DNA of 64,000 nucleotides. It comes from Salminus brasiliensis (taxonomy: Eukaryota > Chordata > Actinopteri > Characiformes > Bryconidae). Positions 1-64,000 of this stretch are shown piece by piece. Every line of letters starts with the position of its first letter. Within the stretch, counting starts at the first letter, position 1. A model generated the notes under the pieces. That model was given only the letters and a program-made list of their open reading frames with translations. It was not told where the DNA came from and did not search any database. Made by a program: the position numbers and the translations under genes. The stretch is from NCBI RefSeq assembly GCF_030463535.1, contig NC_132879.1:42722970-42786969 (forward strand). Direction: 5' to 3'.

Positions 1-3000
1 CCACGCATACTTGCAAGCTCTTCATCCCTCTCCTCTCACTTCTAGCAAAGGACACCCCCAGAAAGCAGTCAGTCATTAAATGGATTCATAGTTCCAATCT
101 GATGTTGATTCATAATCAGTTTTGCACCTTGAATTAATGTTAAAACATCACAGAACACCAGCACTACTTCAGTCATCTTCAAATATCCTGCAGTAAAACA
201 TGTCTTGACCAGCAAGGATCATTTTGTGAAAAAGGCAGAACTGGGAAAAGAACACTGGGGAAAACAATGTACATGAAAACAATATGTACATGTTATGGCT
301 ATCTTGATTAACAATAATAATGTAATCATGCTGTGCATTGAAATATTAAATCTATTAAACCAATATTTATATTGATTTAAAACTTAAGTATATTCAGCTC
401 TGTCATTAGATCAACATTTGAATTGTATACTTCTTTAAAGTGTGGTAAATTATTTTTCATTAAACCGGCATGCCTTTCTTGCGTGAAGCACACACAGTAT
501 GTTAAATTGACCGAACCTCCACAAATCAATCTTATCTTACAGGCATAACTTTGGCATATTTTGTTTATCCATTTTACATGTTCAAATTATTTAGGTAATG
601 TATTTTTTTTTACACATCACAGAATCTGTATTAGGCAATGCTGTCTGAATTTGGTAACAATTCAGTGAATTCAGTTTAATTCAACTTTATTGTCATACTA
701 AAACAGAGTTGTACAATACAATGAAACACTTTTAGGCTAAATCTCTAGTGCAGAATAGATAGAAAATGATACATGAGGATGCATAGACAGTAAATACAAA
801 AATATATAAATATGAGCATGTGTATGAGTGCATGAAGACTGGGTGATTAAGGTGCAAATTAAGTTCCTGTACAAATAGTCACTATACTAATAGCAAAATG
901 GAATAAATATGTAGCGATGTGCTGTGCGTGTAAATGAAGAGTAAAACAGGGAGTTCAGGAGTATATGCTAGGATAGACCAGTTTGGATTTGTAAACAGCA
1001 TCAAATGCATAAACAAAGTGTATAGTGCAGTGATGACTATAGCAACTAGTAACAGTACCTGTAGTCATATAATAATTTACTCTGAACTGCACTATTGTGC
1101 AGATTTGAACAAGTGTTTGCTTTTGCTCCCTAAATGACCTGTTACAGAAAAAGAAATTGGTCACAAACACCTCTGTGTGCATGTACACACTGTGGCAGTT
1201 AGCAAAACACACAAAAAACACAAAATAAAATGAAAGAAATTGGAAGAGATGGAAGGTGTAGAAGTGGGTAATGCTGAGCACATAATGCCCTCTGTTCAGC
1301 AGTTCACTGCAAAACAACAGATCACTGAAGTTCACTGAAGCACTTCAAAAATAACCCTAACCCTCAAGGACAATCCCGATGTTCGTCTTTGAGTGTGTAT
1401 TCCCACTGTGGGCTCCTCTATGGATCCTTGGACGAGGGCTTCATCTGCTGTGCCTGCAGATTGGACATTCACAAAAAGAAACACAATGAAATTACATAAA
1501 CATAAACCTGTGTGTGCAGGGAATATTATACCAAGGGTTTGCATTCAGTTAAATGGTCAAGGTAAAGTCAAAAAGAGCAAGTCAACACCGATAACAACAA
1601 AACGGGACTGCTACACCACACTGCTAGGATTGCAGCTTAGGTGTGGTTGTGTGGGAGAGTTTTATTGTCCCCCAAGAAAATGCATTTTCACATCATTTTA
1701 GACTTAATATCATTAGAATATTTTTTTTAATGACAAAACAAATAAACAAAAAGCCTAGTAATGAAGTAAGCACTCCGAAGTGAGCCTACACAGTTTTATC
1801 TCAGTTTAAATTTGTTAATTGGGCCCAGTGTTTTTTTTTTTGTTTGTTTGTTTTTTTTGTTTTTTTTTGTTTTTTTTTTTCCCCAATCCTCTATTATCAA
1901 GTAGTAGCAACTAGCTCCTGTTGAGAAGGGTATCATTAGGATTTTATTCATTCTGCTACACTAAAAGAATTAGATGTAAATAATTTAATTATCTTTAAAA
2001 ATGATTCCACTCTGTTCATTCGGATTAGGCGCTGTTAAAAAGGCTTTAGAGCTGGTTAATAGTAGGGGAAACCCTAGATGCTGTACAGTAGACCAATATA
2101 TCAAATAACTAAAACAGAAAGGACATGGAAAAAGCAAATACATGATATTTTTACCTGTAAAAGGTCAAACAGTAAATTCATTATTACAATATTTGCCAAT
2201 TAATTCTTAATTCAGTTGATGTATTTGTTTCAGCTGTAAATGATAAATAATAAAATAATTGAATGTACTGACATTTTTATTGCTGCTAACATTCATCAAT
2301 ACTTTACAGTTGATCCAAACCAACCTAAACTGAAATGATTCTGATGAATAATGAATAAACATCACCTTGATATCTGGGGTCTACTCTTTCCAGGAAGTCT
2401 TACTAAACACATGTATCCAAATAAAAAGTCCTCTCAGTCTCTAGCTGCAAGTATTTTCATTCACACTAGAAAACACTGTCCCAGAAATGCTTGTGTGAGC
2501 ATGCCGGCTCAGCAGGGGCTTTAAAACCTCACAAGTTTGATGTCAAATTCCTAAAGAAGCAATTGCAGCAGCTAATGACTGTAAAAGAACATGAAGGGAT
2601 TGCCATGGTTGGACTGGCAGTACTGACTACAAGAGGACGCAGTGTGGTCATTGGAACAGCAGTGTTGTGTAATGCATTCTGGGAAGCCCCATCCTGATGT
2701 GTCCTCGATGACACGGGTGGAACAAGAACAGGCATTTGAACTGTATTTGGATAAATGTGAACTTCTGAATGGAACAGTACTTGGGCTGCAACCAATGATG
2801 TTTTTACAAGTCCACAGGAACACAAGTACAGAGAAGAACGCAGATTGAGAATCGTCCATGGACCGCCATCATCCCTCAAAAGTGAAGCCACCACAGGTCT
2901 AGCACCTCTGCTGACCTCATGCTGTGTGATGTGTGGCTCCAGGGTTACACAGGAGTGAAGTGATTGACAGCCTTGGCAGAGACATGGAAGAGACTGCCTG

Positions 3001-3479
3001 CAGGACCTGAGCTGTAGTCCAGTGGTCAGGCAGCTAGAGAATGCATTGTATACTATTATTTATCATTACTTATTACTGAATGTTTTGTGATGTTAACAGG
3101 CACTCTGTACAAGGTTTCTTGCCTTTCCTTTAGTAAGGTGTTTGTGTAAAATGGCCAGTGTAAGCTAATTAGAAGTTGGATGTGCTGGAGATGAGTGCTA
3201 GTATTTGAACTCGGTCTGGGATGGCACTCTTAGTCCAAATACCATTTAAAACTTTTATTATTATTATTATTATTATTACCGCTGCTGGTGCGTTCTGACT
3301 CTCTTGCAGCAGCAGCTCGGGGGCTAAACTGGATGGTAGGAGCTTTGGCTTGTCTCAACAGCAAACAGAGAAAAGAGCTGAGCTTCGAAGCTGTTATTTG
3401 ATAGACATCTAATTCTGTTCATAATTAAACATTTGGGAACATTTGGAGCTATTGTGTGTACGAGGCAGGTGTGTGATTG
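1..3479. other. Gene-free left flank
   Basis: No gene is supported here. The stretch is AT-rich, with a T/G homopolymer-rich patch near 1830-1880 and an (ATT)n tract near 3250-3280. The segment at about 665-745 (consensus-like 'caactttattgtcata') resembles the 3' part of a fish retrotransposon. Two short overlapping plus-strand frames at 2491-2850 (68 codons each) do not resemble any family I know and carry no splice or start context that would make them a gene. Confidence 0.6.
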
Positions 3480-4195
3480 GTCAAAGGACAAGGTCTCTTT
3501 ACTTAATTTTTTTGTCCTTACTCCAAGCAGGCTTTTGTATGCCACTGGCCACTCTACCATAAAGGCATGATTTGTGGAGCGCTGCATGGAGGCTTTTTCA
3601 CAAGGATACGCTGGAGCTCTGTCAGAGTGATCCTCCGGTTCCTGCTCCCACCTTCCTGGCCAAGGCCCTTCTTCCCCGATTGCTCAGTGCCTGCCAGGTT
3701 TAAGATGATGTTGATTCTTACTTTTTACATTTACAAATGATGGTGGCCACTGTGCTCTTTGGGACCTGTAAAGCCGCAACAATTTTTCTGTACCCTTCTC
3801 CAGATCTATGCTTTGACACAATCACAATCACACAGTTTCTGAGGTCTGCAGATAATTTCTTTAAGCCCATGTGGGACCTTAAGCAGGCAGATGCTGGCAA
3901 TCCCCAATCATGTCCAATCAACTGAATTTACCACAGGTGCACTTCAAGTTGTAGAAACATCTCAAGCAGTATTAGTGGAAGCAAAATGCACCTCTGCTCA
4001 CTTGTATGCAGATAATTTTTTACATTATTATTTTAAGTAAATTAGCACAAATGTCTAAAACCTGCTTTTACTTGGTCATTGTGGGCTATATTGTGTAGAA
4101 GTCTGTGACAAAAAGTGAACTCAATCTATTGTAAAAATCCAATAATATAATAAAACATGGAGAAGGTGAAAGGGGTGTACAGACTTTCCAGCTTG
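3480..4195 (-). mobile_element. Degenerate Tc1-like transposon relic
   Basis: On the minus strand, 3718-3921 encodes the N-terminal helix-turn-helix start typical of Tc1 transposases (around KKLSADLRN ... GYRKIVAALQVPKSTV). No catalytic DDE part follows in frame. The flank up to about 4195 ('gggtgtacagactttcc') resembles the outer end of such elements in fish, and 3530-3700 also looks transposon-derived. The edges are approximate and the piece may be a composite of two relics. It cannot encode an active enzyme. Confidence 0.6.
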
Positions 4196-4445
4196 ACAGG
4201 GTTCTCTCATGTGTATGGATATATAAAACCTAAAGGTTCAACAAAGGGTTCTTTGAGCAGTACCATAGAAGAACCAATTGTGGTTCAATAAAGAACCATG
4301 TTTCTAATAAAAACAAATGTGAGGATGAACAACCTTTAGGTTTAAAACCCCTCACTTAATGTAAGTCCTTTACCAATTCAAAGGTTTTTCACACTCCTAT
4401 ATGTCAATGGCAAACATGGTTCTTTGTCTTATAGATAAAGACGCA
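4195..4445. repeat. MITE-like 'gaacca/ggttc' repeat copy
   Basis: Many copies of gaacc and its complement ggttc occur here ('aaagggttctttgagc', 'aagaaccatgtttc'), giving a self-complementary stretch. Similar material appears near 21890-22060 and 31230-31330, so this looks like a dispersed non-autonomous DNA element. Boundaries were not resolved. Confidence 0.4.
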
Positions 4446-5559
4446 AAATTTGGACACCAAGCATGACTTAATCTAAACTAATCAACTACATCTAGAAAAT
4501 TGTGAAAATGTGGAACTCTTATATGGAACTTCTTACTTTCTCTCATTCTGATGTGTGACAACTTGCTGGAGAACCAACCCCAAAAATAAAGGACAGTTTC
4601 TTGTCCTAAGTAGGGATAAATCACACTTTGCCACCACTAATCAGCTTTAAGACTAAATGTGACTTCCAAATACCCCAGACTCCTGCTTTTTCCCACCCCT
4701 AGTTTATTTCCTACAATCCATTAAGGGGCCAAATTGACCCAATAAAGGGTTCTTTTTGGAAAAATGTTACCAGTAAGACCTTGAATTCCTTGATATTCCA
4801 TGTATTCCACAAATATCTTGCATGCATGTCTCACTATTGTCATTTCCATATTTCTTGGTCTTACGTTCTGTCAAAATCACTACTTCTATCAATACTCTAC
4901 AAGTCTTTGTGGTGTTTAATTGTTATTTTTGAGGCTTAGGCACTTTTATTTACTAGTCAAAAATGGGTAAATTAATTTGCAACAGCATTCGGTCTAAATT
5001 TGTTTGTCTGTATTAAATTTAATTTCTCAGAACACTTCATCACATACAAAGGCCTCTTTCATACATTTCATTTTGTTCCATATCTATTGCTGTTCAGAAT
5101 GATTGCTTATGCAAGCGTTTGATGAGATACAGTATTTCTTATTTTAAAATAACCGATTCTGGAAAAGTAGATATTCTAAATCAGTTAACTAACATGCTTA
5201 ACAAGCTAGTCTTTTCAGTTTTTTTCTATCTTGACTGCATTGCCCTTCCAAGGTATTCAACCCCTATTCATGACACTTTGATATACGATTGTCATATTTT
5301 CATTTAAAATCAAGTATTGCTTTTATGCAGGAACATTTTCTAATTACTAACTGAAAAGAGCTGTTTGCATAAGTATTTATCCCTGGGCTGTAGGAGGTTA
5401 AAGTTTACACAGACCAACTTTTCTGGATAAAAGACCTTTAATTCAAGCTACTTTTGTCAGATTTTGTCACTCAGAGCAAGAAGGGGACTTATAGAAGGGA
5501 AACAATAGAGAAACCAACAATGACTTTGAAGGTGGTTCAACCAGTCAACAGTATTAAGA
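4446..5559. other. Gene-free interval
   Basis: AT-rich sequence. I see no supported gene or RNA and no clear transposon end. Confidence 0.5.
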
Positions 5560-5975
5560 GCTCAGTATGGGAAGCTTGTTAGAAAGAGGCGATTAATGGA
5601 TCTTTACTGGTATTAGTGGTCTCTCTGGCCAAACATCACTTTCAGTCTGCTGCCAAGAGATGCTCAAGATTATGAGTATGGGCATGGAGTTGTGACCAAA
5701 CTACCTCTGGGGCTTCTACCTGTTTCCCAACTTCTACAACTTTGGCTGGGAGTTCAGCCCAGACAAAACGTAGCATAGGTAGCCTATTTTTCAACAGAAG
5801 CTCTTGTTCTTTGGACACTCGGTCGTGTACTCCAAGCTGATTAGAAGAGGACTTTATTAGATACCTCTCTTTGCTGATTGGGTAACACTACTGACACGCC
5901 TACTGAATGAAAGCAAAATGCTGCACGATGTTATGAGATTGAACATGCCACAGCAACACACATTAAGATTAAGCA
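5560..5975 (+). pseudogene. Hyaluronidase pseudogene fragment
   Basis: The plus strand carries a decayed copy of the central hyaluronidase coding region. Around 5616-5660 it still reads VVSLAKHHFQSAAKR, against VVSLAKRRFQSAAKR in the intact gene. Around 5700-5750 it reads NYLWGFYLFPNFYNFGWE, against NYLWGFYLFPNCYNYGWE. A two-base deletion and in-frame TGA codons separate these blocks. Weaker similarity continues to about 5970, matching the RVQEAMRVAALP segment of the intact gene. The orientation is opposite to the intact gene at 6422-9269. No matching N-terminal or EGF-like part was seen, so this is a fragment of a lost paralogue or an inverted duplication, not a processed copy I can prove. 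Confidence 0.75.
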
Positions 5976-6352
5976 CTTTGAATTAAGGTGTGCCATCATA
6001 TCTTTAACAAGTAGCAGTTATTGCTCAGAAATGCCCAGGATACCTTCACTTACACAGACAAGGCACTTCAGCACTTTCAGAAGTGTTCATTATGTTGAAC
6101 AGCAATTTCAGTTGAAAATGTATTGTTTGAGGACACAGTGGCTACTTGCACCAAACGTGTACAAATACAAATAATCAATAAACTGATATACACTGTTAAA
6201 AGTATATGTTCCTTGAGACGTCTTCAGGGGATCTTCAATTGTGAGGATCAATAAATACCAAAAGCAAAAATGCATTTAGTGCACTTCAGGGTTTAGTGCT
6301 CTCTGATTTCCTCCTGAACTCATTGATCCAATCTTATTCAGTTCTTTGTGAG

Positions 6353-6399
6353 TTTATTCACTTGTGCGGTTTGGCCTTGCCAAGTTAAACAGATTTATT
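6353..6399 (-). promoter_or_regulatory. Poly(A) signals of the hyaluronidase gene
   Basis: On the minus strand AATAAA occurs at 6394-6399, about 23 bases after the TAA, and again at 6353-6358. Either could end the transcript. The first would leave a very short 3' UTR. This is inferred from the motif only. Confidence 0.45.
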
Positions 6400-6421
6400 C
6401 ATTAACCAACTAAATCTGTTT

Positions 6422-9269
6422 TTATGGTACAGTCTCATTCACAGAGAGAGGTGTGGTGTTTGGAGACTGGAGGGAAGGGGAAGGGGGGTACTTTCCTTCA
6501 GACACCAAAATAGTCTCGGGTTCACATTTCAGGCTAGCGTAGCACTGGCAGGTGAATGCCCTGGTAAACATCTGCAGGTCTGTGAGTGAAGGCATACCCA
6601 GGACTTCATATCGCCCAGCTGGGCCCCGCTGGATGCTGAAGCTGCCAGCACTCAGATGTAAGTAGTGGTCCATGTTATAGTTCTTCCTCACGCAGCGGCC
6701 CTTCCCCTGGCACAGGAAGTTACTGCAGAGCTTAGCAGCTGTGGTGACATTGATGATGTAAGGGTTGATGATGCTGTCAAGGTGGTAGGAGAAGGCTTCA
6801 CACGAGGCCTAGTGTGTGTATTAGTAAGAGAGAGACAAAAACTGAGAACTACTTAGTGACTCAAGTTTTGTATTATTGGAAAGTCATACAATTTAGTCAT
6901 GTTTAAGACATGCCAGTGACAGACTTTCTAAATATTCCAGTACCTTGTCGTCATAGTCAGCAGTGGCTCCCCAGAAAATGGCACCAGAAGCACCCACAGC
7001 TGCACTCTCCCCTATTGTGCTGACCAGGTCTCCCTGTAGACCAGCAGGACCGTAGGCCAAGTATGAGCAAATGTGACCTTTTCATTGTGAAATCAAACCC
7101 TAAAGCACTGGAACATTTTCAGTACTATACACACATGGACAAAATTGTTAGTACCCCTCAGTTAATAAAAGAAAAACCCACAATGGTTACAGAAATAACT
7201 GGAATCTCACAAATGTAATAAATAGAAATAAAATAAACTCATAAAATAGGCCTGGACAAAAAAAGATGGTACCCTTAACTTAATATTTTGTTGCACAACC
7301 TTTTAAGGCAATCACTGCAATCAAACGATTCCTGTAACTGTCAATGAGACTTCTGCATCTCTCAGCAGGTATTTTGGCCCACTCCTTATGAGCAAACTGC
7401 TCCAGTTGTCTCAGGTTTGAAAGGTGCCTTTTCCAGACAGCATGTTTCAGCTCCTTCCAAAGATGCTCATTAGGATTTAGGTCAGGGCTCATGGAAGGCC
7501 ACTTCAGAATAGTCCAGTGTTTTCCTCTTAGCCATTCTTGGGTGTTTTTAGCTGTGTGTTTTGGGTCATTACCCTGTTGCAAGACCCATGACCTGCGACT
7601 GAGACCAAGCTTTATGACACTGGGCAGCACATTTCTCTTCAGAATCCCTTGATAGTCTTATAGATCTGAAATTTCTGAATAATATGTGCAACTGTAGTCA
7701 CAGGAACATCAAGCTGCTTGGAGATGATCTTATAATCTTTACTTTTAACATGCTTGTCTATAATTTTCTTTCTAATCTCCTGAGACAACTCTTTCCTCCA
7801 CTTCCTCTGGCCCATGTTGAGTGTGGTACACACCATGTCAACAAACAGCACAGTGACTACCTGTAGCCCTATATATAGGCCCACTGACTGATTACAAGAT
7901 TGTAGACATTTGTGATGCTAATTAGTGAAAACACCTTGATTTAACATGTCCCTTTGGTCACATTATTTTTTTAGGGATTATCATTTTTGTCCAGGCCTGT
8001 TTAGTGAGTTTATTATTTTAGACTCCTCGAAAATCAACATTTTTGCTCTGTGCCAGCTCCCAGCACACCTGTAACAGGCATTTAGTTCTTGATTGCTTAG
8101 TTCAGGTGTCTTGAGAACTGAGATGGAACAAAACCTGGTCTTGGAGGTATGGTGCCCAGCACAGACTGTTGTTTTCCCTGGTCACACACAGCTGGTTCTT
8201 CTGTTAACTAGATGTGTTTGAGCAGAAAAAAACAGTGTTTTTGGCACCACACCCCCTGAACACATACCATGCTGGTATTCAATGCTTCAGAGCAAAAGAA
8301 TGTCAGATCATTTACATTCACTGCTTTGAGGAAAAAACAGACCTGGCTCAGCAGCCGTTTGTTCTGGTCTATGAATACAGGCCGGCTGTAGACATACACT
8401 GGAGCTGTGTGTGATTGATTGGGCAAGGCTGCCACTCGCATTGCCTCTTGCACACGGTTTCGAACCATGAGGGCAGCAGAGCGGTGGTCCCCAAGCAACG
8501 CCGGCAGGTAGATAGAGGGAAACAGCGCTGTGCTCGCCTCCCACAGCCACAGCAGCTTCTCATTCTGTCTCTGCACCTCTTCCGAGCAGTGACCTGTGTA
8601 GCCTGGCTGCTCCCAGCCATAGTTGTAGCAGTTGGGGAACAGGTAGAAGCCCCAAAGGTAGTTCGATCGCAACTCCGTGCCCAGAGTCAGAGTCTTGAGC
8701 ATGTATCTCTTAGCAGCAGACTGAAAGCGACGCTTGGCCAAAGAGACTACCAGCCCCATGGGCAGGGAGGGGTTTCTGTGGCGGGCATAACTGACTGACA
8801 GGGTACGGTAGATCCTCTTGGAACCCCAATTCCTCTCCCACAGGGGCCGCCAGTCCTCCCAGTCGATGATCGCCAGGCCAGAGGAGCTCTCAGAGGGAAT
8901 GTAGTGGAGGATGTCTGCCCTTGCTTTCTCCAGGCTGGCCTCAAGGTTGCCTCTCTGGGGGATGCCACCATAAAACTGTCTCCTGGAGTCCAGGTCCACG
9001 TAGGGGTACAAGCCCAGGCGGTTGGTGTAGAACAAGATGAGAAACTGATCAGGCACTTTGGCAGGATTACTCACGCCATGAAATGGAGAGGTGTCCAGAG
9101 AGATGTTGTGCCTCTTACAGACAAGGTCAGGTATGTTCCAGGTCACTACAAAGGGATGCCCATTAAAGAGAGGAGGAGCAGTGCTGGGCATGGATGGGGC
9201 AGAGTTGAGAGTGAAAATGCCAGTAAGTGACAGTGACAGGATGGGTAGCACGAAGACAGACAAGCCCAT
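6422..9269 (-). CDS. hyal4: Hyaluronidase, HYAL4/SPAM1 locus type (glycosyl hydrolase 56)
   Basis: Three coding exons on the minus strand: 8343-9269 (309 codons), 6944-7033 (30 codons) and 6422-6808 (128 codons plus TAA), giving 467 aa. Both introns are phase 0 with GT/AG borders. Family role: endo-hydrolysis of hyaluronan or chondroitin outside the cell. Visible features are an N-terminal hydrophobic signal peptide (about residues 1-24), the catalytic IDWEDWRP motif (D136, E138 as acid/base pair), the substrate-groove motif YLWGFYLFPNCYNYGW, the IGESAAVGASGAIFWG block in exon 2, and a C-terminal Cys-rich EGF-like module (LCQGKGRC ... FTCQCYASLKC). The protein ends soon after this module with no hydrophobic GPI tail, unlike mammalian PH-20, so I infer it is secreted. 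An acceptor 8 bases upstream of the ATG (cttcaacag/G) implies a separate 5' untranslated exon that I did not locate. The symbol rests on synteny next to wasl; spam1-type naming is possible. Intron 1 carries a Tc1 remnant. Confidence 0.92.
7127..8002 (-). mobile_element. Internally deleted Tc1-like transposon in hyaluronidase intron 1
   Basis: The ends are inverted (left 'tacacacatggacaaaa', right complement 'aaacaggcctggacaaaa') and flanked by TA. A further inner copy of the end motif lies near 7246, as in IR/DR-type Tc1 elements. The minus strand holds a transposase N-terminus (ATG near 7812; MGQRKWRKELSQEIRKKI, helix-turn-helix) and, in another frame (7280-7630), the C-terminal catalytic part with DNDPKHTAK and SPDLNPNEHLW. 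I count 34 residues between the second Asp and Glu (DD34E). The middle, including the first Asp region, is missing. At about 0.88 kb it is shorter than a usual 1.3-1.6 kb element, so it cannot move by itself. Confidence 0.85.
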
Positions 9270-12059
9270 TCTTTCTCCTGTTGAAGGGAAATTTGTCAGT
9301 TGTTATTATAGACATGAAAACTTGAATGACTGTGATTGTATAACAAATATGTCACTTTATATTTTTTTTTACAGACTTGCGAGTGTGAAATGACCAGTGA
9401 GGGCTTCACATTGACCAGCAGACAGGTTTTTAAAGGATTCTGGAAGCCATAATGTAATATCAAGATCAAATATAAACCCTTGGAGAACAATAACATCTAT
9501 CTATTGATCTATCTTATATCCTCAATCTGTCCAGCTAACTTTACTGACCACAAAGTGACAAGAATGAGTGACATTACCTGGACATCACATCACACCAATG
9601 TCTGCCTCTCCAGCTTTGGAATGGAAGATTCTCTTGAGCAGAGTACAAAATAAGTGAAAGGACCCCAGCAAAAACAAGCCTCTTCCTCCAGGCAACAGAA
9701 AAATAGAGTGTAGAGTATGCACTGGTCTAACCTGAAGGCTGCTTGCGTGCTGGGGCGTCGGTGATGGTTGACTGGGACCATACCAGTCAGAAGTGTGCAG
9801 CTCCTTGCACATCTTTGCTATTTGTTTTTTATATTTGCTAACACACCTCAGACTGGCACTAGCGAAGCATGTTTCCACCTTTGCATGACTTGTTATTGGT
9901 TGCTCCTCTCCCACAGTGCAGACACTGACACACAGGTGCGAGCAGCCGTACTGTAGTTGGCAACACATACATGGAGTACATGGAGCTGTAACACACAACT
10001 CTGCTTCGACATGGAGAAAATCCTGAGCCATGGCAGAAGACAAAAAAACTAAGTCTCAAAAATAAGAACTCAGATGAGACCACGGTAATTCAAAGGCCAA
10101 AATTTAAGAGTTTCTTTTATTTTTGTTTGTAATATTTTTAAAAAGATGCATATTTTAGGATTCGGTATAATTGTAGCTGTAATAATTGCACAGTAAACAA
10201 ACATGGTTGTACATATACTGGTAAAATCTGACTATACTTGTAGTTCATGTCAAAACAAAATGAACAACAGAACTGTCTGAATGTCTGTTTATTGGTCATG
10301 TTGAAATAAGAAATGAGAATCGTGCATGTGCGTGTATGGTATGCATTTATTTATATACGTATATTTAATTAAAAGTAACTGGTTACACTGTAGAAGTCAC
10401 AGAATATACTAAAATATCTAAAAACAACAACAACAAAAGGAACATTAGTGAACATTAGTGGTGTTGCTCATTCATTTGGCCAAAATCAAAGGAGTAAGAA
10501 CAAAGCATGTACTTCCACTCTGTACAACCAGAGGGCACCATTGACTTGGCATGCATGTTCAGGTAAATTTCTTAACCATCCAAAAATAAGTTGTTTTTTT
10601 TTATCTCATAAATAGATCACTTGGAACACATTCAACAGGCCTACATTGTTAGCAGGCTTTGCAGTTTACTGCAGATGTGTACAGTGTTGATAGATTAATA
10701 TGTGCACTGCAGTCAATGTGTTTGTACATAAAGGTAAGCTGTTGTGAGTGGAGTCTACACACACAATATTTCAGTGAAATATCAGTGCTATATGCTTAAC
10801 CACTTTCCTGTTAGAAGGAGAGAAAAATGTGTTTATTACAATTAGTGGGGGGGGGGTCTCACAAATATTAATAAATAAATTAAGTCACACTGAAGTATTT
10901 ATTTATGCTAAGCTGTTTAAGGCTGTGGCCAATCAGCTGTGGTGGGAAGCAGTTTGACCAATGATTGATGTAGCTGCAGGTACATGTAGACCAATAGTGG
11001 CAGTGAGAAGGCAGTGCTTAAACAGGGGTGTTTAAAATTTAAAAAATCCACGCGTCGAATGTGTGGATTCGCTGAAGTGAAATCAGTGTGAAATCCCAGC
11101 TGGACGCATGTTTTACATAAAAAAAGAGAACATATCCCTAAACTTATCTCTTCGAATCTTTTCTCTTCCAGCTGGAATTTTTCCAGATGCACAGAATTTC
11201 ATAGAAAGTTCTCCGGTCTTTCTGCTGGGTTTATAGCATTAGTTTGGTGACACTGCTAACACAGATGGCAGTGCTAATGACAATGATTTTACTTGATATA
11301 ATGATTTACACAAAATGAAACTGAACAAAATGAACAAAATCTGCTTTGTTTCTCATCCAGCTTTGAATAAAACTTCTGAATACCTGAATACCTACCTTGT
11401 TTTGCCCTCCGTCACATCACTGCATATAAGATAATGGAGGACCGCCTTCCATTCAAATTCAAGGCCTAAAGAGAATTCTCTGAATCACAGAAATGTAGCG
11501 CAGCAGGTTCTGGGAACCCCCTTCCCCTCTCACAGATTGCACTACTAAGTGCTCAGACACTGCTGATTCAGCTTAAGGCTTGATAATTAGCTGCTGAGTT
11601 GGATCAGATGCGTTAGTGAGGGGAACAGTTAAAACTGTGAAAGCCAGCAGATTCCTGGGACTGGAGTTCAGAACCACTGATGTATTTGAGGTGGCTATGT
11701 GTGCAGAGTAAATGCTGACCTAAAGGTCCCCTTAGTAGTGGCAAGTCAAGAAAGTGGGGATAAGCAGTTCTACACTAAAGATTCAGAGGATGTGGGATTG
11801 CTGCTTTTGGCTATAAGGTGGCATAGGGTGTATATGTGGCATTTATTGTTTATTTTCAACCACTAGGAGCTGATGCCGTAGTTTCTCCCACACTGGGAGA
11901 GAACTATGGGCTCTGTACTGTAATGTCTGTGGCAGTGCTGAACTACTCTGTTTTATATTACTCATACAAACACATTGAACCTACTGACCCCATGTGTGGT
12001 GCACTTAAATTCTGGAGAGAGTGTATGTGGCATGGTTCTTTCTTCTCAAGCAAGCTTAT

Positions 12060-12300
12060 AACCCTGATGAAAAATCTAGCTCGAGACCAGATTTAGCTGG
12101 AGGTTAGTTTCAGATTGTCTAAGCTGGTCAAGGTTGTTAAAGCTGGTCAACCAGTTTAGCTTTTAACTAACATACATATGTTTTCGTTTGTGTTTGGTAG
12201 TTTGATGGACTAGCTGGTCTATCAGCATGACCATCAAACTTGACCAATCTACTTCTGTTTAGCTTGGTCAAACTCTCCCTCTTTTTTTTTTCTTCAGTGT
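12060..12300. repeat. MITE-like palindromic repeat ('agctggtcaa' type)
   Basis: Multiple copies of agctggtcaa and its complement ttgaccagct face each other ('ttaaagctggtcaaccag', 'gaccatcaaacttgacca'), so the stretch could fold on itself. This type of repeat is common in fish genomes. Edges are approximate. Confidence 0.45.
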
Positions 12301-14469
12301 ATCCACAGACTTCAGAAGACATCATAGTTGTAATTCGCATTACCACCTACGTTGCTCTGACCTGAGCAAGTCAAAACAGACCAAGAGGGAAGCCCCAGCC
12401 TATGAGGGGAGGGAGAGGCCACCCGTAATCCATGAATGGGAGGTCATCCTTCCAACCGCTCTAGGATCACTTGTAAAAAGTAGAAAAAGAAATAACTAAA
12501 TAAATAAAGAAGAAGAAGAAAATAGCTGTTAATATGGAGTACAATTATTTATTGTGAGTATGTACAGATAATATTAGGACATATTACTCAAGGTACTCTG
12601 AGTATATGCGGGTACAGTTACCACACTGTCTTAGTCCAGTTATTACTGGTGGGAAATGCTTAAAAGGGGCAGATGCTTCTTCATTTTCTGTCCTCAAACT
12701 CATCTTGGAGTTCTCCCCTCCTACTCTGCAGAGAAGATGTGGGAGGCTGAGGTGAAAGAATAAGCAGTAGCTAATTGAGAAAATGGGACAGCTGATCCAC
12801 TTAGAGGCATCAAGGGCACTTCCAATCTCAACTAACCTCTGGGTTTGTTTCTGGGTTTTGTTGAAACGGTGGGCATCTGGATCTGAGGTCCGTTTTCTTT
12901 TGTTCGATGGGATGGGTCAGCAGCAGCATGGTTACCCAATCAGATTCTAGCTAGTAAAGTCCTCTGCAAATGCGGACGCTCCAGCTTGGTTTACAAAGGA
13001 CCACTGTTTCTGTTTGAAAAATGCATTTTTCTACGTTCTGTCGGGGCCAGCTCAGATTTCAGTTTGATTAACAATGACCTCAGCTCACTTGAGAGCACGC
13101 CCCTACACTGCGGGCAGCCACTCAACTACAACTGCCTATTTATGTTTACAGGGCCTTTTTTGTTGTTGTTGTTGTTGTTGTTGTACATCAGATTCAAAAC
13201 AGATGCAAAGTTAAATATACTCAAATATCCAAGATACATGCTCAGAAACATTTGGTATTTAAGTGTGGTTACAATGGATACTATCCCACAATGCAATGCA
13301 AAATAAAAAAGGGAGAAGCCATTCACAACAACAACAGGTTTTGTGTACTAACTTGCCAAATCCATACTATTAAGATTAGTACATAGTATATACCTATAGC
13401 TTTAGTGTGTAGTACGCAATTGGGACGCAGCAATCTCAAAAAGACGTCCTGGGTGGTGTAACACTCAGGCCCGGTCCCAGTTCTTGCCCTAAGCCCCTCC
13501 TTGAAGTGTACACTTTTATAAAATCATGGAAGGGCGGGTGAAAGAGGCGTACATGTATAAGGTATAAGACAATTCAGAGCAGAATTGGGACACACTTTGC
13601 CTCACGTCCCTTCACCTGTCACAACGCAGGGTTTAAGAGTTAATGTGTTTTGGTTGGTTTATACAAGGAATGTCACTGGATCACAGTGGAATATGGGTAA
13701 CTGCCTTCATCAAGTGCTTATTAGGGGCACTCCTGAGCACCATTATTAGGGAAATAAATAGAAACGTGCAGGGGTGTGCTTTCGAATGAACATTGTGATT
13801 GGTTGAGTTTATCAATAATCAACTTTAAATCTGATGAAGTGCATCAGCTGTCCAGTTTCCCCAATTACTGCTAGCTGCCGCCGCTCCTCCTGCTCCTGAA
13901 GCCACCGGCTATGAAAAGACAGTTTTGAGGAGAGAAAGAGATGAAAAATGGGCTGTTTTGTCACTGAAACTTTTTGGGTGTACATCGTATTGCAACCAGC
14001 CACCATAGGTGCTAGATCTGTGTTTGCTTCACTTTTCAGAGACATTGAGCTGTCCCTGTTTTCAACAGTCAGTGGTGTAACTGAATGCACAGAGACAAAA
14101 ACCTTCAATAGTAGAATTATATTGTAACAGCAGCTGTATGTAGACCTGAATGTTATTGTTGGTCAGTCAGTAAGTAGCTTAGTTGTCTTTTATCAGTCTC
14201 AGAAAGTTCATCATTACGGTCAGTCAGCCGTAATGATGCTATTCTCTATTGGCAAACTAAGAACTCCATTCCTCTTTTCAAAGAAGTGGACACAGTGCTG
14301 GGTTTTCCAATACAAATAGGTCCGCCCTCTCAACATTGGACTGTGTGTAGTGTAGCCCATTTTCTCAAGTAATAAGTTTCCCACCCCTGCAGTGGATTGT
14401 GCTGTACAGCGTATGTCTCTCAAATGCAGATTCCAGATATACAGAATCAATTCAGAATTATTCAAATAT

Positions 14470-14850
14470 TACATGACAAGCGTCTTTAGTACTTAGTAGA
14501 GCACACTTTTGCTGTTATGACCTGCGGCCAATGTGATGCATAGCCAGACACCGGCTTCTGGCAGTGTTCCTAAAAAATCTTAGTCCATTTCTCATGGATA
14601 GTTGCCTCCAGTTGACTAACATTTTTGGGCTTGCGTTCTTCAAATCCCACCAAAGATTTTCTAGCCACTACAGAATCTTCCAGGACTTCTTCTGAAATCG
14701 GGCCTTGGTGGACTTTGAGGTATGCGTGGGATCACTGTCCTGTTGGGAGGTCCAGTGATGCCCAAATCTAAGCTTCCTCACAGAAGGCATGATGTTTTCT
14801 CCTAGAATTTCCTGACTTGATTGAATCAATCTTGCCCTTCACATGATGCA
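14470..14850 (-). mobile_element. Tc1-like transposase relic
   Basis: The minus strand, read from about 14800 downwards, gives a broken transposase C-terminus: PSVRKLRFGHHWTSQQDSD, then THTSKSTKARFQKKSW, then ENLWWDLKN. The usual SPDLNPI stretch between the last two blocks is deleted, and stops and frame changes follow. This is a dead fragment of a DD34E element. Confidence 0.7.
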
Positions 14851-17399
14851 GGTTTCCACTGGCCGGTGAAGCAAAGCAAAATTATGATTTGGCACAACTT
14901 TCTATGTAATTACATTTCAACATTGGTACAATATAGAGACCACTAAGCAGAGAGTTTTTAAACTGTTTTTAAGTCTTCATGGATATCAATAGGCCGGTTT
15001 GAGGGGATCTTTAGCCTTAATGACAACCCCCCTAAATTAATGTTTATTATTATTTTAATTACATTTTCTCATTACTCAGCAGTGCTATTGCATCACCAAT
15101 TTCAAAGTCTAAGAAGGCATTGGGACACTAGAAAACATCAATCTAATCCTATAACAAATGCATGTTGGCCATGTGTTTCTGCCTGTGGAGTGTTTGAGTA
15201 GTGATAGCCTACTTTTATATCCTCATCATCTTCAGCTTCATTTTACAGCTTTAAGGTTTAAAGGTTTATTTGCCACAGCCCGGAATCTTACTGAAATGTC
15301 AAAATGCCAGAAGGATTCAAATACCACAGCACCTGTTTACCCTGTCCAAACAGCCCTGTTCAGAACGACCGGTTTAAGTGCTTGTTCCTTCAAATGACAA
15401 GAAGCCCCTGCTCATCCCAACTCAGCTAACATGCAAGGAACTGAGGAGACCTTTTCTTCAAACCTCTCTTCTCTTGTTTCTCTCTGTCTTTCTCTCACCT
15501 CTCCTATCCAGCTGGTTCTTCAGGTTCTCTCTTTCTCTTTACCTCACCTCTCAGTTATGCATGGGCGTGTCTTATACTAGTCAAAAAAAGAAGAGTAGCG
15601 CTTGTGTGTCAAGAGTCAGTGACTAACCACTTCCATCATACCTTGCATACATTTTTGACATTTTTAGAGGTGTTTAAGCATGGCAAACCAAACCAATACC
15701 ATTATTCAGAAACCCACAATATCGCTAAGGTAGCAACAAGGGCTCGGGTTAACCATAAAAATCACAACCCACTAAAGAGTACTACATTACGTCATGATCA
15801 ACCCTAGTTAAAATGTAACATTTACACACAATGATTGGTAAGAGAACTCGTGACAATGTTTGAAGTATTGCTTGTCCCCTTTGGCTATGATATGAAATAT
15901 TCTACTGGTTCAAATCACATTGATACAGTTTAGCCCAAACTTAGTCGACTGGCCACATATTTCGTCTCAAAAGTTTCCACAAAAGTGCTAAATAATTGAA
16001 ACTTTATTTAAATGTTTTCAAAAGCTGTAAAGAAAGGAATGAAAGTGTCTTTTTAAAGACACATTAAAGTTCACAATCTTTAATCTTGAGCAGTGTCTCC
16101 TTACTGTTGTTGCACATATCATAAGATCGTCAAGACAGAAGTCCACTAATATGTGCCACTTTTCAAATATATTGCCTTAGCTTTTTCATTTGCATATTGT
16201 TTTGTTTGGCAAGTGCATTTCCTTCATAATGAATCACATTTATTTTCATTTCTGTTCTTAGTTTAGCAGCTCAGTTATAAAGTGTCCAAGTCTTTTTTTG
16301 TTTGTTTGTTTATTCAATATGTCAGAATACACACAAGCATACATTAATAGTACCAAGTACCAATATTCTAAGTGACAGACTTCCATTACTTGTTAGTTAC
16401 ATTAGCTTTGTAGCTCCAGTGAAAAAACAAAAATGTCCACGATGATACCAATCGCCTCTGTTTTGGGGAAGAATTGTCATAATTGTGCAATTTTATTTGT
16501 AAAGAATGTTTTAACTAGCTATCACATAGTCAATGAATGTGTTTACAAGCACATCATATTTTGATAACTGCAGAAAATAGAAAATAAAAAAAACTCTGGT
16601 TTTACATGAGTCACTCAAAAATCTGATTTCTTTACCAATATACATGACATGCACTTTTACCATTGTATAGCAACTCTCCATTAAATTCAGCAACCTTTTG
16701 CCACTGTTTTCTGGACTCTTTTTATTGGCTCCAAATTTTATGGTTATATCATTGACATAAGCATTTGGTGTTATTGTTTCCCAGGACTGGATTGGAGTAT
16801 GCAGCTTTTATGACCACTTGAATAATCAGGTAACTGCTGAAATCACACTTGATACGTAGTAATGCAAGCTATCAATTCAATTAATTCAATATCAATTATC
16901 AATCAATTCTGATTCATTCTGATTAATTATAGTAAGATATCCGACCTGTTGTAACTTGACCGTGAAGTAAAGGGAGCATGGACCCTAAAACAATGCACAA
17001 AGAAAGATGGGTGTAGTCTGTGAGTGGTGAGTATTAACCTGTTGGCTTAGTCCATCTACTCCACCTAGACAACACCACTTTTTTGGCTGACATTTAGTCA
17101 ATGTTGGCAACCAACAATGTTTAGTAGAAGCTCAGCAGCACATTTCTTATAGAAAGTAGTGCAGAAAATGGCCCGAGGTGAGGTGGGGTGGGTGGGGGGT
17201 CCCAATATTCTCACATTGACCCTGTGAGCAGGTTCCATCTTTTTTTCTTTTACACAAGCTTAAAATAAGAAGCTGAATCAGACCGAATAATGAACTTTGC
17301 GTTGTTTGTTGCATATTTAAGTCAAGACCGTGCTGGTAATAACGCTGTAAGCGAGTCAAGTTCAGTCACGCACATGTGTCACGCGTTCCACCCATACTA

Positions 17400-18010
17400 A
17401 CTAGACCTAGTCTTCCTCCCGTAGCCCCTCCCACCCCGTCCATTTTTGATTGACAAACTTCGTCAGCCTGTGTTGACTCGACGAGCCCCGCCCATTCGGC
17501 ACCGACTCCGCCCACTCACTGCATTCCACATCCAAAACGCAGGCGCCTGCGGAACCATGTCCGCCTGACAGTAGTCGCTCGTGCGCCGCTGGTTTCGGTC
17601 GGAACCAGTCTGAACTTCGAACATCTCACCGCCTTCTTTCGGCCCTTTGCTATCAGGGGTTGACATCAACTGGCTTCTAACTGTGAAGACTATCGCCGTG
17701 CCTTTCCGTGTCATGCGCAAAGGTGGCGCTCCGTTTCTGCCATGTTGGATCAAGACGTGGATGGAGCGGAGTTTCCCTGAGTTTCGAGTCCTGAGAGCAC
17801 CGCGGCTCCGGCGCTGCTCTTCCCTCGTCCTGTAACCGCCTGGAATAACTCAACCAAGAACTTCTCGCCTGTCTTCGGCCACCGCAAATCTAACAGAATG
17901 GGGTCTGGCCGCAGGTCGCGGTGATTACAGATCAATGACTACTTGATTTGCTGTTTAAAATTTCCCCGGCGTGATTTCGGACCGTCCTGTGCCCAATAGA
18001 GTCCTCAAAA
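17400..18010 (+). promoter_or_regulatory. Probable wasl promoter and 5' UTR (CpG-rich)
   Basis: Base composition changes sharply here to GC- and CpG-rich sequence with GC-box-like runs ('ccccgcccattcgg', 'gactccgcccactc' near 17485-17515). It leads directly into the wasl start codon at 18011. No TATA box is evident, which fits a broadly expressed CpG-island promoter. The transcription start cannot be placed by eye. Confidence 0.55.
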
Positions 18011-19830
18011 ATGAGCGGGCAGCCGCCGCAGAAGCGGCCCACAAATGTCGGCTCCATACTGCTCACAAATCAGGAGAATGACGTGCTTTACGGTCACCTG
18101 GGCAAGAAATGCACTGTAAGTTTACCCACCTTTACTAACCACCTAGCACTGCACCTAGCACTGCACCTAGCACTGTTCAACTTGTTCCTATGGCGCCGTG
18201 CTGAGGACACAGGCGCTTGTTTTTGTGAAAGCTCGTAAACCACCAGTCGTTTTGCTTTTTGTTGTTTTGACATTTTGCAACGTTAGCCGGCTAACTAGAT
18301 TAGCTGTTAGCGGACCTAGCTCGTCTTTGGTCCCGTTTGTCTTACAAAAGTAAGATTTGTGTGAAAGTGTCTGGTCTGCCTCAGGGTTTGTGAGAGACTG
18401 TAGCTAGACTAGCTAGCTAATACTGCTGATAGAGACCCGGCCGCTAACTCGTTAGTGCTAGCTAGCTACCGTCAAAGTTAGCTAGCTTTCAAGACCTCCC
18501 TCGTCGGGAACGCCAGGCTTGTTTTTTTTTTCCGTGAGCCTCGGCCATCAACTCGTATGTTCAGCTGCATCCCAGAGGACAGACTTCGTTATTTGCGCGT
18601 CGTTGAGTCGTTTGGCCGTGGCTGGAAGTCGATAACGACTCCCAAACCAAACCGACAACGCCTCATCTTGCTGAAAGTGTGAGTTCAGTCCTGGCTACTT
18701 TAGCCAGCGCTGCCTCGTAATCCTCTGGCTCGCACAGCTTCAAAGCCAGTGGGTTATAAAAACAGACAGGTAGTCGTCCATGATCGAGATAGCTAGCTAG
18801 CTACAGTTTACAAGGAAATTAGAGGACTGTACAGAGTGTCAGGTGGTGGTAGTAAATATCCAGCTAGCTAACAGGCTGTCACGGTACCACAGAGCACACT
18901 AAGCCAGTCAGACCAGTCACCCCAGCTTCTGACAGGGGACGCTTCGCCACTCTCTCCGCCTCGCTGCCACATGGTTAAAGGTGTTGAAGGCGGTGGTGTC
19001 GCTGCTAACACCGTAAGCATCTAGCTTGAAAAACGGGCTTGGAGTATTGATTAACGATCAGCAGCTATACAAAATAAAAATAATAATTAAAGAAATAAAG
19101 AGAGTCGAGATCTAAACAGAGTCATTCTGGAGAAACTTCCCGAGTCATTTACTGCTGCATTGCAGAAAGCTGCTCGTGTGTACGTTTCTAATAATGCGCG
19201 GCCCGAGGCATCGTTTTAGGACGGATTGCGATATGAGGAGTTAATGATAGAGAGGCACCAATGCGCAAATGCTAATAAACAGAAAAACATATTGGCACCT
19301 GGTTCCTAATGCCAGGTGTGAGCTGTGGAACTGTGTTCTCTGAAATGAAGGCGCTCCTATTGGTTTTGGATGAGGTGGGGTGGTGATCACCCAACATCCT
19401 GACCTCACTAATGCTTCTGTTGCTCAGTGCAATCAAACCCTCACAGCAATGCCCCAAAATTCACTAGAAAACCTTCTGTGGATAGTAGAGACAGTTGCTC
19501 CAACAAAAGCAGGGTGGTTATGTATTTATTTATTTTAATCCTTGATTTCAGGAACACAAAAAAACAACGAATGAGCAGATGTCCCAATACTTTAGTCCGT
19601 ATAGTGTACATTCGGGGTGTTTTCAGTTGAACAAATATTTGCTCATTGTCGATTAGTCTGCATGGCCAGTTTCTCTATAATGTAGCAATTCCCCTCAGAC
19701 TATTGATTAAATGACGTCTTAAGCACTCGATTTATGCAGAAAATGTTATATCTGTGGATTCAGTGCTTTAAATGGGAGCTGTTTCTGGTGCTGGCCTGGA
19801 GTTAAAAATGTTAACCCAGGGCTAATATGA

Positions 19831-19910
<80 letters not shown>

Positions 19911-22900
19911 CACACACACACACACACGTGTGCATATGTATGTATGTTACTCAGTTGTGATGCATTTGTTGGTTTGCAGAGGAAAGTTTGCCGTTATTGT
20001 GGGCTGGCTCTTAGTTTTATTTTGTTATACACCATAATCCATGTCATATATACAGTATTAAAACACTTAATTTACTCCAGCACTTTAAAATATTTATTCG
20101 ATCCCCATCTGTACTGAATTGAGAGGCTCACAATAACCAATCCAGTATGATGCTCTGTATTACTGCACTCTTACAGCATGTTTATCTCACTGATGAGGCG
20201 CATGGATTGTACTCATACTAGTCTGATTGGTTGCTATCAAGCTAGATTCTGTTTTGTTCAGCCTAATCAACTGCTATCAGATTTTCCTTGCAGTGTACCG
20301 TTACATAACGTGTTGATACTCAAATTAGCCTCCCTTGGGGGCCTGGGGGATGGTGGTGATTGGGGTGGGGTGGGGTGGGGTGTTGTAAGCTTTTGGCTAA
20401 ATGTACTTCCACCTTTACTGCCCCGCTTTACAAAATTGACCTTCCAGCTTGTGCTCATCCATAAGGCATCCAGGCTGGAGTTCCTCATTCCACTGAATTA
20501 CCTGTGTTGTTTCAGTAAGAATAAGCGTGTGTTTCCAAAAGCAGAAACAGCAGATTACTTCCTCCTCGTTTGCAGCCAGTGCAAATCAGGCGGTCATGTG
20601 GTGCGTGTGCGCACCTGCCTGAAATCAGAACTGCCGCTGTCTCTGTAGTGCACATTCCTCCCACCATTTTATGAGAGGAGTCAAGGTATATTGTTCATTA
20701 ACAAATGATTAGGCAAAAGGGATTCACTTTAAAGAACCTAACAGTGAAGAGAGTGAGCGAGAACCTTTTTTTGGTTCATGTCAATAACATAAACATACAC
20801 CCCCCCCCCTCTCTCTCTCTTTTCCAGTCATTTTGCAGTTGGTATTCCCTCGATTCATGTTGCAACATGATCAAAAAGGGTGGGTTGCACCATGCCTCTG
20901 AAGGATAAGGGAGTCTCTCTTCAGCTCTTGTGTTAACAGAGTGACTGATCACTGTGGCATAGCAAGTGGCTTCTTTCACGAAGGAGGGGAAGAATAAGAA
21001 TGAGGCTACGCTGCAGCACCAGCACCAGCAGCAGTGCTGCTACAGAAAGTGCAGTCTGTGATAGACTGACTGACTTCTGGGCTCAGTTGCTGCTGCCGCT
21101 GCTGGCAGAACAAGCTTCTCCTCTCCAGTGTGAATGTGAGGGGCACCTCTACAAAGCCACGCCCTTCAGTCTTCCTCTTGGCCACTAACCTAGCATTTTG
21201 CTTCATGCTTTGATCATTTTAGAGAAGTCCTGCTCTGTAATCTTACCCATAGTTTATTATTACCCCTCCTTACCTACATTTATGTATTTATGGCAGTCAA
21301 ATAGAATGACTGAGATTTTTTTTTACTGCTGTTACATGCCATAATATTAAAAGACAGGGTGCCAATGATGTCTATCGGCATTCTGTTGAACAGTCTCAGG
21401 TGTGACAGCCTCAGATTTCATGTTTTCTTTAAGTTTTGATACTGCCAGTTAACCCATCCATTCATAGCTTTCCCCTAGTACTAGCATTGCTTCCAAAACT
21501 AGGAGTGTAAGGACTTAACACGTCTCCTTTGATATAAGCGATGCCAGCCTCTGCCTTTTTACACGCTCACGAGTAAAGTGCTGGTTCTCCAGCTCTTCTA
21601 CACCAGCTAACAACCAACATCACATTTAGAGTGGGAGAGTGCAATCTAATGAGAGAGAGCGCGAGAGCTAGAGAGAGCGGACAATTGTGCTCTCTCAGAC
21701 TTCGGCAACTAATGGCGAAGTGGCATGGCTCCCAGCACAGTCCCACAAGTACTTTGTGGTGTTCCAGTCTGGTGATATTTCTGCGAGGATCTGCACAACG
21801 CAGGCATCTTGTCTAAATGTTCACATTGGTGTTGACCAACATCCGTTAGTGTAATATGGACATATTCACTAGGGGGAGGAGCTTCCAACCAACGATCTTG
21901 TCAAGCAATTTCATAGAAGAACCACTTTCGTAGTGATGTGTGTAAGTTGGTGTGAGCGGGAATAACCTTTCACGTTACCAATTTAAAAGTTCTTCACACT
22001 CAACCATTTGTAGCACCGTTCTATTTAAGAGTGCAGAATGTAAAAGAACGAGCAACGAAAGAACATCTTTTGCTGCGCTGCACAGAATGACTCAAAGAAG
22101 GAGAATACTGGAAAAAGAAAGACTTACTTAACTACAGGCGTTCCTATTGAGGTGCTTGGAGAGTGTATTAATGTCTCATTAAATATCAGATGGCTGTGTT
22201 GATTTAATCCAGTCATGTCAAATTCCAATTAAGTTTTGGAAACCTTTCTGCTAGCTGTATAACTATACTTTCAGCTCATGATTCAGTTTGATTCACGATA
22301 CGAAACAATATTGATCTTTATTTAAAATGTAGTTAATGATGACTGTATCTGTCTTCTTGCATAATCTCCTAATGAGTGTAGAGCTGGAAGGCGGGAGGAT
22401 GTGATTTGCTGGAGTTTATTATAAAAATCCAAAAGAAGGGCATACACATCCCACCAGAATGAGGTAGAAATGGTGGCAAAATGTTAAGCTGTACATAACC
22501 TTTAGTACAGTGTTTCCTCCAGCCCCGGGAGGTGAATGTGTAAAGGTGCTAAAAGTACGCAACATTACATTTGAGGAATTGAAAAGTTCAGGGTCATAAA
22601 GCGCCCGTGTGTGTTGACACCGGTGTACGTACTTCCATTATAAACAAATGGGTTAGATATTTTCTACGTGGCATGGCTCATCTGGTGTGTGACAGGCTTT
22701 GCATTAGGTCTCAATTGTAGTTTTCAACTGACACCACTCTAGCTTTCTCTCTTCTCTGCTCTCCCTGTCTTGATTTGACTTGAAATTGATCATTTTAAAA
22801 TTAAAAGCCCTCAGTAGAGTTGTGTAATTGTGATTTTATAAAATGTCAGAAAATTCTGAAGCAGCAGCGCAAACTTGGGGCAAGAGAAGCGTTGTAGTGC

Positions 22901-25900
22901 TAGGGGGAAATTCTGAGTGTTTTAAAGAGGAAATGGCAAAGCTTTCAAGATCCAGTTAGTTTTCCCTCGCCAGCTGAAGACGCGGTATAATACCTGTGAC
23001 ACCAGTCAGAAAGTCGTTGTTTTCTCAACCAGAGTGGTCTGATCTGACTTCAGTGGTTGTTCACATAGTTTAGGTTTCAGAGTGTCAGAGAGCATGTGAT
23101 GTGATGTGACGTGACCGAATGCTATGCTTCGTGCTCAGAACAGCCAGGCCACTGAATGCGCTGAAGTGATGTGATTGGATCCTAGTGGTTGTGGTGAGGT
23201 CACTGTGTTTAACCCACACAGCATTTCTTCCATCGGTCAGTAAAGATCAGTCATAAACTGTGTGATAAGGGTCTTGTCACTGTGGCAATCTGAATGCAAA
23301 TCATTCAATAGGACTTGGTGACTTGCAGTGGTTGGTGTAAGTGATATCAGCTAAACCACATTATGTCTGCTGTTGGGCTTTGGAGCTGAATAGAGTGATT
23401 TTGATATGGATCGCAGGAAATTTGATGGATTTCGGTAGATCATCTAAAGCGGAAGTTGGTGTGCCATGGAAGCCACAGCATAACCTGGTGATTATGAAAC
23501 ATTATTAATGTAAAATTGTTATATGTTGTCTCTAAACATGTCTGTAATTGCCTAGTATAGAACAGTTATTGAAGTGGGATGGCAAAGCTAAAAACTTTAA
23601 GCGGAAGCTCTGATCTCGCCTCTCCACCAAAATCCATTCATCTCATGGTGATCTGTGTTTTTCTTGAATCTTTATTTCTTATCTTTGCCATTGCATTGTA
23701 ATGAGCTGAATAGCCACAGTTAAAGGTAGGGGCATAAGCAGCATTAATTATTAAATGTTTAGTGTTTGAGTGCTTAGTGAAGAGTTATTTGACAGCCTGC
23801 CCTGTGTCAACAGTCCAGGTTGGTGAAACTGGTGTAATGGTGTGAACAGTGTTTTCTTGGCATACGTTGGGCCTGTTAACAACATTTAGTCATCCCTTGT
23901 AAGCCACAGACTGTAACTGAGTATTGGTCCTGACTAGGGCTGCAACTAACGATTATTTTAATAATCGATTAATCTGTTGATTTTTTTTTTTTCTCAATGA
24001 ATTGGATTAAACATACATTTCCATGTCTGTTTTAAAATAGAACAATGAATAACAGAGCAAATAAGTGCGTGCAATAATTCAATAATAATAGATTCATTTA
24101 AATTAAATGCTTTCATAAATTAAAATTAAATTAAATAATAAAGAAACATAAGTGCATTACTTATGCAAACACTGCACTACTTGGGAGTAAGGCAGGATAA
24201 ATTGGCTTTAGTTTGTATGTAGTGTTTTCACTCATACTTATAACTTGAAACTTAATCATTAATTGCCACCATTGTGTACAAGTTACATGTTTTTATAAAG
24301 TTTTTATAAATCACGGTCATCGTCCAATTAACAAGCAAAAAATTTTAAATAATGAAAATGTATTAACATGTGCCGTGCTATGCCGGTTCGCATAGTGTGA
24401 GTGCGCCATTACGTTTCCTCACTTTAAAACAGAACAAACTCGGGATGTTGTAGTGACTTACCCTGCTGTTGAGCTCCCTTAACTCTTATGTGTGACTCCA
24501 ACACGTTTCCCCTTCAGGTGCTGTATCATCATTGTGGCGCTCCCGTGCCAGGTCAAATCACTTTTGCGAAGTCTGCATGTTTTAGTTCCACTTTTTAGTT
24601 GTGTGAAGCATGAAGTGCTCCCACACTTTTAAGGATTTAAGCCGAACCGTCTTTTCTGAATTCATCTTGTTTCATTTTTTGGAATGTATTTTCTTCTTGA
24701 TGTTAAACTTATTTTGAAGATTACTCCTCTGCTCCGGCTTGCTTCGTTTTCCCCAGCATAGACGAAGTGCCGCAGGTGACGTAGGCGGGTATGACGAGGC
24801 GAGTACCACATAAATCGTGCAACACAACGAACCGATAATGAAATTCTTGTCAACACTTTTAATAATCGATTATTATCAATTTTAACGATTCATTGTTGCA
24901 GCCCTATTGCTTACCATGCTCGTCCCTTCATGACCACAATTCATCCATCTTCTAACAACTACCTCACCATGATCATGGCACAAAGCAAAGGTCATCTCAA
25001 ACTGGTTTTCATGAACATTACAATGAGTTCAGTTCTGTTTATACCTGGTCACTTCAGGTTTTAGCCACATGCTTTTAGACTTGGTGGTCAAATGCATATC
25101 CCATTAGACAGAAATACAGTTTAGTAGGATGGATTATGCAAATTGGCTTATTGCGTGGCAGTTATTACTGGTGTTTGGGTTGTACTGGGATTAGATTTGG
25201 TTGTGAAATGTGTCTTGGAGAGAGAGATTTGTTTACACTACCATTACATGTGGCTCAAATGCGTCTCAGATCAGCTCCTAAAGTGGCTTAAGCGACGGGA
25301 TATGCATCTGTTTTATATGCATATAAGGTGCATTTTTATGTGGTTTACATTTATCCAGATATAATCCTGATACTCAGGATGCATAAAGTGACCAGGTGTA
25401 AATCCAGGTGTAGGTCCAATAGAGACCTGAATCCAATAGAACACTATTGGAATGTGGTGTGAAGAGGAGATTCACCACAAAGAAGTGCATCTCAAAAATC
25501 TGCAGGAATTACATGATGCAAGCATGTCAACATGATCCAGAATATCAAAGCAGTGGTTTTAACACCTTTTGGAGTCCGTAGCATGAAAAATTGAGGCTGT
25601 TTTAAGAGCAAAAGGAGACTCTATCCAGTTGTTGTGTAGTCTTCCAAATAAATAACTTCAAAAATCATCAAAATGATTATTTAGAATTTACAGAACACAG
25701 CACAAAAAATATTTATTTAAGATGGTAAACCGTTGTAATGGCAAGAAGACCTGAAATGGGGCTTTAGAAATGGACCACTCATCCACCAAGCAACCTGGAC
25801 ACCTACGTCCACTCGTTTCCTGCTTGTTCTCCCAGCGTCGCCACAAACTGGCCTCTAGGCTTTCATCTCCCCTGTTAATAGAGGCTTTGACGGTCTGCAA

Positions 25901-27169
25901 GGAGCCTTAAATTAGGCTAAGCATCCTGTGGTTGGGAGAGCTAGGGTGGGGGGGGGGGGCTACATTCTTGACCAGGCTCTTGGCAAGACCGCCTGCCTGT
26001 GCAGCTCTGCTGTCTGCTCATGTAAATTGGCAGCCTGTCTGAGAAACATCAGACCCTCAGCGCAGAGTTACCGTGGCGGTTGCCGTGCCAAGGATTTTTC
26101 CCCTTGGCTCACTGTATCAGCTGTTTTCTTTACAGCATTGAGTCATTCTTGCACACAAACACACACACACCGCAGATGCCGCAATGGGGAGTCCGAGTGC
26201 CCACTTGTTTCGGGAGAGACTCCTACTTGGTAGAAAACCAGAAAAGGACGGTGTGTAGCATTTTTCAGTTTGTTAGTCTTAGCAAAAACTGCTGATGTGT
26301 GAAGTCCTTTAGCTTAATTGCACACATGCACTTGGCCCATTTAAAACATTGTGCTGTCATAGGCAAAAAACATTAGGGCCCGGAAGTTCTCAAGGCTGAC
26401 GCATCTGTGAAGACAGGGTAGAATGCTTTACACCATTATTACATTTGGATAATTGAAGAATGTTTTCATGATGTTAAGCTGAACTTGACCGAATCAGTGG
26501 AAATGACTGGGAAATATAGACATAATATATCACAAACATAATTTTGTGAATCGTTGAAGAATACCATTTGTGTATTTAGTGTTTCACTACACATCAGCAT
26601 ATCCAGTTTTGCTTTCAGTGATGCCTGGAATTGTCAAGATTCACATCAGGAGAAGACAGGTCCCTAATGTTGCCCAAGTTTGCTATCTTATGGGTGTGTT
26701 TAGGGCCATAGGCTTAGTGAAGGTGGCAGCATTAACTAGAACTTGACCCTGCAAGCCTCGGCTTAATACTCCACATCCAGGGACATTCGTATCTCATGAC
26801 CAACTGAGAGAAAACAGCTGATGTCAGGCACTTTTCCTTTGATTAGCTGTTTTTGGGAGGGATTCTTTTTTTTTTGTTTGTTTGTTTTTGGACTAAACTG
26901 ACAGTGAGCCACATTCATTATGGAAATTGCTTCCATTTTGGTGTCATAGTGCTGTTCCTCTTCATCAGTATCACACTGAATGATATTAGGAGTGTTAGAA
27001 GCTGTGCCATCATTAACATCATGATGATCATCTGTAGGGATTTTCGCAGATGATCTGAAGATGGGGACAAGACAAAAGACTCGTACACAGTAGTAGTAAA
27101 CATGCAGGCACCATAGCTAATCCTGTGGCATCAGTCCTTGTGAATGTATTTGCTGGATGTAGATTTCTA

Positions 27170-27236
<67 letters not shown>

Positions 27237-29518
27237 GAGCATGTCTTCAGCAGTGGTGCAGGTGTATGCAGGAGACAGGAACTCATCCTGGGCAAAACGA
27301 TGCTGCGGTGTGGCCTGCCTGGTGAAAGACAACCATCACAGATCTTACTTCATCAGGGTATACGATATCAAAGTGAGTATAGCCATGATATGATAATGAG
27401 CGGTTTCCAAGATGCTACACCCTTTGAATATATTTGTAAAATAGTAGTATTTACGTATGTTAATGTCGAAATCTGAAATATAGTGCTTTTTAGATCTAGT
27501 TCTAGGTATTTGAGATTCAGCCAGAAACATTTTCGTAAGGCTCTGTCTTTCCGACAAAATTTTCTTCTTTCACTTTTATTATTCTTTTTTTAATAAATCC
27601 CCACCTCGGAGCGTTTTGAAAAGCTCCATTTTCAGGGATGTATCGAGTTCATGTGGACGGGAGGCCGAAACGCAAACAACAACCTCTATTTTTAAATATT
27701 TAAAATATTTGAAGATTTAATTTTCTTGCAGCCCTCATTTGTATTATGTGATTACGTGTGATTCCTTGTTCCTTTATGGATAGCGTCAAGAATCAACATT
27801 AGATTATCACTGTGGGAACCTGGCTCAGCGGTTAGAGCTCCGGGATATCGATAACAGGGTTGTGGGTTCGATTCCCGGGCTCGGCAAGCTGCCACTGTTG
27901 GGCCCTTGAGCAAGGCCCTTTACCCTCTCTGCTCCCCGGGCGCTGGAGTTGGCTGCCCACCGCTCTGGGTGTGTGTGTGTACTCACTGCCCCTAACACGT
28001 GTGTGTGTGTGAGTGTGTTCACTACCAGATGGGTTAAATGCGGAGGACACATTTCGCTGTACAGTCCACACTGTACAGTGACGAATACGTGCACCTTTAT
28101 CCTTTACCTTTTATCCTTTATCAGATACGAAACTTGGTGTTCTTCCTAGCTTCTCAGCTATTTTCTAAGTTAAACTGTAGTTTAGCAAAAAATATATTAA
28201 TTGTTGTTTTTTGTTGTGTCGCATTTTGCAGAATATCTTTTATATCTAATATTAAATCTAAAACTGTTTGATTTGACTGGTCATTTAAATAGCAATGCAA
28301 GGTTTAAAATTCAGCCATGTGACCCCTGTCACACCTTGTTTGTGATTTCTGACTTTCATATCTGTAAATAATACCTTTTTTTGTTTTTAATCAATTTTGC
28401 AGGAAGGCAAAAACTTGTTTGAGCAGGAATTCTACAACGACTTTGTAATAAAGTGTCCCAGAGCTTACTTCTTGACATTTGCTGGAGATGTGAGTGCTCA
28501 GCCTTTGCACTAGCCTTCATTTTGAGATGTGCTTGTGTTTGTGTACAGAAAACACCAAAATGTTTGTGCCCCTGTGGCTTTCTGATAAGACTACAAAATG
28601 AAATGGAGTCTGAAAGAGACAGCAGTTGTATGTCACAGCTGTACTAAATTACATGCAAATTGATCAATCAGCCAACTTGGGCCTTCCTTGAAAAGAAAGT
28701 GAAGTGAAGTGAACTCTGAGCAGATAATGACTTGCTAAATTGTTTATGTATTTATTTATTTATTTTTAACTGCAAACATGAAAACTCCTAAGCAGTGCAT
28801 TAGGTGACTAGTTCAGACTAGTTCAGATGTCAGTTTCATGTTGTGGGCTTTTACACACATTAACCTTACACACATTTCGCTCACCATTAGAAAGCCTTTG
28901 AATAGAGAAATCGACGATTAATGTTATTTGTAATGTTTATATTATGTTTAAGTTTATATACTTGTGTTAGGGGGAGGGGGTACTACTGAGTTGGTTGGGA
29001 AACTGGCTGCTCTTATATTTGGGGGAGAGAGGGGGGTCGCTAAAAGGTGACAAGTTTACATGTATGCGATTGATTGATCACATACAATTATAATCTTTAT
29101 ACATTAATCATTATATCTTTAAACATTATAACTCATCAAACCAGATGAGTGTTTTGGTGAACCTTTTATGGGAGTTAAATACATTTTAACCAATAATAAG
29201 TATCATCTTTAACAAGCATGTACCTGTGTGTTTTAATATGTTTTACTAACAGTAATATGTGTAACTAGTAATACAGTAACTAGTAATGTGTGTTGCTAGA
29301 CGTATTACTGTAGAAATGCAATGCGAACTTTATTTGATTGTGATTTGTTTGGCTTTAAACACAGGCCTGTCAGATTGGCCTCAACTTTGCCAGTGAGGAG
29401 GAAGCCAAGCGCTTCAGAGAGGTAGCCAGCGGCCTTTTAACGAAACGACAGAGGAAAACTGGTATGTACCGATTTGACCTTGTGTCTGCCGTCTGTCCTG
29501 TTTATTGTAACAAATAAG

Positions 29519-29582
<64 letters not shown>

Positions 29583-32500
29583 TGTAAATGCCTTATTAGT
29601 ATGCATACCAAATGCGACCTTAGAGCAAGCATATTCTTGCAAAAACAGATGGACTGTCTGATTGATATGTTAATGTTTTTTTAGGGTTGTAGTAGCTTGT
29701 AGAACCTAATTGCAAAATATGGTTCACAACAGGAGTGACCGTTTGCACCTGTTTACCTATAATGAATCTTAAATGTGCTGTAAGTGTTTTTGGCACTGAT
29801 TTACAAGGTTACTTTGATTCTGACTGATTGCCAGTCATCTCACACATCATTGACATAGGCCAAATATGGAATTATGGCTGGAACTGTACCTTGTTGCCAA
29901 GACTTATGACCTGTCCTTCATATTCAGTTCACTGTGTGCATGTAAACATGGCTAATCTCACTCTCTATTCTGATGCTTGCTTAAAAAGTGATCTTCCTTT
30001 GTATGTGTGCATCTCTAACACTCTCTAATGGAGCCTTCTACTTCTTCAAAGTTCTTGGGACTTGCTGGGGACCTACCAGCAGAGCCTGCTTCTGATTAAC
30101 TCTACTTTTGAAGCGTATTGTGCTTTAACCACTTCCTCAATGTTGGTGTGTGTCTCTCTCTATGCACTTCTCCTGATTCAGCCTGCTACGCTGAAAACGG
30201 CCAATCCATCCCCACACAGTCTCCTTACTTGTGATTTGCTCAATAACCTTGTGCACTGCCTGCACACTAATTAGAACATCTTGCTTTTACAGTTTATCGC
30301 AGTGTTCAAACTGACCGCCTCACTTCCTCTCCTGCTAATTAACAGCAACAGAACACCTGTTTCAGTCATGCCAAAATAATAACAGCACATTTTAATTTTT
30401 TTTTTTTTTTCAGAAAAAAGACGTGATCCACCAAATGGTAGGTTCCATTTTACTTGATGAATTGTCAAAAAAAAAACTGGTGGAGTGATGCATAGATTTC
30501 ATTTACAAACTCCTCCCCCAGCTGTTTTTTTCTTTAAAGTGCTGCAGTGCTAGTTAATCCTCTCATTGGAAGCAATCTTGCCACCATATGTAACCTATTT
30601 GATGTAGCCTTCCAGTAGTTCTGCTGTCAGTTATGGCATAAAGTCCCCCCTGTAGCTGGTATGTTCAGGCTAGTAGTCTGCTTCCTTTTGGTCTTTGTCT
30701 TCTAAAAGAGTTTCGTTTGTCAGCCTTTGATCCTAGTAGACCTACTCGAATGCAGTAAAGCAGTGCTCCACAGTGGTTGCACGCTGTAAAATAGGGGTTG
30801 ATGGCCATGTTCCTGAACTGGCGCCTAGTTGAAACATGTGATGTGTCGAGCACAAACACACACACAATTCCCCCCCCCCCCCCCCCCCATTTCCTGACAT
30901 AACCTCCTGCTGTCACACCCTTGTCCGTGTCGGATGTGGTCTGGAAGAGCCTTCGTGGCTCTCTGGCCATAAATATTAGGCTCCCGGGTTAATCACTGTA
31001 AGAGGATTTTCTCTCTCTCAGCTGTTAATGTAAATTCCTCCCCTCCATCTACTGTGTTGAGCCTCTGCTTTAATTGAAGGGTGGACAGGGAGAGTGAGAA
31101 CTGGACCACTGCCAGTTGCAGAGGGTATTTTGGGCAGTGTCATAGTTTATTGACCACATTTCTGTGGGGAGTGTTTGGAGTGCTTGACATAATTGTTATT
31201 AAAATAAAGAAAGTCAAGGACTCTTTACAAAAGTCTATGTAAAACCGCATTAAAGACTGCTCATATGGTTGTTCATAGAACCTTTTAAACTACGGTTCTA
31301 TATAGCACCAAACAGAACGTAAGGGGAGGTGATTTGCATGTTTTTGACATCCAGGTTCTGGTGCAGCAAAACATCCCTAAAGTTCTTACTTTAAAAAGAA
31401 AGTTGCTGTAGAAAAAGTTTCTTACTCTGAAAAGCAATTTTAGGTTTTCGGGAGACTTAACAAGTCCCATGTCGGCCAAAACGTTCATAAGCCAAAAGTT
31501 TTTTTTTCTTGTATTTAATCTGGTAGTTTTTCTTTACATTGTTTCACAGTTCCATAATGGGTGGACCAATAGAAATGCTCCAAAATTACTTTTTTTTATA
31601 AAATCTTTTCACATTGACTTAAGGCTTTTTGACCTTTTCCCTTTTGGAGATATAAGATTTTTTCTGCGACTGCAACAATATGGACGTGGGATGTCCCTGA
31701 GTACATTCAACATACATGCGTTATGTGAGTGAGCATTTCCACCTCTAGGTTATGCAGCATTGCCTTCTTTGTCAGAACCCTTGACACTTTTCATTGCATT
31801 GAATGTGGGCCTATAAGGGGAATTGGCTGAAGGCCTCTCTCACATTTTTGTGTATGTGTGAAAATGGCTCTGCTTCTAGACATACATCATTTGCCTACAA
31901 CTGAACAGTGGGCCACCATGGTTGGAGGCAAGCTTTGTTCTGCATCAACTGGAACTGCTTGTTTTTGATGAGTGAAGGAGCATGCTGGCTTCCTCATTCT
32001 CCTCTGTAATATAAATAACACTGATAATAACACTGTTTTTGCTTTGGAGGTGGACGGTCACAAATATCTGAGTAGAAGCACAGATAACTCCATGTAATAA
32101 CTTCTCTACTGTAATAACTGCTCTCTAGTGTGTTGTTGCATCAATATTAAATAAATTTATTTCAAGTCTGAAGCACTCAAAAATAAGTGATTGGAAGGAA
32201 TTGATATGTTAGTTAGAAGAACACAGGTTTGTTCACACTCCAGACACTGAATTTGTTTAGTTCCACCAGCAGCTCGCCAGATTTACTTGTTGGAGGCAGG
32301 GTTACATGTCCAGTGAGCAGTTCTGAGCTGAGCGAAGTCTATTTCGACTGTTTTTCTGGCACATTTAGTAGACTACTTCATCCAGGTTTGCTTGCTCGCC
32401 CCATTTAATTGAACTAAGCATGTCTCTGAATTTCCAACTATGGTGGGCTTGGTTTGTCTTCAGTGTGTGACTTTACCAGTTTACTACATACCGTCATACC

Positions 32501-34766
32501 GTCAACATTTTTAAATTGTTAAAATGCTTCCCAACAATGCTACCTTACCAGTCTAAAAGGAAACAGGAGATGCACAGAATATAAAATTACCAAAATCATG
32601 AATCGTTATGTTGGATAAAGCTCTGGTAGAGATTTTTGTAGAGTCTGTCTATAAAACTGTAAATAATCAAGGAATGATTTTTGGCGTCCAGAACTTTCTT
32701 CTGTCTAGACGAAGATGGTATCCTTTCCACAGCCTCTCATTATGTTTAAAAGAAACTGAGATTTGCTGTGGATTACATCTGGCTGAACAGTTACGTAAAG
32801 CCAAAGGGCCTCGCGTAATTTGCTGGGATTAAGGGAGCCAGAACCTCACAGCTGGGCGTTGGCTTCCAGCTGCTGGAGGGGGCGGAACCGAAGTGCTCTG
32901 ACCTAAAGCGGCACTTCCTGTGAGATTGCCTTTACTGCGAACTCTGCTGTGGTCCACAGAGAGTGCATGCGCCACCGCCACGGCCACCTGCAGAGGCAGC
33001 AGGCAACAAAATCTGGCAGAGCCCTGTGCTCCACATAGCGCCATCGAAATGATGTTCTGCACCACCTTCCTGTCTGCTCCCTCTGAAGAGCTGCTGGATG
33101 GAGGGTCAGAGTTGGGCAGTTGCCTCACGCTTTTGCACTGCCTGGTGCTCCCACAGGACGAGCTTTGTGCTTCGCTTTCGGAGCCTGCTGCCCGCCTCTC
33201 CCTGAGCCCCAGCGAGCACTCCTGCGGGGTCATGGGTAAAGTTCTGCTGAATGCCAGCTTGGGGGCCGTGGATGTCGGAGGGCCGGGAATGGGTGGTAGC
33301 GAGTTTAAAATGCTGCCTGGCTCTCTAGAGCAGGAGGATGAAGGTAGGTCGCTCAGGCATGGACTTGTTTCACATGTTTAAATGTGGTTTATGTGAGGAT
33401 TTTGTTCTTCAGTGGCACCAAGCGAGTGGACGTTCTGCTGTAGGAGGTGGCCCTTTATAAAAATAGATTCAATAGTTCATAGGGTTAACGTTCTGTTTTT
33501 GCTTACAGGACCCACTTTACCAATGGCAACGGTGGACATCAAGAACCCAGAGATCAACAGTTTTCGCTATAACAACAACTCGCAGGTCAACAGCAACCTG
33601 CACAGCAACTTCAGAAAAGACAAGGGCAAGGCCAAGGGCAAGAAGAAGAAAATATCCAAAGCTGAAATTGGGACACCTAGCAATTTCCGGTGGGTCCCGT
33701 TGTTCTGTTTAGTGTGCATTTGGCAGAAATGCTGTAGCTGAATAATGTTGTCATATCGGACAGCTCACTCTACAAGACCTCTGAAGACCTTGTGGTATCT
33801 AGTACAAAGATGATGGTAGCAGACCCTTTATTCTTGTTGTCTTATTGTAGCAGGCGAATTTCTTTTATTGTTCCAAGGTCCACTTCCGGGGACTGTTTGT
33901 CCATTGATTTGATTTGACTTGACTTGACTTGAAGCCCAGACTTGAAGTCTTGCAGGTTATGGAGATGCTCTTACCCAGTGACCATGGCCATAATGATTTT
34001 TTTTGTGTCAAAGGACAGTTGTTATGAAGTAATCAAAGTTTTTCCACTTTGTCTTTATAATGTTTAGGCTTATCTGTGTTAGTGCATTAAAGGCCTCTAA
34101 TTCGTAGTGACCGATGTTTACAGCACATTAATTCCTGGACGAAACGTACTGTACGAGATTCCTCCTAATCCAAAGTAATATGTCCCTCAAATGAGTGCCC
34201 ACCCTCTGTAATCTGGAACCTGTGCTTCAGGAATCGGGTTAAAAAACTATATGAGGCTGCTGCACCACAGTGTATATTGCTTGATGAAGACTAGATTTGA
34301 CCCTAATCTTAAACTCAGCCTGATCATCTATGGGTTTTTTTTGTTTATTTGTTTGTTTGTTTTTTTCCTTCCCCTTTTTAGGCATATTGGGCATGTAGGC
34401 TGGGATCCCAACACAGGATTTGATGTGAGTAATTTTGCAACAATGTCTGCTCTGATGCCTTCAATGCATAGCAGCAGTCTAAAAGGCGAAAACGTTACAT
34501 GCCATGTGCAAGGCCACTGATGCCTGGATCCCTCATATGCAGGCACATTTGTTTACTGGAAAATGATTCAGAAGAGCTTTTGTGTGGAAGTCATCTTCCT
34601 ATATTACACAATGAGATTTGGAGAAGGACAAAAAATGACCGCGATCATCATAATCCAAACAGTCATACTCAAATGAAAAAAAAAGGATAAAGTAGTTCAT
34701 TGAGTTTTTTTTGTTGTTTTTTTTGTTTGTTTGTTTTTTTTTACGTCAGATATGCAGGGATGATTT

Positions 34767-34798
<32 letters not shown>

Positions 34799-37700
34799 TT
34801 TTTACAACCCTGAGTAGGAGATTATTTAAAGGAGATTTATTTAATTTTTACTCTTGGATTTATAAAATATGTGATTTCAGTGCCTGGATTAGAGCCAGGG
34901 ACCAGGGGGATCAACACATGAATGACGTTCTCATAGTTGTATGTCAGCATGTTTGTTTATACTGCCATATTTTGCGTATTCCAGGACCAGAATAGTTCAT
35001 GAATTTAAATAATACTAATACTGCTTACTAGTGTATGTGTACGGTTTGTGTAATAGAAAATCATGTTCATAGAAAAGCTTTGGCAATAGACTGGGATACC
35101 CAATACCAAGCATTAGCTCAAGACGTATAAGGCCAACCAGACTTTGTACCTTTGGGATGAGTTGGAGTGGCTCTAGAACTAGTCCAGAACCAATCACCCA
35201 ACATCAGTGCCTGACCTCTGAATTCTCTGAATTCTCCCAGCAGTTTTTCTGCTTCTAGTGCAAAACCTTTCTGGAAAAGTAGTGGTTGTTACTGCAGTGT
35301 TAATTCCCTCAATAGCAGAGAAGACAGTGAGCACGTGTCCACAAACTTATGGACATGCTGTAGTTACTCTACATCAGTCTTTCTAAAATCTCATTGCTTT
35401 ATATAAACTGAGCTGTCACAAATCAAAAGTCCCTGGTCCTCCACAAGATGGCAATGCAGAAACAGCAGTGTTTCAGTCAAGGGTTACATGAATCAGGGTG
35501 TCCGTTTAATATACCAAAATAAACTTTGGTCAGACAAATGCAATTTCATTCATATTAACCCATTCATATGCACACACAGCTTGTCCAGTCCCAATAGAAT
35601 AGGACTCTCTGGAGCAGATAAACAGGAACCTATTGACACTGTGCCTAATGCCAGGTGTGGGCTACAGCTCCCAGCACTGAGCTGTGGAGCAGTTCGAACT
35701 ATGTTCTCTGGAATGATTGGTGATTTAGATGACACTTTCACCCCACATCAATCCAGTGCAGTGCTGGCCAGGTGCTCATTAAATCCACCAAAATAAACTT
35801 TGGTCAGACTAATGCAGGTCAATCTTTAACCTGTTCATATTATTGATTTGCTTGTGTGTTTCTAATGTATTGCAAGGTGATATGTAACTGTATAATAGTG
35901 TTTTGAATTTAGGGTTTTACCTTACATAGTTGATGATGATATTGACTTGATTGCTTGGATATTTTCAGCTTAATAACCTGGACCCAGAGCTGAAGAACCT
36001 CTTTGACATGTGTGGCATTTCCGAAGCCCAGTTAAAGGATAAGGAGACGTCGAAGGTCATTTATGACTTCATCGAGAAGAAAGGCGGAGTAGAAGCTGTG
36101 AAAGATGAGCTCCGAAGACAAGGTAAGAGCTTCTCTCAGATTGCGGGTCTATGATACTTAATCATTTTAGAAACTATACAATGTCTTCAGTCATTGTCTT
36201 CGTTTTCGCACAGATTTGCAGTGACGAAACTTACCGTAGGTGTGTGCGCTCACAACTGCAAATGAGACGCTGTTTTTTGCTTTCCAGCATCTTTGGCATT
36301 ATTGACTTCCAGGTTGTGGCCTTCATTATAGATGGACTTTATGTACATTCTTAAATTGGTCATGAACATGAGGTCACTCTTGAGGTCCTAGGCTCCTCAG
36401 TTTGTTCAGAGTTATGCCTACAGGTCTGATCTTACAACCAATCTGATATCGTAGCATTCCAGATTCACTGTGAATCTTTTTAAGAATATGGACAGGCAAG
36501 CTTCACTTTCACAGCTTACCTGTAGTAACAGGAGGCTGTTTTCTAAAATAGAGTTCCAGCTCTGTTGTCCTCTCAGAATGAGGTCCTGTATTGACTTTCA
36601 GTACAAAGGGTGCTCCTTTTTGTGCCATGTTGGTGCTTTTGAGCATGGGTATGCATTTTGCTGTTTCCTTTAAGAAACCCCCCTAAGAATATTAGGTTAG
36701 AAAATATGCATATGCTCCAAATGTTTGGACATCTCTTCTAATGATTGCATTTAAGTTGCACACTTTAACTTTATATTTGTATTTTTTTTTTATTCATTAT
36801 TATTGTTAAAGATTTATACTGATTGTTAAATATACTTAATTGTATTTTTATTTTTTTCTCGTTGTCTTCTTTCTCTAGCCCCTCCTCCTCCCCCTCCCTC
36901 CAGAGGTGGCCCGCCTCCCCCTCCACCTCATAGCTCAGGGCCCCCTCCTCCACCCCCTTCTCGAGGCAGAGGTGCACCACCCCCACCTCCTCCATCCAGA
37001 GCTCCCTCCTCCGCACCTCCTCCTCCTCCGCCTTCCAGACCAGGTATGGGAGTGCCACCACCTCCTCCTCCCAACAGAGGACATATGCCTGCCCCTCCTC
37101 CGCCTGCGTCTGCCTCCGTGGCCCCACAGGCACCTCCTCCTCCACCTCCTCAGTTCTCTGGCGGAGGAGCACCTCCGCCTCCTCCTCCTCCACCTCCACC
37201 ACCAGGACCACCTCCACCTGCACCTCCTCCACTCCCAGGTGTTGAATCAGGGGAGAGCCTGCCGGCGGGCGGTAAGTCTGCTCTGCTGGAGCAGATCCGA
37301 GAGGGGACACCATTGAAGAAAGTGGAGCAAGGGAACAAGCAACCAGTGAACAGCGGTGGACGAGACGCACTCCTAGACCAAATACGGCAGGGCATCCAAC
37401 TCAAAACTGTGAGTGCATCTTTCAGATGGTTTTGGCTGTGTCTGAACAATTATACTAATGTACACATACCTTGTATTTTTATGAAATTGAAGCTAAATTA
37501 AGGCATTAGGTTTGGAATAAAAAAAATATATACTTGCAGCTACAAATTGCATGTATAGGATATGTTTAGCAAGACCATGCTGTTGTAGGGGAAAGTTTGA
37601 ATGACCTCATTGTTTGGGTATGTTACCACCATGTGGTTTGGAATATGTTCAAGCACAACAAAATATTTTTTAAAACTTCAGTGTTGGAAAAAGAGCAGTC

Positions 37701-40700
37701 TTATTTGAGTAAACTTTGATGCTTCAGAACTTTAAATGTCAAACGGCAATACCAGAAACAACTCAAATGATGATGGCTAGGCCTGCAACAACTAATTGAA
37801 GACCATCTATAATAAAAAAAAATTGTTTTTGATGTCATTTGTGACAGGACCAAACAAAGAAAAATCAGAATGTGCAATGCAGGGCTCTGTAGAAGCCAAA
37901 AGTGAAAAACAGCTCTGTTATACTTCCATAGTTTTTTTCCCTTTTGAATGAAAAGGCTAAATACAGTTTCCATTCTGTGGCCTCTTTAAGAATTTGAATA
38001 GCAGAAATAATTCTAATAATAATACAAATAACCAAATATAGGGAGTACATACAGTGTGTGCATAATTATTAGGCAAGTTGTATTTGAGAGGATTCTGTTT
38101 ATTATTAAACAATAACTATGTTCTCAATCAACCCAAAAGACTATTTTTGGAAGTTGGAGTTGTTGTTTTTTTAGATTTGGCCATCTTAGGAGGATATCTG
38201 TTTGTGCAGGTAACTATTACTGTGCAGAATTATTAGGCAACTTAATAAAAAACAAATATATTCCCATCTCACTTGTTTATTTTCACCAGGTAAACCAATA
38301 TAACACAACATTTAGAAATAAACATTTCTATCATTCAAAAACAAAACCAAAAATAAATCAGTGACCAATATAGCCACCTTTCTTTACGATGACACTCAAA
38401 AGCCTTCCATCCATAGATTCTGTCAGTTGCTTGATCTGTTTACGATCAACATTGCGTGCAGCAGACACCACAGCCTCCCAGACACTGTTCAGAGAGGTGT
38501 ACTGTTTTCCCTCCCTGTAGATCTCACATTTTATGAGGGACCACAGGTTCTCTATGGGGTTCAGATCAGGTGAACAAGGGGGCCATGTCATCATTTTTTC
38601 TTCTTTTAGACCCTTACTGGCCAGCCATGCTGTGGAGTATTTGGATGCATGTGATGGAGCATTGTCCTGCATGAAAATCATGTTTTCTTGAACGATACCG
38701 ACTTCTTTCTGTACCACTGCTTGAAGAAGGTGTCTTCCAAAAACTGGTAGTAGGTCTGGGAGTTGAGCTTCACTCCATCCTCAACCCGAAAAGGTCCCAC
38801 AAGTTCATCTTTGATGATACCAGCCCATACCAGTACCCCACCTCCACCTTGCTGGCGTCGGAGTGGAGCTCTCTGCCCTTTACTGATCCAGCCTCGGGCC
38901 CATCCATCTGGCCCATCAAGAGTCACTCGCACTTCATCAGCCCATAAAACCTTAGAAAAATCAGTCGTAAGATATTTCTTGGCCCATAAAACTTGACGTT
39001 TTATCTTATGTTTCTTGTTCAAAGGTGGTCGTTTTTCAGCCTTCCTTACCTTGGCCATGTCCTTGAGTATCGCACACCTTGTGCTTTTTGATACTCCAGT
39101 AACGTTGCAGCTCTGAAATATGGCAAAACTGGTGGCAAATGGCATCTTGGCAGCTTCACGATTGATTTTCCTCAATTCATGGGCAGTTATTTTGTTATTG
39201 TTCAACACGTTTCTTGCGACCCTGTTGGCTATTTGCCATGAAACGCTTGATTGTTCGGTGATCACGCTTCAAAGTTTGGCAATTTCAAGACTGCTGCATC
39301 CCTCTGCAAGACAACTCACAATTTTTGACTTTTCAGCGTCCGTCAAATCTCTCTTCTGACCCATTTTGCCAAAGGAAAGGAAGTTGCCTAATAATTAAGC
39401 ACACCTTATATTGGGTGGTGATGTCATTAGACCACACCCCTTCTCATTACAGAGATGCACATCACCTGATTTACTTGATTGGTAGTTGGCTTTCAAGCCT
39501 ATAGAGCTTGGAGTAGGACAACATGTATAAAAAGGATGTGATCAAAATACTCATTTGCCTAATAATTCTGCACACCGTGTAGTGTCTACTTGAGCTGCAT
39601 AGTAACTGTATAGTAGCTGTTTGGATTGTTTTGATATACAGGTGTTGGTCATAAAATTTGAATGTCATGAAAAAGTTGATTTATTTCAGTAATTCCATTC
39701 AAAAAGTGAAACTTGTATATTATATTCATTCATTACGCACAGACTGGTATATTTAAAGTGTTTATTTATTTTAATTTGATGGTTATAACTGACAACTAAT
39801 GAAAACCTCAAATTCAGTATCTCAGAAAATTAGAATATTACTTAAGACCAATACAAAAAAAGGATTTTTAGAAGTGTTGGCCAAGTGAAAAGTATGATCA
39901 TGTACAGCACTCAATACTTAGTTGGGACTTCTTTAACCTGGATTACTGCAGCAATGTGGCGTGGCATGGAGTCGATCAGTCTGTGGCACTGCTTAGGTGT
40001 TATGAGAGCCCAGGTTGCTCTGATGGTGGCCCTCAGCTCTTCTGTATTGTTGGGTATGGCGTATCGCATCATCCTCTTCACAATACCCCATAGATTTTCT
40101 ATGGGGTTAAGGTCGGGCGAGTTTGCTGACCAATTAAGAACAGGGATATCATGGTCCTTAAACCAGGGACTGGTAGCTTTGGCACTGTGTGCATGGAAAA
40201 TGCAGCAGGAAGCATGAAGTGCTCTAAAACTTCCTGGTAGACAGCTGTGTTGACCTTGGACCTCAGAAAACACAGTGAACCAACACCAGCAGATGACATG
40301 GCACCCCAAACCATCACTGACTGTGGAAACTTTGGACCTCAAGCAACGTGGATTCTGTGCATTTCCTCTCTTCCTCCAGACTCTGGGACCTTGATTTCCA
40401 AATGAAATGCAAAATTTACTTTCATCAAAAAACATAACTTTGGACCACTCAGCAGCAGCCCAGTCCTTTTTGTCTTTAGACACAGAGCTCTATGAACAGC
40501 CAGCCTCTATAGCAATGACCTTTTGTGTCTTCCTCTCATTGTGCAAAGTGTCAATGGTTGCCTTTTGGACAACTGTCAAGTCAGCAGTCTTCCCCATGAT
40601 TGTGTAGCTGGACTGGAGAGACTGGAAAGATTGTGTGAATGGACTGAGAGAGAAAAAGGCCTTTGCAAGTGTTTTGAGTTAATTAGCTGATTAGAGTGTG

Positions 40701-42128
40701 GCACCAGGTGTCTTCAATATTGAACCTTTTTACAATATTCAAAGTTTCTGAGAAACTGAATTTGAGGTTTTCATTAGTTGTCAGTTATAACCATAAAATT
40801 AAAAGAAATAAACTCTTGAAATATATCAGTCTGTGTGTAATGAAAGAATATAATAGTTCCACTTTTAGAATGGAATTACTGAAATAAATCAATAATCTTT
40901 CTCATGATAATTTTATGACCAGCACTTGTATGATAGAAAAGTGTCTTACTGCTCCTTCTTGAGTGGTTTGCTAGGGGCTTTCAATTAAAAAATATGCCCT
41001 CGCAGATGACTTTTGTTTTATTTATTTATTTTTAATAATAATTGTGTTACTGACTCGTTGGTATTTTATAGGTGGGAGATGGACCTGACCCATCCCCACC
41101 AACTTCAGCACCCTCAGCTGGAATAGTTGGAGCTTTGATGGAGGTCATGCAAAAGAGGAGCAAAGCAATCCACTCTTCAGGTGTGTAACATTTTCTGTGT
41201 GTTAAAGGGGGGATCCCCATATGTGTGTTCCACTCTGTACAGAGAGGTGGAACCAACACATTATACATACTCTCCGTTCTTAAGGATATTTTTCCCTTTT
41301 TAGAGTTAAACAGTAGAAAATAGACTTGATTTAATTTAAGTTCATTTCTAAAAAAAAAAAAAAAGAAAGAAAGAATCAGTTTGACTGTTTAGCTTGGATT
41401 GGATAGAGAGATTAAAAAAAAAATGTATTGCTGTTATTGAATGAATAACTCATAAGGGTTTGTAAACAGAAAGTAATTTTTTTAATGTTTACATTTTTTG
41501 TATTACCACCCCAACATAACAAAAGTCTTAAACTGGTTAAAGCAGAATGTACCGTTTTTGTACGTAGGCTGCATGTAGGCCTAATATAATAACACTGGCT
41601 TGAAAAGCTAGAAGATCTCTGAGTTTATTTGTATGAATATAGATAGCTTTGTCAAATAGTAAATGACTCCGGCATTGTGGTATGAAATGATAAGTGTTTA
41701 GATCTAAATAAATACAATATCACTTTTCGATAAAGAACATTTCCCTATTTAGAAATGCATAGATTGCTCTGACTCAGTCGTCTGGCTGATGTGGTTAAAG
41801 TTACTCGAAGCTTCACATCTGCCCAGCTCTCCAACATCCAGGACGTTACATATGTGAACCGCCTTTTCAGTTACCATATTCATATGTATCCCAGACATTG
41901 ACGTGTGCCGATAATCATCACCATTCCATTCGTTTCATCTTAGCTCATTAACCACATCGTTGAGGCCATGCGCCAGAACTTTGATGATATATGGAGTATA
42001 TAATGTTTCACGTTGGGCCAACCATTCAAAATCCATATCTAATGTCATCTTCTGTTCTATTTACAGATGAAGATGAGGATGATGATGATGTTGAGGACTT
42101 TGAGGAAGATGATGAGTGGGATGACTAA
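18011..42128 (+). CDS. wasl: Neural Wiskott-Aldrich syndrome protein (N-WASP)
   Basis: Eleven coding exons: 18011-18115, 27238-27372, 28403-28489, 29365-29461, 30414-30437, 33509-33689, 34382-34424, 35969-36122, 36879-37408, 41072-41180 and 42067-42128. All have GT/AG borders and consistent phase, giving 508 aa (human about 505). Role: autoinhibited activator of the Arp2/3 complex, released by Cdc42 and PIP2, that drives branched actin. Domains in order: WH1/EVH1 (about 14-141), basic patch (KRQRKTEKRR, then a [10 protein letters not shown] run), CRIB/GBD from [17 protein letters not shown] (about 198-275) with the Src-type tyrosine at 256 (KVIYDF), proline-rich region (276-400), two WH2 motifs (408-426 [13 protein letters not shown]; 437-452 [12 protein letters not shown]), central helix (470-488 [18 protein letters not shown]) and an acidic tail (DDEWDD). 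The start is the only ATG giving the family N-terminus. Whether it is the a or b fish copy cannot be told. Confidence 0.96.
19280..19610. repeat. Dispersed DNA-transposon-derived repeat
   Basis: Shares 'cctaatgccaggtgtg' and 'gttctctg.aatga.ggcgctc' with copies at 35585-35790 and 59490-59790. It ends in 'gtcccaatacttta' followed by 'tatagtgta', an end typical of fish Tc1-derived non-autonomous elements. Confidence 0.5.
19830..19927. repeat. Compound microsatellite (TG)n(AT)n(AC)n
   Basis: A short TG run is followed by roughly 35 AT units and then an AC run in wasl intron 1. It is palindromic in character and likely to be highly variable in length. Confidence 0.95.
21890..22060. repeat. MITE-like 'gaacca' repeat copy
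   Basis: Contains 'catagaagaaccacttt', 'agttcttcacactc' and 'aaagaacatcttt', similar to the repeat at 4195-4445. A divergent copy with approximate boundaries. Confidence 0.35.
23935..24906. mobile_element. hAT-like non-autonomous element (about 0.97 kb)
   Basis: The two ends are inverted copies of 'tagggctgcaac' (left at 23935, right complement at 24895-24906). Each is followed inward by related AT-rich palindromic sequence around 'aataatcgatta'. Such terminal repeats fit hAT-type transposons. I could not match an 8-bp target duplication by eye, and the interior shows no transposase. It lies in wasl intron 1. Confidence 0.6.
27172..27234. repeat. (TG)n microsatellite abutting the wasl exon 2 acceptor
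   Basis: About 30 TG units run to within four bases of exon 2: the tract is followed directly by 'atag' and then the first codon at 27238. The normal place of the polypyrimidine tract is therefore filled by alternating UG in the RNA. Confidence 0.95.
27812..28122 (+). mobile_element. tRNA-derived SINE
   Basis: A tRNA-like head carries a polymerase III A box (TGGCTCAGCGG, 27821-27831) and B box (GGTTCGATTCC, 27865-27875). The body ('gccactgttgggccctt', 'gagcaaggccctttacc') is of a type very common in fish SINEs. The 3' end is a short tandem 'cctttatcctttacc'-like tail. It lies in wasl intron 2, same strand as the gene. The anticodon loop is degraded, so this is not a functional tRNA gene. Confidence 0.85.
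29522..29582. repeat. (TG)n(GA)n microsatellite in wasl intron 4
   Basis: About 24 TG units followed by GA units, starting 60 bases downstream of the exon 4 donor at 29462. Confidence 0.95.
30414..30437 (+). CDS. wasl: wasl microexon 5 (24 nt)
   Basis: Bordered by a strong T-rich tract plus cag on the left and GTAGGT on the right. It supplies the codons reading EKRRDPPN plus one base, matching the conserved EKRRDPPNG segment of N-WASP between WH1 and the GBD. The length is divisible by three and entry/exit phases are equal, so skipping it would keep the frame and remove part of the basic PIP2-binding patch. Confidence 0.9.
31220..31340. repeat. MITE-like repeat fragment
   Basis: Text such as 'catagaaccttttaaac' and 'acggttctatatagcacc' resembles the repeats at 4195-4445 and 21890-22060. 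Low-confidence, diverged copy. Confidence 0.3.
32960..33343 (+). other. Candidate unannotated wasl exon (cassette or alternative first exon)
   Basis: A GC-rich block inside intron 5 that is open without stops on the plus strand from about 32902 past its donor. The acceptor candidate is 'gctgtggtccacag' ending at 32959, with a branch-like 'ctctgac' near 32895. A second possible acceptor ends at 33088. The donor is strong: GAAG/GTAGGT after 33343. From 32960 the length is 384 nt (128 codons). Entry after the one-base overhang of microexon 5 and exit into exon 6 both fit phase 1, so inclusion keeps the N-WASP frame (…[13 protein letters not shown]…). Alternatively the ATG at 33049 could start an isoform lacking WH1. 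No known domain is seen. The antisense frame 32829-33233 is also open, so GC bias may explain part of the openness. Confidence 0.4.
35085..35364. repeat. Dispersed DNA-transposon-derived repeat, 3' half
   Basis: Contains 'gggatgagttggagtggc', 'aatcacccaacatcagtg' and 'gtgtccacaaacttatgg' followed by 'acatgctgtag'. These blocks recur in a very common fish non-autonomous element whose other half is seen at 35585-35790, 57890-58090 and 59490-59790. Confidence 0.5.
35585..35790. repeat. Dispersed DNA-transposon-derived repeat, 5' half
   Basis: Carries 'aggactctctggagcagata' (35601-35620), present almost unchanged near 58016 and 59574, then 'cctaatgccaggtgtggg'. The phrase 'aaaataaactttggtcaga' flanks it on both sides (about 35515 and 35789), which may be the host target or a larger repeat. 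Confidence 0.55.
36700..36770. repeat. Terminal fragment of the dispersed repeat
   Basis: 'tccaaatgtttggacatc' followed by 'cttctaatga' matches the outer end seen near 57905-57935. This is a short end fragment in wasl intron 8. Confidence 0.35.
38050..39581 (-). mobile_element. Tc1/mariner transposon, DD37E type (TRT-like), broken transposase
   Basis: A near-complete 1.53-kb element in wasl intron 9. It is flanked by TA, with inverted ends of about 27 bases ('gcataattattaggcaa' left; complement of right 'gcagaattattaggcaa') and inner copies of the same motif near 38225 and 39386, giving an IR/DR layout. The transposase on the minus strand starts at 39364 ([16 protein letters not shown]) and shows [14 protein letters not shown] and [12 protein letters not shown] count 37 residues between the second Asp and the Glu, which fits the DD37E group (TRT elements known from ray-finned fish). 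At least three frame breaks (near 39270, near 39180 and near 38700) inactivate it. Clear ends and few lesions suggest a fairly young copy. Confidence 0.88.
39637..40930 (-). mobile_element. Tc1-like transposon with about 200-bp inverted repeats
   Basis: 1.29-kb element starting 55 bases after the previous one. The ends are TA plus 'caggtgttggtcataaaa' on the left and the complement 'caagtgctggtcataaaa' on the right. The inverted similarity continues for roughly 200 bases ('tgatttatttcagtaatt', 'ttataactgacaactaat'). The minus strand encodes a degraded transposase (39911-40483) with [23 protein letters not shown] and [12 protein letters not shown]. The region of the second catalytic Asp is disrupted and out of frame, so it is inactive. 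It sits in the same orientation as its neighbour. Confidence 0.88.
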
Positions 42129-42853
42129 TGACACTACAGCACCCCCACCACCACCCCCAGACCAATTAAGACACTAAAATAGTTCCCATCTCTTAATCTT
42201 AATGAATAATAATGTAAATGGTCAGCTGATTGCTGTATGTTTTGTTGCCTTTAAGCTTTTTTTTTATTATTAATCTGTGCAATACCTCATTTCATCTGGT
42301 TTGTCATGTTTTTTTGTGTTTTTGAATTAGCGTGCAATTTTACATCAAGTCTTCTCGATTTGTAGAGTTGAATGTTGACATTTTTTTTCCATCATTCATA
42401 GAAGGGAGGTTCAAGGAACAAAACTACGAACATTGGTAATGTTGATACTTGTTATTGAAAGTGAGAACACTATTTTCATACCTTACTCTTCTGTACCATA
42501 CATTTTCTAATTCAGATCCTAGTTTAGCACCATTATTTTCTTAAAGGAATCTGCTTTTTGGAATATTTAGCCCCATGGCTGATTTGTAAATCTACTCAGA
42601 GTTTAAGTCTGTTATATTTTTGCACGAACTGAAAGAGATAAAAAAAAATGCATCTGCTAGATGAACACTAGAGCAATATCATGGTGATATCTCCAAAAAA
42701 AACAAAATAAAACAAAAAACTACAACTGAGAACTTGCTCTAACATGCTTTAGGACTCACTACAACATAAGATACTGGCAAAACTACGGCTATTGCCCTGG
42801 TTGTGTTTCCGACTTCTTTTTATCAGCCAGAGATCCAGATCATTTTTGCGTAT

Positions 42854-42892
<39 letters not shown>

Positions 42893-43280
42893 GCGTTCAG
42901 TCAATGGATGGTTTCTTTTAATCAAGTCGATGTTCATGTATATGGAAAACACAGAACCGTTTCAGACATCCTTACAGTTTGAAGCCTTCATTTATCCTAC
43001 TAATGGAAGTTGTGCTGTTGGTGATGCTTTACTAACTCTTCATGCAGATGCCAGTCAAAAGGCATGATTCTAATAACTGCAGGTTAAATGCACTGGCAAG
43101 ACCACAGGACATTTAGTCATAGGACTATACTGTTTTTAACAGGATAATTAATTCCTTTTAATGTGTTTTTTTTTGTCACCTGGGGATGAGATTTGCCTCA
43201 AAACAACACAGAACATTGGGAAATAGGATGGAACAAGATTTATTAAAATTGTACACTCCAATAAATGTTATTTCCAGTAT
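42129..43280 (+). promoter_or_regulatory. wasl: wasl 3' UTR with poly(A) signal
   Basis: Sequence after the wasl stop. It includes T runs (a run of about 34 T at 42856-42890) and an A-rich stretch near 42690. AATAAA at 43260-43265 is followed within 25 bases by GT-rich 'gggtgtgtgtaatg', a good cleavage-site context, giving a 3' UTR of about 1.15 kb. Inferred from motifs. Confidence 0.6.
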
Positions 43281-43689
43281 CTTCGGGTGTGTGTAATGAT
43301 TTGCATGGCTCTCATCAGAAGCCCTTCATATAGCACCACCTATCAAAGCCAATATCTTGGTCAATTAAAAGTAAAATTTACATATTAGGCAGCACATATT
43401 TCATTCAGGATGATTTTGAGTGTGCTCCTTACCCAAACTAGCCAGTCTACCTCATCTTTACGATAGATGTGCATGTCAAATATTGTATTAGAAATTGTAA
43501 ATGGAACCTCTGCAACACTTGTCACTTGTTACGACTCGCTAGTTTGAGAATTGTCGTTCAAAATAGTTCGCTGATGAGGATTCCAAAATGTAATGAATTC
43601 TTTGACTCTTTAAACCTTGTGCTAGCCCTCACCGAACACTGGTTCCTCTAAACATTTGGCAGAGGATGTGAAAAGCTAACGTGTCAAAA

Positions 43690-44300
43690 ACACCAAAAAA
43701 AAAGCCTTCCAGCTCTTTTCAAAATATCATTGAGACTGGAGTAAAGGGTAATGTAGCAGTCCAGGCAACATCTGAAACATTAGAAAAACCTATAGGGCCA
43801 CAAAAGAGCCTGCAGGAAGGTTTAGTTGGCATAAAAGGGATGGTGCACCATTCTACTATGCAGCTCTATTCACACAAAAAGGACTAGCAAAGAAGAGCCA
43901 TCAGAAGGAAGCCTCAACTGTGACCTTATCGCAAAAGATAATGTCTAAAGTGCAATAACATCATCTAGAGACATTTAAGCGTTGTGGAAGTAAGTTAGTC
44001 TTATGGGTGTAGTAATGATAAGTGGAACTCCAAGCTTTTGGATTGGTCCTTACAGTACCCTGACTTCAGCATTTCAGAGAATTTGTGGGCAGATCTTAAA
44101 AAGGTTATAGTAGATGGTCCAAGAATATCACAGAACTAGAACCATTCTCAAGGAAGGGTGGTAAACCTCCTAGCTGGCTAAAACAGTGGTGCAGTGATAA
44201 TTGAAAAAAAAATAAACATTTAATTTATCATTAAACTCAAAGGCAGTCAATCTGCTAAGACATTTATTTCTGAAGTATGCTGCTGTAGCACACCCAGAAA
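43690..44300 (+). mobile_element. Degenerate Tc1-like transposase relic
   Basis: Plus-strand text decays from a transposase. 43681-43887 gives an open piece (VKGNVAVQATSETLEK, SLQEGLVGIKGM). Near 44055-44105 the typical C-terminal box reads PDFSISENLWADLKK. Stops and frame changes lie between. It is a dead fragment without clear ends. Confidence 0.6.
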
Positions 44301-45599
44301 CTTCCAGATGTACATTTGCAGATAAATCAGAGTTGTTCAATTAGTTCTTACAGTTTCATTATTATAATTATATAGTTTCTTTCTATACATTTTTTTAAAC
44401 AAATGAAAATATTTTGGCCTGTATTTACCAAAATGATAAATCAAAAATCAAAAATCGCTTAATTGCATGTGGGGTGAATAATAACTTTAAAAATATTTCT
44501 TCTTCTAAAATATATTTCAGTATTGAAAACTGAATTAAGTCAAAATCTTTCAAAAACTAATACTTCAGTATAGTAATATAGTAGCACCACTGGTAATGTA
44601 TGTTAATTAATGGAGGCTTGGACATCTCTCTGGCCCTATTCTTTAAACCCCTTGTTCTGGGATCAAGGACCTCCCTGTTCTGTGTGAGATTAGTTTTATC
44701 ACAATCATCAGCAAGATCCATTCTGTGACCAGGACAAAACCTCTTCTGCTCAGCAGCTTTTTCCTTTCCTGGAACTTTCAAGAAGCACACAAGAATGATC
44801 CCGGCCTCCATTTCCTCAATTTCCTTCAATGAAGCGTTAAGGCAAAGTGCCTGATGTTCCTGATCTTTAGACACATGCCTAAACACTGCAAGTCCATACT
44901 TTAAAAAGTATAATTGTTTTTAATTAATTTTATTATATTATATTATTAATATATCAGTCTGTATATATATATTATTAATTTCTAGTAGTATAGTTGTAAA
45001 TGTACTTTTTATATGCTCAGTCTACTGCACGTGAACTTGACATAAAACCTATAGTTTACTGCTTTGTTTGTCAGTGCAGTCTGGCCAGAAATGATAACAG
45101 CGAAATGTGTTGCTATTGAAACTAAGTATATAAGTCAGCTAGTTCCGGTCACGCGAGCTGATTGGTTTAGAAGCGTTCCAACCTCCATATTTTGCTATAA
45201 CAGTTCTTTCATGTTGTAACAGTTCTTTCACCACTGTATCATTCCACTGATCGCAACGCTGTAAATCATACTATGCAATAAGTGAGGGGAGTTCGTTACT
45301 GTGAAGTAGCAACAAGCTGCATGCTAAGGAACTATAATTTGGCGGAAGGAAATGTTAACATTACAACATATTAAATAATCCAATCAGAGATCAATACAAC
45401 AGAACACCCATGGTCGCGCCTCTGGCCCGTGTCTGCTTAGTCATAGACATATATATGTTGTGATCTCAGCCTAAGGAGGGAAGTGTCTCTTTCTGCTCTT
45501 TCTCTGTGCCCGCGAGAGCTGAGCTTTTAAGCTACGGCTCTGTCTTCCTGTGTAAATGTGTGACTCAATGTGTATATGTATGCTAAGGACTTATATTAT
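44301..45599. other. Intergenic, no gene seen
   Basis: AT-rich. 45100-45560 has a distinct composition ('agttccggtcacgcgagctg', 'cccgcgagagctgagctt') that looks like a transposon end or LTR-type piece, but I could not find a partner end. The minus-strand frame 44557-44886 is not recognised. Confidence 0.4.
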
Positions 45600-46110
45600 G
45601 AGTATACTTAAGTACAAGTATAAATATAGACCACATATCCTTAGTTTCTTCTGCGTATTTAGCAGAACAAGTCAAGTATGCTCACGTATAAGTACAAGTA
45701 AAAGCCCAATATACTTAGTCTTTTTCTGTATACTTGGCAGTACAACTGAAGTATACTTAAGTACAAGTACAAGTAAAAGCCAAAAATACTTTTCTATATA
45801 CTTGGTCGTACAATTTCTTTGTATAGTTGTCAGTATAAGCCAAGTAAACATACAAGTCAAGTATACATAAGTAAAAGTACAGGCATTGGCCAAATATACA
45901 TAGACTTGTCTGTAAACATGTTCATACTGCTCAAGTATAGGCCAAATATACGAAGACTTTTCTGTATACCTGGCAGTATAAGTCCAGAATGCTTAAATAT
46001 AAGTACAAATATAGGCCAAATATACTTAGACTTCTATTTGGTATACTTGGTTGTACAATTTGTTGTATACTTGCCAGCATAAGCCAAGTAGACTTTAGTT
46101 TAGCTTTGGT
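45600..46110. repeat. Diverged minisatellite, unit about 73-78 bp
   Basis: The phrase 'gccaaatatacttagact' followed by 'ttctgtatacttggcagta' recurs with changes at about 45628, 45706, 45779, 45889, 45942 and 46015. Spacing is mostly 73-78 bases, with one longer (110) and one shorter (53) step. Between these, 'aagtacaagtataa'-like sequence repeats. This is a tandem array degraded by substitutions and indels. Confidence 0.75.
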
Positions 46111-47589
46111 CTGCTAAGAACATAAAAAGTAAACACAGTATACTCACTTGTTTTTTTTTTATTTTAAAAGACATACCAATAGCATACTTTTTTTTTTGTG
46201 AAGGAGTCCAGTCACACTATAGACTTTTAATGATTTTACAGCAGTCTGGAAGTGGTGACCTCTTGCTTTGTTGGTTTTTGCTGTATATCATGTGGCGCAT
46301 TGTTTCCTACAGTGGACAACTTGCCTTTTACACCTTCTGAGGGAGATGACCACGGGTGTGGGTTCTTTCCATACAATAAAAAGGCATGGTTTTAATAGAT
46401 CATTATCTAATACATGGCGTATGACTGTATAGTCAACTTTTAGCATCTCATTTGATTAGTGTTTCTATTCATGCTTTGTACCTGGTCCCAAAAGAAAGTT
46501 TGGGATAATAGCTTTTTTGTAAAAAAAAACAAAAAACAAAGTTCCATTACGTTTCCTGAGAAAGCTCAGTGTTATTAGGAAAGATGGAGATTGATTTTTA
46601 GAATGTGGACAGATGTAATATTTATTTATTTTGAGGCAGAGTTTTTATTATTATCATATGATGTAACCTGTTTCTGTGGAGGGATTTAGCTGACTGACAG
46701 ATTGGACAAGATTTACTTGCTTGCTTTGTTTTAGTTATTTAAACTGGTTGTTTCCTCCGATCTTCACAAACAATTCCAGCATTGAGAGTCCAGGTCTTTT
46801 AGAGAGAGCTTCATTTCACAACCACTTGCACACTTCAGAATCAGTTGTTTTTCCTCACATCCTCTGACCACTGAACATTCTTCGCCACTTGTGACCAGAG
46901 AGGGCATAAAGACAGAAAATATGCTTCTCTTTGACACATGAGGACACTTTAACAATGTCCTTGAAACCTTGTTCCACAGGGCCAGAAAGACTTTGTTCGT
47001 TGAGGCTGTCCTAGGAATGGAGCGCAACTCATTGCTGCAGTTACTGCATGTTGCTGCTAAATGCATTTCCCTGTTTGCTGTGAACAGCTGTGAAGTGGAT
47101 TTAGGCCCAGGGAACCGTTCCAAGGCACACAAACACACAGGGAGCGGATTAGGAGTTACTCTGATGTACGTATAACTAACTCTCTCCCATTTCGACTAGG
47201 TCACTCGGGCCATGGTTTTAGCCAGGGAAAGCTAATCTATTGACCGCAGTTTAACCACATACTCATTAGGTCCAGTCATGTAGCTAAATTACCAAGTGCA
47301 CCAACCAAAGCAGAGTACTGCCAGTCTTCGTTTATAGGAGTTGCTGCCTGGCCCTTAAAAAAAGATCAGTCACCTTGCCTGTTTAAGTTGGTAGTAACTT
47401 CAAGCTCCTGCAGATGGTGCTGCATACCGCAGGTATGATTGGGCTATACATATCTGCATAGTGTGCGATGGGATTCATAGATTAAGAGGTGGTACAGTGC
47501 AGTGAATGTCGTGTTAGATTTGTGGAAAATGGGTTACAAAGCAGATGTGATGATTCTACAAATCTATAGTGGCAAAAATCGCTTCCAGG

Positions 47590-47890
47590 CAGGAATTGCT
47601 TCTAGAAGTCAACACAGATCTTTCACAGCCAATTTCTAAAAGAACCTTCTGAAAAGAACTGCATACCATAAACATTTGGAGCAGAGTGGCTCACAAGAGG
47701 CCTTTCCTCACTTCTGCTGAATTCTGCTGAGAATTTCCTGTAGACTGGGATTTTTGCCACTGCTAGTAGACCCGTATAACCGTATGCCGTAGCCGTAACA
47801 CCCACGAATTCAGCTACTTCCTTCACACTGTGGCCTTTAACACGCCCAAATGCAATCACTCCATTTTGCCAGTCATTGCCAAACATCTAT
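47590..47890 (-). mobile_element. Possible Tc1-like helix-turn-helix relic
   Basis: The minus-strand frame from 47886 begins with GNDWQNGVIAFGRVKG and continues HSVKEVAEFVGVTATA, a pattern like the DNA-binding N-terminus of some Tc1 transposases. Similarity is then lost. Weak evidence; it could be chance. Confidence 0.35.
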
Positions 47891-48059
47891 TTTTTCTCTC
47901 CCCTATGTGCTGAGCTGCCCCCTGCTGTCAGCTTGCTGCTGATACAAGTCCATTTATTGGAGCCTAACACACTAAATAACCCCCACCCCCATAACATTTT
48001 CCTGTGCTTCTCTTAACCCCTTGTTTTTCCCTCCTTTCTGTTTTCTTTCTCTCTTTTAC

Positions 48060-48432
48060 ATGTATTGAGATGCCCGGTTGCAACTGTTCCATCCTGGTTC
48101 TACCTGACCTGGCTCTCCACTACCCTCCTGCCCACTTTCCTGCTCTGGGGCCTTGCACCTGACTGCATGACCATGCTTCTGAATGTTTATCTGCATGACT
48201 TTTTCTTAGTTTTGATTTTTATTATTATCTGGTGTCGACCTTAAGAGGATGGGTTCCCCTTTTGAGTCTTTGCTCCTCTCAAGGTTTCTTCCTCTCGACC
48301 CGAGGGAGTTTTTCCTTGCCACTGTTTCCACTAGCTTAGTCTAAAGAGGCTTGGACCGGCATCTCTGTAAAGCTGCTTTGTGTCATGTGTTGTATAAAGC
48401 GCGATATAAATAAAATTGAATTGAATTGAATC
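48060..48432 (+). mobile_element. Retroposon 3' end with (GAATT)n tail
   Basis: Carries sequence extremely common in fish genomes ('gggttccccttttgagtc', 'caaggtttcttcctc', 'gagtttttccttgccact', 'aagctgctttgtgtcatg'). It ends in 'aaataaaattgaattgaat', a short tandem tail as left by LINE-driven insertion. The class (SINE or LINE 3' end) is not certain. Confidence 0.6.
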
Positions 48433-49019
48433 TGACGAGATATTCACTGCATTGTACGTAATCTGCAAGAGCCTGAAGTTACTACCATCTTAAACATGTG
48501 ACTGACTGTTTTGTCTGACAAGCTGTGTTAACTCGGAAAACCAATATTAACCAAGGCAAACGCAGTCAAATATTTTAATGTTTCACATCAAAGCAAATAT
48601 TTACATTTGTACAGACATGACCCAAAATGAGAAGCCAATCAAAACAAAGACATATAAAATAACCCCAAGAAATGATATTGTGCTTTCATTAATGTGCTGT
48701 AAAAGAAGAACTCATACAAAACAATACGAAACCCAGACATTCCCATCACAGTCCATCACCATCGATTGTTTCCCTATTTCAGTGATGCAAACATGGAGTG
48801 TAATCTGGTGGACTCCCTGTTGGAGCGAAGGACTGATTAGGAGAAATGCACTGTATCTGCAAGTTACCACCATTGGGCAAAAGGTGGAAAATTGCAAGTC
48901 TCCTCACCTCCTCATCATCAGGAGACAAAGCTTACACTTCCAATGCTGATTCACCAAAGCTTTTGGAGATGGTATTTGAACCTGGCTGTCCTTTATGTTC
49001 TTATAGCCGTTTGGCTTGG

Positions 49020-52000
49020 TTACCGAAGATATTTAGGAACTTCCACCTGTTAAACGGAAAGGGAAAGTCATAGGTTAGCTTGGCATGTTTACCCAGGAGG
49101 TAAACATGGTTGTCAGTGAGCTATGCCTTACATCATACTAAAGCAGTGGTTCCCAACCAGTGCCCCCTGCTCTGTACCTTACATTCACAACCCCTTCCTG
49201 AGTTGAAGTAGGTGTGCAAACACTGGGAAAGTGGGAATTAAAGAACTTGTTTTTATGGCTTCAGTAACTCCGCTCATTTATTCTGATCTCAATCTGATCA
49301 CATACTGTCTGTCAGTAAGGAAAAACAAGCCTTGTTTATTTAGTCTTGTCATGCAGTTGCCCAGCACTGGAAGGCATTTGTCTTATCGAGACAGCACAAA
49401 ATGGGGTCTATTTATAGTGGCATTAAGTGGGAGGTATTTGTGGGGTCACTATCCTGTCATCTGAGGGTTAGAATGTTTTTTTCCATCACAGGGACATAAC
49501 TGTCACCAAGAGTTTTTTTTTTTTATTGTGCTCTCTCTGTATGTGCTTGTGGCCCATGGCACAAGAATCTGCTCTGCTGTGGTCGCCCAGTCACAGTATT
49601 CACTTTACTGCAGACATGAATGCAACAGAAATGACTGAAATGCATCTCCTCATTTTCCCACTTTTTTGGCACCTTCTATGGAGCCCACATAAATAAAACA
49701 ACTTAGTAAGGTGTGGGAACAACAACCTAAGTTGTGGCCATGACTTAATTATCTTGTTAACATGCCTTACTAAGTCATGGCCACAACTTAGTTTTATTTA
49801 TGTGGGGTTTTACCAGCGGGTCTCTGTGAATTTCATTTTTACCGGTTAAGCAACTTTCATTTTCTATAAAACAGTTGTCATCTGTTGTGCTGGTATAAAA
49901 ATATTAGCATTGTAATATTTACCCGTCGGAGAGACCTGATGCTGCTTGATCGGATGGAAGCCATGAGTTCATCATGAGCTGAGCGCTGTGGCGTGGATGG
50001 CCTGGAACTCTCGCGGTCTGCAATTGGCCTTAGGGCGGTTTTCAGTTCCTTCAGGATGCTCTCGGTCTCCTTTTCCTTGCGTGGCTTTTTCTTTCCTTTC
50101 TTGGTCTTGGACTTGCCCCGAGTCTGCTGTTGCTCTTTGGAGCTGGCCTCGTGGAGTTTGATCACCTCTGCAATCATTCTGGTGGGAGCTTTCTTCTCTG
50201 TGACACTTTTTTCGGCTTTAGGTGGAGGTGGAGGAGGGGGTGGGGGTGGTGGAGGTGGTGGGGGAGGTGGCGCAGGTGCCGGAGGAGTGTTCTTCTTCAC
50301 CAGATCATTGCGTGGCAGCTTCGGAGAGGACCATGGTGAACCCCGAGGAGAACCGTAGGGGGAGGAGGTCGGGGTGCTCTTCTGCAGGACACTGGTGCGT
50401 AGGTTGATGGGAGTTGCCATGCCCCCTTGCTGCTGACGCTGCTCCTGCATCCTCTTCTGCCTCTGTCTGTCCTGGTTCCGAGTAAGGATGCTGGTCATGC
50501 TCATGCGAGGGCCTGGTAGGTCGAACTGGTAGCCCAGCTTCAGCAGCGTGTTGTTCTCCTTCAGCAGCTTCACAATCTCCATCTCCACCTGGCCTCCCAA
50601 GATATGCCGCTGGTTGTGGAAGCGCAGCTCTGTTAGAGTGCTGTTGTGGGTGAGGGCTTGCACCAGCGCCAAGATGCCCTTCCCTGTGATGAAGTTGGAC
50701 TCAATGTTGAGGTTAGTGATGTGGCAGTTCTCCCTTAACATCTTGGCAATGGCGAAGGCCACATGGTCGTCCGAATGCGTGTTGGCCAGGCTGAAGACGC
50801 GCACGTTCGTGTTAGAGCGCAAGGCTTCGGCAAAACGGATCAGCGTTTCCTGGGAGACATTGTCGATGTTGTTGAGGTTGACCTCTGTGGTGTCTGGGTC
50901 ATTGCTGAGGATCTTCTCCAGAGCCTCATCTACCACTGTGGGGTTTCCTGACATTTGGCTGGGCTCTTGGGCCCTAAGGCTGGGGTCCAGTGGCGAACGT
51001 CTCTTCAGAGGCTCTTCTAGATGAAGAGTTGCATGACCATTATGCAGATTACATGGAGGAGCACCCTTCTCCAGCACATTCTTGCACTCTTGTTCTTCAT
51101 CCTCTGCCTCCTCTTCTTCATCATCGTCATCTTCATCTTCTTCGTTATCGTCCTCTTCCTCTTCATCATCCTCTTCTTCAGACACTGGGTTCTCTAGTTC
51201 ACTTTCTTCCTTTTCCTCCTTTTCACTCTCATGGTCTGTACATTCACCCTTTTCATTCTCCTCATCAGCTTCTTTCTCATCTTCTGATTCCTCACTGTTA
51301 CTTTCTGTCACACATTCCTCCTTTTCATTATTCTCACCACCCTGGAGTCCGTATCAATGACAATGAGAGAATGAAAGAATTAAAAAAAATGACAACCCCA
51401 TGGCTCAGATGTAGAATCAGACATATGCCTTTGGTTACCCTTTAACTTGTCCATGGAATAAAAAGAAAAGAGACAACCATAGGCCCACTGCTGATCAGAT
51501 AGCATTGGCTGGAGGTTCTCAACACAGCAGTCACACTGACATGGCAGCGGCATAGTGGGCTCCTGCCCTGGCTTGACTGACCACTGTATAAGTAATCCAT
51601 AGAGTGCTATAGTGCTATTATAGACAGTGGTGCTGCGAGGATTTTGGGCTTAACACTCTGTGCACTGCCAGATATTACATCTGATCACATGGAAGGTTTT
51701 TCCACTGGGCCCCACAGCTCTAACAATTCTGCCAAAATACTCAAATAATACATTTTAGGGCGCCGGTGAGTCACAGGCCCTTAGAATCATTCTAACTTTC
51801 CCCAACTATATGGTGCCCCTGATATAGAAAGTATTCTAGTAGTCTATGACAGTTTGTTACAGTTGGGTGTAATGAACCACTGACCTGGGGGCTTGAGGAC
51901 CCCATCCTTTCATTTTCCAGAAGCTTGCGTGTCTCATTCTCCCAGTATTTTAGGAGCGCCTCTCGACTGAATGTGCCCGTGGGCGTTTTAGCCGTCTGGT

Positions 52001-52160
52001 CCCTCTGCCTTAGTCCAATAGGGACGTTATCATCGGGGTCGATATCAACCAGCTCTTTCTCCAGCTCCTGGAGCTCCTCAGCAGTCAGCGAGGCCAACAG
52101 CTCATCTTCATCAAATTCCTCATATTTGCTCAGCTCCCGTCTATAGCCAAAGGTGCTCAT
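49020..52160 (-). CDS. lmod2: Leiomodin-2
   Basis: Three coding exons on the minus strand: 51885-52160 (92 codons), 49923-51341 (473 codons) and 49020-49046 (8 codons plus TAA), giving 573 aa (human about 547). All introns are phase 0 with GT/AG borders. Role: actin filament nucleator at thin-filament pointed ends of cardiac and skeletal sarcomeres. Features in order: N-terminal tropomyosin-binding segment (MSTFGYRRELSKYEEFDEDE, TPTGTFSREALLKYWE), a very acidic Glu/Asp region (about 103-177), a leucine-rich-repeat actin-binding domain (about 225-370), a Gln/Arg-rich helix, a run of 17 prolines (about 449-465) and a C-terminal WH2 motif (ELMASIRSSSIRSLRR) completed by VEVPKYLR in the tiny last exon. 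The ATG at 52160 is the first in frame and gives the family N-terminus. The WH2 domain separates leiomodins from tropomodulins. Confidence 0.95.
49682..49808. repeat. Palindromic MITE in lmod2 intron 2
   Basis: 'cccacataaataaaac' at about 49684 is mirrored by 'gttttatttatgtgggg' ending near 49807. Inside, 'taagttgtggccatgact' (about 49731) faces 'agtcatggccacaactta' (about 49773). The whole piece can fold into a hairpin of about 125 bases. It sits 115 bases downstream of the lmod2 exon 2 donor. Confidence 0.75.
51600..51825. repeat. Dispersed repeat shared with asb15 intron 4
   Basis: 'tgccaaaatactca', 'cacaggcccttagaatc' and 'tctaacttt.ccc' recur in the same order at 57715-57890. Both copies start near 'actgggccccacagctct'-like text. 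Probably a transposon remnant, here in lmod2 intron 1. Confidence 0.5.
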
Positions 52161-53406
52161 AGCTTCCTTAGGGTTGCAAGGAAAGCTCACAATGTAAACC
52201 TGTCCTTTCTCTCGCTCTTGTAGTCTAAAGGAAAGGAAGGTTGGGGTTGCCTGGTATCAGTGTCAGGAGGTGGGGTCTGCTCATCCAGAGGCAATGGACA
52301 CGCTTTTAAGAGTGGGATCAGAGAGGGGTGTAACAAAGCTCTGGTCTGTGATGCCGTTACTTTTTTGGGAGTTGGGTGTCAACCAGACAGAGCTGCAAAA
52401 AGAATGTGAGCTCACCCAGCGGCTGTAGCAAGGCCTGTCAGACGATCCTTGCGGCATTGTTCATGCCCAAAATAAGCCCAACCAGGCAATGAGAAAAGAG
52501 CTTAGAAATAAGCGCAGTAGTAAGGCTTTCATGACATGTGATCGAGGGAAAACATTCTATTTTGCAATAAATAGCTATATTAATATAAACATCATAAATT
52601 GTCCGCTTAGCAAATTTATTGTTTGACATTTTTATGACAAATGGACCAATACAAATGTACCTTGATGTGAGACGTATTACCTTCCAATAATATTTTTTTT
52701 ATCTCCTCAAAAGCAACCATTTGGGTTCCTCTGAATTTAAGCAGGTTAATAATGGACATTTAGACACCATTTTACTTATTTCTCTAATATACTTTTATAC
52801 CCTACAGTCTACAGTTAGCGTAGTCTATTTCCAGTTATGTTATGGTACTGTTTATAGACTTTATGCCCAAAAAGGGTCAGAGCTAAAGGGTTTTAATCCT
52901 GAGGTGTCTCCAGCTAGAGAGTTACTTCTGTACAGTCCCTTGCCGATGACGGCCTCAGATCTGTCAGCATGACTTGTCGGTGTCAGTCAGTGTACTGTTT
53001 ATGAAATGGTCAGCTAAGCTCTCCTGCTGCCCCCATGCAACTAAGCCACCTCTCTGACTTCTGAGTCTGTGGCAGTACACAATGTCCACTGCATGTCTTC
53101 TGTGCAGCTCGTCTGTGCTGGCAACGCAGGAATGGAATTCTGTTGGTCTGATAACACGAGTGGCTAGCAAGGCTGCCTGCTCTGGACTTCCCTAGACCCG
53201 ATCACAACAGGCTCTGGTGTTGTTGTTGAAAATCCTTCAGCAAATCACGTACTATAATCTGGACCAGAGACCCAACATCTCTTGCCTTGTTAATCATCTG
53301 TGCTCCTATACTGTCCTATACGGTGTTTCAGGCTTGCATGTGTGTAAACAACAAACAATCTTTAGTACTAAGCTGTTTGGCAGACAGTCTGAATTGTTTA
53401 TTTACT

Positions 53407-53444
<38 letters not shown>

Positions 53445-53830
53445 ATATATATGTTCTCATCTATTATTTGCACTACTGATACATTATGATATCAGAATCA
53501 TATCATACCGGCAGGTAATTGCTTTAAAAAAATTCCCAGAATTGGACGTTTTAGATATTTAGATTTGACCATTTCACTAAATTTATAACTGTTTATGTGT
53601 GAGTATTAATACTAGCAGAAAGGTAGGTATATGCAACATGTCAAACATCTGCCTTGGCCCACAATTCCCATATTAATAAACCCCTGACATGAGTAACTCT
53701 ACTAGCCATTTTAGTTTCATAATGCAAAATATTTCTCTAGTACAAAATACAATACTTTAAGTAGAAATCAATGTGGACTTGAAAACATCCAGCAACTACA
53801 CAACACATATAAACACCAATCCAATTGTCC
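52161..53830. other. lmod2 upstream region and asb15 3' flank
   Basis: Contains the likely lmod2 promoter (minus strand, just above 52160) and, further on, the asb15 3' UTR. A TATA-like TTAAAAG lies on the minus strand near 52302-52308, about 145 bases above the ATG. A better TATA box (GGTATAAAAG) lies at about 52793-52802 but is 640 bases away. A minus-strand AATAAA at 53398-53403 could end the asb15 transcript. A (TA)n run occupies 53409-53441. No other gene is seen. Confidence 0.45.
52359..52368 (-). promoter_or_regulatory. CArG-like element upstream of lmod2
   Basis: The minus strand reads CCAAAAAAGT, one mismatch from the serum response factor consensus CC(A/T)6GG, about 200 bases above the start codon. 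Leiomodin genes are known SRF/MEF2-class muscle targets, so the position is suggestive, but a ten-base near-match is weak evidence. Confidence 0.25.
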
Positions 53831-56800
53831 CTACCATTCAGCCATTCTACCATAAATGTCATACTCCTTGTAGATCAGATAGTTCTTTAGTGCAGGGGGA
53901 AAAGGAACAGCGCTCATAAAGTCAGGGCTGTTTAGTCTTCTCGGTGTCATCTTTTTCCTGATAAGCAGCCTGCACAGGTGTTGCAGTGAACGTGGGCTCC
54001 CTGCAATGGAAGAAATGTTCATTACACCTTTATCCTGACCTTGAACATCAAAGGAATAACCTGCAGTATAGTTGCTTACTGAGGATATCACAGATCTCAG
54101 GCCACTCTTTGTGCTTCTCCAGGATGTTTTGAAGCTTGGAGCAGATGTGCACATGTCTCACGTAATCCAAGAGTGTACGCACCACCCGGCCCACCAGGTG
54201 CTTCAGCCAGGACACACTGACAAAATCACAAAACTGACAAAAAAAAACAAACAAAAACAAAACATGTTGGGACTCTGTGTACTCACACTGTATTGTCATC
54301 TGGGGCTGACAACTTAGAGCCCAGAGACTATTTCACAAAGCAGGAGTTTTCACAAAGCTGAATAATTGAAGTGAGGATTGTTCTGTAGGGCTGTCGGCAT
54401 CAATTGCAATAGTAATCAAATACTCTATAAACAATAGAAAACAAAACAACGAAACGCACTAAGGCATGTGGCATGAAATAAGCCTACCTGGATCTGAGGG
54501 AGCGGTCAGATAATGTCAAACACACATTACCACAGTATCTACAGTATCTGCTTTTCATGTCATTGTAGCGCCTGCTTTTGATTTTGTTACCACTACTAGA
54601 AGCCACCTCAGGGGTTATACTATCAAAACACCCTTAAAACCAGTCATAACTGGCTTCTCCTTTTTATTTACAATTTCAATCTCTATTTCAGATGCAAGAA
54701 AATAGAGATTGAATGCAAAGAAGACCTGCAGTTCTTTGGATGTTCACCTGGGTTCTTCTGTAATTTGTAAAGGGGGGCCAGTGTTTCCTTTAATAAATGA
54801 TCATTTAAAATTGTATTTTTGTTTTACTAAGGTCTGAGTCCATAAATCTTTCGTTCTACCACACCCCAAAGGTGTCCGGCTGGATTCAGATGTGGAGACT
54901 GGAAAGGCCCACACATTGTGCATGTTCATGAAACCCTGACATGGTGCATTTTCATGCTGAAGTAGAAGGTAAATTGTGGCCATGAAGGGACACTCAAGTG
55001 ATTCCGTCAGTAAATTAAAAAAAGGTGCAAGTATTTATCACTGTACTATGTACAGCAAAATGTCTTCCGCATTTGACCAATCTGTGGTAGTAAACACACA
55101 CACACACACACACACACACACCCCCCATCTTTCAAACCTAATTCCAATATCTTACCTACATATAATCTGCAATGTTTGCTAACCACAAGATGTGATAATA
55201 TCCACAAACCTGAACCTACCGTCACTTTGTTGGAATATGAGTTGCACGTGTTGCTGTCCAGCGTGAAGATTTGCTCCCAGATGCAGCTCTGCACAACACA
55301 GAGGTCGTGGCTACACTGGAAGCAGCTCTCTGCATGGTAACCGTTGTTGAGGAGCAGGCGCATCATCATCTCATCTTGCAGGCAGTACTGCAGCGCTGTG
55401 GGGAACACTGTATCACTAATCACTGTGAAGAAGCAGTTGACGTCTGCTCCGTGGGCCAGGAGCAACCGCACCAGTTCGTAGCGGCCAGCCCTGACAGCCA
55501 CAAGGAGGCAGCGCAGCGGGTCCAGGTCAGGTTGGGCTCCGGCGTTTAGCAGTATCTCTGCACAGGTGACGTCACTACTGGACACTGCAAAGTACAGCGG
55601 GGTCTTTCTCATGTCACCATAGTTGTCAGAAATGTGGCCACCTAAGAGCGAGTTGACATCAAAGCCTTTCTCAATTAGAAGCTCCAGGCAGGAGGCTTGT
55701 CCACCATCTGCAGCCGAGTGCACCGGACTCATCCCAGACAGGCGAATGGCCCTCTTAGTGGTAATGGGCATGAGTGTCTTCAGTGCCCTATTGATTTAAA
55801 GACATGTATAGGCCAATGGGTAGTAATTATCTCAGGTTAGACGTTTGATATAAGATCAACTGCCTGGTCGAAAAATATATGGCTTCTAATCACCAAGACT
55901 ATTTTTTTAGTTTGACAACTGGTCTCAAACTAGTCAATTTTATATCAATCACTGGCCATTTGATTGGAAATCTAAGGTACATGGATCTTAAAGGTAAAAT
56001 GAATGGTAAGTATATGTTTAAATGCAAAGCATTTGATGCTGATGTGTTTTTGATGCACAAGCTGGAAATGAACAAAAAAATAATAGGCAAGCCCAAATTA
56101 TTCACTTACGCATGACTGAGAGTGTCACATACTATCGTGTACCACCATAAAACTGATGGTAATTCCTGCCATTTTATTTGAACACAATCAAATAATCATG
56201 GTGCTGAAACTGCATTTACTGCAGCGAGTCATTCCTTAGCCACACATGGAGTGCAGAACCAATTAGTCCCTCAAAACCAATTAAAACACTTTCACAGTGA
56301 AACAATATCAGATCCAGATGTCACTGCTGAATCGTACTATAGGCTTACAGATAGTGGCCTTCGTAAGCAGCGCGGTGAATGGGGAGCTGAAAGGCTAGAC
56401 TGGCCACGTTGGGACTTGCACCATGGTTGAGGAGCAGGTGAACACAGTCGAGGTTTCCAGAGCCTGTTGCATCATATAACACTGTGTCTCCATTGGTGGC
56501 CTGGGCAGTAACATCGCCTCCTAGTGGGTTGTGAGGGAACATGACACAATTACTGCAATTATAACAGGTGATATAAATCTAATTATAATCATTACTTATA
56601 CAACAGAAAGGCCTTTTTTATATAACCCATCCTTTCATATAATCTGTAGCATATATTCAGCATCTCCTCTTTTTTTTTTTCTTTTCATTCCTACAGTTCT
56701 CTGTGCATACCCTCCTCCCTCCTCTGTACCCCTCATAATCTTGGCGATCTCTATGCAGACAGCTGCAGCTTTCTCCTCTTGCATTCTTTTGCAACACTCT

Positions 56801-59800
56801 CTGCCCTGCATGGAAGCCAGATCTTTTTTTGCATTACCCATCAAATGTTTGGGAACAACTTTCTTTTCAGAATTTTTGTAATTAATAAACTAGTGATTAA
56901 ACTGTTGCCAAATTAATGCCATTTGCAAAAGACTGCAAAGCTGGGGAAATAACTGCTACAAGAACTATTTTGGCCTAACTACACATTTTTGTACTGGAGC
57001 TACAAGGCTAATGAATTTTGTATTGGAATGTAGTATGTGCGATGGTTTAGGAATGCAGTTTCCATGAAGCTAAATGGAGGCTAAAGGCTATAAGCCTTCA
57101 TTACCTATTGGCTACATTGTAGTTCCTAAACCAGGAATGCCCAATCTTATCAACAAAGACCCACTGGGGCTGTGGGTTTCATTCCACACCAGATTCCATT
57201 TGTTCAGTTTGTCCAAGTCTTCAAACAGTTGATCATGTGTGCTTCTACTAGGTTTGGACTGAACCCCTGAAACCACACTGGTGCTATGCAGGTACATACA
57301 ATAAATAAATAAATAAAGCTTGACAGTCTCACCATGTTCAATGAGAATTTCCAGAATGTCAGCACGACCAAACTCTGCAGCGACACCCAGCGGCGTGACC
57401 CCATGTCCATCTCGACTCATGACCTTTCCGCCATGCCTGAGGAGAAGCATCAGGATGTCTGCGCAGCCCACCTTGGCAGCCTCATGCGTTGCTGTCCACT
57501 TCTTTAGACACACCTGCTCCACAAATGCTCCACCCAAGATCAGCGTCAGGACCATGTCATAAGAGCCAATCCTGACCGCTGTAAGAGGACATAAGAGGAT
57601 GAAGTGCAAACATATTAAACCATTTAAACATCTTACACACTAGCAATTCAGTACATTATGATTAATTAAGAAAATCTTGCTCCTCATATTGGCAACATAA
57701 ACATTTCAGCTCGGGACCTAACACTCAGGGCCACTGCCAGAACTGTTGGGCCCCATGAAAAGAGATCACACTGGGGCCCACAACTCTTAACACTTTTGCC
57801 AAAATACTCAATTACAATTTTTTTGGCCGCTGACAGTCACAAGCTCTTAGAATCGTCCTAACTGCCCCCACCCCATACGGCATCCCTACTTACACTATAT
57901 GTCCTATTGTATGTGGACATCCCTTCTAATGAATGCTACTGTGAGTTGCACCTAATGCTGACACAGATGTGCAAATGCTTGTCTAGTCCCTGTAGAGAAG
58001 TACTGCCAATAGAACAGGACTCTCTGGAGCAGATAAACATGAACCTAGTATTGGAGTAAATGGGATGTTATGAATGGTTAACACTGTTAACACACAGCAT
58101 ATAAGCATACAGCTATACGCCTTCTGTGACTTGTGCGGTGGTGAAGCATTACCCAGCAGAAGCGGAGATTCGTTCTTGCTGTTGGTGTTGTGTGGAGAAG
58201 CACCGTGCTGCAGCAGCATCTTCACATTCTTCACATGGCCAGCACTGGCAGCGAGAGTCAAAGGCGTCTCGCCCTCTTTTGTGACCTCTTCCATGCTCAA
58301 CTCGTGGGATGCTGGCCAGGCACATGTTTACAAGTTTAACCTGTAGTCTTTAAGGACTCCTTAGCAGTGATGGACACAAGCCATTGTAACTAATATTGAA
58401 GTGAAAGCACCTACTCAGCTACATGTGAAATGAACACTAATAAAGTTTCATGTGATTATGATCTACTGGTCTGATTTTACTCACCCAGAAGAACAACATC
58501 CAAGAGCTCTGCATCAGGCTGAACTGAGGCCCTGTGCATAGGCAGCCATCCCCTGCTGTCCGTCTCCTTAAAGGCACTTTTGTGGCGATGCAGAGCCCGC
58601 ACAGCACACACATCACCTGAGGACATAACATCTTTATAAAACACTGTACAGCTGGATGCATGGGAACTGACTTGGGTTAAATAATGTGGTAATGTCCTAA
58701 TCCAGTGACTGACGACTGATTTGGGTGAGGGACATTATCATAAGAGCAGCAATCATGTGGCAATATTTAAGGTTTATTGTTGATTTATTTTGTTTACTGT
58801 TACATTGCCTTTTGTAACATTATATGTTGTGTTCATTAAAAGTCAGTGGAAGTGCACCCACTGAACTCGACCTGCGTTAGTTCGGATTTGGCTTTGGCGG
58901 GACGCCTGTTTTGGCTGGTCTGTGCTCTGTTGGCACTTACTGATTAAAAATCAGCACCGTTTCTACAACAGTTCCCTTCAATAAAGCTCATAAACCACCA
59001 GACAAAATAGGACAACAAATCAGATACGGTGAATGCTCAAGAAATTTTAATAATAATGCCATTATTATGCAAAACAGATTTAAGCACAATTTTAAAAAGC
59101 TGTTTCTTTTTGCCTGCTTCTGAAGACCTGACTAAATGATTGACTAAATGACCTGACTAAATGAGTCAACTGGATGTTGACTGATGCTCTGACTGAAAGG
59201 CAGGATTCATTGCTAATCAAGCTTTTTGTAAAACCTACTCACCAGAAAAAACAAAAATGTGTTCAAACATGAGCATTTAAAAGACAGTGTTAGAATAACA
59301 TTTAAATAACCCCCCCCAACAACGTACTCCTGTAAATGGCACCTATGCTTTGGTATCAGCCTAGAGAATGTTTGGCGTAAACGTATGGAAGAAATGAACA
59401 TATGAACATGTTTAATCAGATTTCTGATTACCAAACTGATACCAAGTGTAGGACCACAATGCCCAATATCAAACAACATAGTGTATTCTAATAAATGCAT
59501 TCAGCTACATTAAGTTGCACCCATTGCTGACACACAATGTACAAATGCTTGTCTGAAGTACTGCCAATAGAATAGGACTCTCTGGAGCAGATAAGCATGA
59601 ACCTATTGGCACCATGCCGAATGATAGGCATAGGCTAAAGGTGTTCTCTGGAATGATGGCGCTCCAGCCAATACTTCTAGGACGTGTTGAGGAGTCCCCA
59701 CAGGTTTCCATATGCTGGCTATATGATATTAAAGTAAATGGGATGTTATGTATGGTTAACACTGTTCACATACAGCATCTATTAAACACAATGCTCGATA

Positions 59801-60413
59801 CCAAACCACACCATAGTAAAAGTGCCAACAGCAAGTTTCCCAGTTAGGTTTTAGACTAAATCTTCAGTACAGGGTCATGATGAGAAATTGTTTCAGTCTA
59901 GGCTTTAGTTTTAGTTTAAGTCATTAACATTTATTTACTATTTTTATAATTCCTTTTTACTATGTTACACCTGCTGCAGCATCTGTAATCATCAGGAAGA
60001 TGAGAGATAGACTACTAAGGACTAGGAGTCTTTATTTCACAGATGGGGTGATTTTACATTAGCTGGGGTTCAGGCTCCCCTGCAGGCTCTGCTTGTGGGT
60101 GTTAGCTAGCTGAAGAGGTGGGAGTGCACGGTACCTTGCTCGATAGCGGCTAAAACCTTTAGATTTTCGTCGCTCGCTGTTTCCAAGCTACTTTGAAGAG
60201 AAGAGACGGCGGCATTAGTGCAGTGAACAGTGACAGAAACGCACAAAAACGAAAGTGCAGGGGAGATCAGCCTGGCTTTCCCAGCTACAACAAAAACACA
60301 ACGACTTTACGTTTTTCCGACCTCTGAAGTGAGAATGTACAAGCTTCCTGAAGACTGACTTGGATGGCAAACTCGATGAGCTGCTCTTCATCCATCTCCT
60401 CGGTGTCCGCCAT
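53831..60413 (-). CDS. asb15: Ankyrin repeat and SOCS box protein 15
   Basis: Nine coding exons on the minus strand: 60322-60413, 60135-60190, 58485-58616, 58153-58311, 57333-57578, 56349-56520, 55220-55787, 54080-54233 and 53831-54000. All borders are GT/AG with matching phase, giving 582 aa (human 588). Role: substrate receptor of an Elongin B/C-Cullin-5 ubiquitin ligase, muscle-enriched in vertebrates. Residues 7-24 fit a ubiquitin-interacting motif ([17 protein letters not shown]). Residues about 50-450 hold ankyrin repeats ([59 protein letters not shown]). The C-terminus is a SOCS box: BC-box [10 protein letters not shown] and Cul5-box-like [11 protein letters not shown] near the TAG at 53831. 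The ATG at 60413 lies in a CpG-rich first exon. The locus and length favour asb15 over the close relative asb2. Confidence 0.95.
54760..55010. repeat. Probable DNA-transposon remnant in asb15 intron 7
   Basis: Text such as 'ggatgttcacctgggttc', 'tggagactggaaaggccc', 'gttcatgaaaccctgaca' and 'cattttcatgctgaagta' is of a type recurring in fish genomes. No ends were resolved and no coding remains. Confidence 0.35.
55094..55128. repeat. (CA)n microsatellite in asb15 intron 7
   Basis: About 14 CA units followed by a short C run, about 90 bases downstream of the exon 7 donor on the minus strand. Confidence 0.95.
57715..57890. repeat. Dispersed repeat shared with lmod2 intron 1
   Basis: Second copy of the repeat at 51600-51825: 'tgccaaaatactcaatta', 'cacaagctcttagaatcg', 'tcctaactgccccca'. 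It lies in asb15 intron 4. Confidence 0.5.
57890..58090. repeat. Dispersed DNA-transposon-derived repeat, end included
   Basis: Begins 'acactatatgtcctattg' then 'tgtggacatcccttctaa', the outer end of the family, and continues with 'aggactctctggagcaga' near 58016. It breaks off after 'gggatgttatgaatggtt', which is also found at 59739-59756. In asb15 intron 4. Confidence 0.55.
59490..59790. repeat. Dispersed DNA-transposon-derived repeat
   Basis: Carries 'aagttgcacccattgctg', 'aggactctctggagcaga', 'gttctctggaatgatggc' and 'gggatgttatgtatggtt', collinear with the copies at 35585 and 57890. In asb15 intron 2. Confidence 0.55.
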
Positions 60414-61962
60414 TTCAACCCCGCATGTAAACAAACTTCTCACACGCCAGTCAGTCCGCCAGTCAGTCCGCCAGTGTTGTGGAGTGGGTCGCTCGGTTTA
60501 TTTCTGATAAGCTAGACCATGCAGTCCCTCCAAACAGCGTTGTCTGAGTTTAATATCAGAAGAGTACTAAAGTGTATATTTAGACTTGACCTCTTTTCAG
60601 CAGACAAGCCGTTCTGGGGAAGCATGCAGGTCACCGGGCTGTGCTCCCTTTTAGACGAACAAGGGGGAAAGCCCGGGGTGAAAGGCTGCACTGCTGTACT
60701 GCTGACATTCATCTGATCATCAAGATATTCTCATTAGAGCAGCAGGCAGACCGCCGGCATTGGTTTGTTTGTTTGTTTGTTTGTTTGTTTTGTATCGACA
60801 GCCCCCTTCACCTGCATGTTGACACCTAAAACTTTCCAGTAGCTAAAAATAGCTGCAGCTCCTGAACCAGCAGGGGGCACACAAGGTCAGTTCACCTAGT
60901 TCTGTGTTCTCGCTCAGGCTGGTATTAGTAAACATGTGAACTTCTCTGCAGTGTACATCTATTTATTTATTTAACCATTTTTAGAAAAGTATTTCAGAGA
61001 TTTTCCTTAGTAATAATAACAGTAATACTACACACTGATGCTCGTTGAAATTCGTTATTTGAGAAAAAATTGATTTGATCATATCATCACATATTCTAAC
61101 TTTGATCAGTTTCAGCTCACTGAATACAGTGTATTCATACATTTCTGATGGGATTACTTCTTAAATTAAATATTACAAAAACACCACAGAACTATGGCAT
61201 TTCTATGAATGGGGAATATTAGATAAAAAAAGAATTATTTTTACTTCAGTTCATTAAAATGAATTTACATAGAATACAAATGTATTTACAGTGACCTAAT
61301 AAACAGCAAAAAAGTAATACTTTTTATATATTTTATTATATATTATTTTCATTGTTTTAGATGTTACTGTTGTTAGTATATAATATGTAATTTATAAACA
61401 TTCTTTGAATATTATTTTTTATAAATGAAATTTGAAACAAGTGACACAATTAATAGAAATATTAAGTGTGGACTATTTTTTTTAAAAACATGTAGAGCAC
61501 TTTTTGATGTAGACATGTAGAGCACAATTTGTTAAACAAAACTAAACCGACAGTTTTCCTACGTTAATCACCAATCACGGAGAACACGTGCATGGCATAC
61601 AGATATGCATAAATGTTTTGGAAATGCAGAAGGGAAAATGTTTTATTAAAGTGCAGGTGTGAAATAACTTGATATTGCGGACCAAATCAGGCGGAATCAA
61701 GAACCGGAAATGGATTATTCGTTCAACTATTCGGCCACAGCCTTAGTGTTTGATATTGGTGTTGCAGCTGGGGTTTTTATTTTGTGGTGTGGCATTTTGC
61801 TAAGATTAACGAGGTTAACAAAATAACACAGGGTCGCTTTATTGTTATTAAGCCCAAAGACAACAGCGAGAGGACGCAGTGGCTCAGCCCAGCACTAGAG
61901 GGCAGCAGAGGCGATAGCCCACATCAGCGTTTCGTCGAGGAAGAGCGGACGGTAGCGCAGAC
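60414..61962. other. Divergent asb15-ndufa5 intergenic region
   Basis: Both genes are transcribed away from this 1.55-kb interval. Next to asb15 there is a tandem 'cgccagtcagtc' repeat (60445-60475) and, at about 60764-60790, a (GTTT)n run. The centre (60950-61560) is very AT-rich with nothing recognised. The last 250 bases are the likely ndufa5 promoter and 5' UTR. Confidence 0.55.
61702..61711 (+). promoter_or_regulatory. ETS/GABP (NRF-2)-type site upstream of ndufa5
   Basis: The sequence ACCGGAAAT matches the ETS core preferred by GABP (NRF-2), a known activator of nuclear respiratory-chain genes. It lies about 255 bases above the ndufa5 start codon. A single motif, so support is modest. 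Confidence 0.35.
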
Positions 61963-64000
61963 ATGGCCGGAGTTTTGAAGAAGGTACGTATGGAGGTCAT
62001 TTATATTTGTGGGAGAATGTGTAATCGTTGAGTTTCAGACCTTGCGTTTTGTAAACTCTGGCGAGTTCCCCTTGTTTCTTCCAGACGTTGTGGTCGTGTG
62101 TCAGACAGAGGATAAATGGCAGAAATGGTGTGAGAAGATGCTAACTAGCTAGCTAGAGTTAGCTAGCATTGCTAAAACGAAGGCGATGAAGGCGAGCTGA
62201 ACTCTGCACAGCCTTCAGTCCTGACCCAGCTAAAGAGGGGTGATGAACTTTCTAGCTAGATGCAGGACAGGCTTGCATAGTGTCGCTAGATGGGTGCTCT
62301 GAACGTTTAAAGCAGCGCAGAGTTTTCATTCCACAAACCCTGTTGACACCTGCTGAGATAGTAACTAGCTAGCAAGTCAGATGAGTGGAATATAGCTGCA
62401 GTTTTAGAAGGGAACAGTCCTTCGTCTCTGCAAGTCTGACATATTTTACACTTAACACTGCAAGAGTTTGCCTTTATAGTTGTATAATACGTTATTATCT
62501 GTAAATACGACTGCGTTAGTGCTGTAAAGATGCCCAAATAAACAGTGCATTAGCCATGATTTTTTATTCGACTTTTACAATTAAATTTAACATCTAATAA
62601 GCTGTTTGTTGGTGTTATTCATTTTCCATACATTTTGTTTGTTTATATATTTTTGTGGGGTTTTTTGTTTTTGTTTATTGGTGTTCTGCGGTGGCAGACA
62701 TGTATAGTTCCTGCCAGTGAATTTTAGCATGACACAGAAAATACCTTATTTAAATAAATACTTATTTATTATAGTCTCTCTGGAAAACAGCAAAGCATAC
62801 TGTTCATTCATTCATATTCAGTGTTTGCATGCCCTTACTGTACAGCTTACAACTAATCTATTTAGGCCGGTGTGATTACACTACAACAGTAATTATAGTC
62901 CTTTAGCAAGACTCCTAACTAGGGGTGCACCGATACCAAGTTTTCCTTACAGATGACGATACCAGATTTACAAGTATCTGCTGAGACTGATGCCAACTCT
63001 GACTTAAATACTTGATAGATGGCCATGCATCCTAAAGTTTATAGTGCTCCACTTTTATAGGTTGTACTTATAAGTGCTAATGTATCAGGCTCACTGCCAT
63101 TTATACTTAAAAACAGTGAAACATGTTCATGCCACTAGGGTAGATCACAATAATCAGTTCTACTGGCTTGCTAAAACTTTAGACAGCCAAAAATTCCCAT
63201 ATATGAATTTCAAGATGCATGCTCTGAAACAGCTTTTCCCTGGTGTCATTTTATGTGAAGATGGTCTCTACCAATACTGTCCGGTCATGTCCAAGCCTGT
63301 GTTTTTATTGTCTCTGTTTTGATAGTAGCTTTTAGCTGAATTAGGTCTATGTATCTTGTGCAAAGTGTCTGAAATCTACTGAGAAGTAGTTTGATATCCA
63401 TCTCCAATTCTGTTATAGAAATGAGATGTGGGCATATAATACTGGACAGTGGAATTAGACTTTCATGGTGTAACGATATGTAGGTTTATTAACATTACTT
63501 ACTGGTCTAAAGGGTTTGTAAAGAAGCAAATGCTACATGTCCTTTTCAGTAAACATTCAAATACAAAAAAAAGAAATGAGGTGATGCATCTTTAGTAAAA
63601 AATAAATAAATACATGTTAATTCATTTCAGACCACAGGACTGGTGGGACTTGCTGTTTCCACGAACCCACACCAGGTAAATGCTTAATTTTTTCAGTTGT
63701 TGTGTATATTGTTGCTGTAACGCAATAGCCTTATCTAAGCACATTTCTATTGATCCTCTTGTCATGACATTTCGACAAATGCAGATTATGTGACACATAA
63801 GTTAAAATCATGTGCCAGTTCCTGATTGTGCCAAAAAGCATATCTTAGTATTAAAACACAATGTAAGAGCAAACTGTTGAGCCTTTCTGTTATTCTTCCC
63901 CCAGAATCTCAAGGTTCTGTACACAAAGATTTTGGGTTCCCTCCAGACCATGCCCAAGGATGCTGCCTACAGGAAGTACACAGAGCAGCTGATCACTGAG
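61963..64000 (+). CDS. ndufa5: NADH dehydrogenase 1 alpha subcomplex subunit 5 (3' end outside window)
   Basis: Three exons are visible: 61963-61983 (MAGVLKK), 63631-63675 ([15 protein letters not shown]) and 63905 to the window end (starts [19 protein letters not shown] and continues to KYTEQLITE). The 54 codons follow the family N-terminus closely; the human protein is 116 aa, so about half is missing beyond 64000. Role: accessory subunit of mitochondrial complex I, in the matrix arm. Splice borders are GT/AG and all phase 0. The start codon sits in a favourable context (gcagacATGg), and ATGGCCGG also resembles a YY1-type site common at such genes. Confidence 0.93.
62933..63020. repeat. hAT-like terminal fragment in ndufa5 intron 1
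   Basis: 'aggggtgcaccgatacca' is a typical outer end of abundant fish hAT-derived repeats. No matching inverted end was found in the window, so this is a fragment. Confidence 0.4.

Follow-up and report, generated by a model that had tools for sequence, protein, structure and literature searches.

Does intron 5 of a fish N-WASP (WASL) gene hold a further coding exon, and if so, is that exon spliced in between its known neighbors or does it begin a second form of the protein? WIP binding through the WH1 domain is a main control on N-WASP. WH1 (EVH1) binds WIP, which is described as regulating WASP and N-WASP and as protecting WASP from degradation (PMC7407642). Here, we describe a GC-rich block in intron 5 of an N-WASP gene that lies in a 64,000-nucleotide stretch of Salminus brasiliensis DNA (the window; contig NC_132879.1, positions 42,722,970 to 42,786,969; coordinates without a prefix are window positions, and C2 is the contig that carries the window). 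A sequence-only reading of the window had proposed an extra N-WASP exon here, either as an in-frame cassette of 384 or 255 nt between exons 5 and 6, or as an intronic start with an ATG at 33049 that would give an N-WASP without WH1. From a comparison of two N-WASP copies, both from one assembly, the block is probably a real coding exon, and it quite likely serves as an alternative first exon that carries its own start codon, which would give a WH1-less form of N-WASP.

Results

The window N-WASP coding region spans 18011 to 42128 on the plus strand and, in the gene model completed here, consists of 11 exons encoding 508 residues. The full-length protein has the WH1, GBD and two WH2 stretches expected of N-WASP / WASL (Pfam WH1, E 1.2e-30; PBD, 1.3e-18; WH2, 4.5e-14 with two stretches), and its first 275 residues match 10 PDB sequences, the best of which is Neural Wiskott-Aldrich syndrome protein (E 9.8e-133). 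Exon 5 (30414..30437, plus strand) is a 24-nt microexon, phase 1 on both sides and conserved in the second N-WASP copy described below, and exon 6 (33509..33689, plus strand), which an alternative first exon would join, encodes the basic region and the start of the GBD. What the sequence-only reading had placed between them is present at those positions: a plus-strand frame open from 32902 to 33381, a CTGAC at 32898-32902, an acceptor AG at 32958-32959, the ATG at 33049, and the donor GAAG/GTAGGT after 33343. Both proposed cassette lengths are multiples of three, and the end of exon 5 (30437) and the start of exon 6 (33509) meet in phase 1 in the gene model. The block was rightly described as GC-rich, with a GC content of 0.58-0.61 in three 300-base segments from 32800 to 33399 and 0.35-0.48 in the flanking segments.

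Openness alone is weak evidence for coding, because 2.7% of 2000 order-1 simulations of 32800-33400 produced a plus-strand frame of 159 codons or longer (12.45% over six frames), and a still longer frame, of 182 aa, is open on the minus strand (32829-33377). That minus-strand frame was rejected as a coding candidate: it has no Pfam match, and the best antisense frame in the permutation test described below was not significant.

A search of the 1.07-Gb assembly with the 99-residue peptide read from ATG 33049 gave three matches: the block itself, C2:24516787-24517005 (47% identity over residues 1-72, E 1.1e-9, stop-free), and low-complexity sequence (E 6.09). In the reverse direction, the 94-residue peptide of the second copy returned itself, the window copy (E 2.6e-10) and one further match (E 5.24) that was taken as chance, leaving the two N-WASP copies as the only credible genomic places by protein search in both directions. 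A repeat or transposon origin was considered and is not supported, with two genomic places found by protein and one by DNA; the DNA search missed the second copy too, so it excludes only close repeats.

The second match lies within a second N-WASP gene on the same contig, in the same orientation and 18.2 Mb away (near 24.51 Mb versus 42.75 Mb). Window exon 6 matches C2:24519410-24519592 on the same strand (67% identity, E 1.8e-21), and this second-copy exon 6 sits 2.3 kb of intron below the second-copy exon donor; exon 6 also matches a third gene, on contig C6, more weakly (E 0.0016). When the window and C2:24,490,001-24,540,000 were compared frame by frame, colinear N-WASP exons were found on both sides of the block in the second copy, and 11 exons were modelled in each gene. 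Beyond N-WASP, the second locus matches the leiomodin and ankyrin-repeat genes of the window. The window leiomodin-2 gene was named by a PDB match and is matched at the second locus by tblastn (50% over 336 columns, E 3.5e-69, in a stretch without a Pfam family), and an ankyrin-repeat gene (Pfam), which we take to be ASB15, lies downstream of N-WASP at both loci. From the colinear exons and common neighbors, the second locus is therefore a duplicate of the N-WASP block, and the two genes form a wasl duplicate pair. Synonymous differences between the copies are high (pS 0.49-0.92 in seven exons), and the split is therefore old. Both wasl-leiomodin-ankyrin blocks are on one contig, and a chromosome fusion would be needed if they derive from the teleost genome duplication.

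Some further features of these loci were recorded. Exon 11 and the N-WASP 3' UTR (window 42064-42530) are 67% identical between the copies over 515 aligned columns (E 7e-24), and the conservation of the 3' UTR suggests that regulatory sites have been kept there. Minus-strand transposase fragments, presumably of the Tc1/mariner type, occur in the window at 7280-7657, 38376-39100 and 39909-40447 and match one transposase-like stretch near C2:24.534 Mb; the fragment at 7280-7657 is apparently in an intron of the gene at 6422-9302, which from its translation we assume to be hyaluronidase-like. Opposite-strand and transposase matches in the comparison of the window with C2 were not relied on. No RNA family reached its gathering score in the window, and a search of viral contigs gave 7 pattern matches, none of them a relative.

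Plus-strand blastn between the two genes (E 0.05) gave 13 matches, corresponding to exons 1-10, exon 11 with the 3' UTR, the candidate block, and a 23-nt match (19828-19850 / 24507411-24507433, E 0.036) that was not relied on. Apart from the known exons, the 3' UTR and this 23-nt match, the block is the only colinear same-strand stretch conserved in gene-wide comparisons. It aligns over 33049-33090 in the gene-wide search (88%, E 3.9e-8) and over 33049-33170 in a search restricted to intron 5 with looser scoring (122 columns, 69%, E 4.4e-14), and in both searches the homology begins exactly at ATG 33049 and ATG 24516787. From the 32960 acceptor to the ATG, blastn found no homology to the second copy. 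Farther upstream, the intron-limited search gave weak colinear matches at 32840-32866 (E 0.93) and at 32181-32268 (plus strand; 65% identity to C2:24515347-24515438, E 0.002), the latter absent from the gene-wide search; this stretch is possibly a distal promoter element or other regulatory sequence.

Downstream of the ATG, the peptides of the two copies are identical over their first 14 residues from the first Met, share 15 of the next 33, and then diverge. The proposed first coding exon (33049..33343, plus strand) is 295 nt long, that is, 98 codons plus one base, and its homologous block in the second copy is 283 nt long; both lengths are 3n+1 and differ by 12 nt. In both copies the frame is open to the donor, which is in phase 1 with exon 6, and it stays open past the donor as well.

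Residue conservation is found in a 47-codon core (33049..33189, plus strand), where 29 of 47 residues are identical between the copies, pN is 0.251 versus a pS of 0.681, and changes by codon position number 17, 9 and 24. With the same substitutions placed at random sites, a mean of 18.7 identical residues was expected, and 29 was reached in 0 of 20,000 permutations. Because the end of this stretch was chosen from the protein alignment, the test was repeated with a stretch set by the DNA alignment, namely its first 40 codons, giving 26 identical residues versus 18.3 expected; this was reached in 4 of 20,000 permutations, which is the more cautious figure, although the permutation ignores clustering of substitutions. 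The same test gave 2940 and 3890 of 5000 permutations for the other sense frames and 4207, 394 and 4420 of 5000 for the antisense frames, so that substitutions spare residues in one frame only and the other five are not significant. Across seven other N-WASP exons measured with exact boundaries, pN runs from 0.0 to 0.261 (the highest being WH1 exon 3), so the core lies inside this spread, at the loose end of N-WASP exons. The comparison indicates that selection has preserved the encoded residues of the first 40-47 codons.

This constraint does not extend over the whole exon. The second half (33190..33342, plus strand) is open in both copies with no detectable residue conservation: pN is 0.60 versus a pS of 0.70 in the last 46 aligned codons, and the 5 identical residues in the last 40 codons were equalled by 1026 of 5000 permutations. 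The second half was open by chance in 14% of simulations for the window copy and 12% for the second copy.

Splice sites were ranked within intron 5 using score tables that are not fitted to this species. On this scale the donor GTAGGT (33344..33349, plus strand, phase 1), following GAAG, ranks first among 196 GT sites between 30445 and 33480, and the second-copy donor at the matching place ranks first among 390. Acceptors behave differently, being weak or at non-matching places in the two copies. Of the 196 AG sites scored in the window copy, rank 35 falls to the acceptor preceding 32960, a weak site, and rank 4 to that preceding 33089; the nearest AG above the ATG, before 33039, ranks 76, and no AG stands directly before the window ATG. 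In the second copy the ATG is immediately preceded by an AG (rank 23 of 365), and an upstream leader exon is therefore possible there. A conserved start codon and donor without a conserved acceptor is the pattern of an alternative first exon.

Both ATGs have a purine at -3, which fits a translation start. Within 250 bases there is one upstream ATG above ATG 33049 (at 32967, opening a 23-codon frame that ends at 33038) and six above that of the second copy, where an in-frame stop also lies 14 codons above the ATG. The presumed promoter and 5' leader (32860..33048, plus strand) are placed by position in GC-rich sequence. There is no CpG island upstream (CpG observed/expected 0.55 in the window at 32800-33048 and 0.58 in the second copy), and blastn against the second copy found no significantly conserved proximal promoter.

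Discussion

The start codon is probably real, because the same start has been kept in the old duplicate of the gene. A first exon is favored over a cassette because the edge of homology is at the ATG, the two copies lack acceptors at corresponding positions, and an in-frame stop lies upstream of the second-copy ATG. Points that count against a first exon are the unconserved second half, the upstream ATGs of both copies, the missing CpG island and conserved proximal promoter, and the AG adjoining the second-copy ATG. The intronic start proposed by the sequence-only reading is the best fit among its suggestions. Its more general claim of an extra N-WASP exon is well supported, since the block is conserved, shows codon constraint and keeps its frame, phase and donor, while the 384-nt form is not supported.

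An internal cassette, starting at 32960 (384 nt) or at 33089 (255 nt), would lengthen the stretch separating WH1 from the GBD by as many as 128 residues. Its lengths and both junction phases fit, the acceptor before 33089 is among the best of the intron, and use of the AG before 24516761 would give the second copy an in-frame exon of 309 nt; however, the acceptor of this second-copy form is weaker still (score -5.68, rank 184 of 365), and the weak acceptor of the 384-nt version, the lack of homology between that acceptor and the ATG, and the second-copy stop speak against that version. The 255-nt version keeps frame, as had been claimed, but its acceptor lies inside the conserved core, and the 13 best-conserved codons would then have no explanation. 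Overall, we regard a cassette as unlikely. A poison exon, which on inclusion after exon 5 would shift the frame and lower N-WASP output, is less probable again. In its favor, splicing to the AG that adjoins the second-copy ATG (acceptor rank 23 of 365) would produce an exon of 283 nt that runs into an early stop after phase-1 exon 5. Such an exon would not read the MMFC frame, on which the constraint acts, and in the window the closest acceptor available is the poorly ranked one before 33039. We consider this very improbable.

The ATG frame could also run unspliced to the stop at 33379-33381 and encode a separate small protein of 110 residues, in keeping with the frame being open past the donor in both copies, but the short tails beyond the donor are unlike by eye, no other donor in either intron scores as high, and no Pfam or PDB relative was found up to E 10; this is improbable. 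About equally improbable is that the block is regulatory DNA under conservation, or the decaying relic of an exon, and is open by accident. The unconserved second half, the ease with which long frames arise by chance in a GC-rich stretch, and the possibility that about 120 bp of conserved intronic DNA is an enhancer all speak for this. Against it stand the avoidance of amino-acid changes in one frame only, the coincidence of the homology edge with the ATG, and the retention of donor and phase in both copies.

Under the preferred reading, that of an alternative first exon, a transcript would start in intron 5, with ATG 33049 in its first exon or reached from a non-coding leader exon. Splicing of 33343 to 33509 (24517069 to 24519411 in the second copy) would join the new exon to exon 6, for a predicted N-WASP of 457 residues in the window and 454 in the second copy, in which some 98 unique residues would stand in place of exons 1-5 and their WH1 domain. 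Pfam finds PBD and WH2 and no WH1 in the predicted short forms of both copies. The short form would keep the basic region, the Cdc42-binding GBD, the proline-rich region and the WH2/VCA output, the basic and proline-rich regions having been read by eye from the translation. By its predicted sequence it would be an isoform of the N-WASP / WASL gene and not the canonical N-WASP protein. The new N-terminal peptide has no Pfam match and matched no PDB sequence at E values up to 10, and its AlphaFold2 single-sequence model is uninformative (mean pLDDT 51).

Such a protein could still be autoinhibited by contact between GBD and VCA and opened by Cdc42, PIP2 and SH3 adaptors. It could not be bound, held inactive, stabilized or delivered by WIP through WH1, an uncoupling predicted because the WH1 domain is missing, and we infer that it would act as a WIP-independent, Cdc42/PIP2/SH3-driven activator of Arp2/3. 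Its unique N-terminus may place it elsewhere in the cell. We lean modestly toward the view that the N-WASP genes of fish give rise to a regulated isoform, undescribed so far, that lacks WH1 and whose own N-terminus has been kept in both copies since their old duplication.

If this is true, a natural and selectively kept WH1-less isoform would suggest that cells also need N-WASP free of WIP, and the same gene would offer a second way for Cdc42 and PIP2 to drive Arp2/3 activation, independent of WIP. Removal of a single exon would then offer a genetic handle separating WIP-dependent from WIP-independent functions. Phenotypes of wasla and waslb could also be reread, since mutations in exons 1-5 would spare the short form; additional fin bones have been reported in zebrafish with a waslb gain of function (Hawkins et al. 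2021, cited in PMC9073674).

Among the matches listed in a search of open-licence literature, mostly titles and the starts of abstracts, no WH1-less N-WASP isoform was recognised, and gene-annotation databases may already contain a predicted isoform that includes the exon. In the same genome, a further WASP-family gene with WH1-, GBD- and VCA-like exons lies at C6:15261522-15268314 and is presumably was. Its equivalent intron (C6:15263342-15264814) gave no plus-strand match to the exon among the matches listed, up to E 10. Human WAS shows that a WASP-family gene can have an alternative upstream promoter, which there yields the same protein.

The closest relative of the proposed form is full-length N-WASP itself, which comes from the same gene and has exons 6-11 (basic region, GBD, proline-rich region and WH2/VCA) in common with it, and differs in having exons 1-5 with WH1 in place of the approximately 98 residues without a Pfam or PDB relative. 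A mutant consisting mainly of WH1 is reported to promote nuclear actin polymerization, with WIP required (PMC11720165), and WH1-less N-WASP constructs are described as restoring Shigella actin tails with lower efficiency or as shorter tails (PMC5217673, citing Lommel et al.); with WIP-dependent activity in WH1 alone and weaker Shigella tails, a WH1-less form may therefore lack part of N-WASP function. WH1-truncated WASL is reported to be functional, with EMCV infection 3-fold over wild type, and given this rise the authors expect higher actin activity from it (PMC6904212). These engineered proteins resemble the proposed isoform in lacking WH1, keeping the GBD to VCA and functioning in cells, and are unlike it in being artificial deletions without a new N-terminus (PMC6904212, PMC5217673). 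A natural counterpart in gene structure is Tks5beta / Tks5short of Sh3pxd2a, in which an intronic start drops the N-terminal PX domain and adds a unique short stretch (PMC4178035). Tks5, which associates directly or indirectly with N-WASP, is encoded by an unrelated gene, and its short form is backed by cDNA clones and immunoblots, whereas the N-WASP form is predicted from sequence (PMC4178035 for Tks5).
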